From Flavobacterium piscisymbiosum (GTDB lineage: Bacteria; Bacteroidota; Bacteroidia; Flavobacteriales; Flavobacteriaceae), in contig NZ_JAJJMM010000001.1 in the NCBI RefSeq assembly GCF_020905295.1, forward strand, positions 992,001 through 1,056,000: a stretch of DNA of 64,000 nt. Direction: 5' to 3'. Below are positions 1 through 64,000 of this stretch, piece by piece; within the stretch, counting starts at the first letter, position 1, and each line of letters starts with the position of its first letter. The position numbers and the translations under genes are program-made. Below the pieces are notes generated by a model that searched no databases, had not been told where the DNA came from, and saw only the letters and a program-made list of their open reading frames with translations.

Positions 1-1831
1 TTGCTAAGTTACGCGGCTGATCTACATTACAACCTCTCATTACGGCTATATAATAAGATAGCAACTGTAAAGGTATTGTTGTAATTAATGGAGACAACGC
101 ATCTGAAGTTTCAGGAATCTCAATAACATAATCAGCTAACTCACGAACCTGAGTATCACCTTTAGTTACTACAGCGATGATTTTACCGCTTCTTGATTTA
201 ATTTCCTGAATGTTACTTACAATTTTATCGTAGTGACCTTGTTTTGGTGCAATTACAATAACAGGCATATGCTCGTCGATCAAAGCAATTGGACCGTGTT
301 TCATTTCCGCAGCAGGATAACCTTCAGCGTGAATGTATGAGATCTCTTTAAGCTTTAAAGCTCCTTCTAATGCAACCGGGAAATTATATCCACGACCTAA
401 ATACAAACAGTTTGGAGCATCTTTAAATACTGCAGCAATTTCTTTTGCTCTATCGTTTGTTTGTAATGCCTCTGCTACTTTTTCAGGAATTATTTCCAAT
501 TCTTGCAAGTACGTACGGTAATCAGTATTCGACAAAGTCCCCTTTGCTTTACCTAATCGCAAAGCAATCATGGTTAAAACTGTAATTTGAGTTGTAAATG
601 CTTTTGTAGAAGCTACTCCAATTTCTGGCCCTGCATGTGTATAAGCACCTGCGTGACTTTCTCTTGAAATAGAAGATCCTACCACATTACAAACTCCAAA
701 AACAAAAGCTCCGTTTTCTTTAGCCAGTTTTATAGCCGCCATTGTATCAGCCGTTTCTCCGGATTGAGAAATAGCAATTACAACATCATCTTTATTGATA
801 ATTGGGTTTCTGTATCTAAACTCAGAAGCGTATTCTACTTCAACAGGAATACGTGTAAATTCTTCAAAAATATATTCCGCTACTAAACCTGCGTGCCATG
901 AAGTACCGCATGCTACAATTAGAATACGTTTTGCGTTTAAGAATTTTTCTAAGTTATCCTCAACACCTGCCATCTGAACAATTCCTTCATTCGCATGAAG
1001 CCTTCCTCTGTAAGTATCTTTTATAACACTTGGCTGTTCGTAGATTTCTTTCAGCATGAAATGATCATAACCACCTTTTTCAATTTGCTCCAAATTCATT
1101 TGAAGCTCCTGGATATAAGGATCTACTAAAGAGTCATCTTTAATTTTTCTAACTTTAAGAGGCTTGTGCAATCTAATGTTTGCCATTTCACCATCTTCAA
1201 GATAAATGGCATTCGAAGTATATTCGATAAAAGGCGAAGCATCAGAAGCAATAAAATATTCTCCTTCGCCAACACCAATCGCTAACGGACTACCTAATCT
1301 TGCAGCAACAATTTCGTTTGGATTTTTTTTATCAAAAACAGCAATTGCATACGCTCCTACCACTTGATTTAAAGCAATCTGAACTGCTTTACCCAATTTT
1401 ATTCCTTCTTTCTTCTGAACTTCCTCAATCAAATTGACTAAAACTTCAGTATCTGTATCAGATTTAAAAGTATATCCTCTTTTGATTAATTCCTCTTTAA
1501 GCGGCGCATAATTCTCAATGATTCCATTATGAATAATAACCAACTCACCTGAATTAGAAAGATGAGGATGTGAGTTTACATCGTTTGGCACACCATGTGT
1601 TGCCCAACGCGTATGCCCAATTCCTATAGTTCCGTTTGTAGTAAAACCTTCTTTTGCTTTAGCTTCAAGATCTAAGACTTTACCTTTTGTTTTACAAACT
1701 TTTATACCTGTTTCGGCATCATATAACATGACACCCGCACTATCATATCCTCTGTACTCGAGCCGCTTTAATCCCTTGATAACAATAGGATAAGCCTCTC
1801 TATGACCGATATATCCAACAATTCCACACAT
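1..1831 (-). CDS. glmS: Glutamine-fructose-6-phosphate aminotransferase (isomerizing), partial at C-terminus
   Basis: Makes glucosamine-6-phosphate from fructose-6-phosphate and glutamine, the first step towards UDP-GlcNAc for peptidoglycan and LPS; cytosolic. The protein begins MCGIVGYIGHREAYPIV, so Cys2 becomes the N-terminal glutaminase nucleophile after Met removal. The glutaminase motifs GHTRWATHG and HNGIIENY follow, then two SIS domains with ACGTSWHAG, SQSGETADT and GPEIGVASTKAFTTQ. The visible reading frame covers 610 codons and runs off the window at QPRNLA, where family members normally end a few residues later, so only about five codons are missing. It lies 9 bp downstream of the DUF4270 gene on the same strand and probably shares its transcript. 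Family assignment is certain. Confidence 0.98.
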   Translation of the reverse strand, partial: MCGIVGYIGHREAYPIVIKGLKRLEYRGYDSAGVMLYDAETGIKVCKTKGKVLDLEAKAKEGFTTNGTIGIGHTRWATHGVPNDVNSHPHLSNSGELVIIHNGIIENYAPLKEELIKRGYTFKSDTDTEVLVNLIEEVQKKEGIKLGKAVQIALNQVVGAYAIAVFDKKNPNEIVAARLGSPLAIGVGEGEYFIASDASPFIEYTSNAIYLEDGEMANIRLHKPLKVRKIKDDSLVDPYIQELQMNLEQIEKGGYDHFMLKEIYEQPSVIKDTYRGRLHANEGIVQMAGVEDNLEKFLNAKRILIVACGTSWHAGLVAEYIFEEFTRIPVEVEYASEFRYRNPIINKDDVVIAISQSGETADTMAAIKLAKENGAFVFGVCNVVGSSISRESHAGAYTHAGPEIGVASTKAFTTQITVLTMIALRLGKAKGTLSNTDYRTYLQELEIIPEKVAEALQTNDRAKEIAAVFKDAPNCLYLGRGYNFPVALEGALKLKEISYIHAEGYPAAEMKHGPIALIDEHMPVIVIAPKQGHYDKIVSNIQEIKSRSGKIIAVVTKGDTQVRELADYVIEIPETSDALSPLITTIPLQLLSYYIAVMRGCNVDQPRNLA

Positions 1832-1840
1832 ATATTCTTA

Positions 1841-3544
1841 TTAATTTGGTTTCGTGTAGTACACTTGCAATTGAAGTCTTTTCGCATAGTTAGCATCAGT
1901 CGAAGGAATATTTCCTCCAAACAATACTGTTCCTAACGGACTCATAATTGAAGCTCTTGGTACATCTGAAAAATAGTCATTTGGATTATTCTTTGGATCA
2001 ATTAAAATTCTATTTTTTAATTTACCTGAGGTTATTGTATTGATATCTCCAGTAACCACCAAACCTAATTTTACATTTTTTACAGTTGCATCTTTTATCA
2101 GATTACGAATATGGCTCGTTAATCTAATTTTGTACGTCGTACCTCTTTTTGTTGTAGGGTCTAAATTAATTATACCACTATAAACAATTTTACCATTAAC
2201 ACCATCTGTAGATCCGTCTGTGCTAAAATCTACGATTGGTATACTATTAACTAAATCATATAAATAAATTCTTTTTGGTTCCCAGATTCCTGTCATTTTA
2301 GCTGCGTCAATAGAAAAAACTAAATTAGCTTCATTAGCCAGCCAGTTTTTATGCTTAACATTATTTCTAATTTCATCTAATTGATCTGAAACACCATTGG
2401 ACTTAGTCACTACATTACCCTGATCATCATAACTTATTAAATCGGTTTTACCAAATAATTCAATAACAGCAAGTGATCCCTGACCTCCTCTTAAATAAAG
2501 TCGTTCATCTCCTGTAGCTTTATTTGGACTTGCTATTGCAGCAGCATAATCAGGATTTTTAGCATCATTATACAAACCTGTAGAAGCTCCGGATAGATTA
2601 ATAACCAAAGTCTTATCTTCCATTGTCTCCTCAGGATCTGTAGCTATAGCAGTCTTAGCTTTGTACTTGATCGTGATTTTAGCATTACCACTTTGTTTGA
2701 AAAAATTCAAAAGTGCTAAATTCGTCGGACTGCTTCCAGATTTTTCTACTTTAAAATATAACCCTCTAAAATATTCCTGAAAAACTATTGTAGAAGAAAG
2801 CTTTGAAGCTGGTGCTTTAAGGATTTTATCAAGAAAAAACTGTTTGTTTAATTTTAAGCGCATCTCTGGAGCAGTATAAGTATAAGTATACTTTTTTACC
2901 GCAGCATTAGCATCTACAACCGTTGAATCTTGTTTCTGTTGAAGGTTACTAAAAAAGAACGCATCGTTTTGCGACGGATCAGCAGCATCATTTAGTCGAT
3001 TACCCGGGGGAGCTATATTTCCAAAAAAATCAGCATCCTGATCTGTGTAATACAATTGAGCAAATTGAGAACCTCCATCTATATACGAAGAACGCATTTG
3101 ATAACCAGACTCATAAACACTCAATTTAAGTTTTCCATTTTTATCTCCGTAAATAGAATCTAATGCATACAAATTCCCTCCATTAGGATCTGCTGCAGTT
3201 GCATGACTAAAATACGGAACACTAAGTACTACACTTTCAATTTCTGGCGATTCACCAATAGTTGGTGCATTGGCTTCTAAAGCAACCTGACTTACAAAGT
3301 TTGCCGTAGTCGTTCCAAAAACTGCGTCATCATATATACCCAAACCATTCAGCGTCAATCCGTTTGACTGAACTGGAGTTACTTCCTGATTATAAGCTAA
3401 AACATCATATTCTGTATGTTCCAGACCAAAATGATCGTCTCCGATTAAACCCTCACCTATTTCATTAAAATCTTTATCACAAGAATATAAAAGGACAACA
3501 GTTGCTACTAATAGAATTTTCTTAATAAAAGAAGTATTATACAT
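1841..3544 (-). CDS. DUF4270 family lipoprotein
   Basis: A 567-residue exported protein of the DUF4270 family, which is widespread in Bacteroidota and of unknown function. A signal peptide ends in the lipobox LLYSC (Cys22), followed by the acidic DKDFNE stretch. The remainder looks like a beta-rich extracellular domain: GLIGDD near the N-terminus, many VVLSVPYFS and IRLTSHIRNLI type strands, and a C-terminal LQVYYTKPN. It sits between the starch-synthase-like gene (21 bp upstream) and glmS (9 bp downstream), an arrangement I recall from other flavobacteria. The context suggests an envelope or glycan role, which is inference only. Confidence 0.85.
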   Translation of the reverse strand: MYNTSFIKKILLVATVVLLYSCDKDFNEIGEGLIGDDHFGLEHTEYDVLAYNQEVTPVQSNGLTLNGLGIYDDAVFGTTTANFVSQVALEANAPTIGESPEIESVVLSVPYFSHATAADPNGGNLYALDSIYGDKNGKLKLSVYESGYQMRSSYIDGGSQFAQLYYTDQDADFFGNIAPPGNRLNDAADPSQNDAFFFSNLQQKQDSTVVDANAAVKKYTYTYTAPEMRLKLNKQFFLDKILKAPASKLSSTIVFQEYFRGLYFKVEKSGSSPTNLALLNFFKQSGNAKITIKYKAKTAIATDPEETMEDKTLVINLSGASTGLYNDAKNPDYAAAIASPNKATGDERLYLRGGQGSLAVIELFGKTDLISYDDQGNVVTKSNGVSDQLDEIRNNVKHKNWLANEANLVFSIDAAKMTGIWEPKRIYLYDLVNSIPIVDFSTDGSTDGVNGKIVYSGIINLDPTTKRGTTYKIRLTSHIRNLIKDATVKNVKLGLVVTGDINTITSGKLKNRILIDPKNNPNDYFSDVPRASIMSPLGTVLFGGNIPSTDANYAKRLQLQVYYTKPN

Positions 3545-3565
3545 GTTTAATAATAATGTTAAAAT

Positions 3566-4372
3566 TTAAAGACCCATTGTTTTATAGAAATTTGTATACG
3601 CTTCAGCGAATGCATCTTTCGTGGCGAAAGGTAAAAAAGGTTTTCCTGAAGATTCTATAAATTTTGTTAAACTTGGGGATACGTTTTCAGATGCGATAAT
3701 TACAGCATCAGAGTGTAATATACTAGCTTTTAAGACATTTTCATAGTTTGGCGTTTCTAAATCAGAAATTGCTTCATGAGGAACTCCATCAAATTTCACC
3801 TTATTTATCATTTCCAAATCCAGATTTTCATCAAAAGATTGTCCGTAAACAGAGGTAACAATTTTGGTTTCAGAAAATAAAGCTTCATTTTTATAATAGT
3901 GCTTCATGTAAATTGGCAACATTGCAGCCAGCCAACCATGCACGTGAATGATATCCGGAACCCAATTTAGCTTTTTCACCGTTTCAACAACTCCTTTAGC
4001 AAAAAATATTGCTCGTTCGTCGTTATCAGGATACAAAACTCCTTCTTCGTCAGCAAAAGTTGCTTTACGTTTAAAATATTCATCGTTATCAATAAAATAA
4101 ACCTGAATTCTTTCTTTCGGAATAGAAGCTACCTTGATAATCAACGGCATATCTAAGTCATTCACTACCAAATTCATTCCTGAAAGTCTAATAACTTCAT
4201 GTAACTGGTGTCTTCTTTCGTTGATATTTCCATATCTTGGCATGAAAATTCTTATCTGGCCTCCTTGATCGTTGATCATTTTTGGAACGTCATAAGACAT
4301 TAAAGAAACCTCATTTTCAGCCAAATAAGGCACGACTTCAGATGATACATATAATATCCTCTTATCTTTCAT
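3566..4372 (-). CDS. Glycogen/starch synthase-like protein (GT5 catalytic N-domain only)
   Basis: 268 residues matching the N-terminal Rossmann domain of GT5 glycogen/starch synthases: KRILYVSSEVVPYLAENEVS at the start, the FMPRYGNINERRH loop, and DIIHVHGWLAAMLP corresponding to the conserved DvvHaHDW region. Complete glycogen synthases are about 470-500 residues with a second GT-B domain. This protein stops after the first domain (LPFATKDAFAEAYTNFY), and the classical K-x-G-G-L motif is replaced by AENEVSL. Catalysis as a true glycogen synthase is therefore doubtful. It is the first gene of a leftward run with the DUF4270 gene and glmS, and divergent from panC. The compact form looks like a flavobacterial paralogue rather than a local truncation, because both ends are intact. 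Confidence 0.8.
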   Translation of the reverse strand: MKDKRILYVSSEVVPYLAENEVSLMSYDVPKMINDQGGQIRIFMPRYGNINERRHQLHEVIRLSGMNLVVNDLDMPLIIKVASIPKERIQVYFIDNDEYFKRKATFADEEGVLYPDNDERAIFFAKGVVETVKKLNWVPDIIHVHGWLAAMLPIYMKHYYKNEALFSETKIVTSVYGQSFDENLDLEMINKVKFDGVPHEAISDLETPNYENVLKASILHSDAVIIASENVSPSLTKFIESSGKPFLPFATKDAFAEAYTNFYKTMGL

Positions 4373-4449
4373 AATAGTATTTTACTTAATTTTTGGTAAT
4401 AAAAACGTTGCAAAATTACAAAAATTTATGCAGTTTATAACTAATATAT

Positions 4450-4457
4450 TATGTTTG
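4450..4457 (+). promoter_or_regulatory. Putative -7 promoter box of panC
   Basis: The sequence TATGTTTG fits the Bacteroidota consensus TAnnTTTG. It overlaps the first possible ATG (4451) of the panC frame, so that ATG would lie upstream of the transcription start. The ATG at 4481 is therefore the better start. No clear TTG -33 box at the expected distance. Confidence 0.5.
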
Positions 4458-4480
4458 CACTAAATTTTAATAATACTGCC

Positions 4481-5329
4481 ATGCATATTTTCTACGGTAA
4501 AGTAGCTTTGATAGCTTATTTAAAAACTATCAAAACCGCAAATTCAACCATCGGATTTGTACCAACAATGGGCGCTTTACACCAAGGTCATCTGGCGTTA
4601 ATGCAAAGATCAATAAAGGAAAACGACGATACCGTTGTAAGTATTTTCGTTAATCCAACCCAGTTCAATAACCCCGAAGATCTCGAAAAATATCCAAGAA
4701 CACTTGACGAAGACGTAAAAAAAATGCGCGGTTTGAGCGATAAAATGATTTTGTATGCTCCATCTGTAGAAGATATTTACGAAGGAAACCCCGTTTCTCA
4801 GGATTTTGATTTCGACGGATTAGAAAATCAAATGGAAGGCAAGTTTAGGCTAGGACATTTTAACGGAGTTGGAACAATAGTAAAACGTTTGTTCGAAATT
4901 GTAACTCCTACAAATGCTTATTTTGGAGAAAAAGATTTTCAACAATTGCAAATCGTTAAAAAAATGGTCGAAAAAACTCATTTACCTGTAAATGTTGTAG
5001 GCTGCCCAATTTTTAGAGAAGATAATCAATTGGCAATGAGTTCTCGTAATGAGCGCTTAACCGCAGAAGAAAGAAAAGAAGCCTCTATTATATATAAGAT
5101 TTTAACCGAAGCAAAAGAAATATTTCAAACCGGCACTCCCGAAGAAACGATTCAATTTGTCGAAAATTCTTTCAAAGATAATGAGCGTTTTGACTTAGAA
5201 TATTTTGTAATTGCTGACGAATCTACATTATTACCTATCAATCATAAAAGTAAAGACAAAAACTACCGTGCATTTATAGCAGTATTTGTTAATTCTATAA
5301 GGTTGATTGACACCATTTCATTAAATTAA
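4481..5329 (+). CDS. panC: Pantothenate synthetase
   Basis: ATP-dependent condensation of pantoate with beta-alanine to pantothenate, the last step of vitamin B5 synthesis; cytosolic. Motifs seen: FVPTMGALHQGHLALM (ATP-binding HxGH), IFVNPTQFNNPEDLEKYPR, FGEKDFQQLQIVKKM and the SSRNERL signature. An ATG ten codons earlier (4451) lies in frame, but it overlaps a likely -7 promoter box and the residues it adds match nothing in the family, so the start MHIFYGKVALI at 4481 (282 aa, normal family length) is preferred. panD follows 14 bp later and makes the beta-alanine used here. Confidence 0.97.
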   Translation: MHIFYGKVALIAYLKTIKTANSTIGFVPTMGALHQGHLALMQRSIKENDDTVVSIFVNPTQFNNPEDLEKYPRTLDEDVKKMRGLSDKMILYAPSVEDIYEGNPVSQDFDFDGLENQMEGKFRLGHFNGVGTIVKRLFEIVTPTNAYFGEKDFQQLQIVKKMVEKTHLPVNVVGCPIFREDNQLAMSSRNERLTAEERKEASIIYKILTEAKEIFQTGTPEETIQFVENSFKDNERFDLEYFVIADESTLLPINHKSKDKNYRAFIAVFVNSIRLIDTISLN

Positions 5330-5339
5330 TTTACCTTTG
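5303..5339 (+). promoter_or_regulatory. Putative sigma-A promoter of panD
   Basis: TTG at 5307-5309 (another at 5303-5305) and TACCTTTG at 5332-5339 are separated by 22 nt, within the flavobacterial TTG-N17-23-TAnnTTTG consensus. It lies inside the panC stop region, only 4 nt before the panD ATG (5344). Transcripts from here would be nearly or completely leaderless, while readthrough from panC would give a normal leader. Confidence 0.55.
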
Positions 5340-5343
5340 CAAC

Positions 5344-5694
5344 ATGCAAATTCAAGTTATAAAATCTAAAATTCATCGAGTAAAAGTAACTGGAGCTGAT
5401 TTAAATTATATTGGCAGTATTACTATTGATGAAACTTTACTGGAAGCCTCAAACATTATTGAAGGTGAAAAAGTATCTATTGTGAACATTAATAATGGCG
5501 AACGCTTTGAAACTTACGCTATAAAAGGAGAGAAAAATTCAGGAGAAATTACCCTGAACGGACCTGCCGCCAGAAAAGTTCAAAAAGACGACATCATTAT
5601 CATTATATCTTATGCAACCCTGGAATTTGAAGAGGCTAAAACCTTCAAACCATGGATCATTTTCCCTAATGAAAACGATAATTCGCTAACCTAA
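5344..5694 (+). CDS. panD: Aspartate 1-decarboxylase
   Basis: Pyruvoyl-dependent decarboxylation of L-aspartate to beta-alanine for pantothenate synthesis. The 116-residue proenzyme has the self-cleavage site IGSIT, with the Gly24-Ser25 bond giving the beta chain and a pyruvoyl-capped alpha chain. NGPAARK, the catalytic and substrate pocket region, is present at about residues 71-77. Length is typical. It follows panC by 14 bp and also has its own putative promoter inside the end of panC. Confidence 0.97.
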   Translation: MQIQVIKSKIHRVKVTGADLNYIGSITIDETLLEASNIIEGEKVSIVNINNGERFETYAIKGEKNSGEITLNGPAARKVQKDDIIIIISYATLEFEEAKTFKPWIIFPNENDNSLT

Positions 5695-6094
5695 GCTTTC
5701 CCTTTACACATTAATTATATTGTAGTTTGTCAAATTTACTTTTGTGCAAACGATATTTTATTGGCTGAATTCAATTTTTGATTTTAAAGAATAAATAAAG
5801 CTTTCTGGAGTGATAAAAAAATAAGAATAAATTTACCGCAGAGCGCACAAAGTTTTTTTACTGTAAGGGGTTTATAAAAAACACAAAGTTCACAAAGCTA
5901 AGTCAATACAAAGCTTTGTGAACTTTGTGTTTTCTGAAGATATTATTAGATAAAATCTTAGTGTACTTTGCAGTTAAAATAATTATTCATTACAAACCTG
6001 AATTTACATTGCTATTTTAAAAATCCTACAATAATAAAAAAGCAAATAAAGTATTATATTGCTACACTATTTCAATACTTTTTAATTCACTGAA
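5695..6094. other. 400-bp intergenic region between panD and the esterase gene
   Basis: No ORF worth reporting on either strand. It contains one perfect inverted repeat (5878-5933), preceded by an ACCGCAGAGCGCACAAAG stretch that resembles repeats elsewhere in the window (11423, 34140, 44895). The rest is AT-rich. I recall a flippase-like gene after panD in some relatives; no remnant of one is recognisable here. Confidence 0.6.
5878..5933. repeat. Perfect 22-bp inverted repeat
   Basis: Arms 5878-5899 and 5912-5933 are exact reverse complements around a 12-nt loop. The arms carry the ACACAAAGTTCACAAAG wording seen in several intergenic repeats of this window. It could fold as a hairpin, but lacks a following T-run, so a terminator role is uncertain. 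Confidence 0.8.
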
Positions 6095-6106
6095 ATGCCC
6101 CAAATC

Positions 6107-7261
6107 ATGAAAAAAGTTTACTTACTGCTTACCTTAATTTCTTTTTCTGTCTTTTCGCAGAAAACATTCGACAACATCAAATCTGAGAAACTTGGCGAAG
6201 AACGAAGAATAACTATCGGACTTCCTGCTTCTTACGAGACGAATCCCGAAAAAAAATATCCGGTTTTATATTTATTAGATGGCGATTATTTATTTGATCC
6301 TTTCTCCGGAGCCATAAGTTACGGATCGTATTGGGGAGATTTACCCGAAGTGATTATCATTGGTGTTCATCAAAATAAAAATGACGAACGCGAAGACGAC
6401 ACAACAATCGACCAAAATACAGGACTTCCGTTTGAAAAAGGCGCCAACTTCTTTGAATTTATTGGAGCTGAACTAGTTCCCTACATCGAAAAAAAATACC
6501 GTACATCGCCTTTTAGACTTATTGCAGGCCATGATGTAACAGCAAGTTTTATAAATTTTTATTTATATAAAGAAAAACCTCTTTTTAGTGCTTACATTTC
6601 TTTTAGTCCCGAATTGGCTAATAAAATGGAAATTAGAATACCGGAAAAATTTGCCAAAATCACAGAACCTTTATTCTACTATATGTCTGCAGCAGATGGA
6701 GACAATAAAAAGATCAAAGAACCAATTGAAAAATTAGACAGTAATATTAAAATCGCTAATAATCCCTTAGTAAATTATAAGTACGATTTATTTAAAGGCA
6801 CAACACACTACACTCAGGTTTTACATGCAATTCCTAGTGCTTTGTATCAGATATTTGAAGTGTACAGACCTATAAATTCTGCCGAATACAATAACAAAAT
6901 TGCCGTTCTTGAAACAGGTTACGCTGATTATCTGGAAAATAAATACAATACCATGTCTAAAGTTATGGGAGTTCAGATTCCGGTAAGAATAAGTGATTTT
7001 AAAATTATAGAAACCCTTATCCTGAAAAAGAATGCTTATGACGAATTAGGTAAAATGGCCGAAATTGGAAATGTAAATTATCCAAAAGCCATGTTAGGAG
7101 AATATGAATTAGGATTGATGTATGAAAAAATGGGAGATCCTAAAAGAGCTTCAAAAAAATATCAAAATGCTTCGCAAATGGAGCCAATTGGCGATTTAAA
7201 CAAAGATTTGATGTACGAGAAAATCGACCAAATGAAAACACTTGAAAAAACCGGTAAATAA
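6107..7261 (+). CDS. Esterase D-like alpha/beta-hydrolase-fold protein, exported
   Basis: A secreted member of the putative esterase family (PF00756-like). A signal peptide KKVYLLLTLISFSVFS ends before QKTFDNIKSEKL; then come RRITIGLPASYETNPEKKYPVLYLLDGDYLF and the strand-turn IAGHDVTASF. C-terminal residues from about 270 look helical and TPR-like (AMLGEYELGLMYEKMGDPKRASKKYQ). The usual GxSxG nucleophile elbow reads GHDVTA, with Asp in place of Ser, so hydrolase activity is questionable; H238-type histidines (GTTHYTQVLH) are present. An ATG four codons upstream (6095) is possible, but the one at 6107 gives a better signal peptide. The stop codon overlaps the radA start by one base (TAATG), indicating translational coupling. 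Confidence 0.8.
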   Translation: MKKVYLLLTLISFSVFSQKTFDNIKSEKLGEERRITIGLPASYETNPEKKYPVLYLLDGDYLFDPFSGAISYGSYWGDLPEVIIIGVHQNKNDEREDDTTIDQNTGLPFEKGANFFEFIGAELVPYIEKKYRTSPFRLIAGHDVTASFINFYLYKEKPLFSAYISFSPELANKMEIRIPEKFAKITEPLFYYMSAADGDNKKIKEPIEKLDSNIKIANNPLVNYKYDLFKGTTHYTQVLHAIPSALYQIFEVYRPINSAEYNNKIAVLETGYADYLENKYNTMSKVMGVQIPVRISDFKIIETLILKKNAYDELGKMAEIGNVNYPKAMLGEYELGLMYEKMGDPKRASKKYQNASQMEPIGDLNKDLMYEKIDQMKTLEKTGK

Positions 7262-8622
7262 TGTCTAAAGTTAAAACTTCTTTTTTTTGCCAGAACTGCG
7301 GCACCCAATACGCCAAATGGCAAGGACAATGCAATGCCTGCAAAGAATGGAATACTATTGCTGAAGAAATCATTCAGAAGCAGGAAAAAGTAGCCTGGAA
7401 AAGCGAACCTACTCCAACTGGAAAAGCTCCGCGTCCATTAAAAATAAATGAAATCGACTCGACTCAGGAAATCCGTATGGATACTACTGATGGCGAATTG
7501 AATCGCGTTTTGGGTGGCGGAATTGTTCCCGGATCTTTGACACTTTTGGGCGGTGAACCCGGAATTGGAAAAAGTACACTTTTGCTTCAGATATCATTAA
7601 AATTACCTTATAAAACTTTATATGTTTCGGGCGAAGAAAGTCAGAAACAAATAAAAATGCGTGCCGAAAGAATTACGCCAAACAGCGACAATTGTTATAT
7701 TCTGACGGAAACTAAAACGCAGAATATCTTTAAACAAATTGAAGCCATTCAGCCTGAAATTGTCATTATCGACTCAATTCAGACTTTGCATACGGACTAT
7801 ATCGAATCTACAGCCGGAAGTATTTCTCAGATTAGAGAAACCACTGCCGAGTTGATCAAGTTTGCCAAAGAAACCAATATTCCGGTTATTTTAATCGGAC
7901 ATATTACGAAAGACGGAAACATCGCCGGACCAAAGATTCTGGAACATATGGTTGATACCGTTTTGCAGTTTGAAGGCGATAGAAATCACGTTTACCGAAT
8001 TTTGCGTTCGCTAAAAAACCGTTTTGGTTCTACTGCTGAACTTGGAATTTATGAAATGTTAGGAAGCGGTTTACGCGAAGTCAGCAATCCGTCTGAAATA
8101 TTGATTTCGCACAAAGACGAAGAAATGTCGGGAACGGCAATTGCTACAACTATGGAAGGCATGCGTCCGTTGATGATCGAAATACAATCGCTGGTAAGTA
8201 CCGCCGTTTACGGAACGCCACAACGAAGCACAACGGGATATAATGCCAAAAGACTGAACATGATTTTGGCGGTTTTAGAAAAAAGAGCCGGATTTCGTTT
8301 AGGCGCAAAAGATGTCTTTTTGAACGTAACAGGAGGAATTTCTGTTGATGATCCTGCAATTGACCTCGCTGTTGTTGCTGCCATTTTATCCTCAAACGAA
8401 GATATTCCGGTAACAAAAGGATTCTGTTTTGCCGGCGAAGTTGGACTTTCGGGAGAAATTCGTCCTGTAAATCGTGTCGATCAAAGAATTCAGGAAGCCG
8501 AAAAATTAGGTTTCACCACTATTTTTGTATCGAAATATAATAAAATCGCCTTAAAAAATCCTGGAATCAAAATTGAACTTGTTGCCAAAATTGAAGACGT
8601 AGCCGGTATTTTATTTGGATAA
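7261..8622 (+). CDS. radA: DNA repair protein RadA
   Basis: RecA-like ATPase that drives branch migration of recombination intermediates. Order of domains: N-terminal C4 zinc finger (Cys10, Cys13, Cys24, Cys27), Walker A GGEPGIGKST near residue 100, Walker B IVIIDSIQT, the RadA-specific KNRFG motif, and a C-terminal Lon-protease-like domain (GGISVDDPAIDLAVVAAILSS) without the protease catalytic Ser-Lys pair. 453 residues is the usual size. Its start overlaps the preceding esterase-like gene by one base, which makes their co-expression likely, and a hairpin (8655-8689) follows. Confidence 0.97.
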   Translation: MSKVKTSFFCQNCGTQYAKWQGQCNACKEWNTIAEEIIQKQEKVAWKSEPTPTGKAPRPLKINEIDSTQEIRMDTTDGELNRVLGGGIVPGSLTLLGGEPGIGKSTLLLQISLKLPYKTLYVSGEESQKQIKMRAERITPNSDNCYILTETKTQNIFKQIEAIQPEIVIIDSIQTLHTDYIESTAGSISQIRETTAELIKFAKETNIPVILIGHITKDGNIAGPKILEHMVDTVLQFEGDRNHVYRILRSLKNRFGSTAELGIYEMLGSGLREVSNPSEILISHKDEEMSGTAIATTMEGMRPLMIEIQSLVSTAVYGTPQRSTTGYNAKRLNMILAVLEKRAGFRLGAKDVFLNVTGGISVDDPAIDLAVVAAILSSNEDIPVTKGFCFAGEVGLSGEIRPVNRVDQRIQEAEKLGFTTIFVSKYNKIALKNPGIKIELVAKIEDVAGILFG

Positions 8623-8654
8623 AATCAAAAAACAGATTTTCTATTATAAAAAAA

Positions 8655-8697
8655 TGCTCATGAAAATTTTATACAAATCTTCATGAGCAATTTTATT
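8655..8697 (+). terminator. Hairpin terminator after radA
   Basis: 10-bp arms 8655-8664 and 8680-8689 (TGCTCATGAA / TTCATGAGCA) are followed by ATTTTATTT. The run of A before the left arm would let it also act on the leftward lipoprotein gene that ends at 8714. Confidence 0.6.
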
Positions 8698-8713
8698 TAA
8701 AGGAGCATAAGAT

Positions 8714-9193
8714 CTATTTTAAAACTCTAAAACTTCCTTCTGTAACAGTAAATGTCTGTTCTCCTGAAGTAGTTCCCGAAAAAGTAAATGTACCTTCAAT
8801 TTTTTCATTATCAACAGCGGTAATATTTATTTTTCCAGATTTAGCATTAGCATTATTTATTGCAGGCAAAAAACTAAAAGACGCTTGATAAGTAGTCTCC
8901 ATATTTGATAAATCATATACGATATCATGGCTTCCCTTAGTAACATTCAAAGGTGTCCATAATGAGATTTTTTTGTACGTGTTATCAATTCCCGTACTTC
9001 CCATAATATTCATGTTTAACGAAGACAGAACGCCAGGCTCAAAATTGTATACTGTTCCATTGTATGTGAATTTGATAAATTCTTCCTGATCGTCCGGAGT
9101 TCCTTCATCATCAGAATCATTACTACTGCATGACGATAACACCATTGCGCAAATGGCAAAAGACAAAAACATAATTTTTTTTAAGATTTTCAT
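8714..9193 (-). CDS. Hypothetical lipoprotein
   Basis: 159-residue exported protein of unknown function. The signal peptide MKILKKIMFLSFAICAMVLSSC ends in a lipobox with Cys22, followed by an acidic Ser/Asp linker (SSNDSDDEGTPDD). The mature part looks like a single small beta-sandwich: FTYNGTVYNFEPG, then EGTFTFSGTTSGEQTFTVTEGSFRV, a C-terminal pattern common in small flavobacterial lipoproteins that may carry structural beta hairpins. It stands alone, convergent with radA. No family could be named with confidence. Confidence 0.7.
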   Translation of the reverse strand: MKILKKIMFLSFAICAMVLSSCSSNDSDDEGTPDDQEEFIKFTYNGTVYNFEPGVLSSLNMNIMGSTGIDNTYKKISLWTPLNVTKGSHDIVYDLSNMETTYQASFSFLPAINNANAKSGKINITAVDNEKIEGTFTFSGTTSGEQTFTVTEGSFRVLK

Positions 9194-9406
9194 TGGTTTG
9201 ATTTTAATATTATTAATTCGGCAAATATATATTGTGTAAATTGTAAAACTTTACGGCTTCTCTCAATTTCGACGCTAAACCATAAATTCCTTCTATTATC
9301 TAGAAAAACATAAAATACAATAATAACAAAATCAAACCTTTAGAACATTATAGAAAATTTACAAGGAAAATTTTATAAGCTGATAAATTTAAATTTAAAT
9401 TTACAC

Positions 9407-9414
9407 TAGCTTTG
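9407..9414 (+). promoter_or_regulatory. Putative -7 promoter box of the transglycosylase gene
   Basis: TAGCTTTG fits TAnnTTTG, 34 nt before the ATG at 9449. No TTG is seen at the usual -33 distance. The rest of the 9194-9448 gap is AT-rich without other structure. Confidence 0.45.
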
Positions 9415-9448
9415 AAAAGCGAAAAATTTCGAATACCAATCTCCATTT

Positions 9449-11413
9449 ATGAAATTCCCAAAACAAAAAATATACAAAGCACTTATAATACTTGCATTAG
9501 TATTGGTAGTGCTTTTTTTAGGCTTTTACTTTTTTCGTGATTCGCTTTTAAAACAAGCTATTGCCAAAGTAAAAACTAAGATGAACACCGAATACAACAG
9601 TACATTTTCTGTAAAATCGGCTACGTTTGATGGTTTAAATGGTATTAAATTGACCAATGTTGTTCTGGTTCCTAAAAATACTGATACACTTTGTAACATT
9701 GAAAAAATTGAAACCAGCATCAGTTTATCCAATTTATTAATTGGTGATGTACAAATTGGAACTTTAAAAGTAAATAACGGTTATATTCAATTAGTAAAAA
9801 AAGGAAATATCCGCAATTTTGATGCTTTTTTAAAGAAAGACAAAGCCGATACTGATAAAAACGAAAAACGTAAATACGCAGCTTTTGCGTATCGCATTAT
9901 TTCAAAATTACTGAATCTGGTCCCTACAGACATGAAACTGGAAAATCTGAATTTCAAGATTGATGACAATGGCAAAAAGACTTCTGTTGCTGTAAATAAA
10001 CTGGTTTTAGACAACAAACAACTCGAAACCAATCTTCATGTTCAAACTAAAGATTTTGACCAAAAATGGAACATAAAAGGATTTGCTGACCCAAGAAATA
10101 AAAAAGCTGATATTCGTTTCTTCAATTTAGATACCGGAGCAATCAGAGTTCCGTATTTAGACGAGCGATATAACTTAAAAGCAAGTTTCGATTCTATCAG
10201 ACTAAATGTTCAAAACATAGAAAAAGACGGAAGCGAATTGCACATTGACGGTTACACTTCGATCACCAATTTAAAAATCAATCATCCTAAAATTGCCAGT
10301 AAAGACGTAATCATCAAAAATGCACGTTTTGATTATCGCTTTTTATTGGGAGACGATTTTATTTCGATCGACAGTACTTCGACCATGCAGTTGAACAAGA
10401 TAAAAGTGAAACCTTATATTTCGTACAGCACCGAAAAAGATACGATTTACACTTTGAAAGTGGATATTCCAAAAATGAAGGCACAAGATTTTATTGTTTC
10501 CCTGCCTGATGGATTGTTCACACATTTTCAGGGAATGGAAGCAACCGGAAATTTCGATTATAAACTGGATTTCAAATTCAATAAAAACAAACCAAATACT
10601 TTAGTTTTTGATAGTAAACTCAATAAAGAAGATCTAAAAATCACCAAATACGGAGAAGCCGATCTTAATAAATTAAACGGCGAATTTGTATATCGCGCCA
10701 TTATCCAGAATGTATTGCAACGCCCAGTTTTGGTTGGAAATGCAAATCCTAATTACACGCCTCTAGACCAGATTTCTCCTTATTTAAGAAAATCTGTTTT
10801 GACGACCGAAGATCCGTCTTTCTTTCAGCATCGTGGTTTTATCAACGAAGCTTTCAAACAATCTATTCTAAAGAATATCAGAACCAAAAAATTCTCTCGT
10901 GGCGCCAGCACCATCAGCATGCAATTGATTAAAAATGTGTTCCTAACCAGAGAAAAAACACTTTCGCGTAAGCTCGAAGAAATTCTATTGGTTTATATTC
11001 TTGAAAATAATCGCGTAGTAAGCAAAGAAAGAATGCTTGAGGTTTATTTCAACATTATAGAATGGGGACCAAATGTTTACGGAATTGGCGAAGCAAGTCA
11101 TTTCTATTTCCAGAAAAGTCCGTCGGCATTAAATGTGGATGAATGTTTGTATTTGGCCACCATTATTCCGAAGCCAAGAAAATTCATGTATCAGTTTAAC
11201 GATCAGGGAAATCTAAGGGACTTTGCGGTACAAAACCAGAAGTTTTTAAAGAATTTAATGTTTCGTCGTGGTCTTTTGGTTCCTGAAGATACAATAGGCC
11301 AACTACCGGTTTATATTTCCGGTAATGCACGATCTTTAATCAGAATAAAAGCTCCGGATTCAACTGCGGTAAAAAATGATTCGCTGTCGATAGAAGAAGA
11401 ATTTGACTTGTAA
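9449..11413 (+). CDS. AsmA-like/GT51 peptidoglycan glycosyltransferase fusion
   Basis: Two-part envelope protein of 654 residues. One N-terminal membrane anchor (about 11-29, ALIILALVLVVLFLGFYFF) is followed by about 380 residues of AsmA/DUF748-like beta-rich sequence (SVKSATFDGLNGIKLTNVVL, IQIGTLKVNNGYIQLV). The C-terminal third is a GT51 glycosyltransferase that polymerises lipid II: TTEDPSFFQHRGF with the catalytic Glu at about 453, RGASTISMQLIKNVFL, RKLEEILLVYILE and YFNIIEWGPNVYGIGEAS. There is no transpeptidase domain. This is not a canonical PBP1 or MtgA but a fusion of a lipid-transfer-like domain with a monofunctional transglycosylase. Monocistronic, with its own putative promoter, and followed by a 28-bp palindrome. 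Confidence 0.88.
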   Translation: MKFPKQKIYKALIILALVLVVLFLGFYFFRDSLLKQAIAKVKTKMNTEYNSTFSVKSATFDGLNGIKLTNVVLVPKNTDTLCNIEKIETSISLSNLLIGDVQIGTLKVNNGYIQLVKKGNIRNFDAFLKKDKADTDKNEKRKYAAFAYRIISKLLNLVPTDMKLENLNFKIDDNGKKTSVAVNKLVLDNKQLETNLHVQTKDFDQKWNIKGFADPRNKKADIRFFNLDTGAIRVPYLDERYNLKASFDSIRLNVQNIEKDGSELHIDGYTSITNLKINHPKIASKDVIIKNARFDYRFLLGDDFISIDSTSTMQLNKIKVKPYISYSTEKDTIYTLKVDIPKMKAQDFIVSLPDGLFTHFQGMEATGNFDYKLDFKFNKNKPNTLVFDSKLNKEDLKITKYGEADLNKLNGEFVYRAIIQNVLQRPVLVGNANPNYTPLDQISPYLRKSVLTTEDPSFFQHRGFINEAFKQSILKNIRTKKFSRGASTISMQLIKNVFLTREKTLSRKLEEILLVYILENNRVVSKERMLEVYFNIIEWGPNVYGIGEASHFYFQKSPSALNVDECLYLATIIPKPRKFMYQFNDQGNLRDFAVQNQKFLKNLMFRRGLLVPEDTIGQLPVYISGNARSLIRIKAPDSTAVKNDSLSIEEEFDL

Positions 11414-11422
11414 TACTTATTT

Positions 11423-11528
11423 AACCGCAAAGTCCGCAAGGTTTTACGCAGAGTTCGCAAAGGTTTTTATTTCACAACTTAAAGAAATCTTAGCGCGCCT
11501 TGCGTAAAACCTTGCGGACTTTGCGGTT
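11423..11528. repeat. Perfect 28-bp inverted repeat between convergent genes
   Basis: Arms 11423-11450 and 11501-11528 are exact reverse complements separated by 50 bp. The arm begins AACCGCAAAGTCCGCAAGG. The inner part contains partial restatements of the same words (GCAGAGTTCGCAAAGG; TTAGCGCGCCTTGCG). It fills the whole gap between the transglycosylase and the LytTR gene, so it may act as a bidirectional transcription barrier or be a mobile palindrome of the genome. Confidence 0.85.
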
Positions 11529-11534
11529 AGAAAA

Positions 11535-12284
11535 CTACTTAAAGTTCTTTAAAAAATCTTCTTTATAAGTGGGCGACACTTCGATTTCTGCACCGTCGTT
11601 TAGCGTTACAATTCCTCCTTTATTATACGATTTCACACAATTCATATTAATGATATGCGATTTATGAACCCGGATAAAAGGCAAAGGCAAAATCTCTGAA
11701 AAGTGTTTTAAAAATCGGCAGACCATTTTCTTGCTTCCGTTATTCAAATAGAGATCGGTAAAATTTCCATTTCCGCGCAAGCGAACAATTTCTTCCATTT
11801 TTACCACTTCAAAACCTTCGAGCGTTGGTAAAATTACCTGTTGTTTCTCTGGTTTTGATTCATGAAAATTCTCAACGATAATTTTATTTCGGTTAAAGAT
11901 TTCATGATTCATGATTTGATGCTGGACTTTGTTTACCGCCACAATCAATTCTTCGATACTAATGGGTTTCAGCAAATAATAAGCGGCACTTTGGTTTAAA
12001 GCTTTTAGCGAATATTCAGAAAAAGCGGTTACAAATATGGTTTCAAATTGTAAATCTTTACATGCTTCGAGAACATCAAAAGCATTCCCAAAAGGCATTT
12101 CGACATCCAGAAAAACCAATTGCGGCCGAATTTCATGCAACAACGGAACAGCTTCTTTTATATTCTGCGCTTCACCCACAACTTCAACCTGCGGGCAATA
12201 TTTACTCAAATAGTTTTTGAGTACTTCGCGCGCTGCCAATTCATCTTCGACAATTACACTTTTTATCTTCTGAATAGTTATCAT
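11535..12284 (-). CDS. LytTR-family response regulator
   Basis: Two-component response regulator with an N-terminal receiver domain (phospho-acceptor Asp60 in LVFLDVEMP; acidic pair EDE at 13-15; Lys in LLKPIS) and a C-terminal LytTR DNA-binding domain from about residue 150 (FEVVKMEEIVRLRGNGNFTDLYL, FIRVHKSHIINMNCVKSY). It overlaps the kinase gene upstream by 4 bp (ATGA), so the two are translationally coupled. LytTR proteins bind two direct half-sites about two helical turns apart. Such sites are present upstream of the divergent SIMPL gene and of the vWA gene, which are therefore its likely targets (inference). Confidence 0.93.
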   Translation of the reverse strand: MITIQKIKSVIVEDELAAREVLKNYLSKYCPQVEVVGEAQNIKEAVPLLHEIRPQLVFLDVEMPFGNAFDVLEACKDLQFETIFVTAFSEYSLKALNQSAAYYLLKPISIEELIVAVNKVQHQIMNHEIFNRNKIIVENFHESKPEKQQVILPTLEGFEVVKMEEIVRLRGNGNFTDLYLNNGSKKMVCRFLKHFSEILPLPFIRVHKSHIINMNCVKSYNKGGIVTLNDGAEIEVSPTYKEDFLKNFK

Positions 12285-14104
12285 ATTTTATCAATTAATG
12301 GAAAAACAATCTGAACAATTGTTCCGGATTCCGGCAGTGCTTTCTCTTTAATTTCAAAAGCAATATTCTTCTTATACAATTCATTCAGCAAACCAATTCG
12401 TTCATTGGTATTATTAAGTCCACGGGATTCATGCACTTTCTGGTTGGTCGTTTTCAGCTCCTGACTTTTGGTTAAACCAATTCCGTTATCATCGATAACT
12501 ACGACAACTTTGCCATCAATAAACCGGAATTGAAGTTTAAGAAATCCCTTTTTGTCGAGATAACGCAAACCGTGCCAAATCGCATTTTCAAGATGTGGCT
12601 GGATAATCATATTGGGGACAAAAACCCTTTCTGCATCCAGAGTTTCATCAACTGTAATTTCAAAATCGAACTTATCCTGAAAACGCAAATGTTCCAGATC
12701 CAGGTATTTTTTTAATTGTTCGACTTCCTTATCCAGCGAAATAAAATCTTTATTCGAGTTTTCCATCATATTCCTCATCAAATTCGAATACGAAGTCAGG
12801 TATTTATTGGCTTCCAGTTCTTTATTTTCAGAAATAAACTGATTGACACTATTTAAACTATTAAAAATAAAATGCGGATTCATCTCGCGTCGCAACGATT
12901 GCAAAGCGATTTCTTTATTCTTGGTTTTAATAGCATAAAGCGCTTTTACAATAAAGGCAAACAAAAGCAAAAGCAATAAAATTGATCCTAAAAGAAAGTA
13001 GTTGAAGGTGTTTTTCTTGGTAATTAATTCATCTTTTAATGATTTTTCTTTTTCGAGCTGACGTATCTTTCCTTCTGTAACCTGGAAAGTTTTCGCATTA
13101 ATCAAAGTCGTATCAGATTGAATCAACTCATCAAAATTTTGAAAAAATTGCTCGTAAAGCGCCATACTTTCTTTTTCATTCCCATTAGATTTATAATACT
13201 TTGCGAGGGCAGATAAAGTATTTTTGGCTTCCGCCGAATTTCCTTTTTTAGACGCCAAATCATACGCTTCTTTCAATGAAACCAATGCTTTCTTTGGTTC
13301 TTCTTTTTTAAAATAAAGCGTTGCCAGCGATTGCAATTGTTTGATTTGGGTATTAAAATCTTGTTTGGTTACGGCTTCGGCCAAGAGTTTTTCGTTGATC
13401 CCGATTGCCTTTTCAAACTGATTGTCTGAGGCATAAACATTCGCAATTTCATTTTTAATCTTAATTACAGATTCCGGTTTATCTTTTGCGTAAGCGAGTG
13501 CATTTTTATAACTTTCTATTGCAACGCTTTTATCTTTTAAGTCTAATGAATTTTGGGCTTTCTGAACATACGCTTCTGTAACTTCTTGGCTTTTCTTTTC
13601 CTTTTTCAGCAATTCGATATTCGAATCTACATAATTGGTCTGACTGGCAGGATTTGATTGGTTTTTAAGTCGGTTAGCGTCGTTTAAGTTGATCTTTTCT
13701 TCGGCAACATCTTTAGATAATGAGCCCGCAACTTCGTAATTTTTAATCGCCGAATTAAAGTTTTTTTGATTCTCCTGTACTTTGGCCAAACTGCGCGTTA
13801 CACGGGTTTTATCTTCAGTCCGTTTTAGTTTGGTGTAACTGTTTAATGCTCTTTTAAAATATTCCTCGGCTTTGGCATTATCACCATTATTTAAAAATTC
13901 GTTGGCCAATTTTTCATAGTTCACGGCAATTTTCGATTCATCGTTTTCATCCAATGAAACCGATAAATCTTCAGCCGCCTTACTAATTTTCACCTGCTTG
14001 CTTTTTTCCGCTTTTGGCACAGGCATTGCCTGCGCAATTGTTCGTTGCGGAAACAATAGCACTATACAAAGCACACTAAAACTAATTAACCAATGACGTT
14101 TCAC
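12281..14104 (-). CDS. TPR-containing sensor histidine kinase (LytS/YehU type)
   Basis: Exported signal-anchor sequence, then a periplasmic array of TPR-like helices (about 50-340, e.g. ALNSYTKLKRTEDKTRVTRSL and KALVSLKEAYDLASKKGN), one transmembrane helix near 370-390, and a His_kinase (PF06580) domain: REMNPHFIFNSLNSVN with the phospho-acceptor His near 410, then an HATPase domain with NAIWHGLRYLDKK and DDNGIGL. It would sense an envelope cue through the TPR region and phosphorylate the partner LytTR regulator. The start is GTG (14102-14104). The kinase stop and regulator start overlap as ATGA. Confidence 0.92.
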   Translation of the reverse strand: MKRHWLISFSVLCIVLLFPQRTIAQAMPVPKAEKSKQVKISKAAEDLSVSLDENDESKIAVNYEKLANEFLNNGDNAKAEEYFKRALNSYTKLKRTEDKTRVTRSLAKVQENQKNFNSAIKNYEVAGSLSKDVAEEKINLNDANRLKNQSNPASQTNYVDSNIELLKKEKKSQEVTEAYVQKAQNSLDLKDKSVAIESYKNALAYAKDKPESVIKIKNEIANVYASDNQFEKAIGINEKLLAEAVTKQDFNTQIKQLQSLATLYFKKEEPKKALVSLKEAYDLASKKGNSAEAKNTLSALAKYYKSNGNEKESMALYEQFFQNFDELIQSDTTLINAKTFQVTEGKIRQLEKEKSLKDELITKKNTFNYFLLGSILLLLLLFAFIVKALYAIKTKNKEIALQSLRREMNPHFIFNSLNSVNQFISENKELEANKYLTSYSNLMRNMMENSNKDFISLDKEVEQLKKYLDLEHLRFQDKFDFEITVDETLDAERVFVPNMIIQPHLENAIWHGLRYLDKKGFLKLQFRFIDGKVVVVIDDNGIGLTKSQELKTTNQKVHESRGLNNTNERIGLLNELYKKNIAFEIKEKALPESGTIVQIVFPLIDKI

Positions 14105-14161
14105 AAATAAATTGTTTTGAAAATGTAAAGTAACCTAATTTCAAATTCCTATCCTATATTT

Positions 14162-14191
14162 TTCACCAAGTCAAAAGACCCGTTGACCCAT
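14162..14191 (+). promoter_or_regulatory. Candidate LytTR operator upstream of the SIMPL gene
   Basis: Two direct half-sites, TTCACCAAG (14162-14170) and TTGACCCAT (14183-14191), start 21 bp apart. The second lies exactly 37 bp before the -7 box at 14220. The same layout, with an identical 16-mer TTTCACCAAGTCAAAA, occurs before the vWA gene. LytTR regulators are known to bind 9-bp direct repeats about 12 bp apart; assignment to the neighbouring regulator is inference. Confidence 0.6.
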
Positions 14192-14219
14192 TCTTCCAAA
14201 AGTACGTTTTTTCATTCAA

Positions 14220-14227
14220 TACATTTG
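14220..14227 (+). promoter_or_regulatory. Putative -7 promoter box of the SIMPL gene
   Basis: TACATTTG fits TAnnTTTG, 31 nt before the ATG (start to start). There is no good -33 TTG, consistent with a promoter that needs an activator at the upstream half-sites. Confidence 0.55.
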
Positions 14228-14250
14228 GCATCAATATAAAAATTACAATC

Positions 14251-15213
14251 ATGAAAAAACTATTCTTTACAGCATCAACAGCATTATTTTCTACGTTTAT
14301 AATGGGACAGGCTTCAGGAAATATCAATTATCGCGATCAGGAATCTTATAACAATACGGCAATTGATATAAATTTTCCTTCAAACAATGACATTCTTGTA
14401 AGTGTGAAAGGGCTTGCAAATGTTAAGGCAGACGCGTATACAGCCATTTTTAGCATCACTCAAAATGGTAAAACCACTAAAGAAGTGAATGAATTAATGG
14501 ACCAAAGAATTATGCAGTCTCTAAATGAAATTAAACTTAAAAAAGGAGTGGAAACTTTTGTTGACATGATTTCTTTTGTTCCGGTTTACGAATATGAAAC
14601 AGAAAAAAAAGTGTTTAATCGCAAGACTTATAATGAAGTTCCCGCAGGATTTGAATTGAAGAAAAACATTCATATCAAATTCGATGATCCCAATCAGTTG
14701 AATGAATTTATTGCGATTTTATCCAATTATGAAATATACGATCTGGTGAAGGTTGATTATTTTTCTAATGCATTAGAAACCATCAAAAAAGAAATGATGA
14801 TGAAAGCAAAACTTCTTGTTCAGGAAAAATTAAAAAACTATCAGGAATTGCTTGGAGAAACATTTATAAATACTGAGAAAAAAATTACCGATGATTTCAT
14901 TATAAATGTACCCATAGAAATGTATAAATCATATGAGGCGTACAATAGTTCTTCTTTAAACTTAAAAAAAGCGGCAAACATTAATCAGGTTACTAAATCG
15001 GTTACACTTTATTACCAGCCGGTATTTAATAAAGATTTTGATTTTGTAATTAACTCAACGGTTTTAGAACCTGTTATTCAAATACAATATGAAATTAAAA
15101 TTGCGATTAACAGAGAAAAGAAACCGGCTTCAAAAACAGATAAGGAATTTATTCTGGTGACTCCAAACGGCGATTTAAAAACCCTGAATACGAATACAAC
15201 GAAACAAAACTAA
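14251..15213 (+). CDS. SIMPL (DUF541) domain exported protein
   Basis: 320 residues with a signal peptide (MKKLFFTASTALFSTFIMGQA). The core resembles the SIMPL/DUF541 fold of periplasmic and outer-membrane oligomeric proteins: ILVSVKGLANVKADAYTAIF, repeated heptads in NELMDQRIMQSLNEIKLKKG, and a helical stretch ALETIKKEMMMKAKLLVQEKLKNYQELLG before the closing strands VTKSVTLYYQPVF. Exact function unknown; family members are linked to envelope integrity and stress. It is divergent from the kinase/LytTR pair and carries the candidate LytTR operator, so it is probably part of that regulon. Confidence 0.72.
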   Translation: MKKLFFTASTALFSTFIMGQASGNINYRDQESYNNTAIDINFPSNNDILVSVKGLANVKADAYTAIFSITQNGKTTKEVNELMDQRIMQSLNEIKLKKGVETFVDMISFVPVYEYETEKKVFNRKTYNEVPAGFELKKNIHIKFDDPNQLNEFIAILSNYEIYDLVKVDYFSNALETIKKEMMMKAKLLVQEKLKNYQELLGETFINTEKKITDDFIINVPIEMYKSYEAYNSSSLNLKKAANINQVTKSVTLYYQPVFNKDFDFVINSTVLEPVIQIQYEIKIAINREKKPASKTDKEFILVTPNGDLKTLNTNTTKQN

Positions 15214-15227
15214 TCTGACAGAATCGT

Positions 15228-15257
15228 TTCACCAAGTCAAAATACCATTTCACCCTT
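15228..15257 (+). promoter_or_regulatory. Candidate LytTR operator upstream of the vWA gene
   Basis: Half-sites TTCACCAAG (15228-15236) and TTCACCCTT (15249-15257) start 21 bp apart, as in front of the SIMPL gene. The 16-mer at 15227-15242 is identical to the one at 14161-14176, and the next 25 bp match at roughly two thirds of positions. Confidence 0.6.
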
Positions 15258-15285
15258 TCTGTAAAAAACGAGGTCTTTAAGTTTT

Positions 15286-15293
15286 TAAGTTTG
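15286..15293 (+). promoter_or_regulatory. Putative -7 promoter box of the vWA operon
   Basis: TAAGTTTG fits TAnnTTTG and begins exactly 37 bp after the start of the second operator half-site, the same distance as in the SIMPL promoter. The ATG follows at 15325. Confidence 0.55.
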
Positions 15294-15324
15294 ATCTGTA
15301 ATCAACAATTAAAAACTCGAAATC

Positions 15325-16485
15325 ATGAAATCAAACCTATTTATCTCAGCCCTTTTAGCCACTGCAATTTCTTTTGCAAGCTGCAATTCTTCGAATGCAA
15401 ATTCTAAAAAGAATACTGTAATCGAAAAACCAATAGTAACAGAAAATACCAAAATACAAGTAGCACTTTTACTGGACACTTCCGGCAGTATGGATGGTTT
15501 GATAGATCAGGCAAAATCCAGACTTTGGAACATTGTAAATACGCTGACCACTTTAAAATATGACGGAAAAACGCCTGATATCGAAATTGCTTTATACGAA
15601 TATGGAAATGACGGATTATCTCAAAAATCGAATTACATACGACAAATAGCGCCTCTTTCGACAGATTTGGATTTGATTTCAGAAAAACTATTTGCTCTAA
15701 GTACTAATGGAGGCAGCGAATATTGCGGCGCTGTAATTCAGGATGCGACCAAAAAACTAAAATGGGCGAAAGACGACAACAATATGAAGCTGATTTATAT
15801 TGCCGGAAACGAAGAGTTCAATCAGGGCGGAATTAATTATAAAGAAGCGATTAGCGATGCTTTAAAAAATGGCATTTATGTGAATACTATTTATTGCGGA
15901 GACAAAGCACAAGGCATACGCGAACTATGGAAAAATGGTGCCGATTACGGAAAAGGGAAATATTTTAATATCGATTCTAATGAATCTGTGCGATACATTG
16001 CCACGCCATATGATGATGAAATTACAAAATGTAATGAAAAAATCAACAAAACTTATATTAGTTATGGTGCCAAAGGTTCTGCAAAAAAAATGAATCAGGA
16101 AACTCAGGATAAAAATGCACAAAAAGTTTCTGCCTCAAATTATGCTGAACGTGCGGTAAGCAAATCAAAAGCGGTTTATAAAAATGAAAGCTGGGATTTG
16201 GTAGACAAAGTAAAAGAGGACAACACCGCTATTTCTAAAATTAAAAAAGAAGAATTACCGGCAGAACTTCAGAATAAATCTGAGGCTGAAATCAAAACAA
16301 TTGTCGAGCAAAAAACGAAAGAAAGAGCCACAATCCAGAAAGAAATTGGTGAATTGGGCAAAAAACGTCAGCAATTTATTGATACTGAAACGAAGAAAAC
16401 CAAGAAACAAGATGATCTGGGAAATGCCATCAACACATCGATTGTTGGTTTTGCAAAAGTGAAAGGTTATACGGTGGAGAAATAA
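15325..16485 (+). CDS. von Willebrand factor type A domain lipoprotein
   Basis: Lipoprotein signal MKSNLFISALLATAISFASC (lipidated Cys20), then a vWA domain beginning IQVALLLDTSGSMDGLIDQAK. DTSGS at 51-55 is an intact MIDAS metal site; LSTNGGSEYCGAVIQDA and KLIYIAGNEEFNQG fit later vWA strands. The C-terminal 130 residues are Lys/Glu-rich and coiled-coil-like (IKTIVEQKTKERATIQKEIGE). Such proteins hold extracellular partners through a bound divalent metal; the partner here is unknown. It is followed 14 bp later by the L,D-transpeptidase-like gene, so the two are probably one operon under the candidate LytTR operator. Confidence 0.88.
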   Translation: MKSNLFISALLATAISFASCNSSNANSKKNTVIEKPIVTENTKIQVALLLDTSGSMDGLIDQAKSRLWNIVNTLTTLKYDGKTPDIEIALYEYGNDGLSQKSNYIRQIAPLSTDLDLISEKLFALSTNGGSEYCGAVIQDATKKLKWAKDDNNMKLIYIAGNEEFNQGGINYKEAISDALKNGIYVNTIYCGDKAQGIRELWKNGADYGKGKYFNIDSNESVRYIATPYDDEITKCNEKINKTYISYGAKGSAKKMNQETQDKNAQKVSASNYAERAVSKSKAVYKNESWDLVDKVKEDNTAISKIKKEELPAELQNKSEAEIKTIVEQKTKERATIQKEIGELGKKRQQFIDTETKKTKKQDDLGNAINTSIVGFAKVKGYTVEK

Positions 16486-16499
16486 ACCAATCGGTAAAC

Positions 16500-17123
16500 A
16501 TGAAAAAGAAAATCTTCCTTTTGCTGCTGTCCAGTATTTTTGGTCTGAGTTTTGCATGTATGAACAAGAAAGAAGAATCGATAAGTATTAAAAATTCAAA
16601 ACCGGTTTATTCCTACGAAGAGAAACTAAAAAGTGAGATCACTGAAATCAGGAGTTTTTTGGGGAAAACGCCTAAATACAATTCAGATGTTGTTTTCTTT
16701 TTAGACATGAAGATTGAATCTGGAAAAAACCGGTTTTTTATTTACGATTTAAAACACAACAAAATACTCCATAAAGGTTTGGTCGGACATGGTTCGGGAT
16801 CTGAAACAGGAACTTACGGAAAGCTAAAATTTAGCAATGTCAAAAATTCGAATTGCAGTTCTTTAGGAAAATATGCCGTTGGCGGTTCCTATTCCGGAAG
16901 ATTTGGCAAAGCCTATAAACTCTACGGTTTAGACAAGACAAACAGTAATGCTTTCGACCGAAATATAGTACTTCACAAATATGTTGATGTTCCTTTTGAA
17001 GAGCAAATGAATCCTATTTGCAATAGTTTGGGATGCCCAATGGTCAACGAAAAGTTTTTTGGCGTAATCGAAAAAAAGATTGATAATTCTAAAAAGAAAA
17101 TCATTTTAGTAATTTATTATTAA
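16500..17123 (+). CDS. L,D-transpeptidase catalytic-domain family protein (YkuD_2 type)
   Basis: 207-residue protein with an SPII-like signal (SSIFGLSFACMNKKEE, Cys20) and a domain like the murein L,D-transpeptidase catalytic family (PF13645): FFIYDLKHNKILHKGLVGHGSGSETG, then NIVLHKYVDVPFEEQ and NSLGCPMV with the likely catalytic Cys near 179. Such enzymes make 3-3 cross-links in peptidoglycan or attach proteins to it, in the periplasm. It lies 14 bp after the vWA lipoprotein gene. An outer-membrane or cell-wall anchoring pair is a reasonable inference. Confidence 0.85.
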   Translation: MKKKIFLLLLSSIFGLSFACMNKKEESISIKNSKPVYSYEEKLKSEITEIRSFLGKTPKYNSDVVFFLDMKIESGKNRFFIYDLKHNKILHKGLVGHGSGSETGTYGKLKFSNVKNSNCSSLGKYAVGGSYSGRFGKAYKLYGLDKTNSNAFDRNIVLHKYVDVPFEEQMNPICNSLGCPMVNEKFFGVIEKKIDNSKKKIILVIYY

Positions 17124-17190
17124 GTTAAACCAACCTTAGGGCAATTTTTGTTATCTATACTTTTATAATAACACTTTAAATTATAAACTC

Positions 17191-18831
17191 ATGATTAAAA
17201 AACAAACCACATTGCTCTTATTGCTAATAAGCACGTTTGTATTGGCACAAAAACCAATTTTCACTACTGCCAAAGTAAAATCAGCAACAGTATATTTTAA
17301 TGCCGCCGAATTATCTCAAACTGCAACCGCAACACTTCCAGCTGGTGCGAGCGAAATTGTAATCAAAAATGTCGCGGTGAATTTAAATGAAAATTCTGTG
17401 CAAATTGGCGCACCATCTGGCGTAACAGTTCTTTCGGTTCAATTTACCAATAATTATATTTCAGAATACGAAACAGATTCTAAATCGCCTGCACTAAAAA
17501 TAGTAAGAGACAGTATAGTTTTGGTTCAGAAGGAAATTCAGAAAGTGAATAATACGATTAATTCAGAAAACAAAACGATACAGCTTTTAGATAAAAACCA
17601 ACAGATTTCGGGAGTAAACTCAGGTTTGAACGTAACCGAATTAATGAAAATGGTGGATTATTATAAAAATAAGCAAATCGAGATTGCCAACAACATTAAT
17701 ACGCTTTCTGATAAACAGCAAAAATTAAACGAATTACTGTATAAATTACAAAGCAAACTGGAAATTAATGCTAACAAAGAAGAAAAAACTTCATCAGGTA
17801 AATTAATTGTTCAGGTTATGAATGAAGTTGCAGGAATCGTTCCCTTAGACATTTCATACTTAACAAATAATGCTTCGTGGACTCCGTTTTATGACTTACG
17901 TGCCGAAAGTGTTACAGCGCCAATTAATATGATGTACAAAGCTCAGGTTGTTCAGAATACCGGAATCGACTGGAAAAAAGTAAAACTTACTTTGTCAAGC
18001 GGAATGCCAAATCAAAACAATCAGGCACCAATATTAAGTTCGTGGTTTTTGAGAGACAATAGTTTTGCTCAAAATGGTTATGGATCGCAAAGAAATAAAA
18101 TGAATCAATTACAAGGACGAGTTGCAGGACTTGCTGTAGAGAGCAACGAATTGAAGGAAGTTGTTGTAACGGCACCTGTAATAAAAAAATCATCTGTTTC
18201 AAGTTATACAACTGTCGAAGAAAATCAATTGAATGTTTCGTTTGATATTGATATTCCTTACGATATTTTATCGAACGGGAAAGTTCATAGCGTTTCTTTA
18301 AAAGAAATAAAATTACCTGCATCTTATAAATATTATGCTGCACCAAGAGTAGAAAACGAAGCTTTTCTGTTAGCTGAAATTGCAGATTACAGTAAGTATA
18401 ATTTACTAAGAGGTGAAGCCAATATTATTTTTGAAGGCATGTATGTTGGTAAAACTTTTATAGAACCGAACCAAACGAGCGATACTTTGAATCTGAGCAT
18501 GGGACGTGATAAAAAGGTTTCGATTAAGCGAGAAAAAGTGGCTGATAAATCAGGAACTAAGTTTTTATCTGCCAAGAAAGAACAGACTTTTACTTTTGAT
18601 ATCACAGTAAGAAATAATAAAAAAGAAGCGGTCGAATTGTTATTGAAAGATCAATATCCGTTAAGTACCAATAAAGAAATAGAGGTAGAATTACTGCAAA
18701 GTGACGGTGCAAAAGTGAATACAGAAACCGGAATTTTGACCTGGCAATTGCAGCTAAAACCAAATGAAAACAAGAAATTCAGAATTAGTTATAAAGTCAG
18801 ATATCCAAAAGACCAGAATTTGAATTTATAA
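17191..18831 (+). CDS. DUF4139 (mucoidy inhibitor MuiA-like) protein with SusC-like plug segment
   Basis: 546-residue exported protein (signal MIKKQTTLLLLLISTFVLAQ). The N-terminal DUF4140 part starts AKVKSATVYFNAAELSQTATATLPAG, with a coiled coil at about 110-200; DUF4139 then starts at ISYLTNNASWTPFYDLRAES and continues to the end. Between the DUF4139 strands is an insertion of about 40 residues holding LQGRVAGLAV and LKEVVVTAPVIKK, both typical of the plug region of SusC/TonB-dependent receptors. Function unknown; MuiA relatives affect capsule and envelope. It begins 67 bp after the transpeptidase-like gene, possibly with its own promoter. A palindrome follows. Confidence 0.85.
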   Translation: MIKKQTTLLLLLISTFVLAQKPIFTTAKVKSATVYFNAAELSQTATATLPAGASEIVIKNVAVNLNENSVQIGAPSGVTVLSVQFTNNYISEYETDSKSPALKIVRDSIVLVQKEIQKVNNTINSENKTIQLLDKNQQISGVNSGLNVTELMKMVDYYKNKQIEIANNINTLSDKQQKLNELLYKLQSKLEINANKEEKTSSGKLIVQVMNEVAGIVPLDISYLTNNASWTPFYDLRAESVTAPINMMYKAQVVQNTGIDWKKVKLTLSSGMPNQNNQAPILSSWFLRDNSFAQNGYGSQRNKMNQLQGRVAGLAVESNELKEVVVTAPVIKKSSVSSYTTVEENQLNVSFDIDIPYDILSNGKVHSVSLKEIKLPASYKYYAAPRVENEAFLLAEIADYSKYNLLRGEANIIFEGMYVGKTFIEPNQTSDTLNLSMGRDKKVSIKREKVADKSGTKFLSAKKEQTFTFDITVRNNKKEAVELLLKDQYPLSTNKEIEVELLQSDGAKVNTETGILTWQLQLKPNENKKFRISYKVRYPKDQNLNL

Positions 18832-18845
18832 AAAAAACCGAATTG

Positions 18846-18905
18846 AAACACAAATTCCACTAATTTTCACGGATTAATCTGTGTTTATTAGTGGAATTTG
18901 TGTTT
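18846..18905. terminator. 19-bp perfect inverted repeat between convergent genes
   Basis: Arms 18846-18864 and 18887-18905 are exact reverse complements (AAACACAAATTCCACTAAT). It separates the DUF4139 gene (rightward) from the aldo/keto reductase gene (leftward) and could serve both as a terminator, though without a long T-run. The wording also resembles dispersed genome repeats. Confidence 0.5.
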
Positions 18906-18920
18906 AATCTAAAACTCTAA

Positions 18921-19958
18921 TTAAGGAGCCGGATCAGGAATTATCGCCTGAACTCCCGCTATTTCGGTTAAGATTTCTTTCGATAAAAAGACATCAATTG
19001 TGTCGATGTTTTCTTTTAATTGTTCCATTGTGGTTGCACCAATAATCGCGCTCGTTAAAAACGGTTGTTGCAAAACAAATCCTAATGCCAATTCTGTCAA
19101 TGTCAGGCCGTGTTTTTTAGCAATTTCCTGATACAATCTTGTCGCTTGCAAACATTGATCACTATTGTAACGTGTGTACTGCGGGAAAAGATTGATTCTT
19201 GCGTTTGGATGTGCTTCTCCGGTTAAAAACTTACCTGTTAAAACTCCAAAAGCCAAAGGAGAATAAGCCAGCAAACCTACATTTTCATATTTTGAAACTT
19301 CGGCAGAACCTACTTCAAAAAGACGATTTAATAAATTATACGGATTTTGAACGGTTTTGATTCTTGGCAAATTGTGGTATTTGCTTTCTTCCAGCAGACG
19401 CATCATTCCCCAGGCATTTTCGTTAGAAACCCCAATGTGTTTTATTTTTCCTTCTTTGATTAATCCATCAAAAGTTTCGAGGGTTTCTCTAAAATTATCT
19501 TCCCATTCAGCATCGTGATCTTTAAAACCGCGTTGTCCGAAATAATTAGTTGGTCGCTCCGGCCAATGCATTTGGTACAAATCGATATAATCTGTCTGAA
19601 GACGTTTTAAGCTATTTTCTAATGCGTATTTAATACTTTCCGGAGAGAAATCTACTTTCTCACGCATATAAGTAAAATTAGGATTTGGACCCGCAATTTT
19701 AGAGGCCAAAACCACTTTTTCGCGATTTCCTGTTTTCTTGAACCAGGTTCCTATAATTTTCTCGGTACTTCCGTAAGTGCTTTCGTTTGCAGGAACTGAA
19801 TACATTTCGGCAGTATCAAAAAAGTTAATTCCTCTTTCGAGTGCATAATCCATTTGTTGATGTCCTTCTGCTTCAGTATTTTGCTGCCCGAAAGTCATTG
19901 TTCCGAGGTTTATTTTACTAACTTTTATGTCGGTGTTGGGTAGTGTGGTATATTTCAT
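18921..19958 (-). CDS. Aldo/keto reductase (Tas-like)
   Basis: NADPH-dependent oxidoreductase with a TIM-barrel fold, 345 residues. It starts MKYTTLPNTDIKVSKINLGTMTFG, as in E. coli Tas. Catalytic tetrad candidates: Asp and Tyr in FFDTAEMYSVP, Lys in VVLASKIAGP, His in LYQMHWPERP. The cofactor-loop signature IIGATTMEQLKENI is near the end. The physiological substrate cannot be told from sequence. It stands alone; upstream is a repeat-rich gap. Confidence 0.92.
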   Translation of the reverse strand: MKYTTLPNTDIKVSKINLGTMTFGQQNTEAEGHQQMDYALERGINFFDTAEMYSVPANESTYGSTEKIIGTWFKKTGNREKVVLASKIAGPNPNFTYMREKVDFSPESIKYALENSLKRLQTDYIDLYQMHWPERPTNYFGQRGFKDHDAEWEDNFRETLETFDGLIKEGKIKHIGVSNENAWGMMRLLEESKYHNLPRIKTVQNPYNLLNRLFEVGSAEVSKYENVGLLAYSPLAFGVLTGKFLTGEAHPNARINLFPQYTRYNSDQCLQATRLYQEIAKKHGLTLTELALGFVLQQPFLTSAIIGATTMEQLKENIDTIDVFLSKEILTEIAGVQAIIPDPAP

Positions 19959-20135
19959 TTCTTTTGAGTTGCTAAGTTGCTGAGTGACTAAGATTCTAAG
20001 TTTACAGCTTTTGAATTATAAAACTCAAAGATACGACGGGATTTTTCAAATGAAAATTGTACAAAAGTTAAAAAAAGGATAAGGTTTTTTTTAAGGTTCT
20101 GAGTTGCTAAGATTCTAAGTCACTAAGTTTTATTT
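19959..20135. repeat. TTCTAAG-type short repeats
   Basis: The gap upstream of the aldo/keto reductase holds two clusters of short words: GAGTTGCTAAGTTGCTGAGTG around 19968 and GAGTTGCTAAGATTCTAAG around 20101. Related clusters lie at 20803-20842 (inverted sense) and 35250-35286. They look like one family of dispersed intergenic repeats. No gene is present. Confidence 0.6.
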
Positions 20136-20148
20136 TTGATAAACAAAA

Positions 20149-20175
20149 AAGGTTCAAAGTAAAACTTTGAACCTT
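20149..20175 (-). terminator. Terminator after the toxin-antitoxin operon
   Basis: 12-bp arms 20149-20160 and 20164-20175 (AAGGTTCAAAGT and complement) with a 3-nt loop. On the minus strand the stem is followed by TTTTTTGTTT, a standard intrinsic terminator for the leftward toxin gene that ends at 20179. Confidence 0.8.
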
Positions 20176-20178
20176 CTG

Positions 20179-20478
20179 TTATTTTAAGCTTTTCAAAGGA
20201 TTTTGAAACGAATTAAAAACCCTAATTACAAAAATTGAGTTTTCTTTAATCTGATATAATACTTTATAATTTCTAATGATAATTCGTCGGCAATCAAATC
20301 TATATTCATCTACCTGAAATTGTTCAGCAAATAAAATACTATTTGTACAATTAAACAATTCATCTCTAATTTGAATTGCTTTTTCTTTAGAGACCACTTT
20401 CTTCAATGAAATATAAATATCTTTTAAATCTTCTTTCGCAATCTTAGTCCAAAAAACTACAAGTTTACTATTACTCAT
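20179..20478 (-). CDS. RelE/ParE-superfamily toxin
   Basis: 99 residues with the ParE/RelE plan: FWTKIAKEDLKDIYISLKK helix, a second helix (KAIQIRDELFNC), then strands RFDCRRIIIRNYKVLYQI and FVIRVFNSFQNP. Members either cleave ribosome-bound mRNA or poison gyrase; sequence alone does not decide which. It overlaps the upstream 83-residue gene by 8 bp in the antitoxin-then-toxin order typical of these modules. Its product is the second gene of the leftward pair and is followed by an intrinsic terminator. Confidence 0.85.
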   Translation of the reverse strand: MSNSKLVVFWTKIAKEDLKDIYISLKKVVSKEKAIQIRDELFNCTNSILFAEQFQVDEYRFDCRRIIIRNYKVLYQIKENSIFVIRVFNSFQNPLKSLK

Positions 20479-20722
20479 TATCCCAATCTTGCATTTCTTT
20501 CGATAAATCTTCTTTTGAAATTATTCGATTGTATTTTACATCATTCAATCCTTCCTCAACTTTATTATTATATTCAGATAAAGTTAAAGGATTCCCCTGC
20601 GCATCATATGAAACCACTTCATTTAAATAGTTATCAAACACAGAAGAAACAATTCTTAATACTCTTTCATCAGCAAGATCTAATTGATGACGTATTTTAT
20701 CTTTTAATTCTGGAAGTCCCAT
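20471..20722 (-). CDS. Antitoxin partner of the RelE/ParE-type toxin
   Basis: 83-residue acidic protein (MGLPELKDKIRHQLDLADERVLRIVSSV at the N-terminus) with an extended C-terminal half ending EDLSKEMQDWDNE. The N-terminal helices may form the dimer or DNA-binding part, while the disordered acidic tail would wrap the toxin. Called from size, order and 8-bp overlap with the toxin gene; no named antitoxin domain was recognised. Confidence 0.7.
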   Translation of the reverse strand: MGLPELKDKIRHQLDLADERVLRIVSSVFDNYLNEVVSYDAQGNPLTLSEYNNKVEEGLNDVKYNRIISKEDLSKEMQDWDNE

Positions 20723-20771
20723 AATTATAGCTTTTTTAGAGTTTCAAAGTTACAAAAATATAAAATCAAAA

Positions 20772-20800
20772 AAGGCCCAAAGTTCAAAACTCTGAGCCCT
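20772..20800 (-). terminator. Probable terminator after the OmpA-type gene
   Basis: An imperfect stem (GGCCCAAAGTT / AACTCTGAGCC) is followed on the minus strand by a run of T. It lies between the end of the OmpA-type gene (20842) and the start of the antitoxin gene (20722). Confidence 0.5.
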
Positions 20801-20841
20801 TATAAAATCTTAGCAACTTAGTCCCTTAGAATCTTAGCAAC

Positions 20842-21786
20842 TTAATTAATACTATTCAACATATCAGCGATTTCATCTAATCTTGGTGTTAAGATGATTT
20901 CGATTCTACGGTTTTTAGCTTTTCCTTCCGGGGTAGCATTACTCGCTAGCGGAGAAAACTCGCTGCGCCCTGCTGCTGTTAGTTTTTGTTTGTTTATTTT
21001 AGCGTTTTCGCTTAAAATATTTACAATTGCCGTAGCTCGTTTAGTCGATAAATCCCAGTTGTTTGCAATTGGTCCTGAACCTGCATACGGATCATCATCT
21101 GTATGACCTTCGATAAGAACCGAAAGATCGGGATTGTCTCCTAATACTTTTCCTAATTCTACAACTGCTTTTCTACCTTCGGTTCCAACGGCCCAGCTAC
21201 CTGAATTAAAAAGTAATTTGTTCTCCATAGAAACATATACTTTTCCGTTTTTTTGTTCCACAGTCAAACCTTTACCTTCAAAACCGTTTAAGGCTTTAGA
21301 TAAAGTTTCTTTTAGTTTGCGCATTGCTTCTTCTTTTGCAGCAATCATTGCTTCAAGTTCATTCAAACGACTTGCTGTTTTATCAAGACTCGCTTGTTCT
21401 TCGGCAAGTTTTTTTGATTTTGCTTCTAATTGAGCTAACAATTCACGGTTTTTAGCCATGTTTTTCTCTAATGCATCGTTGCTGTTTTTCTCTAATGCAT
21501 TGTATGAATCCTGCAAAACTTTGAATTTGTTTTGTGCTGCAGCCAAATCGGCTTTTTGTTTTGCCAATTCGTCTTTGGTTGCATTTAGATCTTTGGTTAG
21601 ATTATCACGTTCTAATTCTAACTGATTTTTTGATTTTTGTAAATCGGCATTTTGATCTGCGATTGAACGGTTTTCTTTTTTAAGATCTGAATATTTTGTT
21701 TCAAGATCGTTGTAAATTTTCTTGGATACGCATGAAGTCATAGACATAGCTAGAACTAGTAATCCGATGGAGGCCTTTTTAATCAT
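20842..21786 (-). CDS. OmpA-family lipoprotein with coiled-coil stalk
   Basis: 314 residues: lipobox MSMTSC (Cys19), a long coiled coil (about 25-165; heptads such as LETKYSDLKKENRSIADQNADL and LAAQNKFKVLQDSY) and a C-terminal OmpA peptidoglycan-binding domain (LLFNSGSWAVGTEGRKAVVELGKVL, LIEGHTDDDPY, LSTKRATAIVNIL, NRRIEIIL). It would be anchored by lipid in the outer membrane and bind diaminopimelate in peptidoglycan through GHTDD...R residues, tying envelope layers together. Monocistronic. Confidence 0.92.
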   Translation of the reverse strand: MIKKASIGLLVLAMSMTSCVSKKIYNDLETKYSDLKKENRSIADQNADLQKSKNQLELERDNLTKDLNATKDELAKQKADLAAAQNKFKVLQDSYNALEKNSNDALEKNMAKNRELLAQLEAKSKKLAEEQASLDKTASRLNELEAMIAAKEEAMRKLKETLSKALNGFEGKGLTVEQKNGKVYVSMENKLLFNSGSWAVGTEGRKAVVELGKVLGDNPDLSVLIEGHTDDDPYAGSGPIANNWDLSTKRATAIVNILSENAKINKQKLTAAGRSEFSPLASNATPEGKAKNRRIEIILTPRLDEIADMLNSIN

Positions 21787-21910
21787 ATTACTTTTTGGTT
21801 TTTATTTTTGGGGAGCATTAATAATCAACAATGTCAAAATTCAATATCAATAACAATATTAATATTGAATTTTTAACTCGCTATTCTCTCAACAAGAACA
21901 GTACCAAACT

Positions 21911-22672
21911 TTACTCGATTTCGACTAAAACCGGGCAATGATCTGAATGTACGGCGTCCGGAAGAATTACGGCACGTTTTAATCTGTGCTGTAAAGAGTC
22001 GCTTACTAAATTATAATCGATACGCCAGCCTTTGTTATTTCCTCTGGCTCCGGCGCGGTAACTCCACCATGAATAATGATGCGGATCTTTATTGAAATGA
22101 CGGAAACTGTCGACAAAACCTGATTTCATAAAGCCATCAAGCCAGGCACGTTCTGCAGGTAAAAATCCAGAAACGGTTTTGTTACGAACGGGATCGTGAA
22201 TATCAATGGCTTCGTGGCAAATGTTGTAATCGCCACAAATAATTAAATTAGGTATTGTTAGCTTTAGCTCGTTAATATAAGTTTGAAAGTCATCCATAAA
22301 CATAAATTTATGATCTAATCTTTCAATATTTGTTCCCGACGGAAGGTAGAGACTCATTACAGAACAATCGTCGAAATCGGCACGAAGGTTACGTCCTTCA
22401 AAATCCATGTGCTGAATTCCGGTTCCGTAAACTACATTATTGGGTTTTGTTTTGGATAAAATAGCTACTCCGCTGTAACCTTTTTTGGTAGCGGGATAAT
22501 AGTATTGATACGGATAACCGGCATCTTTTATTAAATCGACCGGAATTTGTTCTTCGGTGGCTTTTATTTCCTGAAGACAAATAACATCAGGGTTGGCATT
22601 TCGTAACCATTCGATAAAGCCTTTAGTTATTGCGGCGCGTATTCCGTTTACATTATAAGAAATAATTTTCAT
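21911..22672 (-). CDS. xth: Exodeoxyribonuclease III
   Basis: AP endonuclease / 3'-5' exonuclease of base excision repair, 253 residues. Conserved EEP-fold residues are seen: Asn in SYNVNGIRA, Glu in VICLQEIKA, Tyr in MSLYLPSG, Asp and Asn in ICGDYNICHE, and the C-terminal SDHCPV His. Divergent from the acyltransferase gene, with a shared 118-bp promoter region. Confidence 0.96.
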   Translation of the reverse strand: MKIISYNVNGIRAAITKGFIEWLRNANPDVICLQEIKATEEQIPVDLIKDAGYPYQYYYPATKKGYSGVAILSKTKPNNVVYGTGIQHMDFEGRNLRADFDDCSVMSLYLPSGTNIERLDHKFMFMDDFQTYINELKLTIPNLIICGDYNICHEAIDIHDPVRNKTVSGFLPAERAWLDGFMKSGFVDSFRHFNKDPHHYSWWSYRAGARGNNKGWRIDYNLVSDSLQHRLKRAVILPDAVHSDHCPVLVEIE

Positions 22673-22753
22673 CAGTGTTTTTTTAAGGATTCCAAATGTA
22701 ATAAAAAAGTGGAAAGTTTGTGTTTGAAACAGCGAAAAGTAGACTTTTTTGTT

Positions 22754-22761
22754 ATCTTTGT
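22754..22761 (+). promoter_or_regulatory. Putative -7 promoter box of the acyltransferase gene
   Basis: TATCTTTG fits TAnnTTTG, 30 nt before the ATG. The nearest upstream TTG (22724-22726) is 27 nt away, slightly longer than usual. Confidence 0.5.
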
Positions 22762-22790
22762 TCGCTGCTCTAATAAATTAAAAATAGTAC

Positions 22791-24593
22791 ATGGGTTTAG
22801 TTACCGCGAAAGAAGTTGCAAAGGCAATAAATGTTGAGAAGTACGGAGTTCTTGGTACTTTTTCAGGCTGGATTCTTATGAAGGTCCTTAAAATTTCTAC
22901 CCTTAATAAAATTTACGATCATAATAAACATTTAGAAGACGTTGCGTTTTTAAACGGAGTATTGGATGAATTGCAAATTAAGTTTGAAATTCCGGAAGAA
23001 GATTTAAAACGTTTACCTAAAGATGGCGCTTATATTACCATTTCAAATCACCCGCTTGGAGGAATTGATGGTATTTTATTATTGAAATTAATGCTCGAAA
23101 GAGAACCAAATTTCAAGATTATCGCCAACTTTTTATTACACCGAATTGTTCCGCTAAAAAAATACATTATGCCGGTTAATCCTTTTGAGAATCATAGGGA
23201 TGCTAAATCGAGCGTAGTTGGGATTAAAGAAACTTTGCGTCATTTAAGTGATGGAAAACCGTTGGGAATTTTCCCTGCCGGGGAAGTTTCGACCTACAGA
23301 GATGGAAAATTAGTTGTGGATAAACCTTGGGAAGAAGGCGCTCTAAAATTGATTAGAAAAGCCAAAGTTCCGGTTGTACCGATTTATTTTCACGCAAAAA
23401 ACAGCCGATTATTTTATTGGCTTTCTAAAATTGATGATACCTTAAGAACTGCCAAATTACCATCGGAATTGCTTACGCAGAAAGATCGTGTAATTAAAGT
23501 TCGTATTGGAAAACCAATTTCTGTAAACGAACAAAACGAGTTTGAATCGTTTGAAGATTACTCTGAATTCCTGAGAAAGAAGACTTATATGCTTGCCAAT
23601 CCTTTCGAAAAGGACCATAAATTACTGGACACTGCAAGTTTAAAAATACCAAAAGCACCTAAAAAAATCGTTACGCCTGCAAACGAACTAGAAATGATTA
23701 ACGAAGTAAACGCGTTAAGAAACAGTGATTGCCGTTTGTTGCAGAGTAAAAATTACGAAGTATTTTTTGCAAGAGCAAAATCTATTCCGAATATTCTGCA
23801 CGAAATTGGCCGTTTGCGCGAAATCACTTTTCGTGAAGTAGGTGAAGGAACTAATGAATCTATTGATTTAGACAAATTCGACCAATATTATCACCATATG
23901 TTTTTATGGGATGATGAAACCAAAAAAATTGCCGGTGCCTATCGTATGGGATTGGGTTCTGAAATTTACCCTAAATACGGAATTGAAGGTTTTTACTTGA
24001 ATGATTTATTTAGATTCGAACCTGAATTGCATGATATGATGCACAAGTCGATCGAAATGGGTCGTGCGTTTATCATAAAGGAATATCAGCAAAAACCAAT
24101 GCCTTTGTTCCTTTTATGGAAAGGTATTATTCATACTACATTACGTTATCCTGAACATAAATATTTATTGGGCGGAGTAAGTATCAGTAATCAATTCTCT
24201 GACTTTTCGAAATCACTTATGATTGAGTTTATGAAGTCGAATTATTATGATCCTTATATTGCGCAATACATTCACCCGAAGAAAGCGTATAAGGTAAAAC
24301 TAAAAGATGCTGATAAAGATTTCATCTTTGATGAAGCAGAATCTGACTTAAACAAATTCGATAAAATCATTGACGAACTAGAACCTGGAAATTTACGTTT
24401 GCCGGTTTTAATTAAAAAATACATCAAGCAAAATGCACGTGTTGTAGCTTTTAACGTCGATCCTTTGTTCAACAATGCCGTAGATGGTTTGATGTACATA
24501 AGAATCGCAGATATTCCTGAAAGTACTATGAAACCTGTTATCGAAGAGTTTCAGATAGAATTGGAACGTAAATTATCTGAGAAAGAAGATTAA
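22791..24593 (+). CDS. olsF: Bifunctional lysophospholipid-type O-acyltransferase / GNAT N-acyltransferase (OlsF-like)
   Basis: 600 residues with two acyltransferase modules. The N-terminal PlsC-like domain has NHPLGGIDG (the HxxxxD-type site), then FPAGEVSTY and VPIYFHAKNSRLFYWL. The C-terminal part (about 300-590) is a GNAT-like acyl-ACP acyltransferase of the OlsB/hemolysin kind: YEVFFARAKSIPNILHEIGRLREITFREVGEGTN, then GAYRMGLGSEI and EMGRAFIIKEYQ. This order is that of OlsF, which N-acylates ornithine and then O-acylates it to make ornithine lipid in Flavobacterium and Serratia. Amino-acid specificity (ornithine versus glycine or others) is not readable from sequence. A strong terminator follows. 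Confidence 0.85.
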   Translation: MGLVTAKEVAKAINVEKYGVLGTFSGWILMKVLKISTLNKIYDHNKHLEDVAFLNGVLDELQIKFEIPEEDLKRLPKDGAYITISNHPLGGIDGILLLKLMLEREPNFKIIANFLLHRIVPLKKYIMPVNPFENHRDAKSSVVGIKETLRHLSDGKPLGIFPAGEVSTYRDGKLVVDKPWEEGALKLIRKAKVPVVPIYFHAKNSRLFYWLSKIDDTLRTAKLPSELLTQKDRVIKVRIGKPISVNEQNEFESFEDYSEFLRKKTYMLANPFEKDHKLLDTASLKIPKAPKKIVTPANELEMINEVNALRNSDCRLLQSKNYEVFFARAKSIPNILHEIGRLREITFREVGEGTNESIDLDKFDQYYHHMFLWDDETKKIAGAYRMGLGSEIYPKYGIEGFYLNDLFRFEPELHDMMHKSIEMGRAFIIKEYQQKPMPLFLLWKGIIHTTLRYPEHKYLLGGVSISNQFSDFSKSLMIEFMKSNYYDPYIAQYIHPKKAYKVKLKDADKDFIFDEAESDLNKFDKIIDELEPGNLRLPVLIKKYIKQNARVVAFNVDPLFNNAVDGLMYIRIADIPESTMKPVIEEFQIELERKLSEKED

Positions 24594-24614
24594 TTACAAA
24601 ATTTGATATAAAAT

Positions 24615-24652
24615 AAAAAAACTCATAAGCTGCGGCTTATGAGTTTTTTTTT
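24615..24652. terminator. Strong bidirectional intrinsic terminator
   Basis: A 10-bp stem (24621-24630 with 24635-24644, ACTCATAAGC) with loop TGCG, extended by A6 on the left and a T-run on the right. It serves the rightward olsF gene and can serve the leftward SUFU gene. Confidence 0.88.
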
Positions 24653-24686
24653 ATTTTAATACTTTATTTGCTTGTTGCTGTTTACT

Positions 24687-25787
24687 TTAAACAACTTCTT
24701 CCCGATTTAAATTAAATATTTCTTCTCCAATACGATCTAATTTATCAAGCACACCCTCAACTCCGGATTCTATCATTTCTGTTCTTTCTTTATTTGATAT
24801 TGGAACTATCCATAAAAAAGTAGTATTTGATTCTCTATATTGGGGCAATTGAACTTCTGGCAGCACTTTGAGCTTATTGGTAAGTATACCAAAATTAAAT
24901 TTTTCATTAACTCCAGTTTGAAACTCTACAGTATGGCCTTCTGCTAAAAAAGTAACAAAATCCCAAGGTATAGCTGTTATCCCGCTTATAGAGCCCCCAA
25001 TTTTATTTACCTGATCGTTATTCAATGCAGACTTTACAATAACTCCAAGTTCTATTCTATTAACATCACTTGTATTTTCAAAATACATCTCTATTTTGGG
25101 CTGTGGTCGCAATGATACTGCTACTGTTGCAAAAACAACTTTTTCTTCACCTTGATTTACATAAAGGCCTTTTGGGGGCCATTCTGCATTATCAATTGCA
25201 AAATATTTTTCACTTTTACCGAATATTTCATCGTAATAATCTAAAATTTCCGGCTGCAGAATTCTAAAAGGATTCATTTCTTCATCCCATGATTTCAAAA
25301 ATTCGGCTGATTGCTTAACACGCGTGCGCATTTCATTATCTTCTGAAAGTTCCCACGCAAAATCACCTGTTCCTTTACAATCGCGAGCGTATCCGTAAAA
25401 CCCGCCATTACCTCCCCAACTAGGAATGACACATAAAATTTCTCCGTTTTCTAATAACGCCGCTCCATCTCCTTCTTCCAGCCAAACAATTTCCAAAGTA
25501 TTAGCATTCAGTTTTTCCTGTCCTTCCGGAAATTTGCAAAACTCTTTGGTTAACATAGGAGGAACACCTTTTTCCATCAATGCTGTCTCTATTTCATTTG
25601 GCGCTGCACTTAAATTTCTAATCCAGCAGCTTTTTGTACCAAAATCTTCATTATCCCCAAACAGATAAAAGTAGGCAGTTCTATTATCCTGTTCTACAAT
25701 TGCAGTTATTGGACAGCCAGGACTTCTTAGTTCAAGAATAACCTTAGGTTTTTCAATTTTATTATTGTTTCTACTAAATAATCCCAT
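24687..25787 (-). CDS. SUFU (suppressor of fused) domain protein
   Basis: 366 residues. The N-terminal half (about 10-150) is an uncharacterised domain (VILELRSPGCPITAIVEQDNRTAYFYLFG, WLEEGDGAALLENGEILCVIPSWGG). The C-terminal half (about 200-355) fits the bacterial SUFU domain: WPPKGLYVNQGEEKVVFATVAVSLRPQPK, WDFVTFLAEGHTVEF and FLWIVPISNKERTEMIESGVEGVLDKL. Bacterial SUFU proteins often act as immunity proteins against polymorphic toxins. No toxin gene is adjacent, so here it is either an orphan immunity protein or has another role. No signal peptide; cytosolic. Confidence 0.8.
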   Translation of the reverse strand: MGLFSRNNNKIEKPKVILELRSPGCPITAIVEQDNRTAYFYLFGDNEDFGTKSCWIRNLSAAPNEIETALMEKGVPPMLTKEFCKFPEGQEKLNANTLEIVWLEEGDGAALLENGEILCVIPSWGGNGGFYGYARDCKGTGDFAWELSEDNEMRTRVKQSAEFLKSWDEEMNPFRILQPEILDYYDEIFGKSEKYFAIDNAEWPPKGLYVNQGEEKVVFATVAVSLRPQPKIEMYFENTSDVNRIELGVIVKSALNNDQVNKIGGSISGITAIPWDFVTFLAEGHTVEFQTGVNEKFNFGILTNKLKVLPEVQLPQYRESNTTFLWIVPISNKERTEMIESGVEGVLDKLDRIGEEIFNLNREEVV

Positions 25788-26002
25788 GTTTCTATATTTA
25801 TTATTTCAAGATTAAAATTACACTTAAGCAACGTTTTTTATCTAAAAACAATATTAATTTTAAACTAAAATAATGCTTTTTAATTTCAGTTGGCACGAAC
25901 TCATCTCTAAAACTTATGAGAAAACAATTTAACATTTCCTTTTAAATTTTGATTAGCTATACGATCACGTTCTAAGACAAACGCTTAATGTTCACGCTAA
26001 GT

Positions 26003-26030
26003 CAAAAAAAATCCCATTTAAAATGGGATT
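26003..26030 (-). terminator. Terminator after the TM2 gene
   Basis: AATCCCATTT pairs with AAATGGGATT (about 26010-26030); on the minus strand this is followed by TTTTTTT. The gap 25788-26002 holds nothing else recognisable. Confidence 0.75.
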
Positions 26031-26036
26031 AATAAT

Positions 26037-26297
26037 TTAGAACCAAGGTTTTTTTCCTACTTGGTAAGTTTGATAAAACTCATCGTCAGGTTTTGTCAAA
26101 TAAATAATTCCTTCAACAAATCCAACCATTCCACCTAAGCCACAAGTCACTACACTAACTACAAGCTGAATAATCCCTTCCTTTTGATAACCTAAATAAA
26201 ATTTGTGTGCGCCAAACGCACCTAGCAAAATCCCTAAAATCCCAGCAGTAACTTTTTTATTTTCCACTTTTCCAGCATCCAATTTTGTACTTTCCAT
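26037..26297 (-). CDS. TM2 domain membrane protein
   Basis: 86-residue small membrane protein: a cytosolic N-terminus (MESTKLDAGKVENKK), then the TM2 domain, ILGILLGAFGAHKFYLGY followed by a second helix IIQLVVSVVTCGLGGMVGFVEGIIYL. Function unknown in bacteria. The frame is open for 31 more codons upstream, but those residues are unlike the family, so the ATG at 26297 is preferred. It is the last of three small leftward membrane-protein genes, with a terminator before and after it. Confidence 0.85.
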   Translation of the reverse strand: MESTKLDAGKVENKKVTAGILGILLGAFGAHKFYLGYQKEGIIQLVVSVVTCGLGGMVGFVEGIIYLTKPDDEFYQTYQVGKKPWF

Positions 26298-26445
26298 CTT
26301 CTTAATATTAAAATTATTTGAGCTCTTTAAAGTGTTTTTTATTTTTACAAAAAACCTTTCAAAAAGTTTGCAATAATACAAACCTGCCAAACAATCAACA
26401 GATCACAAAAAGTTTTTAATATGTCATAAAAGGACATTTTTTTCT

Positions 26446-26480
26446 AAAAAAAATCCCATTTGCTTTCACAAATGGGAACT
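26446..26480 (-). terminator. Terminator after the DUF2752 gene
   Basis: TCCCATTTG (26454-26462) pairs with CAAATGGGA (26469-26477); on the minus strand a run of eight T follows. Confidence 0.75.
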
Positions 26481-26487
26481 TAATATT

Positions 26488-26961
26488 TTAAAACCAAATC
26501 GACTGATGTAAGATATCATCAAAGGAATTATTCCTAACAAATAATACTAACCGTATCAAATGATAAAAGGCCAGAAAATAAGCCATATTATAGGCTAATT
26601 TTCGATTGTATAGAATTCCTTTAAAATATTCTTTTTTGGTAATGATTTCTGTGGTTAATATAATAATGGTCAGCCAGCAAAATAGAATAACAAAAGGTCC
26701 TAAAATGTGGTAACTAACACTTTTATAAATATCTCCCTGATAAAAATACACTAACGATTTTGTTATACCACAACCCGGACAAGGAAATCCGGTAACCATT
26801 TTAAAGGGACAAAACGACTGATCTGTTTCTAAATGGTCATTGTGGTTGTTAAGCATTAAGAAAAACGGAATTATCAGTGTAATTGCTGCACCGATAATTC
26901 CGTAAACTTTACGCTTTACTCTGCTATTATTTGTATAATCTGTTGATATCACCTTGTACAA
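26488..26961 (-). CDS. DUF2752 membrane protein
   Basis: 157 residues, about four membrane helices. The DUF2752 signature is clear: FKMVTGFPCPGCGITKSLVYFYQGDIYKSVSYHILGPF, with the paired cysteines of CPGCG. Function unknown. The frame opens with TTG at 26961 (35-bp overlap with the DUF4234 gene); GTG at 26952 is an equally likely start and no ATG gives a complete domain. Translational coupling to the upstream gene is likely. Confidence 0.85.
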   Translation of the reverse strand: MYKVISTDYTNNSRVKRKVYGIIGAAITLIIPFFLMLNNHNDHLETDQSFCPFKMVTGFPCPGCGITKSLVYFYQGDIYKSVSYHILGPFVILFCWLTIIILTTEIITKKEYFKGILYNRKLAYNMAYFLAFYHLIRLVLFVRNNSFDDILHQSIWF

Positions 26962-27307
26962 TCATTGCTGCTGCCATAGGAAAGAAAAGACCTAAAACAA
27001 TTAATAAAGTAGACTGATCTTTTTGAAGCTCACCAGTTTTTTCATAAACTTTTGGCAACGCATCTTTACCAGCTAAATAATAAAAATAAATATTTACCGG
27101 CATACAACATCCTGCAAAAATTGCAATAGGCTGCGAAATAACTTCTCTTTTGGCTACAGCATTAAAAACCTCTGCAACTTTAATATTCCAATAAATTAAA
27201 TATAAACCACAAGTTAAAAATCCAAAAATTAATACCATAATTGGATCTACTTTAAATACTGGGATTTCGTTAAAATCATTAGACGTCTCTTGAAAATTGT
27301 TTTCCAT
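26927..27307 (-). CDS. DUF4234-like membrane protein
   Basis: 126 residues with a soluble acidic N-terminus (MENNFQETSNDFNEI) and three or four membrane helices. The segment VDPIMVLIFGFLTCGLYLIYWNIKVAEVFN is like the DUF4234 signature (LxxxTCGiYxlyW). Function unknown. It overlaps the DUF2752 gene by about 35 bp. TM2, DUF2752 and DUF4234 genes often travel together in Bacteroidota (from memory). Confidence 0.75.
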   Translation of the reverse strand: MENNFQETSNDFNEIPVFKVDPIMVLIFGFLTCGLYLIYWNIKVAEVFNAVAKREVISQPIAIFAGCCMPVNIYFYYLAGKDALPKVYEKTGELQKDQSTLLIVLGLFFPMAAAMIVQGDINRLYK

Positions 27308-27488
27308 TTTTATTTATTAAAATTAATTGGTTAGTTCCTACTCTTCGGATTTTCGGCTTCTCCTTATTTAGAAACAATATTATTAAAAATTAACTTTAAA
27401 AACTAATTATCCACCCAAATTGTACAGAAAAAACTCGTTATAAAATTCTAAAAGCTATATAAAGAAAATCTGCTTCTCTCTACTGAGC

Positions 27489-28436
27489 TTATTTTGAGTA
27501 AACAGCCTTAATTTTATCGACAATTACCTGCGCCAGGCGCTCATGACTTTCAAATGTCCAACCAGCAATATGGGGAGTCAACAAAGCATTTTTAGCTTCT
27601 AGAAGATATTGAAAAGCTTCGGGAGTATTTTTATCCTGAAACAAGGTTTCGAAAGATAATTTCTCATATTCTAAAACATCTAATCCTGCACCCAAAATCT
27701 TTTTAGACTTCATTGCTTCGACCAAATCTGCTGTGACGATGTTTTTACCACGTGAAGTATTTATGATCCAAAATGGCTTTGCAAATGCATTTATAAAATC
27801 ACTGTTTACTATTTTGTCTGTTTCAGGAGTCCACGGAAGATGTAAACTCAAAACATCGGCTTTTTGCTGTAATTCTTGTAATGAAACTTGTTTGGCATTT
27901 TCGTCTCCAATATTTTCTAAAATATCATGAAAGATAACATCAACCTCAAAACCGCGAAGTTTTTTAGCGAAAGCTTTTCCCATGTTTCCATAACCAATAA
28001 TCCCTACCGTTTTGCCATCTAATTCGTGGCCGCGATTACTTTCACGATTCCATTGTCCGGCTTTAATTTCGGCGTCGGCCTGATTCAAATTATTAAATAA
28101 AGACAATATTACGCCCAATGAATGTTCTGCAACAGCGTTGCGATTACCTTCCGGAGCAGCAATTAAATGAATTCCTTTTGTTTCGGAATATTCACAATCT
28201 ATACTTTCTAAACCCGCGCCAACTCTGGCAATAAACTGTAAACTGGTAGCTTTATCCAGAAAGGTTTTATCAATTTTAAAACGGCTTCGAATTACGATTC
28301 CGTTATAATCCTGAATTTTGGCCTCGATTTCTTCTTTCGAAGATTTAAAATCGGCGTGGTTTTCAAAACCCGCTTCTTCTAGTTGTTGCCAAAGAATTGG
28401 GTTATTACTGTCGATATGCAGAATTTTTATGCTCAT
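27489..28436 (-). CDS. D-isomer-specific 2-hydroxyacid dehydrogenase
   Basis: NAD-dependent oxidoreductase of the phosphoglycerate/lactate dehydrogenase family, 315 residues. NAD-binding motif VGIIGYGNMGKAFAKKL; catalytic residues in IINTSRGKNIV (Arg), GLDVLEYE (Glu) and LTPHIAGWTFES (His). The usual SerA ACT or serine-binding domain is absent, so it is a short hydroxyacid or 2-ketoacid reductase rather than a regulated SerA. No operon partner. Confidence 0.9.
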   Translation of the reverse strand: MSIKILHIDSNNPILWQQLEEAGFENHADFKSSKEEIEAKIQDYNGIVIRSRFKIDKTFLDKATSLQFIARVGAGLESIDCEYSETKGIHLIAAPEGNRNAVAEHSLGVILSLFNNLNQADAEIKAGQWNRESNRGHELDGKTVGIIGYGNMGKAFAKKLRGFEVDVIFHDILENIGDENAKQVSLQELQQKADVLSLHLPWTPETDKIVNSDFINAFAKPFWIINTSRGKNIVTADLVEAMKSKKILGAGLDVLEYEKLSFETLFQDKNTPEAFQYLLEAKNALLTPHIAGWTFESHERLAQVIVDKIKAVYSK

Positions 28437-28557
28437 GAATAAAATATTAGGTAATAAAGTGTAAAAATACAGCTATTTGATCACTTATAAATAGAGAATA
28501 TTAGTCATTTATAAGGAAACAATTAATTGTCAATTTTTTATTGGCAAGATTTTTTTT

Positions 28558-28565
28558 TAACTTTG
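28558..28565 (+). promoter_or_regulatory. Putative -7 promoter box of nhaA
   Basis: TAACTTTG fits TAnnTTTG, with TTG boxes upstream at 28541-28543 and 28527-28529, although neither is exactly at consensus spacing. The ATG follows at 28630. Confidence 0.45.
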
Positions 28566-28629
28566 AAAATATAAGATTCACCAAACCTGGCTGAATCTAT
28601 TTCTTTCTAAATCTTCAGAAACCTCCGCA

Positions 28630-29775
28630 ATGAAACTAACCAAGACTTTTAAAGCCTTTTTTGACAACGAAAAATCAGGAGGATTGCTCTTACTATTTGT
28701 TACGATTATATCACTTTACCTTGCCAACTCCCCTTTCCAAACTGAATATATTGCTTTTTGGGAAAAAGATTTAGGCGGGCATTCGATCACACACTGGATC
28801 AACGACGGCTTAATGGCTATTTTCTTTTTATTGATAGGCCTAGAACTGGAACGAGAAATTTATCACGGAGAATTATCGAGCATAAAAAATGCTTCATTGC
28901 CAATTATGGCGGCTTTTGGCGGAATGTTAGTTCCAGCGGCAATATTCCTGGCTTTAAATTTTGGAACTGCTACACAAAACGGAGCAGGAATTCCTATGGC
29001 AACCGATATTGCTTTTGCAATTGGTATTTTATCGCTATTAGGCAAAAAAGTTCCATCGTCTCTAAAAGTATTTTTAACAGCTTTGGCGGTTATTGATGAT
29101 CTGGGCGCTATTATCGTTATTGCTATATTTTACACCACCTCAATTGCATTTGTAAATCTTGCCATTGCTTTAGGAATTTGGGTTTTCTTGTTTATTTTGA
29201 ATCGAATGAAAATTCACAATCTGATTCCTTATTTAATTGGAGGAATTGTGATGTGGTACTTCATGCTTAATTCGGGAGTTCACGCTACCATTACCGGTGT
29301 TATTCTGGCATTTGTAATTCCGTTTGGTGATGGCGGAGAAAAATCTTCTTCGTATAAATTACAGCACTTTTTACATAAACCCGTTGCTTTTGTAATTCTG
29401 CCCTTATTTGCTATTGCAAACACTTGCATTGCTATTGAATCAGATTGGCATCAGGGACTGAATCATCCTAACACGTATGGTATTATTTTAGGTTTAGTAG
29501 TTGGAAAACCTCTTGGAATTATACTTTTTTCTTCGATTGGTGTAAGTGCCGGTTTATGTGCTTTGCCAAAAAACTTAAAATGGGCGCATATTTTAGGCGC
29601 TGGAATGTTAGGCGGAATTGGTTTTACAATGTCAATCTTCATTACCATTTTAGCTTTTAAAGATCCTGAAATAATTGTTTTTTCTAAGATCGCGATCCTC
29701 ATCGCCTCTGTACTTTCGGGAATAATTGGATTTGTTTACTTAAAATATATACTGACAAGAAAGAAAACTCTTTAA
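28630..29775 (+). CDS. nhaA: Na+/H+ antiporter NhaA
   Basis: Inner-membrane sodium/proton exchanger for pH and sodium balance, 381 residues with about 11-12 helices. Seen: SGGLLLLFVTIISLYLANSP at the start, ERHE-like GLELEREIYHGEL, PMATDIAFAIGILSLLG (helix IV, Asp133 equivalent) and LAVIDDLGAIIVIAIFY with the ion-binding Asp pair (E. coli D163/D164). It is followed 4 bp later by a lipoprotein gene, so co-transcription is likely. Confidence 0.96.
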   Translation: MKLTKTFKAFFDNEKSGGLLLLFVTIISLYLANSPFQTEYIAFWEKDLGGHSITHWINDGLMAIFFLLIGLELEREIYHGELSSIKNASLPIMAAFGGMLVPAAIFLALNFGTATQNGAGIPMATDIAFAIGILSLLGKKVPSSLKVFLTALAVIDDLGAIIVIAIFYTTSIAFVNLAIALGIWVFLFILNRMKIHNLIPYLIGGIVMWYFMLNSGVHATITGVILAFVIPFGDGGEKSSSYKLQHFLHKPVAFVILPLFAIANTCIAIESDWHQGLNHPNTYGIILGLVVGKPLGIILFSSIGVSAGLCALPKNLKWAHILGAGMLGGIGFTMSIFITILAFKDPEIIVFSKIAILIASVLSGIIGFVYLKYILTRKKTL

Positions 29776-29779
29776 TTTT

Positions 29780-30322
29780 ATGCACTCGACATCTAAGATT
29801 GTTTACGTATTATTTCTCGGATTATTAATTTCAGCATGCAACAACAAACCAAAACCTGCAGTTGAAAAAGATGCTTCTAAGTCAAAAATTTTACTTCAAA
29901 CAAACACAGATGAAGAATCTATTGAAGGTTTATATGAAACACATCCGGAATCCGACAATAGTGATGAATGCAATATTTCGGTTGAAATAAAAAAAGGAAA
30001 AAGCGGCTATACTTATTTTCTAAAAACAAAACTTCGAAAAATAAAAGGTATCGCCAATTTCTTTACTAACGAATCCGGAGAAAAAATTATCGTTTTAGAA
30101 GGCATACAATGGGATGAATATGAGGGCGATATTAGCCGTGAAGAAGAAAATGATTCTATAGCTGATTCAGAAGCAAATTCTCAACAATTAGAAATCCCTG
30201 TTGGAATTGGCGCGAGCTACACCAAAGATACGCTGACAATTCAGAATTATGGGAACGCTATGAATTCTTATACTAAGCTTTCAGAATGCGGGAGGAAGTA
30301 TATACAGCTGATTAAGAAATAA
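29780..30322 (+). CDS. Hypothetical lipoprotein downstream of nhaA
   Basis: 180 residues with signal peptide and lipobox (VLFLGLLISACNN, Cys20), then a charged linker and a single domain (EGLYETHPESDNSDECNISVEIKKGKSGYTYFLKT) that ends SECGRKYIQLIKK. Two conserved-looking Cys (in DECN and SECG) could bridge. No family recognised. It starts 4 bp after nhaA and is probably co-expressed; a role in sodium transport cannot be concluded. Confidence 0.65.
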   Translation: MHSTSKIVYVLFLGLLISACNNKPKPAVEKDASKSKILLQTNTDEESIEGLYETHPESDNSDECNISVEIKKGKSGYTYFLKTKLRKIKGIANFFTNESGEKIIVLEGIQWDEYEGDISREEENDSIADSEANSQQLEIPVGIGASYTKDTLTIQNYGNAMNSYTKLSECGRKYIQLIKK

Positions 30323-30364
30323 ATTCCAATCTTTTGAAATTCCAAATTCCAACTATCCCCAAAT

Positions 30365-30784
30365 ATGAATAAGATTAGACGCATTTTACTTTATTCAATA
30401 ACACTAATTACTATACTTATTGGTCTAATATTATATCAAATAAAAACATACATCGCTCCAACTTATTTAATTTGCTCCCCAGATCCTGTTTTCTTTTGTG
30501 GAACTTCAAATCCTGACTTAACAGAAAATGAAACAAAAGGAAGAGAGATTTTAAATTCGAATTGCGCAGCGTGTCACAAACTAGACGCAAGAAGTACCGG
30601 ACCAGCACTTCGCAACATAGATTCACTTGTAATTACAAAATGGATGATTGGTAAAAACTACAAAATTGACAGTACTAAAATTGAGAAATTAGGATTAGAT
30701 TATCACAGAACGATGTTTAAAGATTTTGTAAATGAAGAAAATCTTGCATTAATAATAGATTATTGTTCAAGAACACGTTATTAA
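30365..30784 (+). CDS. Small membrane-anchored c-type cytochrome
   Basis: 139 residues with an N-terminal membrane anchor (ILLYSITLITILIGLILYQI) and one haem-binding motif NCAACHK; the likely distal ligand is Met in HRTMFKDF. Class I cytochrome c arrangement: GREILNSNCAACHKLDARSTGPALRNI at the start, LALIIDYC at the end. Probably a periplasmic electron carrier. It follows the lipoprotein gene by 42 bp and may be cotranscribed with nhaA. Confidence 0.9.
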   Translation: MNKIRRILLYSITLITILIGLILYQIKTYIAPTYLICSPDPVFFCGTSNPDLTENETKGREILNSNCAACHKLDARSTGPALRNIDSLVITKWMIGKNYKIDSTKIEKLGLDYHRTMFKDFVNEENLALIIDYCSRTRY

Positions 30785-30826
30785 ATTCTAAAAATAAAAA
30801 TCCCAAATCCCAAATTTCTACAATGC

Positions 30827-30910
30827 TGACGGAGGAAGGATCGCACAAGAAGCTCCCCATAGTAATTCTCCAATCTTTGTCGAGTTGCGTGTGCGATCCT
30901 TCCTCCGTCA
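30827..30910. repeat. Perfect 21-bp inverted repeat, GC-rich
   Basis: Arms 30827-30847 and 30890-30910 are exact reverse complements (TGACGGAGGAAGGATCGCAC...) around a 42-bp loop. Outside them are partial direct repeats (AAAATCCCAAA to the left at 30799, again to the right at 30935). The GC content is well above the surroundings. It has the look of a dispersed non-coding element rather than a terminator. Confidence 0.8.
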
Positions 30911-30999
30911 AGGATGACAAACTGTACGAAAACAAAAAATCCCAAACCCCAACTAAAATTGGAATTTGGAATTTTTAAAATATTGGAATTTAATATTAT

Positions 31000-31776
31000 C
31001 TAACCTTTGATCTGTTTCAAAGAAGTCTTAATACCTTTTATCAAAGATGAACTGAAACCATTATGTTCCATTTCGTTCAATCCTACAATTGTGCAGCCTT
31101 GTGGCGTTGTTACACGGTCGATTAATTGTTCCGGATGTACTTTTTCTTCTAATAACATTTTTGCCGCTCCTTTTACGGTTTGTGCCGCGATTGCTAATGC
31201 GGTTTGAGAATCAAATCCTATTTCGATTCCGGCTTGCATCGAGGCGCGAATATATCTTAAAGCATAAGCGGTTCCGCATGCACCAAGAACTGTTGCTGCA
31301 TCCATTAATTTTTCATCGATAACGGGAGCAGTTCCTAAATCCTGAAATAAATCAACGATTGGCAATGCTTTTTCTCTGTCCTTTTCAGGGAAAGAAATAC
31401 AAGTTGCCGATTCGCCAAACTGTGCCGCAATATTTGGCATGATTCGGATTACCGGATATTCATTCTTTGTTTTTTCCTGAAGCATATCCAAAGACAAACC
31501 ACTCACTGCCGAAGCAATAGTTTTCCCCGGAATTGCTGATAAAATTTCAGCTAAAACAACATCAACCTGATACGGTTTTATGGTTAAAATTACTACATCT
31601 GCTTCCTGAATATTATGTTTATTATCTGATGAAACTGTGATTCCGTATTCAGATAAATATTGAATACTAGCCGTATTTCTTCTCGTTACAGTAACCTGAT
31701 TGTTTTTTGAGAACTTCGCAATTCCTAAGGCAATAGAAACCCCTAGATTTCCTCCTCCTATGATGTGTACTTTCAT
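31000..31776 (-). CDS. proC: Pyrroline-5-carboxylate reductase
   Basis: Final step of proline synthesis, NADPH-dependent. 258 residues; N-terminal Rossmann motif VHIIGGGNLGVSIALGI, SAVSGLSLDML, IRIMPNIAAQFGESATC, and the C-terminal proC signature ALAIAAQTVKGAAKMLLEEKVHPEQLIDRVTTPQGCTI. Slightly shorter than the E. coli enzyme (269). Monocistronic. Confidence 0.96.
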   Translation of the reverse strand: MKVHIIGGGNLGVSIALGIAKFSKNNQVTVTRRNTASIQYLSEYGITVSSDNKHNIQEADVVILTIKPYQVDVVLAEILSAIPGKTIASAVSGLSLDMLQEKTKNEYPVIRIMPNIAAQFGESATCISFPEKDREKALPIVDLFQDLGTAPVIDEKLMDAATVLGACGTAYALRYIRASMQAGIEIGFDSQTALAIAAQTVKGAAKMLLEEKVHPEQLIDRVTTPQGCTIVGLNEMEHNGFSSSLIKGIKTSLKQIKG

Positions 31777-31932
31777 TCTGGTTGGTTTTTTGAATTATTT
31801 TTCTGGTAGCTTAATAGCCCATTTTTCGACGTGTAAATTACGCAGATTATACAGATTTTAAATCACTGCAATCTATCAATTTGTGGCAAAAATCTAAAAG
31901 TCAAAAATCATTCTGGCCATTATATTCTATTC

Positions 31933-33339
31933 TTATAACAACTTCCCTTTTAATAATAAAGAAGCTATCGTAAAATAGATCACCAATCCTGTTACGTCGA
32001 CTAAAGTAGCCACAAACGGTGCTGATGAAGTTGCGGGATCAAGTTTAAGTCTTTTTAATAAAAAGGGTATCATAGATCCTGAAAGTGTTCCCCATAAAAC
32101 GATAAACACTAACGAAAGTGAAACCGTTGCTCCTATCGCCAACCAATGTTCTCCATATTCATAAAGTCCGGTTTGCTGCCAAACCATGATCCTGATAAAA
32201 CCAACAATACCTAAAATCGCTCCTAATAGAAAACCAGAAGCAATTTCTTTTTTCATTACATACCACCAGTCTTTAAGCGTAAGTTCTTTCAACGCCATGG
32301 CACGAATGATCAATGTCGCTGCCTGTGAACCTGAATTTCCTCCACTCGAAATAATAAGCGGAACAAATAAGGCCAAAACGACTGCTTTCTCAATTTCCCC
32401 TTCAAAAAATCCCATTGCCGAAGCTGTAAACATTTCTCCGATAAATAAAACGACAAGCCAGGTTGCTCTCTTTTTTACCATCTCACCCAAACGTGTTTGA
32501 ACGTATGGTAATTCTAATGCTTCAAGTCCCCCGAATTTCTGAATGTCTTCAGTATCTCTTTTTTCAATCTCATCTTTGATGACATCAATAATATCGTCAA
32601 TTGTAATACGACCTACTAAACGTCCTAACTCATCTACGACAGGAATAGCTTCCAGATCGTACTTATCCATCATTCGAGCTACCTCAACATCAGGTGTTTC
32701 AACGTTTACATGGTATAATTTTCTAATATAAATATCAGAAATCTGTGTTTTAGTAGAAGTTGTCAATAAATCTTTAAGCGATAATCTCCCTTTAAGTCTG
32801 TTTTCATCATCAACAACATAAATAGAGTGTACTCTGGAAACATTTTCGGCCTGAATACGCATTTCTTTCACGCAAGTAAGTACGTTCCAGTTTTCGTTGA
32901 CTTTCACCAACTCTTTGTGCATGATACCTCCGGCAGTATCCTCGTCGTAACGCAATAAATCAACGATTCCTTTTGCGTGTTCTACGTCCTGAAGTTCAGA
33001 GATTACTTCGGCTTTTCTGTCTTTCGAAAGTTCCCCAATAATATCTGCTGCATCATTGGTTTCCAATTCATCAAGCTCTTCGGCGATTTCTTTAGGCGAA
33101 AGTCGGTTTAAGATTTGTTCACGTAAATCATCCTCCAATTCCAAAAGAATTTCGGCTGTTTTTTCGCTATCTAAAACCTTAAATATATAAGTGGCTTCAT
33201 CAATGTCAATTTCATCAAGGATTTCAGCGAAATCGGCATGGTGCATGTCATTTAATAAAACCTCCAGCTCTTTGTTGTTTTTAGCTTGAATGAGTTGAGC
33301 TATTTCTTTAATTAGCTCTTTGCTGATTTTAAACTCCAT
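31933..33339 (-). CDS. mgtE: Magnesium transporter MgtE
   Basis: 468 residues: N-terminal MgtE_N helical domain (about 1-130, [22 protein letters not shown]), two CBS domains ([23 protein letters not shown] and [28 protein letters not shown]) and a C-terminal five-helix transport domain ([22 protein letters not shown], with the Mg-selective site region in [40 protein letters not shown]). The CBS pair senses Mg2+ and closes the channel. It overlaps rsmA by 11 bp, as in many flavobacteria. Confidence 0.95.
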
Positions 33340-34108
33340 CGGCTTCTATTTTTTGAGTCAAAACAATAAATTCCTCCACGCTTAATTGCTCCGGACGCTT
33401 ATCAAAGATAGTGTCTAATCGCAATTCATCTGATAAATTTAATGTTTTCAAACTGTTACGTAATGTTTTTCGTCTTTGCTGAAAAGCAGTTTTTACAACC
33501 GTAAAAAACAACTTTTCTCCACACGGAAGGCTATAATCTTCCTTTCGGGTCATTTTCATCACACCCGACTTGACCTTGGGCGGAGGAATAAAAACGTTTT
33601 CATCTACCGTAAACAGATACTCAGTATCATAGAAAGCCTGGGCTAATACAGATAAGATTCCGTACGCTTTTGAGCCTTTTTTCTCGCATATCCTTTCAGC
33701 TACTTCTTTTTGAAACATCCCCGAAAATTCCGGAATCTGATGTTTGAATTCTAAAGTTCTAAAAACGATTTGCGTAGAAATGTTATAGGGAAAATTCCCA
33801 ATAATAGCGAATTGTTTATTTTCGTAAACCTCGTTTATATTGTATTTCAGGAAATCCTGAGAGATAATTTTATCTTTTAGTTTTGGATAATTTTCGCCCA
33901 AATACACCACAGATTCTCCATCAATCTCGATCACATGCGTGTTAATTGGTTTGTCAAGCAAATACTTAGTCAACACACCCATCCCCGGTCCTATTTCTAA
34001 AACCTCATCATATCCTTTTAAGCTTAAAGTATCTGCAATTGCTTTGGCGATACTTTCGTCTTTCAGGAAGTGTTGTCCTAAATGTTTTTTGGCTTTTACT
34101 TTTTCCAT
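33329..34108 (-). CDS. rsmA: 16S rRNA (adenine1518/1519-N6)-dimethyltransferase
   Basis: KsgA/RsmA dimethylates two adenines in the 3' hairpin of 16S rRNA. Motifs: [21 protein letters not shown] site [16 protein letters not shown], catalytic NFPYNIST (NLPY equivalent) and the C-terminal [13 protein letters not shown]. The frame opens with GTG at 34135, but the ATG at 34108 ([12 protein letters not shown]) gives the usual N-terminus and is preferred. The 3' end overlaps mgtE by 11 bp. Confidence 0.95.
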
Positions 34109-34114
34109 TTTCTT

Positions 34115-34228
34115 TTTTATTAGCCACAAAGGCACTAAGGTATTTTTGCCACGAAGACGCTAAGACACAAAGTATTATTTTTATTTTTGTTTTGTGAGAT
34201 TTGCCACAAAGGCGCTAAGTCACAAAGT
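34115..34228. repeat. GCCACAAAGGC...CTAAG repeats
   Basis: Two or three copies of the word GCCACAAAGGCGCTAAGTCACAAAG with variations (34122, 34150 as GCCACGAAGACGCTAAG, 34202). It fills the gap between rsmA and the nucleotidyltransferase gene and is related in wording to the repeats at 11423 and 54781. Confidence 0.65.
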
Positions 34229-34229
34229 T

Positions 34230-34706
34230 TTATTTTTTATTAATTTCTCGTAACTGTTGAATATCTAATAAATCCTTTGCTCTATTTGCTTTAATTTTAC
34301 TTGTGATCAAATCCTCTAAAGACAGTACATTCCATTTTAAAAATATTTTGCCATTAACTGTTGTTTCTTCACTATCGTTATAAGCTTCCTCAAAAGTTTT
34401 ATTTACTGAGAATTTAGTAATTAGTTCTAAATCTAAATCAACAGGAGAAAATTTTATTGATATATTTTGTTGTTGTTGTTTTACATTTTCAGGAAAATCA
34501 TCAATTTCATATCCCATCTCATTAAAAACAAGCACCAACTTCTTAAAATTTTCATCGGTCGTTTCTATCCAAAAATCTACATCTGCTGAGTGTCTCTGAT
34601 ATCCATGAAAATTTACAGCTCCACCACCCACCATAAGCATTCGGACATTATGTTTGGCGGCTAATGCAATAAATTCATCAATATTCTGATCCCAAAGCTT
34701 TGACAT
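34230..34706 (-). CDS. Nucleotidyltransferase-fold protein
   Basis: 158 residues of the minimal nucleotidyltransferase superfamily: MLMVGGGAVNFHGYQRHSADVDFWI gives the GG and DxD metal-binding pair, followed by PVDLDLELITKFSVN and the helical tail LSLEDLITSKIKANRAKDLLDIQQL. Such proteins occur as AbiEii or MNT-type toxin/antitoxin components. The immediately upstream 61-residue gene ends 1 bp before this start, so the two are a unit. Whether it is a toxin-antitoxin pair is unproven. Confidence 0.75.
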   Translation of the reverse strand: MSKLWDQNIDEFIALAAKHNVRMLMVGGGAVNFHGYQRHSADVDFWIETTDENFKKLVLVFNEMGYEIDDFPENVKQQQQNISIKFSPVDLDLELITKFSVNKTFEEAYNDSEETTVNGKIFLKWNVLSLEDLITSKIKANRAKDLLDIQQLREINKK

Positions 34707-34707
34707 T

Positions 34708-34893
34708 CTATTTTGATTTTATAACAATTATAAAATTGTCTTTGTTTTTGTCTACTTTATTCTTCACAGGAAATCTGCTTATTCTCTCACTTAAGCGTAA
34801 AAAACTATAAAATCTTTCAACTTTAGACAACTTCAAAAAATCTTCTTGCTGTTGCTTATTACTTTCTTCTTTAGTTTGAAATCTAATTTCCAT
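34708..34893 (-). CDS. Small protein paired with the nucleotidyltransferase
   Basis: 61 residues, strongly charged (MEIRFQTKEESNKQQQEDFLKLSKVERFYSFLRLSERIS; then many Lys, ending IIVIKSK). No family recognised. It is kept as a real gene because it ends 1 bp before the nucleotidyltransferase start, in the same direction. Antitoxin-like size, but function open. Confidence 0.6.
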   Translation of the reverse strand: MEIRFQTKEESNKQQQEDFLKLSKVERFYSFLRLSERISRFPVKNKVDKNKDNFIIVIKSK

Positions 34894-34929
34894 AATTTTC
34901 TATTTTTACTGAGACTGAAAACTTAGATT

Positions 34930-35241
34930 TTAATGCTCCGAAATCACTTCCAACTCTGTTCTGAAAGAAAGCATTTTATCAGCAAATAAAGACAAGGCTT
35001 CCTGATGAAAAGCCGGCTCATCTTCGATATAATATTGATCTAAAGTTTCTTTGCTATCTGTAACATATTGAACAGAATAGGTAATCCCTCCCATTTCTTC
35101 TTCTATCAAAACCCTAACAATTCTTGCAGAAGAGAACTTTTGTGTAGCCAGAATTTCCGGTATGTGTTTTTCCTGCATCCATTTTAACCATTGGTCATGA
35201 ACGCTCTCGTGTATATTGGTAGTAACGTTGTAAATAATCAT
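34930..35241 (-). CDS. DUF4286 family protein
   Basis: 103 residues, ferredoxin-like alpha/beta (MIIYNVTTNIHESVHDQWLKWMQEKHIPEILATQKFS; then YSVQYVTDSKETLDQYYIEDEPAFHQEA), matching the DUF4286 pattern of small dimeric alpha+beta barrel proteins. Function unknown. It lies between the TPR gene and the nucleotidyltransferase pair, all leftward. Confidence 0.8.
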   Translation of the reverse strand: MIIYNVTTNIHESVHDQWLKWMQEKHIPEILATQKFSSARIVRVLIEEEMGGITYSVQYVTDSKETLDQYYIEDEPAFHQEALSLFADKMLSFRTELEVISEH

Positions 35242-35249
35242 TTTTTTTT

Positions 35250-35286
35250 TAAGGTTCTGAGATTCTAAGGCTCTAAGGTTCTGAGT
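35250..35286. repeat. TTCTAAGGCTCTAAG repeat cluster
   Basis: The stretch AAGGTTCTGAGATTCTAAGG followed by CTCTAAGGTTCTGAG is related to the clusters at 19968, 20101 and 20803. Intergenic dispersed repeat; no gene. Confidence 0.6.
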
Positions 35287-35383
35287 TTTTTTTTACTGTT
35301 GACCACTAAAATCTTTACAAATCATCATATTACTAATTCTCTATCTATTGGAATTTGGAATTTGCTTTTTTTGGAATTTAATT

Positions 35384-37165
35384 CTACAAATTCTTATCTC
35401 CTCTCAACTCTCGGTATTTTTTTCTGGCATCAACAAAGTAAATACTGTCCTGATGATTAAAAATTACCTTTTCATATAAAGGTTTTGCCTTTTCTGTATC
35501 TTTTAATTCGTCGTTGTAAATTTCTGCTGAAAAAAATAGCGCTTCATCTACATAAATTCCGTCACTATGATTGTCAATGATTTGTTGATATTGGCTTAAA
35601 GCCGAATTAAAATCTTTTTGACTTTCATAAATTTTACCTAAACGCAACAATGTTACAGCTTCTATTTCTTGTCCTTTAAAGGCTTTTAAAATACTCTGAA
35701 ACTGAGCAATTGCTTCCGGTTTCTTATTCTGATAGATTAAAAAATCACCTTTTGCAAATTGTTTTAATGCCGTTTGTGTCGAATCAGCAACCGTATTATC
35801 ATTAATCAATAAAAAATATTCAAGAGCGTCATTGGCAATCAACTGCGTATTTGCTGCTTTCAGCTCCTTAAATTGTTTCAAAGCCCATTCAAAATCGCCT
35901 TTGTAATAACTTGTTTTTGCCGCTTTTAAACTGGCTTCGTGCGCCATGACATCATTCTTTAAATCCAACTGAATTTGCGAATAATAAATCAGCGCCTGAT
36001 TGAACTTTTCTTCTAAAAGCAAGATGTCTGCCAACTCCATCTTCGCATCTGCTTTTTGATAATCATTCAAATTTAATTCCAGCGCTTTTTTAACAATTGC
36101 CTTTGCTTCTTCAGTCTTTTTGAGATTAAAAGCCAGGAAATGCGCCTGAATTATTTGCAAAGATAAGGTAAAAGGAGTTATTTCATAGGTTGCAAGCAAT
36201 TGTTGTAACTCTGTATTGATATTTGGATAGTCTTTTTCCTGTGCTTTATCGATTTTAATTTGCATTAAATACGAATTGGTCTGAATCAATAAGTCTAAAT
36301 CTTTGGTATTTAAAAGAATAAAATTCAGAATTTCTGTAGCTGTATCGGTGTCATCTTCATTCAAAGCAAACTGACTTAGATTGACAATACTCGAAAGTGA
36401 TTCCGGTTCGCGTTTGTAAATCGCTTTTTCCTGAATAAAGGCTTTCCCGAATTCTTTTTGCTGCACATAAAACCAACTCAGATAATGATTCCAGAAAACG
36501 TCCTGATCTTTTTGAGTCCTCAGGATTAATGCTTTACGCATGGCATCTTTAAAAGCCGTATTATCGGTTTCACCATTCATGAAACGGGATAATTGCGTTT
36601 GTATTAAATTGGCGTTTTGCGGATTATTATACGATTCGGTCAATAGAAGATCAATCATTTGATCGGTCTTTCCTAACTGCCCGTACAACATCCCAATCTG
36701 AAAATTGAAATTATAATTGGGCTGAATCTGCATTGCCGTTTGATACGCTTTTAAGGCATATTCCAACAATACTTTTTTCTCGAAAGAATTCCCAATTCCG
36801 TAAACATCATTCGGACTTGTTTTGATTTTTTCTATAGCCTGCTCGTAGTAATCTTTGGCTTTAGCCTCGTTTTTCTGCAATTGATAGTTATAACCCAATT
36901 CTACTAAAAAAACGCCTTGTTTGTATCTGTTATATCGTTCCTGAATAACTTTTTGAGCCAAATCAAATTGTTGTAATTGCTGGTAACAATCGATCGTTCT
37001 TAAAAAATATTGGGTATTAGATGGCGAAATTTTCAGCAACTCTTCATAACTGATTTTAGCTTTTTCGAAATCACCTTTATCGTAGTAATATTGAGCCAAT
37101 TGCTCATTTTGCGAAAAAGCAAAAGCAGACCATAGTAAAACGATATAAATAAAGATGTTTTTCAT
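35384..37165 (-). CDS. Exported tetratricopeptide repeat protein
   Basis: 593 residues with a signal peptide (MKNIFIYIVLLWSAFAFSQ). The remainder is a solenoid of 34-residue TPRs at both ends (YYDKGDFEKAKISYEELLKISP, DFNSALSQYQQIIDNHSDGIYVDEALFFSAEIYNDELKDTEKAKPLYEKVI), including a YbgF/BamD-like C-terminal run. Likely a periplasmic scaffold for protein complexes; partner unknown. It reads towards the DUF4286 gene. Lgt and SerS lie upstream on the same strand. Confidence 0.85.
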   Translation of the reverse strand: MKNIFIYIVLLWSAFAFSQNEQLAQYYYDKGDFEKAKISYEELLKISPSNTQYFLRTIDCYQQLQQFDLAQKVIQERYNRYKQGVFLVELGYNYQLQKNEAKAKDYYEQAIEKIKTSPNDVYGIGNSFEKKVLLEYALKAYQTAMQIQPNYNFNFQIGMLYGQLGKTDQMIDLLLTESYNNPQNANLIQTQLSRFMNGETDNTAFKDAMRKALILRTQKDQDVFWNHYLSWFYVQQKEFGKAFIQEKAIYKREPESLSSIVNLSQFALNEDDTDTATEILNFILLNTKDLDLLIQTNSYLMQIKIDKAQEKDYPNINTELQQLLATYEITPFTLSLQIIQAHFLAFNLKKTEEAKAIVKKALELNLNDYQKADAKMELADILLLEEKFNQALIYYSQIQLDLKNDVMAHEASLKAAKTSYYKGDFEWALKQFKELKAANTQLIANDALEYFLLINDNTVADSTQTALKQFAKGDFLIYQNKKPEAIAQFQSILKAFKGQEIEAVTLLRLGKIYESQKDFNSALSQYQQIIDNHSDGIYVDEALFFSAEIYNDELKDTEKAKPLYEKVIFNHQDSIYFVDARKKYRELRGDKNL

Positions 37166-37247
37166 AATTCAGTCTTTTTTTTTCAGTTTTCAGTCTCAGT
37201 TTTCAGTCTCAGTGCAATTCAATGTAAACTGCCACCGCGACTGCACA

Positions 37248-38066
37248 CTAAACCTTCTTCGATTTCCAGATTATCAAAGCTACACCAATTAAAATAAAAG
37301 GAATACTTAGTATTTGCCCCATATTAATAATCATATCATTCTCGAAGGCTTCTTGATTTTCTTTGAAAAATTCGATTATAAATCGGGCCACAAACATTAA
37401 AGTTAAGAAACATCCGAAGATAAATCCATCTGCTTTTTTAAACTTTTCTGTTTTATAAAGATAAAGAACAATTACGAAAATCAATAGATAAGCAAATGCC
37501 TCATACAATTGTGTTGGATGTCTTGGGATCATATCATCTCTTTGAAAAACAACTCCCCAGTTTCCGTTCGTGGGTTTTCCGTAGATTTCAGAATTCATAA
37601 AATTCCCAAACCTTATAAAAGCGCCTGTAACTGGAACTCCAATGGCCATTTTATCTAAAATCCATAAGAACTTAACATTGTATTTTCGGCAATATAAAAT
37701 CATTGCTATCAAAACACCAATCGATCCTCCGTGACTTGCCAGACCTTGATAACCAACAAATTTATAAACTCCCGCTACTTTTTGAATTGGCAAAAGAATT
37801 TCTATTGGATGCTGTAAAAAATAAGACGGCTCATAAAAGAAACAATGCCCTAATCTGGCGCCCAAAATTGTCCCGACAATTACATAAACCAATAAACTAT
37901 CCAGATTATCCAGCGAAAGATGTTCTTTTTTATAAATGCTTCTTACGATATAATACCCCAGTAAAAGTCCGATAGCAAAAAGAGCTCCATAATATTTTAA
38001 AGGAAAACTATCTGTTATCATGACAATAACCGGATCTACATTCCAATTTAAAATTCCGTTACTCAT
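37248..38066 (-). CDS. lgt: Prolipoprotein diacylglyceryl transferase
   Basis: Transfers diacylglycerol from phosphatidylglycerol to the lipobox Cys of prolipoproteins in the inner membrane, the first step of lipoprotein maturation. 272 residues with about seven helices; LASHGGSIGVLIAM (essential His) and the Lgt signature AFIRFGNFMNSEIYG (G-x-R...N...N-x-E). The many lipoproteins of this window depend on it. The short intergenic spaces on either side contain CAGT-rich repeats. Confidence 0.95.
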   Translation of the reverse strand: MSNGILNWNVDPVIVMITDSFPLKYYGALFAIGLLLGYYIVRSIYKKEHLSLDNLDSLLVYVIVGTILGARLGHCFFYEPSYFLQHPIEILLPIQKVAGVYKFVGYQGLASHGGSIGVLIAMILYCRKYNVKFLWILDKMAIGVPVTGAFIRFGNFMNSEIYGKPTNGNWGVVFQRDDMIPRHPTQLYEAFAYLLIFVIVLYLYKTEKFKKADGFIFGCFLTLMFVARFIIEFFKENQEAFENDMIINMGQILSIPFILIGVALIIWKSKKV

Positions 38067-38083
38067 AATAGGTTCTTTATTAA

Positions 38084-38152
38084 AGCATTCAGTCGCAGTT
38101 TACAGTCACAGTCAAAAACTGTAAACTGTCACTGCGACTGTACACTTATTTT
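38084..38152. repeat. Imperfect palindrome with CAGTCGCAGT words
   Basis: Between serS and lgt: ATTCAGTCGCAGTTTACAGT is answered by ACTGTAAACTGTCACTGCGACTG, an imperfect inverted repeat of about 20-bp arms. Related CAGTTTTCAGTCTCAG words occur downstream of lgt at 37185-37240. Confidence 0.6.
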
Positions 38153-38156
38153 AATC

Positions 38157-39428
38157 TTAATTTATAATATCAAATCCGCAGTAAGGGCGTAAAACTTCTG
38201 GAATTACGATTCCTTCCGGAGTTTGGTAATTTTCTAATATTCCGGCTAAAACTCTTGGCAAAGCCAATGAACTTCCGTTAAGCGTGTGTGCCAATTGGTT
38301 TTTTCCGTCTTTGTCTTTGAAACGCAATTTCAAACGATTCGCCTGAAAAGTCTCGAAGTTAGAAACAGAACTGATCTCTAACCAACGATCCTGCGCAGTA
38401 GAAAACACTTCAAAATCATACGTCAAAGCCGATGTGAAACCCATATCTCCACCACATAAACGTAAAACTCTGTATGGCAATTTCAATTCTTTCAAAATAT
38501 CTTTTACGTGTTCTACCATTCCGTCAAGTGCTGCATAAGAATTATCCGGATGTTCTACACGCACGATTTCTACTTTATCAAATTGGTGCAAACGGTTTAA
38601 TCCGCGCACGTGAGCTCCGTAAGAACCTGCTTCACGACGGAAACATGGCGTGTAAGCGGTATGTAAAACCGGTAATTCACTTTCGTTTAAAATAACATCG
38701 CGGAACAAATTCGTAACCGGAACCTCAGCAGTTGGAATTAGATATAAATCATCAATTGTTGAGTGATACATTTGTCCTTCTTTATCAGGTAATTGTCCTG
38801 TTCCGTAACCTGAAGCTTCGTTTACCAAATGTGGAACCTGAACTTCATTATATCCTGCAGCTGTATTTTTATCTAAAAAGTAATTGATTAAGGCACGTTG
38901 CAAACGAGCTCCTTTTCCTTTATAAACAGGAAAACCAGCACCAGCAATTTTTACACCCAACTCGAAATCGATGATATCGTATTTTTTTACCAATTCCCAG
39001 TGAGGTTGTGCACCTTCGTGAAGAACCGGAATATCGCCTTCTTCAAAAACATTTAAGTTATCGTCTGGAGTTTTTCCTTCAGGAACAATATCAGCCGGAA
39101 GATTGGGTAAAGTATATAATAAATTGGTTAGTTCGGTTGCCAAAGCTTCTGCTTTTTCGCCTAATTCTTTACTTTTTTCTTTTAATGAAACCGTTTTTTC
39201 TTTTAAGATTGCCGCTTTAGCTTTCTCTCCCGCTTTCATTAATTCTCCAATGTCTTTGGATAATTTATTAGATTCAGATAAAGTGTTGTCTAATTCAACT
39301 TGTGTGGCACGACGGTTTTCGTCTAATTGCACGACTTCTTCAACAACGCTTTTAGCATCGATATTTCGTTTTGCTAAAGCCTTGATTACTTTCTCCTGAT
39401 TCTCTCTAATAAATGCGATTTGTAACAT
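38157..39428 (-). CDS. serS: Seryl-tRNA synthetase
   Basis: Charges tRNA-Ser; class II synthetase of 423 residues. N-terminal coiled-coil arm binding the long variable loop (about 30-105, LSESNKLSKDIGELMKAGEKAKAAIL), then motif 2 (CFRREAGSYGAHVRGLNRLHQFDKVEIV) and motif 3 (LNGSSLALPRVLAGILENYQ). Length and ends are normal. Monocistronic. Confidence 0.97.
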   Translation of the reverse strand: MLQIAFIRENQEKVIKALAKRNIDAKSVVEEVVQLDENRRATQVELDNTLSESNKLSKDIGELMKAGEKAKAAILKEKTVSLKEKSKELGEKAEALATELTNLLYTLPNLPADIVPEGKTPDDNLNVFEEGDIPVLHEGAQPHWELVKKYDIIDFELGVKIAGAGFPVYKGKGARLQRALINYFLDKNTAAGYNEVQVPHLVNEASGYGTGQLPDKEGQMYHSTIDDLYLIPTAEVPVTNLFRDVILNESELPVLHTAYTPCFRREAGSYGAHVRGLNRLHQFDKVEIVRVEHPDNSYAALDGMVEHVKDILKELKLPYRVLRLCGGDMGFTSALTYDFEVFSTAQDRWLEISSVSNFETFQANRLKLRFKDKDGKNQLAHTLNGSSLALPRVLAGILENYQTPEGIVIPEVLRPYCGFDIIN

Positions 39429-39860
39429 AGCTTGATTTTTATAACTATTGTATTTTTTTATAACGGAAGCAAATTTAAGGAAATGTTTTATAAGATCACG
39501 ACAAAGTTGATTCTAAAGTTATTTCGGGGGTTATTACGTATAGAGGTTACACAGAGATTCGCAAAAGTTACACAGAGATACACAAAGATTTTTTGAAATT
39601 CTGAACGGATTGAGCCCCAGCGGGGTGAAATATTTATAGAAATAGAAAATTCAATTAAATCCAGAACCCCAGCGGGGTGACATATTTTACATATAAATAT
39701 GACACTCCAATGGAGCTTTATTTTTAGAATTCAATTCGTTGAAAAAAGCTCTTTTTAAATATCCCTTCGCGAAACTCTGTGAAAAACTTTGTGAATCTCT
39801 GCGAAACTCTACATTTTCGAAAATAAAAAATAAGTAAATTGCAATTAAAAAATTATCATC
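39429..39860. other. 432-bp repeat-rich intergenic region before the hexapeptide acetyltransferase gene
   Basis: No gene seen. It contains ACACAGAGAT words (39548-39590), a 126-bp repeat copy (39595-39720) and TTCGCGAAACTCTGTGAAAA words (39767-39815), the last being the reverse-sense partner of the first group. Confidence 0.7.
39595..39720. repeat. 126-bp dispersed repeat, copy 1
   Basis: Starts GAAATTCTGAACGGATTGAG and ends CTCCAATGGAGCTTTA; contains CCCCAGCGGGGTGA twice. It matches the copy at 40503-40628 with about 11 differences by hand count, in the same orientation, on the other side of the acetyltransferase gene. Confidence 0.85.
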
Positions 39861-40469
39861 ATGCTTATCGACCATTTTATCGAAGATTTCTCAAAGACTT
39901 TTACTGACCTTTCTCCATCTGAACCCTGGAATATTACAAATGACCTCAAAACTATAATCGAAAAAATGATTTTGAATCTGGGTGATGATTATATTATTCA
40001 AGACAATATCGCCATTCATAAATCAGCCATTATCGAAAATAATGTAACGATTAAAAAACCTGCTATTATTGGCGAAAACTGTTACATTGGTGCAAATGCT
40101 TATTTTAGAGAAGGCGTTTATTTAGATCAATCGGTAAAAATTGGTCCGGGTTGCGAAATCAAAAGCAGTATTATTTGCTCGAATACCGCAATTGCCCATT
40201 TTAATTATATCGGAAATAGTATAATTGGACGAAACATCAATTTTGAAGCAGGTTCGATCGCAGCCAATCATTACAACGAAAGAACGAATAAAAAAATATC
40301 TGTACTCTATGATTCGCAGGTTATCGAAACAAACTCAGATAAATTTGGCTCTTTGGTGGGAGATAATTCAAGAATTGGAGCAAATGCAGTATTATCGCCG
40401 GGAACTATTTTAGTTAAAAATTCGATTGTAAAAAGACTGGAATTGATTGAGCAGGTGGTCTTGGAATAA
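39861..40469 (+). CDS. Left-handed beta-helix (hexapeptide) acyltransferase-like protein
   Basis: 202 residues. After an N-terminal helical part (about 1-45) come hexapeptide repeats: IAIHKSAIIENNVTIKKPAIIGENCYIGANAYFREGVYLDQSVKIGPGCEIKSSIIC, then SIIGRNINFEAGSIA and SRIGANAVLSPGTIL. It resembles the C-terminal domain of GlmU/LpxA-type sugar nucleotidyl- or acyltransferases without the nucleotidylyl half. NYIGNSIIGR is like the GlmU/Psg acetyl-site loop. Substrate unknown. It stands alone between two copies of a 126-bp repeat. Confidence 0.78.
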   Translation: MLIDHFIEDFSKTFTDLSPSEPWNITNDLKTIIEKMILNLGDDYIIQDNIAIHKSAIIENNVTIKKPAIIGENCYIGANAYFREGVYLDQSVKIGPGCEIKSSIICSNTAIAHFNYIGNSIIGRNINFEAGSIAANHYNERTNKKISVLYDSQVIETNSDKFGSLVGDNSRIGANAVLSPGTILVKNSIVKRLELIEQVVLE

Positions 40470-40502
40470 TAGTTATTCCGCAGAGATGCACAAATTTTTT
40501 TT

Positions 40503-40628
40503 GAAATTCTGAATGGACTGAACCCCAACGGGGTGAAATATTTATAGAAATAGAAAATTCAATTGAATCCAGAACCCCAGCGGGGTGACATATTTTACAG
40601 ATACATATATCGCTCCGATGGAGCTTTA
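40503..40628. repeat. 126-bp dispersed repeat, copy 2
   Basis: Same orientation as copy 1 at 39595. Starts GAAATTCTGAATGGACTGAA and ends CTCCGATGGAGCTTTA, with the CCCCAGCGGGGTGACATATT core conserved. A third, partial repeat of GACGCTTCTCTGAAGCT follows at 40659. Confidence 0.85.
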
Positions 40629-40696
40629 AGACAAAATCAATATCGTTTTCTATAAATATGACGCTTCTCTGAAGCTACATTTTGATTAATTTGATT

Positions 40697-42115
40697 TTAT
40701 TCTTTAATCAACTTAAATGTTTCCTCAATTCCTTCAGCCGTAACTTTCAAAATATAAAATCCCGAATTTAAAGCAATAACATTTATAGTTCCGTCTGTAG
40801 TTTTACCTTTTAAGGCGCTTTTTGATTCGAAATCAAAGAACTCGAAATCAAAATTTTTAGTTTTTAAATTCTCAATAGAAACAACGCCGGAAACAGGATT
40901 TGGTAAAACGGAAGGCTTTTTAATATCTTTCAGTTCAGGTTCGGCATTATTACAGGCAGTTTGTAATAACGACGGCAAATCTTTCTCATCATAAAATAAA
41001 TCATACTTGAGCGCTTTTGCTTGCTGAAACAACTCGCACGCTTTTTTATTTTTATGCTGATCCAGATAGATAATACCAAGATTTTTCATGGCATAAGAAT
41101 TATTCTTATCTGTTTTCAATGCTTCTTTCAAATCAGCAATTCCTTTGTCAGATTCTCCTAATTTATGGTATAGCAAACCTCTTGTCGTTCTTAAATCCCT
41201 TCCGCCATATACTTTATTATCGATTATGGCTTTTTCGAATTTAAAAGCAATTGTAATATTCTCCATTGCTTTTTGATATTCGCCCATATCACTATATAAT
41301 CTGGCAAGCGCCCATCTTGCATTGGCATGATCCGGTTTTTGAGTTACGATGTTTTCAAAATAATAAGCTGCCAGGTCATACGCTTTTCGGTCTTGCAGCA
41401 AAGTAGCAAAGCTGTACAAAATACGCAGATCTTCAGGAGCATTTTTTACGGCTTTGTAATAATAATTAAAAGCAAAATTATCCATATCGAGTGACGCATA
41501 AATATTTGCCAGTCTATCGTAAAGCTTGCTTCGGAACACATCTTTCTTTTCTGCCAAAGAATCAGACAACGCTTTATTTTTAGGGTCTTTATCTACAGAA
41601 TATTCAACTTTTTTTAAATCTTCAAGTGCCAATGTGGTATTGCCAAGACTAATACTTAAAACCCCGCGATTGAATAAATCATTGACTTGTAAAGGGTTGT
41701 AATTGGTTTTAGTATTGATTTCGGTCAGTAATTTGAGTGCTTTCTTTACGCCTTCTTCCCTCTCTTTGCCAAAAGGCAATTTATGATCTGTTCTGCTTAC
41801 TAATTTTCCGTGCGAATAATTCCAGGTTACGAGTTTTTCTCCTTGTTTATTGTACTGAAAAGAATCGGCATTTTTTAAACCTTTACCATCATAATAAAAA
41901 ACTTCATTCAGCTTTCCGTTAGGATAATAGGTTTTAGTGCTGTCCGGTTTATTATCAGGTCCGTACCAAATTTCGACAGAAACAACATGATCATTATAAA
42001 AGTAACGGGAAACATCTTCTGGTTTTTCCTTGCTTATTTCCTGAGCAGTTAGCAAAACCGGAAAAAGCAATAAGGCAAACATTATTTTTTTAGATAGAAT
42101 AAGCTGTTCTTTCAA
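40697..42115 (-). CDS. Exported MORN/TPR protein with a type A T9SS-like C-terminal domain
   Basis: About 472 residues. The frame also opens at TTG 42142, but the TTG at 42115 gives a good signal peptide (KEQLILSKKIMFALLLFPVLLTAQ); the first ATG is inside it. The N-terminal part has MORN-like repeats (TKTYYPNGKLNEVFYYDGKGLKN), the middle TPRs (AFNYYYKAVKNAPEDLRILYSFATLL; MKNLGIIYLDQHKNKKACELF), and the C-terminal 80 residues resemble a type A T9SS sorting domain (VLPNPVSGVVSIENL, FYILKVTAEGIEETFKLIKE). Probably surface-exported by the type IX system. It lies 13 bp or more downstream of the patatin-like gene. Confidence 0.75.
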   Translation of the reverse strand: MKEQLILSKKIMFALLLFPVLLTAQEISKEKPEDVSRYFYNDHVVSVEIWYGPDNKPDSTKTYYPNGKLNEVFYYDGKGLKNADSFQYNKQGEKLVTWNYSHGKLVSRTDHKLPFGKEREEGVKKALKLLTEINTKTNYNPLQVNDLFNRGVLSISLGNTTLALEDLKKVEYSVDKDPKNKALSDSLAEKKDVFRSKLYDRLANIYASLDMDNFAFNYYYKAVKNAPEDLRILYSFATLLQDRKAYDLAAYYFENIVTQKPDHANARWALARLYSDMGEYQKAMENITIAFKFEKAIIDNKVYGGRDLRTTRGLLYHKLGESDKGIADLKEALKTDKNNSYAMKNLGIIYLDQHKNKKACELFQQAKALKYDLFYDEKDLPSLLQTACNNAEPELKDIKKPSVLPNPVSGVVSIENLKTKNFDFEFFDFESKSALKGKTTDGTINVIALNSGFYILKVTAEGIEETFKLIKE

Positions 42116-42155
42116 AGTGGTAAGAATTAAATAGAAAATCAAATTTCGGGTAAAA

Positions 42156-43700
42156 TTACTTATGTTCTACCAATAATTCTCTTAATTCATTGGTTTTTAA
42201 ATACGCGGCAAAACGTCCTGAAAGCAACAAAACCTCTCTTTCGTCAGGCGTAATTCTTAGTTTGGTTTCTACGTGTGAGGCATATTCGTACAATAATAAA
42301 ACTTGCCTGGCAGATAAAGCTTTGAATTTTTCTTTGCTTAAAGTAGCCACAATTATTTCGCCGTCTTTATCTTTTTTAAACGAATCCTCACCAAACTTCA
42401 TTATTAGTTCCTGCTTAAAAGTGCCAAATAATTTTACCCAGCTGCTCGCTTCGTCATTGGTATTTTTCAATTCAAAAACTAAATCTTCATAGGGATAATC
42501 TTTTTCCATTTTTACCAAATAATCCCTAATCGTGGTAAACCCAATAATCTGATAATTCGAAACTGGTATTTTATAACGTTCAAAAGTATTTTCGACATCT
42601 TTATCAAAAGTCATGTAACGCGTCTGAACCGTGTATAAAGAAGCAGTTTCGAACAACGAAATCAACCTTATTTTGGCATCGGTTATATACGGCGTTTTTT
42701 TTCCTTGTCCGAGGCAATCAATAAAAAGCGCTTTCTTGTTTTTATCACTCACTTTTGTATCGTTATGTAGCAACTCTACGAGAGTTTTATATCCCATATT
42801 GTCCGAAGCTCCACCATCGACAATACACAATATTTTATCCTGATTTTTAACGCCAAATTTCACTTTTGGCAAAACGCCCGGAAAAGCCGAACTTGCCGTA
42901 ATGGCATAAGTAAGCGGAAAATCATATCCATCATTTACCTTATTTTCATTTAATGAAATAGCAGCTTTGTTGGGCGCCAGAGACGAATTCAAATTCAGAC
43001 CGCGAATAATATGCGGCATAAACGGAATACGTTCGCCATTATTAAAAGCCGTTCCGTTGGCCACAAACATGGGTAAAGATGGGACTGATTTGCTGCTCTT
43101 TGGAACAAAAAAATCCGACAACATCATTTGAGAATTAAACTTATTGGTGTTATCAGGATTTATAGCGTCGTATTGCAAAATATCTGCGTCTATGCGTTGC
43201 GTCATCGATATTTTATCGCCTTTTTCGTTTCGGGTATTATTTAAAAGAGATAAAATATTAGCCGATTTATCGACGTAATCCTTATAAGCATCGGCCTTAG
43301 AAAAGTAAAATTCGTTGAAGGAACAATTATCCTGAAACAATTTATTTTTAAGAATCGTAAGATAATATCCAGCCGAAAAGCAACCTCCTGAAACGGTAGA
43401 GAAATAATCAATTTCGTTCAGGAAATTACGCTGAGAATCGTTTTCCTGAATTTCCTCTAATCCCAAAAGCACGCCCATACTAAAAAACTGAGCTCTCGAA
43501 CCTCCGCCCGAAATCCCTATTCCTAAAGCGATATTAGGATTCTGGAACTTTTTATCGCGTTCCTGAACCGACTTATAATCGTCTAATGAAACCGATGGAA
43601 TCGAACTATAATTGATTTCTGAAAAAAGGTTGATTTTGTTTTGAGAAAATCCTATCTGAAGAAAAAGCAACAGCAATATCTGGAAGTGTTTGTATCTCAT
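42156..43700 (-). CDS. Patatin-like phospholipase, exported
   Basis: 514 residues with an N-terminal signal peptide (ILLLLFLQIGFSQ). Patatin fold elements: oxyanion loop ALGIGISGGGSRAQFFSMGVLLGL, nucleophile turn YFSTVSGGCFSAGYYL (Ser in VSGGC; the usual preceding Gly is Thr-Val here) and the catalytic Asp in IVDGGASDNMGYKTL. Expected to release fatty acids from phospholipids outside the cytosol. Two-gene leftward unit with the MORN/TPR gene that follows. Confidence 0.85.
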   Translation of the reverse strand: MRYKHFQILLLLFLQIGFSQNKINLFSEINYSSIPSVSLDDYKSVQERDKKFQNPNIALGIGISGGGSRAQFFSMGVLLGLEEIQENDSQRNFLNEIDYFSTVSGGCFSAGYYLTILKNKLFQDNCSFNEFYFSKADAYKDYVDKSANILSLLNNTRNEKGDKISMTQRIDADILQYDAINPDNTNKFNSQMMLSDFFVPKSSKSVPSLPMFVANGTAFNNGERIPFMPHIIRGLNLNSSLAPNKAAISLNENKVNDGYDFPLTYAITASSAFPGVLPKVKFGVKNQDKILCIVDGGASDNMGYKTLVELLHNDTKVSDKNKKALFIDCLGQGKKTPYITDAKIRLISLFETASLYTVQTRYMTFDKDVENTFERYKIPVSNYQIIGFTTIRDYLVKMEKDYPYEDLVFELKNTNDEASSWVKLFGTFKQELIMKFGEDSFKKDKDGEIIVATLSKEKFKALSARQVLLLYEYASHVETKLRITPDEREVLLLSGRFAAYLKTNELRELLVEHK

Positions 43701-43806
43701 TTTGTGGCTTTTTTTATTGCTAAATCAGTAAAAGCAAAATTACGAGAAACTTAACCAAGTTAAATATTAACTAATGAAATCTTTAACATTCAAAAAACAC
43801 AATTCT

Positions 43807-44184
43807 CTAATTTACAGTAATACTTCTTGTTGGCGAGGATGTACAAGTTGCCCCTCCATTCTGAACCGTAATATCCGCCTTTGCAGTATAAGTACCCGCT
43901 GCGCTATAAACATGCGAAATAGAAACCGTTGTTCCCGTTGCTGCAACTGTCTCTGCAGGCGTACCATCGCCAAAAGTAAATTTTACAGATTTCAAAGTAT
44001 TCGTTCCCGAATATTCAACTGTAAAATCTATTTTTTTAGGATTAGTAGCATCTGTCGAATGTTTTACCTTCTCAAATAAAGACTCTCCTACGCAATCCAG
44101 TCCTTTATCTATATCACTTTTACTGCACGAAATACTTAAAACAAATAATGCGGCAATCATCAAAATTGGAGATTTACTTTTCAT
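43807..44184 (-). CDS. PKD-domain lipoprotein
   Basis: 125 residues from the ATG at 44184. Lipobox LFVLSISC (Cys18), then a single PKD-like beta domain: SVKFTFGDGTPAETVAATG, VSISHVYSAAGTYTAKADITV, with the FGDG and HxYxxAGxYT PKD signatures. Probably a surface protein-protein or carbohydrate contact domain. The frame is open another 30 codons upstream, but those residues lack any signal, so 44184 is preferred. Confidence 0.85.
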   Translation of the reverse strand: MKSKSPILMIAALFVLSISCSKSDIDKGLDCVGESLFEKVKHSTDATNPKKIDFTVEYSGTNTLKSVKFTFGDGTPAETVAATGTTVSISHVYSAAGTYTAKADITVQNGGATCTSSPTRSITVN

Positions 44185-44283
44185 GACAGTAATTTTTAGT
44201 GGTTTGTTTTTAACAATGTTATTTTCACAAATATAATAAATATCACTTATTGTTTTTTTGATAATTATCACCAAAACTATTTT

Positions 44284-44850
44284 TTATTCAACATTAAACA
44301 ATCTCAAAATATATGAGAGTTCATAAACAATAAAAATGATGACCAAAACCGTATGAAAAGCTTTATTATGCACCTTAATTGCCACCAGGCACAAAATAAT
44401 ATGAATGATAATGCGAACAAAATATTCGTTTTGATTGTACAAAAAGTAGTTCCCGCCCTTTATCGCCGTATCGATAATATCGGCTCCAAAACTTATCGTC
44501 AGAATAGCAAAAAACCAATTCTTACGCGAATAAAAATAATCTTCATAACCTGTATAATCCGCCAAATCATCAGGATACAAAATAGCGCACAACAAATAAT
44601 AAATCAGGATATAACAAATGATAAAGAAATAATCAGCAAAATACCATTCGTGAATTAACTTCAAGTTAAACTCCCACCACCAAAAATGAATAATCAGCAA
44701 AAAAACATAAAACACCCAAAGCGAGTGCACAAAATAGATTTTCTTACGTCCCGGATGGTGAATAAAAATCACAGATCCTCGAATAAGGTGCGTGAGACTC
44801 AAACCCAAAATAATCCCGATAATCGATTTGATGTGTGTTAGTTCTTCCAT
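44284..44850 (-). CDS. Hypothetical integral membrane protein
   Basis: 188 residues, about five helices (IIGIILGLSLTHLIRGSVIF, FYVFLLIIHFWWWEF, FFIICYILIYYLLCAIL, WFFAILTISFGADIIDTA, IIIHIILCLVAIKV). Very rich in Trp/Tyr/His; the H-x4-W pairs are not a known signature. I do not recognise a family. It stands alone before a repeat-rich region. Confidence 0.7.
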   Translation of the reverse strand: MEELTHIKSIIGIILGLSLTHLIRGSVIFIHHPGRKKIYFVHSLWVFYVFLLIIHFWWWEFNLKLIHEWYFADYFFIICYILIYYLLCAILYPDDLADYTGYEDYFYSRKNWFFAILTISFGADIIDTAIKGGNYFLYNQNEYFVRIIIHIILCLVAIKVHNKAFHTVLVIIFIVYELSYILRLFNVE

Positions 44851-44906
44851 AAAACAATTTCGATTTTATAAAGAACTAAAATTAAGCATTTTACCACAGA
44901 GATACA

Positions 44907-45234
44907 CAAAGTTTTTTATTAGCTATGTCAGGCTGAGCGAAGTCCAAGCCCCGCAAAGTTTTTTTAATAAGTTTTAATTAATCGCGCAATCCCGATAGCT
45001 ATCGGGAGCAAAGGCTTAAAGTTTTATTTTAAAGCCACATATTAAAAGATTAAAGTGATTTTTTAAATCTGCTAAAATCTTTTAAAATCAGCGTGAAACA
45101 AAAAATGCTTTATAATCTTTGCGCAGATGGATTAAAATCCATCCCTACAATATAAATCGAGCCAAAGGCTCTTTCTAAAAAAATTTGCGGGGCTTCGACT
45201 CCGCTCAGCCTGACATAGCTAATAAAAAACTTTG
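44907..45234. repeat. 48-bp inverted repeat with 232-bp interior
   Basis: Arms 44907-44954 and 45187-45234 are reverse complements with two mismatches, beginning CAAAGTTTTTTATTAGCTAT and containing GTCAGGCTGAGCG. Inside lie the self-complementary CCCGATAGCTATCGGG (about 44988-45004, also found at 62063), a KpnI-like set of AAAATC words, and no ORF. The whole 44851-45256 gap holds nothing else. It looks like a non-autonomous mobile or regulatory palindrome, but no target duplication was seen. Confidence 0.75.
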
Positions 45235-45256
45235 CGCTGCTTGCGGTTAAAAAAAC

Positions 45257-45799
45257 TTAAGCCCTCTTAATCTCATGCCCCACATATTCCTCCAAAGCAG
45301 CAAACATATCATCTACAGAAAGTACTTCGAAATCAGGATGGTTTTTCAGGAAATTAGCATTTAGCGTAATCAGGTTTTCTTCAAGTTCAAAAAACGTATC
45401 ATTATTCAAAGAATCGCGAACCGGATTTACACCTTCCAGTTTTCCGCTTACAAATTTATTCAGCTTTACGCTGCTCATTAGTTTTACCTTTTTGCTTTGT
45501 TGCTGAAACAATTCAAGATGTTTTTCGGCGCCAATTAAAGCCAAACCTTCTTCGATAAGTTCGTTCAATTCCTTGTTCCAACCCGATTTATAAACAAACT
45601 GCGAAAAATTCCCTTCCGCATATTGCGAATAGTAATAATCGAGATAATAACTCATCAACGCATCTTCGTGAATAAACTCGTCATCGACACCTTCCTCACG
45701 CATTAAATTAATTACCGAAATATTAGAATGAATCACATCCTGAAGATTTTCACTATTCATTGCCGTTTCAGAAACTAGTATTCTACCGAACTCCTCCAT
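45257..45799 (-). CDS. DMP19/DUF4375-like protein
   Basis: 180 residues, mostly helical and acidic. The segment DALMSYYLDYYYSQYAEGNFSQFVYKSGWNKELNELIEEGLALIGAEKHLELF resembles DUF4375 (DMP19), a family found among immunity proteins. No signal peptide. No toxin gene is adjacent. The first gene of the accessory region, leftward; the pentapeptide-repeat gene is divergent about 300 bp away. Confidence 0.7.
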   Translation of the reverse strand: MEEFGRILVSETAMNSENLQDVIHSNISVINLMREEGVDDEFIHEDALMSYYLDYYYSQYAEGNFSQFVYKSGWNKELNELIEEGLALIGAEKHLELFQQQSKKVKLMSSVKLNKFVSGKLEGVNPVRDSLNNDTFFELEENLITLNANFLKNHPDFEVLSVDDMFAALEEYVGHEIKRA

Positions 45800-45865
45800 T
45801 TTGATATTTTTTAAGATTGATTTGCAAATTTCGATGAAATAATAATAGGATTCACAATAATTTTT

Positions 45866-45956
45866 TGGGCGTTCCCTCCGGTCGGGCTATTCGCTGCAAG
45901 TCCTCGCACTTCCTTCGTCAGGCTGTGGGCTTTTCGCTACTATCCCTAACGCGAAT
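45866..45956. repeat. GC-rich dispersed repeat
   Basis: GGGCGTTCCCTCCGGTCGGG at 45867, then CTTCCTTCGTCAGGCTGTGG and finally ATCCCTAACGCG. By eye this is above 50% G+C in an AT-rich genome. The wording matches a repeat I recall from many Flavobacterium genomes; the ends of the element could not be defined from one copy. The rest of the 45800-46095 gap is AT-rich, with no ORF. Confidence 0.65.
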
Positions 45957-46095
45957 CAGTTTTTATAAGAAGATTTTATTTTATGAGATTTTTGAAGTAA
46001 AAAAAGTATTTTAGCACCACAAAAATTTAATCTAATTAACCATCCTTATTTAAAGTAATTATACATACACTTTCAAATAAATAAACTATTCAATT

Positions 46096-46626
46096 TTGGA
46101 AAACGCAAAAATTATAAAAAGAATTGGTTACATCAGCCTTGCCATTGGTGTTCTAACACTCTTAATCTTCCATAATTATCCTGAAAGTTGGATTTTTAAA
46201 CCATTCGTACAAGATACATATGCAAATTTTTCTTTTGAACTTTTAAGTATTTCTGCTACGATTTTATTGATAAATTATCTTTATGAGAACAAAGAAATTG
46301 AAAACAACAAAAAACGACTTATTAGAGAACTAGGAAGCGAAGACAAAGGGTTCACTTCTAGGGCACTAAAAGAGATTAAGGAACTAGGCTATTTAACAGA
46401 TGGCAGCTTGAACGGGATAGATTTATCAAAAGCAAATTTAGAGGGATTGGATTTCTCTAATGCCTGTTTGGAAAACACTATTTTTAACAACGCATTACTA
46501 AATAAAGCGATCTTTAAATATGCAAATTTAAAAAATACCAGTTTTCTAAATGCCGAATTAAGAGAAAGTAATTTTGAAAATGCGATATTTGACAAAACCG
46601 TACTTAAAAATTCTAATTTGTATTGA
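46096..46626 (+). CDS. Membrane-anchored pentapeptide-repeat protein, N-terminal part (stopped by in-frame TGA)
   Basis: 176 residues up to a TGA at 46624-46626. Two membrane helices come first (IGYISLAIGVLTLLIF and FELLSISATILLINYLY), then a charged linker and a pentapeptide-repeat run from about residue 112 (NGIDL SKANL EGLDF and on). The start is TTG at 46096: the in-frame stop at 46078 is close upstream and no ATG lies near. The repeats continue in the same register beyond the stop to 46929, so the ORF is best read as a broken or read-through gene. The NACHT gene follows. Base composition is visibly poorer in G+C than neighbouring genes. Confidence 0.75.
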   Translation: MENAKIIKRIGYISLAIGVLTLLIFHNYPESWIFKPFVQDTYANFSFELLSISATILLINYLYENKEIENNKKRLIRELGSEDKGFTSRALKEIKELGYLTDGSLNGIDLSKANLEGLDFSNACLENTIFNNALLNKAIFKYANLKNTSFLNAELRESNFENAIFDKTVLKNSNLY

Positions 46627-46929
46627 TCAATACTTAACAATTCGAAAATTTCCAATTCTGATTTTTTAAATTCCAATTTTGAACTTGTAGAATTAATTGA
46701 TGTTCAGATTAATAATTCCAAATTTGATAGAGCTACATTTAAACTTTCCAATTTAACGAGAGCAAAATTTATAGAATGTAATTTAACCGGAGCAAATTTC
46801 AACAACACTAATTTAAAAAATTCTACATTTGAAAGATGTGATCTTAAAAATGTAGAAGATTGGCATAAATCTTCCGAATTAGCAAGTTGTAATTATAGCA
46901 CTTCAGTAAATATTCCAAATATAAACTAA
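46627..46929 (+). pseudogene. Continuation of the pentapeptide-repeat protein after the in-frame stop
   Basis: 100 further codons in the same frame without another stop until TAA at 46927. The pentads keep register across the stop: ENAIF DKTVL KNSNL Y*SIL NNSKI SNSDF, continuing to TRAKF IECNL TGANF NNTNL and ending SVNIPNIN. No ATG, GTG or TTG lies early enough to start it independently. Either a recent nonsense mutation (for example CGA to TGA) inactivated the gene, or the TGA is read through. Confidence 0.8.
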
Positions 46930-46941
46930 ATAAGATTAATT

Positions 46942-48447
46942 ATGCTTAACTATATTATAGAAGAAATTATATCTAAATATTTAGGATATAAGAGAAATCA
47001 TGAAGATGTAATGAAAATACATCAATCATTAGAACAATATATAAATAAAGAATACAATAAATTAAATCAAACAAAAAACTTAATTTTCAGAAATGAGCCA
47101 ATCAATTTTAACGAAAATTATATCCCATTAACATTAACAAGTAAAACAAAAAATTTCAGAGTAAATGATCCAATTAATTTAATAAAGGAATATGAGTATA
47201 TTGGAATTATTGGTTCTGCAGGTAGTGGCAAAACAACCATACTAAAACACATTGCACTTTCTTGTATTGAAAATCAATATAAAATACCTATTTATATTGA
47301 ACTTAGAAACTTAGAATCTAAAATTTTAAGTTTTGAAGATTATATTGCTTCATCAGTTAACGAAGATTTTCCTGATCAAATAAAATCCTTATTTAAATCT
47401 GGAGAATTTATATTTTTATTTGATGGATTTGATGAAATTGACTACGTAGAAGGTAATGATTTTATAACTAAAATTGACAGTTTTATTAACAAATATAATA
47501 ACAACATTTTTGTTATGACTTCTCGTCCTGGTACAAATATTGAAAGTATTCCACCCTTACATATTTTTAATATTAATCCTTTAAATTCTGACGATATTTA
47601 TTTATATGTTAATAAAATAAATTTACCTAATAAACTAAAAAGAGATATTCTTGACAATATTAAGAATAATTATAATTTAAAGGGGATTCTTAATATACCT
47701 TTATTCTTATCACTTTATATTGCTTCTTACAATAATGGCAATAAAAACTTTTTAGATAAAAAAAGTATCTTCTTTAGAAATATCATTGATGCACTATTCT
47801 CACATCATGATTCTATATCTAAATTAGGTTATGTAAGGGATAAAATCTCAGAATTAAACAAAGATGAACTTGAAAAAATAACAACAGCTCTTGCATTTAG
47901 AATGCTTTTTTCTGGAAAATTCGAACTATCTAAGGATGATATTTACAAAGAATTTGATATCATAAAAAGAACAACAAAAATAGCTTTTGAGAATGAAAAA
48001 TTATTATTTGATTTAACAATTACAATAAATATACTTTTAGATGAAGAAAATCATTATATTTTTCCTCACATTTTAATATTAGAATATCTTACTTGTTTAT
48101 TTATTAGCAGACTAGACAACACTTTTAAACAAGAATTTTACAACAAACTAGCAAGAAACAGTAGAATTTATTTGAGTCAAAATTTTTATGATTTTTTACA
48201 CGAATTAGACTATAAGTACTTTACTAAATATTATATAATAGCATTATTGAAAAATTACTTAAAGAATACTATCAATTTTTCAGATGAAGAAAATTTTCGT
48301 GATATAAAAAATGGAACTATAATACCATATATAGCTGAAAAATATGGACCTAAATATGATTTGTATGAAACACTAAATATGTTGGAACTTGAATTTATAA
48401 ATGATGATAATAATAGCTTTTCAAATGATTTATTTGATGTTTTATAA
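46942..48447 (+). CDS. NACHT-domain STAND NTPase
   Basis: 501-residue cytosolic NTPase of the NACHT class. Walker A GSAGSGKTT (91-99), Walker B FIFLFDGFDEID with Asp161 and Asp164/Glu165, the Arg-containing sensor VMTSRPG (near 195), and the GILNIPLFLSL motif with its Pro near 253, all in the expected order. About 240 C-terminal residues (helical, e.g. ITINILLDEENHYIFPHILILEYL) show no LRR or TPR motif I recognise. Bacterial NACHT proteins are often anti-phage sensors that kill or arrest infected cells. It starts 12 bp after the pentapeptide-repeat frame ends and is markedly AT-rich, suggesting transfer. Its stop codon lies in the loop of a terminator hairpin. Confidence 0.88.
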   Translation: MLNYIIEEIISKYLGYKRNHEDVMKIHQSLEQYINKEYNKLNQTKNLIFRNEPINFNENYIPLTLTSKTKNFRVNDPINLIKEYEYIGIIGSAGSGKTTILKHIALSCIENQYKIPIYIELRNLESKILSFEDYIASSVNEDFPDQIKSLFKSGEFIFLFDGFDEIDYVEGNDFITKIDSFINKYNNNIFVMTSRPGTNIESIPPLHIFNINPLNSDDIYLYVNKINLPNKLKRDILDNIKNNYNLKGILNIPLFLSLYIASYNNGNKNFLDKKSIFFRNIIDALFSHHDSISKLGYVRDKISELNKDELEKITTALAFRMLFSGKFELSKDDIYKEFDIIKRTTKIAFENEKLLFDLTITINILLDEENHYIFPHILILEYLTCLFISRLDNTFKQEFYNKLARNSRIYLSQNFYDFLHELDYKYFTKYYIIALLKNYLKNTINFSDEENFRDIKNGTIIPYIAEKYGPKYDLYETLNMLELEFINDDNNSFSNDLFDVL

Positions 48448-48475
48448 AAACATCAAATAAATCATTTGCTTTTTT
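48422..48475 (+). terminator. Intrinsic terminator overlapping the NACHT stop codon
   Basis: 21-bp perfect arms 48422-48442 and 48448-48468 with loop TATAA, followed by CTTTTTTT. The TAA of the NACHT gene is in the loop, so the last six codons are part of the stem. Confidence 0.9.
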
Positions 48476-48523
48476 TCATGTTACAAGGCTGATTTGGAAA
48501 CATCAATCAAAAACAAAATCCTC

Positions 48524-49285
48524 ATGCCCCAAATACACCACCTCAACTGCGTGAAAATTGTTTCACCCGTAAACGACAATGTTTGCGGACATTGTTTATT
48601 GATTCAGGAAAACGACAAACTCATTTTAGTCGATACCGGAATTGGTCTTTTAGACATTCAAAACCCGGAAGAAAGAATCGGTCAACAACTTATAGATATG
48701 GTTGGATATCGTTTTGATGAAAATCAAACCGCAATAAGACAAATCGAAAAACTGGGACTTGATCCGGAAAAAGTGACCGATTGTATTATTTCTCATCTCG
48801 ATAATGATCATATTGGCGGTTTGGCAGATTTTCCAAACGCAACCGTTCACGTTGGATTGGAAGAATGCGACAACTATATTTCAGGAAATCCAAGGTATTT
48901 AAAAACACCTTTATCGCATCAGCCAACAATAAAAACCTACGAAAAATTAGATTTGAACTGGTTTGGATTCGAAGCCAGAAAAGTCGACATCGATACTGAA
49001 ACAGAAATTTACCTAATTCCCCTTTTCGGACATACATTAGGACATTGCGGTGTTGCGATAAAAACAGAAAAAGGATGGTTATTTTATATTGCCGATGCTT
49101 ATTATATGCGAATTGAACTTACCAATAGCGATCATCCCGTAAACCAATTGGCAAAAATGCGAGCCGAAGACAACGATTTACGATTGAGCACTTTAGATAA
49201 AATCAGAAATTTAATAAACGAACATCCTGAAATCGAAGTTTTTGGATATCATGATATCGAAGAGTTTAATTTTTATAAGAACTAA
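48524..49285 (+). CDS. Metallo-beta-lactamase-fold hydrolase (lactonase-like)
   Basis: 253 residues from the ATG at 48524 (a TTG ten codons upstream is also open). Metal-binding motif ISHLDNDHIGG (HxxxDH), second His in GHTLGHCG, Asp in IADAYYMR, and the final His in GYHDIEEF. It resembles N-acyl-homoserine-lactone lactonases such as AiiA, but substrate specificity is not readable. It follows the NACHT terminator directly and has normal base composition for the genome, so it likely forms the right boundary of the AT-rich unit. Confidence 0.85.
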   Translation: MPQIHHLNCVKIVSPVNDNVCGHCLLIQENDKLILVDTGIGLLDIQNPEERIGQQLIDMVGYRFDENQTAIRQIEKLGLDPEKVTDCIISHLDNDHIGGLADFPNATVHVGLEECDNYISGNPRYLKTPLSHQPTIKTYEKLDLNWFGFEARKVDIDTETEIYLIPLFGHTLGHCGVAIKTEKGWLFYIADAYYMRIELTNSDHPVNQLAKMRAEDNDLRLSTLDKIRNLINEHPEIEVFGYHDIEEFNFYKN

Positions 49286-49434
49286 AAAGCAAAATTTTAT
49301 AAAAAAAATAGAAATTTTAACGCAACCATTTTTCAAAAGGGTCATCTGTTAACAAAGAGAATGCTTTATCCTATCCTGAAATACTCAAATACGAAAAAGC
49401 AGTTCTCTATTAAAAACGTAAAAACCCTTAGTTT

Positions 49435-49716
49435 ATGGATGACCTACCAAAAAACCTCACCTTATTTTACGTCTCAGGCATATGCTCTCTCATAGTAGGA
49501 ATAATTTATGCCATAATGCTCATCGACGGAAATTCAGGACCAGACGGATTAATGGGAATTTATATTTTGTTTGGTTTGCTTCCGGTTATTATTCTCATAA
49601 TAATCGATCGGTTTCTGGTTACAAAATTTGGGAATCAAAAAGTAAATATAGTGGAGTTCTCTTTTCTGGGATTTATTTTATTCTTGTGGATTATAAAAAT
49701 GGTTTTAAATTTGTAA
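49435..49716 (+). CDS. Small hypothetical membrane protein
   Basis: 93 residues with about three helices (LFYVSGICSLIVGIIYAIML, IYILFGLLPVIILIIIDRFLV, FLGFILFLWIIKMVLNL). No family recognised. In the 150 bp upstream no promoter box could be named. Confidence 0.65.
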   Translation: MDDLPKNLTLFYVSGICSLIVGIIYAIMLIDGNSGPDGLMGIYILFGLLPVIILIIIDRFLVTKFGNQKVNIVEFSFLGFILFLWIIKMVLNL

Positions 49717-49760
49717 AATGCTCATAAAAAACATTAAGTTTATATATTAAATATATTTTC

Positions 49761-50195
49761 ATGAGCTTAAACTACAACTTAGAAACACAATTTCTAAAAA
49801 AAGTCGAGGATCCTAATAATATAACAAACAAAAGAGAAATATTAACAGATGATCAAATAAAAGACATTCTTGAAAAACACCCAAAAATTCCGAAAGATTA
49901 TATTGCTTACTTGCAAGAAATTGGTTCCGGAAATTTTAGAGAATGTAAATTTAAAGTCCATCCCTTTCTTTTTGATCTTGAAGATATTGGACTTGAAGAT
50001 CATTATGAGCTAAAATCTAATGTATATTTTTTTGGAGATAATTATTGTGGCGACTTTTCAGGCTTTGACTTTGACAATAATGACGGCAATGTTGTCGAAT
50101 TTTGGCATGAAAGCGGAGAACTATATTATACTAATCAATCTTTTCATACTTACATTAGGGAACAAATGCAAATAGATGAAGACGAAAATAGCTAA
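49761..50195 (+). CDS. SMI1/KNR4 (SUKH) family protein
   Basis: 144 residues of the SUKH superfamily, typical immunity proteins of contact-dependent toxin systems: ILEKHPKIPKDYIAYLQEIGSGNF (start motif), then YFFGDNYCGDFSGFDFDNNDGNVVEFWHESGELYY. Acidic, cytosolic. The last 20 bp overlap the next gene, so the two are coupled. A cognate toxin is not in the window. Confidence 0.85.
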   Translation: MSLNYNLETQFLKKVEDPNNITNKREILTDDQIKDILEKHPKIPKDYIAYLQEIGSGNFRECKFKVHPFLFDLEDIGLEDHYELKSNVYFFGDNYCGDFSGFDFDNNDGNVVEFWHESGELYYTNQSFHTYIREQMQIDEDENS

Positions 50196-50649
50196 CTCAG
50201 AATTTGAAGAAACTTTTTCATCTCTAAAAAGAATTGGAGAAAGATTTGCGAGCGCAAAAACCACTTTCGAATTATTAAAAGAATTAAATCCGGAAACCAC
50301 AACAGCACAAACTCACATTCTGGTTTCCGAACTCAATAAAATTCAATTTTCGTCTAATACAAACACTGTTTTCTATTTCTATTTTCCAATAGTAAGTCAC
50401 ATTCTCTATTATAAACCTGAATACGAAAAAGATCTTTTAAGATATCTAATAGGTCCAAACTTCGCAAACGGAACATCTGAAGTTGATGAAATGATTGCAA
50501 TGATCAAAGGAGCAATGGAATTTAAACTTAAAGAAAACGAATTTTATTTAACCAACGAAAGTCAGTTTTGGGTTGAGAACGAACTTCCTAAACTGGAAAA
50601 AGAAATTCAGCGAGAAATAGATCTTTGCTGGAAAGAACTTGAGGAATAA
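50176..50649 (+). CDS. Hypothetical protein coupled to the SUKH gene
   Basis: 157 residues, mainly helical and acidic (RIGERFASAKTTFELLKELNPETTTAQTHILVSELNK, then NELPKLEKEIQREIDLCWKELEE). It starts inside the SUKH gene by 20 bp, so probably translated together. No domain recognised; immunity-protein partners are often of this size, but that is inference. Confidence 0.6.
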   Translation: MKTKIANSEFEETFSSLKRIGERFASAKTTFELLKELNPETTTAQTHILVSELNKIQFSSNTNTVFYFYFPIVSHILYYKPEYEKDLLRYLIGPNFANGTSEVDEMIAMIKGAMEFKLKENEFYLTNESQFWVENELPKLEKEIQREIDLCWKELEE

Positions 50650-50704
50650 AGCACAAAATTGAAATTTGAATTGAACACAACATCTATAAAATAAAGAATA
50701 ATCG

Positions 50705-51196
50705 ATGAAAAAGAATGCATTGCTTTTAGCCTTAATTATTACATTTTCCTGTCATAAAACCGAAACAATAAAAGCTCCGGCAACAATAAATACAGAAAAA
50801 ACAATTGCAAAAGATACAATCAAACCTGTATCAACTAAAAATATAAGTGATTCTATAACCTGCATTGATGTTGTTTTAGAAATTTTGAGAACTGCGCCAT
50901 CTTATGTTGAAGGAACAAAAGGTTTATACGAAGCTGTTGTAAAAAATGGAGGAACTTCTTTTGGAATTACAGTTGAAGGAAGCCCGAATCCGAAAAGAGA
51001 CAACTCCCTCGATTACTCAGAAACTTATGAATTAAATCTTCATGAAACTTATCCTGACCGAATGCCAACTATTGCAAGATATACTTTTGATCCGTCTAAA
51101 AACGAACTTTACGAATACGACACAGCCAATGATTCTTTGATGCCAATTGCCTTCAACAAAAATTTGATTCTAAAATATAATAAAATCTGCAAATAG
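50705..51196 (+). CDS. Hypothetical lipoprotein
   Basis: 163 residues, signal and lipobox (LLLALIITFSC, Cys16), Thr/Lys-rich linker, then a compact domain (CIDVVLEILRTAPSYVEGTKGLYEAVVKNGGTSFGITVEGSPN and TPRYTFDPS-like ARYTFDPSKNELYEYD). Unknown function. Follows the SUKH pair by 55 bp in the same direction. Confidence 0.65.
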   Translation: MKKNALLLALIITFSCHKTETIKAPATINTEKTIAKDTIKPVSTKNISDSITCIDVVLEILRTAPSYVEGTKGLYEAVVKNGGTSFGITVEGSPNPKRDNSLDYSETYELNLHETYPDRMPTIARYTFDPSKNELYEYDTANDSLMPIAFNKNLILKYNKICK

Positions 51197-51218
51197 TAAA
51201 ACAAAAGCAAACAGCAAA

Positions 51219-51389
51219 TTAAACAATACCAGATTCGTCATTATTCTTCTTTTCATTCATTTTGGCCACTAAAGCTTTCAAACGTAAGGCACGTTCTTTT
51301 TTTTCGGCTTGAAGTTTGGCCTTTTTCTTATTGAGCAATTTAGTATGCAAAGCCTTGTTTTTGGTATTTTTCTCAGGACCTTTTGCCAT
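51219..51389 (-). CDS. Small basic lysine-rich protein
   Basis: 56 residues, starting MAKGPEKNTKNKALHTKL, continuing with a Lys/Leu/Ala-rich helix (LNKKKAKLQAEKKERALRL) and ending NNDESGIV. About a third of residues are Lys or Arg; it looks like a helical nucleic-acid or ribosome-associated small protein. The ATG is at 51387-51389 and the TAA at 51219-51221. It is on the opposite strand in an otherwise empty gap, an easily overlooked gene. I recall similar small basic proteins in Flavobacterium; the function is not known. Confidence 0.7.
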   Translation of the reverse strand: MAKGPEKNTKNKALHTKLLNKKKAKLQAEKKERALRLKALVAKMNEKKNNDESGIV

Positions 51390-51459
51390 AATTTAATTTT
51401 CTTTAATTACGTTTACAAAGATAAAGAACTAATTGCGAGAACAAGTCTTAAAAGCAAAA

Positions 51460-51636
51460 ATGGATCCTGAAAAACTTCGAGATATTATAATTCCACTAAT
51501 CGTTATTGGTGTAGGTTTATTTGTAAGAACAACAGAAAATAAAAATTACCAGGACGCAAAAAAATGGGGTAAGTATTTAATAATTATTGGTGTAGTTTCG
51601 CTCATTATTAGAAACATTGATCTATTAATCAATTAA
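51460..51636 (+). CDS. Small hypothetical membrane protein
   Basis: 58 residues from the ATG at 51460 (TTG at 51433 is also open): MDPEKLRDIIIPLIVIGVGLFVR, then a second helix KYLIIIGVVSLIIRNI. Two-helix membrane protein of unknown role. It begins about 70 bp after the start of the divergent small basic gene. Confidence 0.55.
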   Translation: MDPEKLRDIIIPLIVIGVGLFVRTTENKNYQDAKKWGKYLIIIGVVSLIIRNIDLLIN

Positions 51637-51677
51637 TATTATTTTGCGATTTTTAAAAAATAAATCTCTGAGAATAA

Positions 51678-52166
51678 ATGAAGTTATCATACAATAATTG
51701 CAAAATTGAAATCGCAGAAGAAAAAATTAAATGCGAATATTTATACTTGGCCAATAAAAAAATAGATTGGGAAATAACTTTAGCCGAAAAAATAATCTAT
51801 CAAATAAACTCCAAAGAAATAATACTTATCCCAGAAGAAATCAAAGAATTTCAATTCGAAATAGCAGATATCTCTCATAGATCGTCAAACTTAAGTCAGG
51901 AAGCAGTAATTTATTATTTAAAAAAGGGAGAATTTGAGGCAATAGAATTTTTCAGATTTTGTGTGATTGAAGAAACAAAATTAAGTAGCCAAACAAAATC
52001 ATATGAATTCGCAAATGAAATATTAAAAGTTATATCCAATAAATATGACATTCCATTTTCATTTAAATATTATGTCGAAACTAAGAAAAAAAGAGATGCT
52101 ATATCCTATCTAATTTTATTGATAATCTTTTCTTTTTTATTTGGCCTATTAGCGAGTAATTTATAA
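51678..52166 (+). CDS. Hypothetical tail-anchored protein
   Basis: 162 residues: soluble N-terminal part (KIEIAEEKIKCEYLYLANKKIDWEI) and one C-terminal membrane helix (ISYLILLIIFSFLFGLLASNL) at the very end, so a tail-anchored cytosolic-facing protein. The PH-like strand pattern (IEIAEEKIKCEYLYLANKKI) is suggestive but not proof. Follows the preceding small membrane gene by 41 bp. Confidence 0.6.
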   Translation: MKLSYNNCKIEIAEEKIKCEYLYLANKKIDWEITLAEKIIYQINSKEIILIPEEIKEFQFEIADISHRSSNLSQEAVIYYLKKGEFEAIEFFRFCVIEETKLSSQTKSYEFANEILKVISNKYDIPFSFKYYVETKKKRDAISYLILLIIFSFLFGLLASNL

Positions 52167-52177
52167 AAATTAACTAA

Positions 52178-52735
52178 ATGAACGCAACTTTCTTCCCAAC
52201 ACAAGAACAATTTAGATCATGGTTGGAAAAGCATCACCAAAAAGAAACAGAACTTTTAGTAGGTTTTTATAAAGTGAATAGCAAAAAACCATCCATGTCC
52301 TGGTCAGAATCTGTCGATCAGGCGCTCTGTTTTGGCTGGATCGATGGCGTTCGCAGATCGATTGATGAAGAAAGTTATTCTATCAGGTTTACACCAAGAA
52401 AAAAATCCAGTATTTGGAGCGCTATCAATATCAAGAAAATCGAAACACTCACAAAAGCCGGATTGATGAAAGAAGCCGGAATAAAAGCTTTCGAATTCAG
52501 GTCTGAAGAAAGATCTAAAATTTACTCTCATGAAAATGAAGCGTATATTCTCGATCCTGAACTCGAAAAGCAATTTAAAGCTAATAAAACAGCTTGGGAA
52601 TATTTCAACAATCAGGCACCATCGTACAAAAAGGTAATAATTCACGTAATTATGAGCGCCAAACAAGAAAAAACCAGAATTGCAAGATTGGAAAAAGCGA
52701 TAAAGTTTAGTGCCGAAGGAAAAAGAATGCTGTAA
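52178..52735 (+). CDS. YdeI/OmpD-associated family protein
   Basis: 185 residues: FFPTQEQFRSWLEKHHQKETELLVGFYKVNSKKPSMSWSESVDQALCFGWIDGVRRSIDEESYSIRFTPRKKSSIWSAINIKK is the complete start of the family, with the FGWIDG and R-x-T-P-R-K-x-S-x-W-S signatures. Members are described as bacteriocin-resistance-associated or DUF1801-neighbouring proteins; no enzyme activity is known. It begins 11 bp after the tail-anchored gene. Confidence 0.88.
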   Translation: MNATFFPTQEQFRSWLEKHHQKETELLVGFYKVNSKKPSMSWSESVDQALCFGWIDGVRRSIDEESYSIRFTPRKKSSIWSAINIKKIETLTKAGLMKEAGIKAFEFRSEERSKIYSHENEAYILDPELEKQFKANKTAWEYFNNQAPSYKKVIIHVIMSAKQEKTRIARLEKAIKFSAEGKRML

Positions 52736-52978
52736 AAGAAAAACGAATCTTTGTAACTGAGATCAAAAGACAAATGGTAACTTTATTCTATCGAAAAAAA
52801 TTGAAGTATTGAAGTTACATCTGTATGTATTATTTTTTCACGCAGATTAAGCAGATTGAGCAGATTTTCTTTTTTAATCTTTAAACTGGATTTAAAATAC
52901 ATAGAAAAAAGTAGCATTCTATACTAAAACAATTTAGATGCAAAGTAGTAGCTTTTAATATGAACTTACATCACTTAT
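52736..52978. other. Intergenic region before the PhzF gene
   Basis: 243 bp, AT-rich. Only CACGCAGATTAAGCAGATTG at 52839-52865 stands out: the same GCAGATT words recur in the 61.7-62.0 kb repeat region. No gene seen. Confidence 0.5.
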
Positions 52979-53905
52979 ATGGTGCAAAAAACAACTATGA
53001 TAATGAAAGATAGAACAGCATTAGAATACTACGTTTTGGATGTATTCTCTAATAAAAGTTACAAAGGAAATCCGTTGTCTGTTGTTTTTACTGATGGCAA
53101 TCTGGAGTTAGAAACCTATCATAATATCGCAAAGGAATTTGGCTATTCTGAAACTTCGTTTGTTTATTATTCTACAATTCAAAAAGCGCTCAATGTTCGC
53201 TCTTTTACTCCAACTGGTTTTGAGGTAGATGGCGCCGGACACAATTTATTAGGTGCAGTTTGTGCGGCATTATTCAAAAAAATTTCCATTTTTCATGAAC
53301 AAAACGAAACCAATCATTTTGTCATTATGAAAGACAATCCAATACCATTAACTACAAGTTTTGATCCCGTTACAGAATATCCCATTGTACAAATGCATCA
53401 AAAACCGGCTGTTGCACTAAAAGAAGTTCCGGCTTCGCTAATAGCAAAAGCAATTGGTTTGGCAATTGACGATTTAACGGTTGGTGATCTTCTGCCTACA
53501 ATTGTTCAAACCGAAGTTGCCCATATAATGGTTCCCATAAAAAACAGACGATTCCTGCACGATTGCATTCCTGATAATAAACGCTTAATTGAAATCTCCA
53601 AGGAGTACGGATTTGAAGGTTTTTATTGCTTTACCATTTTCGATGCAAAACATGAAAATATAGTCGAAGCCCGATTTTTTAATCCGCTAATTGGCATTGA
53701 TGAAGATGCTGCTACAGGAACAGCTGCCGGACCTTTAATAGGTTTTTTAACTAAAACCAAATACACAAAACCCAATACCGAATATAAAATCCTGCAGGGC
53801 GTAAAACTAAATCAACCTTCGTTGATTGAAGTTATGGCCAGAGAAAATGATATTTTGGTGGGTGGTTCTGCGGTTATTACAATGAAGGGGGAAATTTATA
53901 TATAG
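52979..53905 (+). CDS. PhzF-family isomerase-like protein
   Basis: 308 residues with the diaminopimelate-epimerase-like PhzF fold: YYVLDVFSNKSYKGNPLSVVF, catalytic Glu in FGYSETSFV (E45 equivalent), and GIDEDAATGTAAGPL (the GxxEDPATGSA motif). PhzF isomerises a phenazine precursor, but most relatives have other, unknown small-molecule substrates; no phenazine genes are nearby. ATGs at 52979, 52997 and 53003 are all possible. A SUKH gene follows 5 bp later. Confidence 0.88.
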   Translation: MVQKTTMIMKDRTALEYYVLDVFSNKSYKGNPLSVVFTDGNLELETYHNIAKEFGYSETSFVYYSTIQKALNVRSFTPTGFEVDGAGHNLLGAVCAALFKKISIFHEQNETNHFVIMKDNPIPLTTSFDPVTEYPIVQMHQKPAVALKEVPASLIAKAIGLAIDDLTVGDLLPTIVQTEVAHIMVPIKNRRFLHDCIPDNKRLIEISKEYGFEGFYCFTIFDAKHENIVEARFFNPLIGIDEDAATGTAAGPLIGFLTKTKYTKPNTEYKILQGVKLNQPSLIEVMARENDILVGGSAVITMKGEIYI

Positions 53906-53910
53906 AAAGG

Positions 53911-54405
53911 ATGAACAAAAATTTACTAATTAGTATTTCGGAAAAAGCAATTAAATACGAAGATTTCAATTTTACATCTGAACAAATTGAAAATAATTGG
54001 CTCGGAACTGTTCCGGCTACCGAAAAACAGATTAATGATGCAGAAAACAAACTTGGCATAAAACTACCAGAAGATTATATTGAATTCATTCGAATAACTA
54101 ATGGTTTTTCAGCACCAAATGATATCGAACCAAGTTTTGAAAATATAGAAAACATTGACTTCTTAAAAAATATTGATGATTTTGTAATCGAAGCTTATGC
54201 ATATTTACCCGAATTAGAGAATGCTATACAAATTGCAGGAATATCCGAAGAACAATATTTTTTACTACTTCCTCCAAAATCAAAAGACGAAGAATGGAAA
54301 TATTGGAAGTTTGCAAATTGGTATCCGGGTGAACATCCTTACGAAAATCTAAAAGAGTATTTTGAAGATGTTCTTCGCTTTATAATTGATCAACATAAAT
54401 CATAA
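53911..54405 (+). CDS. SMI1/KNR4 (SUKH) family protein
   Basis: 164 residues: WLGTVPATEKQINDAENKLGIKLPEDYIEFIRITNGFSAPN is the SUKH start motif, ending with the WYPGEHPYENLKEYFEDVL region. Immunity-like, cytosolic, acidic. It starts 5 bp after the PhzF gene and is translated with it. It differs clearly in sequence from the SUKH protein at 49.8 kb, so they are not recent duplicates. Confidence 0.88.
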   Translation: MNKNLLISISEKAIKYEDFNFTSEQIENNWLGTVPATEKQINDAENKLGIKLPEDYIEFIRITNGFSAPNDIEPSFENIENIDFLKNIDDFVIEAYAYLPELENAIQIAGISEEQYFLLLPPKSKDEEWKYWKFANWYPGEHPYENLKEYFEDVLRFIIDQHKS

Positions 54406-54406
54406 A

Positions 54407-54434
54407 AAAAGCCGCATCAAAAAATGCAGCTTTA
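54407..54434. terminator. Possible bidirectional terminator
   Basis: AAAGCCGCAT...ATGCAGCTTT is an imperfect stem with A-rich left and T-rich right sides, between the convergent SUKH and CDGSH genes. Confidence 0.5.
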
Positions 54435-54455
54435 TATCTTAACCAGAATATTTTC

Positions 54456-54683
54456 TTAGTTTGTTTTCATTGGTGGTAAATCGAATGCGATAGAATCGTG
54501 TTCGAAATTATTACGGTGTCCTCCGTCGCAAAAAGGTTTGTTTGCAGATAATCCGCAACGGCAAAGTCCTAATGCTGCTCTTCCTTGTAATCCGTAAACT
54601 GTTCCTTCTGAATCCATTATTTCGAAATCACCTTCGATTTTGATAGATCCGTTTTTATTGATGATTAATTTTGTCTTGCTCAT
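54456..54683 (-). CDS. CDGSH iron-sulfur domain protein
   Basis: 75 residues with the CDGSH [2Fe-2S] motif LCRCGLSANKPFCDGGHRNN: ligands Cys, Cys, Cys and His in C-x-C-x2-S-x3-P-x-C-D-G-x-H form. Single-domain bacterial member, no anchor, cytosolic. Role (electron or cluster transfer) not settled for this group. Monocistronic. Confidence 0.92.
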   Translation of the reverse strand: MSKTKLIINKNGSIKIEGDFEIMDSEGTVYGLQGRAALGLCRCGLSANKPFCDGGHRNNFEHDSIAFDLPPMKTN

Positions 54684-55118
54684 AACTTGTTTTTGTTTTT
54701 TTTCGAAAGCAAAGATTGCAAAATAAATTCTGAAGATTTTTATTGAGGAGCTAGTTTAAACTGGTTCTATTTTATGGGTTTTACCACAGAGGTTTTCACA
54801 GAGATTCACGAAGATTTTTTTAAGAAATGAGAATTAATCTCGCAAAGGCTCGAAGGCGCAAAGTTTTTGTTTCACTTTTGAATGTATTAAAAACCACCCT
54901 AATGTCCAGAGCCGAGTTCCGAAGGAACGTCTTATCTTGTAGGGCTGGACTTCAGTCCAGTCTACAATACGCATAGCAATAGCGAATAAACTTTGCGCCT
55001 TCGTGACTTTGCGAGATTAAAAAACTTTCGTGAATCTTTGCTAAAACCTTCGTGAATCTCTGCGAAACTTAGAATTCTCAATTCTATTGCTTATTTTTGC
55101 ACTCAATAAAATTGAGTT
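54684..55118. repeat. Repeat-rich 435-bp intergenic region before metG
   Basis: Inverted repeat: 54835-54866 (TAATCTCGCAAAGGCTCGAA...) with 54988-55019, about 29 of 32 bp complementary, flanked by CACAGAGATTCACGAAGA words on the left and TTCGTGAATCT words on the right. Inside, 54936-54966 holds a small hairpin (CTGGACT TC AGTCCAG) and 54906-54930 the GAGCCGAGTTCCGAAGGAA words. Near the end, TATTTTTG (55092-55099) is a -7 box candidate for metG. No gene. Confidence 0.75.
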
Positions 55119-57182
55119 ATGATACAGAATCCTAAGAGATATACTATTACGGCGGCATTGCCTTACACCAACGGACCTATACATATTGGGCATTTGGCGG
55201 GGGTTTACGTGCCTGCAGATATTTATTCGAGATATTTACGTTTGCAAGGAAAAGACGTTGCGTTTATTTGCGGAAGCGATGAACACGGGGTTGCAATTTC
55301 GATGAAAGCCAAAAAAGAAGGAATTACACCACAAGAAGTTATTGATAAATATGACGGAATTATCAGAAAATCATTCGCTGATTTCGGAATTTCGTTTGAT
55401 AATTATTCCCGTACTTCGGCTAAGATTCATCATGATACGGCTCAGGAATTCTTTAGAACATTGTATGATAAAGGCGATTTTATTGAAGAAACAACAGAGC
55501 AATTGTACGATGCAAAAGCAGATCAGTTTTTAGCAGATCGTTTTGTTGTTGGAACTTGCCCAAAATGTGGCAATGACGGAGCTTACGGAGATCAGTGTGA
55601 AAATTGCGGATCGACTTTGAATGCGACGGATTTAATAAACCCAAAATCGACGATTACCGGAGAAACTCCGATCTTGAAATCTACAAAACACTGGTTTTTA
55701 CCTCTTGACAGATATACTGAGTTCTTGACAGAATGGATTTTGGTTGGACATAAAAACGACTGGAAACCTAATGTTTACGGACAAGTAAAATCTTGGGTTG
55801 ATGGCGGATTGGAACCTCGTGCGGTAACGCGTGACCTTGATTGGGGAATTGATGTTCCGGTTGAAGGTGCCGAAGGAAAAAAATTATATGTTTGGTTTGA
55901 TGCGCCTATTGGATATATTTCATCTACGAAAGAGTGGGCTTTACGCGAAGGAAAAGACTGGGAACCATATTGGAAGGATGAAGACACCAAACTGGTTCAT
56001 TTTATCGGGAAAGACAATATTGTTTTTCACTGTATCATTTTCCCTGCGATGCTTAAAGCCGAAGGAAGCTACATTTTGCCGGACAATGTTCCTGCAAATG
56101 AGTTTTTAAACTTGGAAGGAAATAAACTTTCGACTTCTAAAAATTGGGCGGTTTGGTTGCACGAATATTTAGAAGAATTTCCGGAGAAACAAGACGTTTT
56201 GCGTTATGCATTAACATCAAACGCTCCCGAAACTAAGGATAACGATTTTACATGGAAAGATTTCCAGGCTAGAAATAACAATGAACTTGCGGATAATTTA
56301 GGAAACTTTGTTAATCGTGTCGTTGTTCTTACTCAAAAATATTATGACGGAGTTGTTCCTAACCCTAATAAATTTAATGAAGTTGATGAAGCAGCTTTAG
56401 CAGAAGTAAAAGCATATCCTGCAGTAATTGCAAGCTCTATTGAAAGATACAGATTTAGAGAAGCGTTAAACGAATTAATGAATTTGGCTCGTCTTGGAAA
56501 TAAATATCTGGCAGATGAGGAACCTTGGAAATTAATTAAAACAGATGCAGAAAGAGTTAAAACTCAAATGTATGTTGCGTTGCAAATCACAACAGCTTTA
56601 AGCATTTTATCTGAACCATTTTTACCGTTTACAGCTAAAAAATTAAATTCAATTTTAAAATTAGATGGTAATTTGAAATGGAATGATATTGTAGATTCAT
56701 CTGAATTAATTTCTCCAAATCATCAAATTCAAACGGAAAAAGCCGATGTGCTTTTCGCAAAAATAGAAGACGAAGAAATACAAAAACAAATAGATAAATT
56801 GGAAGCTACAAAAACTGCAAATCTTGCCGAAAACAAACAGCCGGAACCTCAAAAAGAATTGATTCAGTATGAGGATTTCGCCAAAATGGATTTACGCGTA
56901 GGAACAATCATTGAAGCCGAAAAAATGCCAAAAGCCAACAAACTTTTAGTGCTTAAAATCGATACCGGAATCGACGTTCGTACAATTGTTTCAGGAATTG
57001 CCGAAAGCTTTTCGCCAGAAGAAATCATTGGTAAACGTGTTACGGTTTTAGCCAACTTAGCGCCAAGAGCTCTACGCGGAGTTGAAAGCCAGGGTATGAT
57101 CTTAATGACAACAAACGCCGAAGGAAAATTAGTATTTGTAAATCCTGATACTGATGCGCCGAATGGTGAAACTATAAACTAA
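55119..57182 (+). CDS. metG: Methionyl-tRNA synthetase
   Basis: Charges initiator and elongator tRNA-Met. 687 residues: class I signature [12 protein letters not shown] (HIGH) near 20, zinc knuckle region [18 protein letters not shown] near 150, and [11 protein letters not shown] in place of the KMSKS consensus near 335. The C-terminal domain (about 590-687, [29 protein letters not shown]) is the Trbp111/EMAP-II-like tRNA-binding module. An intrinsic terminator follows. Confidence 0.97.
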
Positions 57183-57204
57183 GTTTTATAAATATCAAAA
57201 TAGT

Positions 57205-57235
57205 AAAGATGCGCAATTGCGCATCTTTTTTTTGT
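57205..57235 (+). terminator. Intrinsic terminator of metG
   Basis: Perfect 12-bp arms within AAAGATGCGCAATTGCGCAT (57205-57228, self-complementary) followed by an eight-T run. Confidence 0.9.
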
Positions 57236-57392
57236 GCCGTTAGGCACTACAGGTTGGTAGAAAAAAAATCAGGTTTCAAATTCGATAGCGTGCCGTAGGT
57301 ACGCAACAAAACGATATCTCTTGCGTACCTACGGCACGCTGAATTTATTCTAATTCATGTTTTTCTACCAACCTGTAGTGCCTAACGACACA
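57233..57392. repeat. Nested palindrome, copy A (160 bp)
   Basis: Outer arms 57233-57265 and 57360-57392 (TGTGCCGTTAGGCACTACAG..., one mismatch) enclose inner arms 57288-57306 and 57321-57339 (GCGTGCCGTAGGTACGCAA, exact). Copy B lies at 58285-58443 in the same orientation, on the other side of the SH3-domain gene. The element begins immediately at the metG terminator. Confidence 0.9.
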
Positions 57393-57515
57393 TTTTGATT
57401 CTTGATTCAATTTTTAAATAAATAAATAAAAACAAGTTTAAACTAACTTTTTATATTTATTAAAAAATGGGAATTTGTTAATAGATTAGCACTTTCTTTA
57501 GAATTAATAAAACCA

Positions 57516-58262
57516 ATGACCAAACAAATAAAATTAACCTTTACTCTATTTCTTCTTTTGAGTTTTACCTGTTCTCAAGCACAATATATCGCCGCTTTTG
57601 GTATTATTAAAGATAAAGATGGCTTTGTAAATGTTCGGGAAAGTGGAAATGCAAAATCAAAAATAGTAGGCAAAGTTTCTGAAAATCAAATTTTTGAAGA
57701 CATGGATGCCATCCAAAATGAAAAAAATGAATGGGTTTACATCACTTACGGAATCTCAAAACCAAAAACAGACTCATCAAAAAAAACTGAAGATCAGGGT
57801 TTTGGCTATATTCACAAAAGTCGGATACAGTATTTAAGTGATCTGCCAAAACTAAAGATGAAGCTTATCTCAGAAAATAGTGCTGAATTCAAAAATGATG
57901 AGTTCGTAATTTCGATCAAAACCGGAAAGTTCATACCAAAAGAACATCAAATTAAAAAACAAGATGGTTTCATATCAAAGATCGATGATCAATATCCTTG
58001 GGGAATTGACGGAATAAAATCCGAGAACCTCATCGAAATAAAAGAGATAAAAATTTCCCATAAAAATAAAACTTATACTCTTCCAATAAATAATTTAACC
58101 GGATTATACAGTCCCAGCTTCAAAAACACACAAATTTCTATTGGTTTAGATGAAACAGTTTTCATAACAATGTCTAACGGAGATGGTGCCGGAGCGTATA
58201 ATGTTGTATGGTCAATTAAAGATAATAGGATTAAAGATCAATTTGTTTTTCGAGATTTCTAA
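57516..58262 (+). CDS. SH3-domain exported protein
   Basis: 248 residues with signal peptide (MTKQIKLTFTLFLLLSFTCSQAQ, cleavage near AQ). An SH3b-like domain lies in the first third: FVNVRESGNAKSKIVGKVSENQIFEDMDAIQNEKNEWVYI. The rest (about 100-248) is beta-rich (LKMKLISENSAEFKNDEFVISI and ETVFITMSNGDGAGAYNVVW) and unrecognised. Likely a periplasmic cell-wall-contact protein, function unknown. It lies as a single gene between two copies of a nested palindrome. Confidence 0.78.
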   Translation: MTKQIKLTFTLFLLLSFTCSQAQYIAAFGIIKDKDGFVNVRESGNAKSKIVGKVSENQIFEDMDAIQNEKNEWVYITYGISKPKTDSSKKTEDQGFGYIHKSRIQYLSDLPKLKMKLISENSAEFKNDEFVISIKTGKFIPKEHQIKKQDGFISKIDDQYPWGIDGIKSENLIEIKEIKISHKNKTYTLPINNLTGLYSPSFKNTQISIGLDETVFITMSNGDGAGAYNVVWSIKDNRIKDQFVFRDF

Positions 58263-58284
58263 AAACAAATTGATCTTATATTTT

Positions 58285-58443
58285 TGTGCCGCCAGGCACT
58301 ACAGGTTGGTAGAAAAAAAATCAGTTTCAAATTCATTGGCGTGCCCTAGGTACGCAACAAAATGAAATCTCTTGCGTACCTACGGCACGCTGAATTTATT
58401 CTAATTCATGTTTTTCTACCAACCTGTCGTGCCTAACGGCACA
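58285..58443. repeat. Nested palindrome, copy B (159 bp)
   Basis: Same orientation and plan as copy A. The inner right arm (58372-58390) is identical to that of copy A; changes lie in the left arms (CCGCCAGGCAC; GTGCCCTAGGTACG) and the right outer arm (CTGTCGTGCC). The 148 bp that follow, up to 58591, hold nothing recognisable. Confidence 0.9.
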
Positions 58444-58591
58444 TTTTAATTTCTTGGTTTCCGGGCGCTCAGAGAATCAATCAACATCTGTTATATAATT
58501 CCTGATATTTTACTGGATAATTATTCTACAAATTAGTTTTCTTTCATAAAAAGTAAGATATTAGCGCCTAAATCGTTCTAAAAAACCTATA

Positions 58592-59164
58592 ATGATGGAA
58601 CTGCTAGATAGTTTACCCACTTTACTTAAATCTTTTTGGTATATCGCTATTCCAACAAGTATCATTTTTATTATTCAGACCATTATTACCTTCACCGGTC
58701 TTGACGTAGCCGATGGTTTTGACACTGACTTTCATGCAGATGTACACGATGGAGGTTCAGACTTTCAGCTTTTTTCGTTAAGAAATCTTATCAATTTTTT
58801 ATTAGGATTTAGCTGGACCGGAATTTCTTTTTATTCCCTAATTGGCGATCAACCGGTATTGCTCATCATTGCTTCATTTATCGTTGGGGTTTTATTCGTT
58901 GTTTTATTCTTTCTGGTTATCAAACAAGTACAAAAATTAGCCGAAGACAATTCGTTTAAAATAACCAATACATTAAATAAAACTGCCGAAGTTTATTTGA
59001 CCATTCCCGAAAACAAAAAAGGAAAAGGAAAAATTATGATTAGTGTAAACGGTGCTTTTCACGAACTTGAGGCCATGACCGAAAATGACAGAATCCCATC
59101 AGGAGCGGTAGTTAGAGTAGTAAAAATAGAAAATAATAATATTTTAATAGTAGAATCCATTTAA
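58592..59164 (+). CDS. NfeD-like/OB-fold membrane protein
   Basis: 190 residues: about three or four helices (FWYIAIPTSIIFIIQTIITFTG, LINFLLGFSWTGISFYSLIG, VLLIIASFIVGVLFVVLFFLVIKQV) followed by a C-terminal OB-fold-like domain (NKTAEVYLTIPENKKGKGKIMISVNGAFHELEAMTENDRIPSGAVVRVVKIENNNILIVE), as in NfeD/YqiJ proteins. Partner of flotillins in membrane microdomains. The flotillin gene follows 11 bp later, so this is the nfeD-type gene of the pair. Confidence 0.85.
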   Translation: MMELLDSLPTLLKSFWYIAIPTSIIFIIQTIITFTGLDVADGFDTDFHADVHDGGSDFQLFSLRNLINFLLGFSWTGISFYSLIGDQPVLLIIASFIVGVLFVVLFFLVIKQVQKLAEDNSFKITNTLNKTAEVYLTIPENKKGKGKIMISVNGAFHELEAMTENDRIPSGAVVRVVKIENNNILIVESI

Positions 59165-59175
59165 CATAACCAAGC

Positions 59176-60693
59176 ATGAACCCAATTATTTTAATTGCAG
59201 TTGCGGCAATCGTTTTATTCGTAACAATTTCGGCATTAATTTCAAGGTACAAACGTTGTCCTTCTGATAAAATCTTAGTCATTTATGGTCGTACCGGCGG
59301 AACATCGGCAAAATGTGTTCACGGTGGTGGTGCTTTTATCTGGCCGGTGATTCAGGATTATGCATTTTTAGATTTAAAACCGCTTTCGATCGAGGCTAAC
59401 CTGACCAATGCTTTAAGCAGACAAAATATTAGAGTCGACGTTCCTTGTCGATTTACTATTGCAATTTCTACAGAAACTGATAGTATGAATACGGCTGCAG
59501 AAAGACTTTTAGGGTTATCATCAGAACAAATTCAGGAACTGGCAAAAGATATTTTATTCGGACAATTACGTTTGGTAATTGCAACGATGACTATTGAAGA
59601 AATCAATTCTGACCGTGATAAATTTTTGGATAATATTTCGAAAAACGTTGACAGTGAACTAAAGAAAATTGGTTTAAAATTAATCAACGTAAACGTTACC
59701 GATATTAAAGACGAGTCTGGCTATATTGAAGCTCTTGGAAAAGAAGCGGCTGCAAAAGCAATTAACGAAGCAAAAATTAGCGTTGCTGAGCAGGAAAAAA
59801 TTGGAGAAACCGGTAAAGCTCTTGCTGATAGAGAAAAAGACACTCAAATCGCTGAAACACACAGAGACAGAGATGTAAAAATCGCTATCACACAAAAAGA
59901 CAGAGAAATTAGTATTGCAACTGCCTCTAAAGATGAAACTATTGGAAAAGCAGAAGCTGCAAGAGATACAAGGGTAAAAACATCTGAAGCCAATGCAATT
60001 GCAATTCAGGGAGAAAATGAGGCCAAGATTGCTATTGCAAATTCTGAAGCTTTACGTAGAGAAAAAGAAGCAGAATCATTGCGTATTGCGATAACTGCCG
60101 AGAAAGTACAACAGGCAAAAGCACTCGAAGAATCGTATGTTGCTGAGCAAAAAGCCGAGTTAGCGCGTTCTGAAAGAGAACGTTCTACACAGATTGCGAA
60201 CATTGTAATTCCTGCTGAAATTGCCAAACAAAGAGCAATCATCGAAGCACAGGCTGCTGCCGAAACTATAAGAGAGAATGCAAAAGGAGAAGCTGATGCG
60301 ATTTTTGCTAAAATGGAAGCAGAAGCAAAAGGTCTCTTTGAAATATTGACCAAGCAGGCCGAAGGTTACAAAGAAGTTGTGGCTGCTGCAGGAGGAGATC
60401 CGAGCAAAGCTTTCCAACTATTATTATTAGAAAAACTTCCAGAATTGGTTAGAACTCAGGTTGAAGCCGTTAAAAACATTAAAATTGATAAAATTACGGT
60501 TTGGGATTCAGGTAACGGACAAGGCGATAACGGAAATTCATCTACTGCAAACTTTGTTTCAGGAATGATGAAAACGGTCCCTCCATTGAATGACTTATTT
60601 AATATGGCCGGACTTAATTTACCTTCTTATTTAAAAGGCGAAGATGCTCCAGAAGTTCCTCCAACAATTGAAGTTGTAGAAAAAGAAGAATAA
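59176..60693 (+). CDS. Flotillin-family (YqiK/FloT) protein
   Basis: 505 residues: N-terminal membrane segment (NPIILIAVAAIVLFVTISALI), an SPFH/band-7 domain (about 30-200, RYKRCPSDKILVIYGRTGGTSAKCVHGGGAF, then IELAKDILFGQLRLVIATMTIEEINSDRDKFLDNIS), and the long Glu/Ala-rich flotillin coiled coil (about 200-420, AKAINEAKISVAEQEKIGETGKALADREKDTQIAETHRD). It forms scaffolds in ordered membrane regions. Follows the NfeD-like gene by 11 bp. Confidence 0.93.
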   Translation: MNPIILIAVAAIVLFVTISALISRYKRCPSDKILVIYGRTGGTSAKCVHGGGAFIWPVIQDYAFLDLKPLSIEANLTNALSRQNIRVDVPCRFTIAISTETDSMNTAAERLLGLSSEQIQELAKDILFGQLRLVIATMTIEEINSDRDKFLDNISKNVDSELKKIGLKLINVNVTDIKDESGYIEALGKEAAAKAINEAKISVAEQEKIGETGKALADREKDTQIAETHRDRDVKIAITQKDREISIATASKDETIGKAEAARDTRVKTSEANAIAIQGENEAKIAIANSEALRREKEAESLRIAITAEKVQQAKALEESYVAEQKAELARSERERSTQIANIVIPAEIAKQRAIIEAQAAAETIRENAKGEADAIFAKMEAEAKGLFEILTKQAEGYKEVVAAAGGDPSKAFQLLLLEKLPELVRTQVEAVKNIKIDKITVWDSGNGQGDNGNSSTANFVSGMMKTVPPLNDLFNMAGLNLPSYLKGEDAPEVPPTIEVVEKEE

Positions 60694-60710
60694 TAATTCA
60701 TTCTATTATC

Positions 60711-60756
60711 AAAAAGCGCGAACCGATTAAGATTTTTAATTGATTCGCGCTTTTTG
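60711..60756 (+). terminator. Intrinsic terminator after the flotillin gene
   Basis: Arms 60711-60722 (AAAAAGCGCGAA) and 60744-60755 (exact complement), loop of 21 nt that is itself partly pairing, followed by T-rich sequence. Confidence 0.85.
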
Positions 60757-60781
60757 CTTTCAAAGTATTCATTTTGTAAAG

Positions 60782-60789
60782 TATCTTTG
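60782..60789 (+). promoter_or_regulatory. Putative -7 promoter box of the EamA transporter gene
   Basis: TATCTTTG fits TAnnTTTG, 29 nt before the ATG (60818). The TTG at 60754-60756 is 25 nt upstream. Confidence 0.45.
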
Positions 60790-60817
60790 AAAAATAATAC
60801 GCGAATATATATACCTA

Positions 60818-61705
60818 ATGAAAATCACCAAACCAAGATTAGCTTTAATTGGCGGAATACTTTGTATTTCGATTTTTCCAATATTAGTTAAACTTAAATT
60901 AGCACCAGGATTAATCTCGGCTTTTTATCGCATGGCTTTTGCCCTGCTTTTACTCTTGCCTTATGTCCTGATTACCAAAAATTTTAAACTCCCAAAGACT
61001 AAATATATTTTATTATCGGCTCTTTGTGGTCTTTTATTTGCATCTGATGTTGCGGTTTGGAATATTGCCATTCAGGATTCAAGTGCTACTCAGGCTTCTT
61101 TACTTACGAATTTATCTCCGGTTTGGGTTGGGATTGGTTCTTTTTTCTTTTTAAAATCAAAACCCGCAACCAACTTCTGGATAGGAACGGTTGTTTCATT
61201 ATTCGGAATGGTTACTTTGGTTGGTTTTAGTTTTTTTCTGGAATTAAATTTCAATCAGGCCTTTTTGTTTGCCGTTTTATCCGGGATTCTTTATTCCATT
61301 TATCTTCTAGTAAGTAAAAATGTCCTTTCGCATGTTGATGTTCTATCCTTTATGACCATTAATTTAATTGCTTCAAGTATATATTTAGGGATACTTTGTT
61401 ATGCCTTAAACGAACCTTTTACCGGATTCTCAGATACTGGTTGGTTTGTATTAGTACTTCAGGCGGTAATGTGTCAATTGTGCGCATGGCTTTCTATTAG
61501 TTACGCCACGCAACACATGCGCGCTACGAGAGTTTCATTAAGTTTATTGAGTCAGGCGGTAATTACATCCATATTAGCTTGGTTGTTTTTAGAAGAACAA
61601 ATAACTTTACAAATGGTTTTTGGCGGCATCATTTTGCTATTTGGAATTAGAATTACTTTTTACGATAAGACTATTTCATTAAAAAAACTGTTTACTAAGA
61701 ATTAG
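60818..61705 (+). CDS. EamA-family (DMT) transporter
   Basis: 295 residues, ten predicted membrane helices in two EamA halves: LALIGGILCISIFPILVKL, the AFYRMAFALLLLLPYVL signature, ATQASLLTNLSPVWVGIGSFFFL, and in the second half LFAVLSGILYSIYLLVSKNV and LSLLSQAVITSILAWLFLEEQIT. Exports or imports small metabolites; the substrate cannot be told. Monocistronic, inner membrane. Confidence 0.92.
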   Translation: MKITKPRLALIGGILCISIFPILVKLKLAPGLISAFYRMAFALLLLLPYVLITKNFKLPKTKYILLSALCGLLFASDVAVWNIAIQDSSATQASLLTNLSPVWVGIGSFFFLKSKPATNFWIGTVVSLFGMVTLVGFSFFLELNFNQAFLFAVLSGILYSIYLLVSKNVLSHVDVLSFMTINLIASSIYLGILCYALNEPFTGFSDTGWFVLVLQAVMCQLCAWLSISYATQHMRATRVSLSLLSQAVITSILAWLFLEEQITLQMVFGGIILLFGIRITFYDKTISLKKLFTKN

Positions 61706-62134
61706 GATTAAGAAATGGTCCACGGATTTTACTGATTAAGCGGGTTTACGCTGATTGTTTTTTATCTGGTTGTGAAAAAATTCTCTCGCAGATTGGGCAG
61801 ATTTGTTTAAAATAATTCGTGAATTCGTGGCGAAAAAACAGCCCACGGATGACGCAGATTTAAACGGGTTTACGCTGATTGGTTTTATTTGGTTGTAAAA
61901 AAGTTCTCTCGCAGATTGAGCAGATTGAGCAGATTTATTTAAAATAATTCGTGAATTCGTGGCGAAAAAAAAGTCCATGGATGATACAGATTTAAAAAGG
62001 GTTTCACGCAGATTTAAAGAGATTTAAGCAGATTTATTTTTTTAAATCATTCTAATCTTTTATCCCGATAGCTATCGGGAGTGGCAAAAAAACTTGAAAC
62101 AAAGCAAACTTGAAACTAAAAAAACAACATCTTT
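61706..62134. repeat. 429-bp gap with an imperfect tandem duplication
   Basis: Two copies of a unit of about 124-131 bp: GGGTTTACGCTGATTG at 61742 and at 61866, and AATTCGTGAATTCGTGGCG at 61814 and 61945. Words like CTCTCGCAGATTGAGCAGA repeat inside. The palindrome TCCCGATAGCTATCGGGA at 62062-62079 is shared with 44988. An 80-residue ORF on the minus strand is a by-product of the repeat. No gene. Confidence 0.8.
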
Positions 62135-62842
62135 ATGTTACATAGAAACAAAATACCAAACTTAAAAGTAATCGCATTTGATGCTGATGATACTTTATTT
62201 GTGAATGAGCCTTACTTTGAGGAAACGGAGCATAAATTCTGTGCTTTGATGGAAGACTATCTTTCGCATCAGGGAATTTCACAAGAATTATTTAAAATCG
62301 AAATTGACAATTTACCTTTATACGGTTACGGAATCAAAGGCTATATTCTTTCGATGATTGAAGCTGCAATGAATATTTCGAACAATACTATCCCAATTGA
62401 GGCTATTGCAAAAATCATTCAGTACGGAAAAGAATTACTCGAAAAACCAATCGAACTTCTGGACGGAGTGGAAGAAACTTTACAATCCCTGCACGGAAAA
62501 TATAAATTGGTTGTTGCTACAAAAGGAGACTTAAAAGATCAGCACAGCAAATTACATCGTTCAGGTTTGGGTCATTATTTTCACCATATCGAAGTAATGT
62601 CAGACAAACAGGAAATCGATTATGAAAAACTATTAGGGCGTTTAGATATTCAGGCCCATGAGTTTCTGATGATCGGGAATTCATTAAAATCTGATGTTTT
62701 ACCCGTTTTAGGACTTGGAGGTTACGCCGTTCATATTCCGTTTCACACCACTTGGGAACACGAAAAAATTAGTCATAAAGTCGAACACGAGCATTTTAGT
62801 TCATTCGAAAAAATTACTGAAGTACTTCAGAACTTATCATAA
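62135..62842 (+). CDS. HAD-family hydrolase
   Basis: 235 residues: motif I VIAFDADDTLF (nucleophile Asp near 18), cap domain, motif II VVATKGDL, motif III Lys (near 137), and motif IV MIGNSLKSDVLPVLGLGGYAV. Likely a phosphatase of small phosphorylated metabolites (phosphoglycolate-phosphatase or YjjG-like group). Its stop codon overlaps the next start (TAATG), so both proteins are coupled. Confidence 0.9.
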   Translation: MLHRNKIPNLKVIAFDADDTLFVNEPYFEETEHKFCALMEDYLSHQGISQELFKIEIDNLPLYGYGIKGYILSMIEAAMNISNNTIPIEAIAKIIQYGKELLEKPIELLDGVEETLQSLHGKYKLVVATKGDLKDQHSKLHRSGLGHYFHHIEVMSDKQEIDYEKLLGRLDIQAHEFLMIGNSLKSDVLPVLGLGGYAVHIPFHTTWEHEKISHKVEHEHFSSFEKITEVLQNLS

Positions 62843-63483
62843 TGAAAACACTTTTAGATTTAGAAAACTGGAACAGAAAAGAACATTTCCAGCACTTTAA
62901 ACAAATGGAAGAGCCTTTTTTTGGCGCAACTGTAGAAATTGATTGTACCAAAGCTTATCAAACTGCCAAAAGCCTTAAAGCTTCTTTCTTCATCTATTAT
63001 CTACACAAAACATTGGTTGCGGTAAATGCAATCGAGAATTTTAAATACCGAATTGCCGATGACAAGATCTATATTAATGATCGTGTTGATGCATCGGCAA
63101 CAATTGGCCGCGAAGATGGTACTTTTGGATTTTCTTTAATTGAATACAATCCTGATTTTAAAATATTCGAACAAAATGCTTTAGCCGAAATTGAGCGTAT
63201 TCAAAACACAACCGGGCTTTTTACAAGATCCTTTGATGATGACAATCTGATTCATTTTTCGGCAATTCCGTGGTTGAATTTCACTTCGCTTTCACACGCG
63301 CGAAGTTACACGTTTCCAGATAGTTGCCCTAAAATTTCATTCGGAAAAATGATTACTTCAGAGGCAGGTAAAAGAACTATTGCTATGTCAATCCATGTAC
63401 ATCATGGCTTGATGGATGGTTTGCATATGGGCCAATTTGTTGACTATTTTCAGGAATTAATGAATGGCCAAAACCAAATTTAA
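62842..63483 (+). CDS. Chloramphenicol acetyltransferase-like protein
   Basis: 213 residues of the CAT (PF00302) fold: catalytic His in SIHVHHGLMDGLHMGQFVDYFQE (HHxxxDG), N-terminal WNRKEHFQHFKQMEEPFFGATVEIDCTKAY as in CatA/CatB, FSAIPWLNFTSLSHAR. Real resistance activity is not implied; Bacteroidota have many CAT-like acyltransferases of unknown substrate. It overlaps the HAD gene by one base. Confidence 0.9.
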   Translation: MKTLLDLENWNRKEHFQHFKQMEEPFFGATVEIDCTKAYQTAKSLKASFFIYYLHKTLVAVNAIENFKYRIADDKIYINDRVDASATIGREDGTFGFSLIEYNPDFKIFEQNALAEIERIQNTTGLFTRSFDDDNLIHFSAIPWLNFTSLSHARSYTFPDSCPKISFGKMITSEAGKRTIAMSIHVHHGLMDGLHMGQFVDYFQELMNGQNQI

Positions 63484-63573
63484 CCTTATTCTGTTGTTAT
63501 AAAAACTTATACTGGAGAATAATTCTTACAATATATTGTTTGTTTGGGGTGAATTTAAAAATCTCAAATAATA

Positions 63574-64000
63574 ATGAAAAAAATTGTAATTATTTTAGCG
63601 TTTTCACTGGGTTTCAACAACCTACATGCGCAAACAGAAAATACCTCAAATGGCTATAATAAATGGTCTATTGAATTAGGTGGAGGTTTTACTAAACCTC
63701 AGCGACCATTATCTGCAGGTTTCTCTACAGATACTCCAAGTCCTTGGGTTGGTGAAGCAGGAGTTCGTTATATGTTTAATAACAAGTTTGGATTAAAACT
63801 TGATTATGGCTACCACAGTTTCACTAGTGGAGACGATTCTATGGACTTTGATTCAAAATACCAAAGATTAGACTTACAAGGAGTTGCTAACTTAGGCCGT
63901 ATCATGAATTTCGAAACTTGGACTAATACATTTGGTTTATTAGGGCACGCTGGTTTTGGTGTAGGTCAGTTAAAAAGTGATAATTTTAGAGGAAAAGACT
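63574..64000 (+). CDS. Outer-membrane beta-barrel protein, partial (N-terminus only)
   Basis: The window ends inside the gene after about 142 codons. Signal peptide MKKIVIILAFSLGFNNLHAQ, then alternating aromatic strands (WSIELGGGFTKPQRPLSA, AGVRYMFNNKFGLKLDYGYHSF, FGLLGHAGFGVGQLKSD) as in OmpA-like eight-stranded barrels. A peptidoglycan-binding OmpA domain may follow beyond the window. The ATG is at 63574-63576. Confidence 0.85.
   Translation, partial: MKKIVIILAFSLGFNNLHAQTENTSNGYNKWSIELGGGFTKPQRPLSAGFSTDTPSPWVGEAGVRYMFNNKFGLKLDYGYHSFTSGDDSMDFDSKYQRLDLQGVANLGRIMNFETWTNTFGLLGHAGFGVGQLKSDNFRGKD

What the first reader, a model, noticed from the sequence alone, without database searches (positions are those of the whole stretch)
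46096..48475. AT-rich pentapeptide-repeat membrane protein plus NACHT NTPase: candidate defence module
Seen: a two-helix membrane protein with a long pentapeptide-repeat tail, then 12 bp later a NACHT STAND NTPase with intact Walker A, Walker B and sensor residues, ending in a terminator that overlaps its stop codon. The unit is visibly poorer in G+C than genes on both sides and sits between a DUF4375-like gene with a GC-rich repeat on the left and a normal-composition hydrolase gene on the right. Established: bacterial NACHT proteins include anti-phage systems, and pentapeptide repeats occur as sensor domains of some STAND proteins. Inference: here the sensor or effector part is split off as a membrane partner, so the pair may be a two-gene abortive-infection system. 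I do not know of a described system with this exact make-up.
Basis: partly seen in the sequence, partly recalled or inferred. Interest (0 to 1): 0.8.

Follow-up and report, generated by a model that had tools for sequence, protein, structure and literature searches.

The report
Paired membrane solenoid and NACHT genes
A flavobacterium carries a rare two-gene unit, found repeatedly in related bacteria, that joins a membrane protein with a rod-like repeat tail to an inflammasome-like switch protein; it looks like a virus-defence system I could not find described, although the first gene is interrupted in this particular strain.

Summary
Window 46096-46929 encodes a membrane protein with a pentapeptide-repeat (PRP) tail, 46942-48447 an intact NACHT STAND NTPase; a strong terminator overlaps the NACHT stop codon. 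The PRP gene has an in-frame TGA at codon 177 and no ATG/GTG/TTG restart, so this copy is probably inactive; it is open in the 4 other genomes read.
The pair is conserved. All 12 fall in one clade of 45 NACHTs (support 100); the other 33 members are unchecked. None of 49 more distant loci has a PRP neighbour. PRP and NACHT distances correlate (r 0.88, 12 pairs). The distant NACHTs are longer, some with a SNaCT C-terminal domain; the paired clade has a short tail there.
The NACHT is the lowest-GC ORF of 325 sampled; another small gene occupies the slot in a same-genus genome; Septu lies 116 bp upstream in Tenacibaculum; one topB-prfA interval holds two divergent copies in opposite orientations.
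Best reading: a two-gene, membrane-tethered NLR-type defence system, a new variant of bacterial NACHT immunity. Function is untested.

The parts
46017..48515 (.). accessory segment: the stretch of the window with no counterpart at the same site in same-genus genome G004 (L065), between conserved flanks
   Evidence: blastn of window 45200-49300 against L065 8000-10300: flanks align at 81% (45256-45840), 81% (45856-46016) and 79% (48516-49285), nothing between; one genome compared
46096..46929 (+). 2-TM pentapeptide-repeat membrane protein gene, interrupted by TGA at 46624-46626 (ORF as it stands 46096-46626, 176 aa)
46624..46626 (+). in-frame TGA (codon 177); the gene is open in the DNA of the 4 other genomes read
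46942..48447 (+). NACHT STAND NTPase, 501 aa; NLRC4-like core; no recognised effector domain, no SNaCT match, short variable C-terminal tail (about residues 440-501)
48422..48475 (+). intrinsic terminator: 22-bp hairpin overlapping the NACHT stop codon, followed by a T run

Best explanation
A two-gene, membrane-tethered NLR-type immune unit. Shown by sequence: a predicted 2-TM protein with a helical linker and a pentapeptide solenoid is co-inherited with a NACHT NTPase whose C-terminal region is much shorter than in its relatives. Inferred: the NACHT is the nucleotide-gated switch, resting as a monomer; a phage cue releases it and it oligomerises into an NLRC4-like ring; the solenoid, on the cytosolic side, is the docking arm that links ring and membrane, so that ring assembly gathers the 2-TM helices into a pore or leak that stops the infected cell (abortive infection). 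The PRP protein is thus taken to be the effector, possibly also the site of sensing. In this strain the PRP gene is cut by a stop codon, so the unit is probably a dead or dying copy.
For: Pairing in 5 of 5 genomes read, gaps of 6, 11 and 12 bp or 4-bp overlaps; 8 NACHT-PRP matches by identical longest-contig length against about 0.1 expected, one of them the directly read F. cupreum pair; all 12 pairs inside one clade of 45, SH-aLRT 100, quick method; distance correlation r 0.88, 0 of 20000 permutations (the 5 read pairs alone r 0.84, 4 of 120; the 7 inferred pairs alone r 0.67, 20 of 5040). NTPase residues invariant in 45 of 45. Best Foldseek matches of the NACHT model by E-value are NLRC4, NOD2 and NLRP3; TM-score 0.58 to active NLRC4. 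The NACHT carries no recognised effector or SNaCT domain, so one role may fall to the partner. Septu PtuAB 116 bp upstream in L007, SLATT_5 about 4 kb upstream in L006. Variable slot in one same-genus genome and two divergent copies in the topB-prfA interval. SNaCT-bearing clade 14 bNACHTs are reported to defend against phage (PMC12169576, passages).
Against: No phage assay exists. PADLOC gave only weak P-loop matches for the NACHT and none for the truncated PRP; the full PRP was not scanned there. The solenoid matches pentapeptide proteins of many functions, so the fold gives no function. Defence genes were seen near the pair in 2 of 4 other genomes, among 10 hand-picked neighbour proteins. 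Correlated distances show co-inheritance, not binding; no complex was modelled. None of 49 more distant loci has a PRP gene, so NACHTs of the wider family do without it. Most top Foldseek rows have TM about 0.4 and rmsd about 15.
Confidence: 0.55

Rival explanations
1. Same two-gene defence unit, but the PRP membrane protein is the sensor or the site of sensing (its solenoid recognises a phage protein or an envelope change) and the NACHT carries an unrecognised effector activity, as may hold for SNaCT NACHTs that lack a discernible effector.
For: The paired NACHTs lack the longer C-terminal region of their relatives, so the PRP may have replaced it. In bNACHT proteins the C-terminus is the sensing part, and clade 14 has no readily discernible effector (PMC12169576 passages).
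Against: Most invariant positions of the PRP protein lie in the second helix and the linker after it, not in the solenoid, which fits gating better than ligand recognition.
Confidence: 0.25
2. The pair is not anti-phage but a membrane stress or signalling module, or anti-plasmid, that happens to be mobile.
For: Function untested; both folds are used for other tasks; no PADLOC system model matches.
Against: Rare patchy distribution, low GC, variable slot, neighbours Septu and SLATT_5 in two genomes, and relatedness to SNaCT NACHTs.
Confidence: 0.15
3. About this strain only, compatible with the others: a decayed remnant. The stop codon has killed the PRP gene and the NACHT is an orphan; or the stop codon is a sequencing error and the unit is intact.
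For: In-frame TGA, no restart codon after it, gene open in 4 of 4 other genomes read. The frame after the TGA is otherwise undamaged, which fits a recent single change or an error.
Against: NACHT is intact with all motifs; a 176-residue truncated membrane protein could keep some function. Reads could not be checked.
Confidence: 0.8
4. The PRP protein restrains a toxic NACHT (antitoxin-like).
For: Two-gene order with the small partner first.
Against: Here the PRP gene is broken while the NACHT is intact and the cell lives, which speaks mildly against a PRP needed to hold the NACHT off.
Confidence: 0.05

Closest known systems
Bacterial NACHT proteins with short C-terminal SNaCT domains (bNACHT clade 14)
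   Same: The NACHT core aligns over window residues 2-436 with a SNaCT9 protein (hhalign probability 100, E 2e-55); clade 14 members defend against phage and have no readily discernible effector (passages).
   Different: No SNaCT match in the window protein and none among the families shown for the 45-member clade; a dedicated 2-TM pentapeptide-repeat partner gene instead. Place in the published tree could not be tested: Kibby 2023 is not held.
Hailong (HalA/HalB)
   Same: HalA is an antiphage protein that also matches the pentapeptide profile (chain 9nyi, E 7e-5; weak NF051894 hit, 14.9 of 250 bits). That it is an ion channel blocked by poly-dA adducts of HalB is from PMC13275509 (passage).
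   Different: The match covers repeats only; the adjacent partner is a NACHT NTPase, whereas HalB is a nucleotidyltransferase (recalled).
Avs / AVAST STAND defence proteins
   Same: STAND NTPase in an anti-phage context (recalled).
   Different: 501 aa without the long C-terminal sensor repeats of Avs (recalled); partner encoded apart.
STAND or TRADD-N conflict systems with pentapeptide repeats (PMC7159879, PMC8195603, PMC10853773; passages seen)
   Same: Pentapeptide repeats and STAND NTPases occur in the same class of bacterial conflict systems.
   Different: The passages seen describe repeats as domains fused in multi-component systems, not a 2-TM PRP protein paired with a NACHT.

Membership tests
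NACHT STAND NTPases | NACHT domain above the curated cut-off | tested here: met
   PF05729 45.0 bits against 26.7; 45 of 45 near-group proteins match at E 0.01
NACHT STAND NTPases | intact Walker A, Walker B and sensor arginine | tested here: met
   K97, D161, D164, E165, R195 identical in 45 of 45
NACHT STAND NTPases | NLR-like NBD plus helical and winged-helix fold | tested here: met
   AlphaFold pLDDT 81; Foldseek to NLRC4, NOD2, NLRP3, E down to 2e-12, TM-score 0.4 to 0.58
bNACHT clade 14 (SNaCT proteins) | short NACHT-associated C-terminal domain (SNaCT) | tested here: not met
   no SNaCT match in the window protein at E 1, none among the 25 of 30 families shown for the 45 near-group proteins, the 5 not shown matching at most one member each; in 37 more distant proteins SNaCT5 matches 9, SNaCT9 2, SNaCT8 1
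bNACHT clade 14 (SNaCT proteins) | position in the published bNACHT tree | not tested
   paper not held
Hailong | HalA above the curated cut-off | tested here: not met
   NF051894 14.9 bits against 250, scanned with the truncated ORF
Hailong | HalB-type nucleotidyltransferase as adjacent partner | tested here: not met
   the adjacent partner is NACHT in 5 of 5 genomes; HalB was not searched for elsewhere
PADLOC 2023 known systems | significant full-length model match | tested here: not met
   only P-loop matches of at most 19.9 bits for NACHT, none for the truncated PRP
Anti-phage defence system | protection against phage | not testable with these tools
   needs plating assays

The most novel reading that the evidence does not exclude
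A bacterial counterpart of the inflammasome-pore pathway split over two genes: a SNaCT-less NACHT ring that uses a pentapeptide solenoid as a rigid lever to gate a 2-TM membrane pore, having traded its C-terminal sensor for a membrane partner.
Probability: 0.3. Interest if true: 0.8.

Novelty: new variant of a known kind. Interest (0 to 1): 0.6.

Why it matters
SNaCT-type bacterial NACHTs protect against phage but how they stop the cell is open: clade 14 has no readily discernible effector (PMC12169576 passage). A related clade in which the NACHT is stripped down and comes with a membrane protein offers a two-part system in which sensing, switching and membrane action could be separated and tested, and suggests how NLR-type switches move sensor and effector modules between one and two genes.

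Tried and rejected
Viral contigs: 7 pattern matches, none encoding a relative. Phage records: 2 distant NACHTs at 25% identity; plasmids: 176 records, all under 60% identity; three plasmid NACHTs looked at had no annotated PRP next door (PLSDB gene tables are incomplete), one of them matching SNaCT5. Idea that the PRP is HalA: rejected on score and partner. Idea that pairing is a general property of NACHTs of this kind: rejected, 0 of 49 distant loci (L009-L050 and L052-L058; 48 of them with a NACHT ORF at 1e-3, L050 with none; 8, L043-L050, left out of the tree as too distant; L052-L058 hold about 1.5 kb of flank and several contigs are short; L069-L073 were not examined). Of 54 more distant proteins, 37 were compared and 17 (P0083-P0099) left out. 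Orphan PRP genes: no match but the window's in 395 Bacteroidota genomes at 1e-30, so the reverse pairing test was uninformative. Protein-database relatives of the PRP cannot show internal stops, being predicted ORFs; hence I rest 'open elsewhere' on the 4 genomes read. The slot comparison rests on one genome: G540 has the hydrolase (66%) but no match to the DMP19-like gene in the 18 kb taken. VIA-align and Foldseek found pentapeptide and other solenoids for the PRP model; the 2-TM part was hardly covered. SNaCT models match only a third of the 37 outgroup proteins, so 'loss of SNaCT' is really 'short tail instead of a longer C-terminal region'. Codon use is not extreme (96 of 144 similar-length ORFs lie further from the mean than the PRP ORF, 25 of 157 than the NACHT), so foreign origin rests on GC, distribution and the slot.

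Literature searches for the pair: in the open-access PMC library; none of the listings or passages seen describes it. Two more searches were about HalA. Kibby 2023 and Tan 2025 are not held.

Full report
What is there. The window lies in a 6.49-Mb genome, genus Flavobacterium by inference: F. cupreum's locus has the same contig coordinates as the same-genus genome G749. At 46096-46929 (+) lies a gene for a membrane segment followed by pentapeptide repeats; at 46942-48447 (+), 12 bp on, a 501-aa NACHT NTPase. A 22-bp hairpin spanning the NACHT stop codon, followed by a T run, is far more stable than shuffles (z -6.97).

The first gene is interrupted. Codon 177 is TGA (46624-46626). The frame then stays open and similar to relatives to its TAA at 46927, with no in-frame ATG, GTG or TTG after the TGA. 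In the DNA of the 4 other genomes read the gene is open, 279 to 290 codons. Database relatives are no evidence here, since predicted proteins cannot hold stops. The strain most likely makes a 176-residue stump with the membrane part and roughly half of the repeats. A sequencing error cannot be excluded.

The pair is conserved. NACHT relatives split into a near group (44 database proteins plus the window's, 491-514 aa) and more distant, longer ones (37 of 54 compared, 544-671 aa). A scan of one genome per species gave 46 loci. In all 4 near-group loci (F. cupreum, Chryseobacterium sp. Bi04, Tenacibaculum aiptasiae, Flavobacteriaceae PS02337) the PRP gene is directly upstream on the same strand, by 6 bp, 11 bp, or 4-bp overlaps; with the window, 5 of 5. 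In the other 42 loci, and 7 more from a family-wide search, no ORF matched the PRP profile at 1e-3, a threshold at which two other PRP genes of the own genome were matched; flanks are short in some. This test missed 3 of the 4 other pairs that I read directly, so the 33 near-group members without a match are simply unchecked. In a 123-protein tree the near group is one clade with support 100, the 12 pairs are spread across it, and the 41 unpaired loci included are all outside (quick method, long branches outside). PRP and NACHT distances correlate over the 12 pairs, r 0.88, 0 of 20000 permutations; over the 5 read pairs r 0.84 (4 of 120) and over the 7 inferred pairs r 0.67 (20 of 5040). This shows co-inheritance, not contact.

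What the proteins look like. The F. cupreum PRP protein is modelled with confidence (pLDDT 91): helix 6-26, a long helix 34-78, a helix 83-96, then a solenoid to near the end. Most invariant positions lie in the second helix and the linker behind it. Similar 2-TM plus linker plus repeat proteins exist more widely (for example P0138, P0152, P0163); their neighbours were not studied. The solenoid matches many solved pentapeptide proteins. The NACHT model (pLDDT 81) matches NLRC4, NOD2 and NLRP3 best. Its core aligns with a SNaCT9 protein up to window residue 436, and the SNaCT9 domain of that protein starts at its residue 446. The near group ends in a variable tail of about 60 residues instead, and no SNaCT model is among the families shown for its members. 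In the 37 more distant proteins SNaCT5 matches 9, SNaCT9 2 and SNaCT8 1.

Accessory and mobile. NACHT GC is the lowest of 325 ORFs sampled from 20 stretches of 20 kb and the window. Of 100 relatives (60 in the genus besides own) only the own genome matched the NACHT at 1e-10 by single-sequence search. With the profile, 7 of 398 genus genomes matched at 1e-60, 2 of them (own and F. cupreum) near-group; 8 of 397 family genomes matched, only the own one near-group. In same-genus G004 the flanking DMP19-like gene (86.5% protein identity) and MBL hydrolase (82%) lie in the same order, and a 379-bp stretch holding a small different ORF (read by eye) stands in place of window 46017-48515. That is one genome; in G540 the flanks are not together. 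In F. cupreum and PS02337 the flanks topB, PhzF and prfA are collinear but the pair lies in opposite orientations, with NACHTs 46% identical and in different subclades: most simply two independent entries into one interval. In T. aiptasiae a Septu PtuA/PtuB pair ends 116 bp upstream; in Chryseobacterium a SLATT_5 gene lies about 4 kb upstream. In the other two genomes the few neighbours scanned gave no defence system beyond weak helix-turn-helix matches; 10 proteins in all were scanned against PADLOC.

Mechanism. Shown: conserved operon-like pair, intact NTPase motifs, predicted membrane partner, accessory behaviour. Inferred from NLR and bNACHT biology: nucleotide switch, ring assembly, abortive response. 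Least sure: whether the PRP protein is the pore-forming effector (my choice), the sensor, or both. That the PRP gene is broken while the NACHT is intact argues mildly against the PRP being an antitoxin; I set that rival at 0.05 so that the four exclusive readings sum to one, the remnant reading being about this strain only. My own odds: conserved functional pair 0.95; defence role 0.75; PRP as effector 0.55.

Known or new. Pentapeptide repeats with STAND NTPases are described in conflict systems as fused domains (PMC7159879, PMC8195603, PMC10853773; passages). HalA, an antiphage protein, also matches the pentapeptide profile. Six literature searches show no description of this pair, within an open-access library that lacks key papers. 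I file it as a new variant of bacterial NACHT immunity.

Noticed in passing
window 45865-45960: GC-rich intergenic repeat of about 90 bp with 9 matches in the own genome, itself included (6 of 71 bp or more), also present at the same place in G004 (L065 about 8919-9083); it lies at the left edge of the variable slot.
   Followed up: partly
L005 9122-11521 and L008 9144-11485: The topB-PhzF-prfA interval hosts two divergent copies of the pair in opposite orientations: a likely flavobacterial defence hotspot.
   Followed up: partly
L007 7017-9009: Septu PtuA/PtuB pair immediately upstream of the Tenacibaculum pair.
   Followed up: yes
   Followed up: no
P0138, P0147, P0152, P0163: A wider family of 2-TM plus conserved linker plus pentapeptide-repeat proteins, unnamed or annotated as hypothetical or pentapeptide-repeat proteins; partners unknown.
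   Followed up: no
PQ189336.1 12793-13893 and PQ189349.1 12881-13981: Distant NACHT genes on roughly 15-kb Vibrio phage records.
   Followed up: no
window 49761-50195: SUKH-family gene (PF09346; immunity-type family, recalled) close to the slot; GC 29.7%.
   Followed up: no
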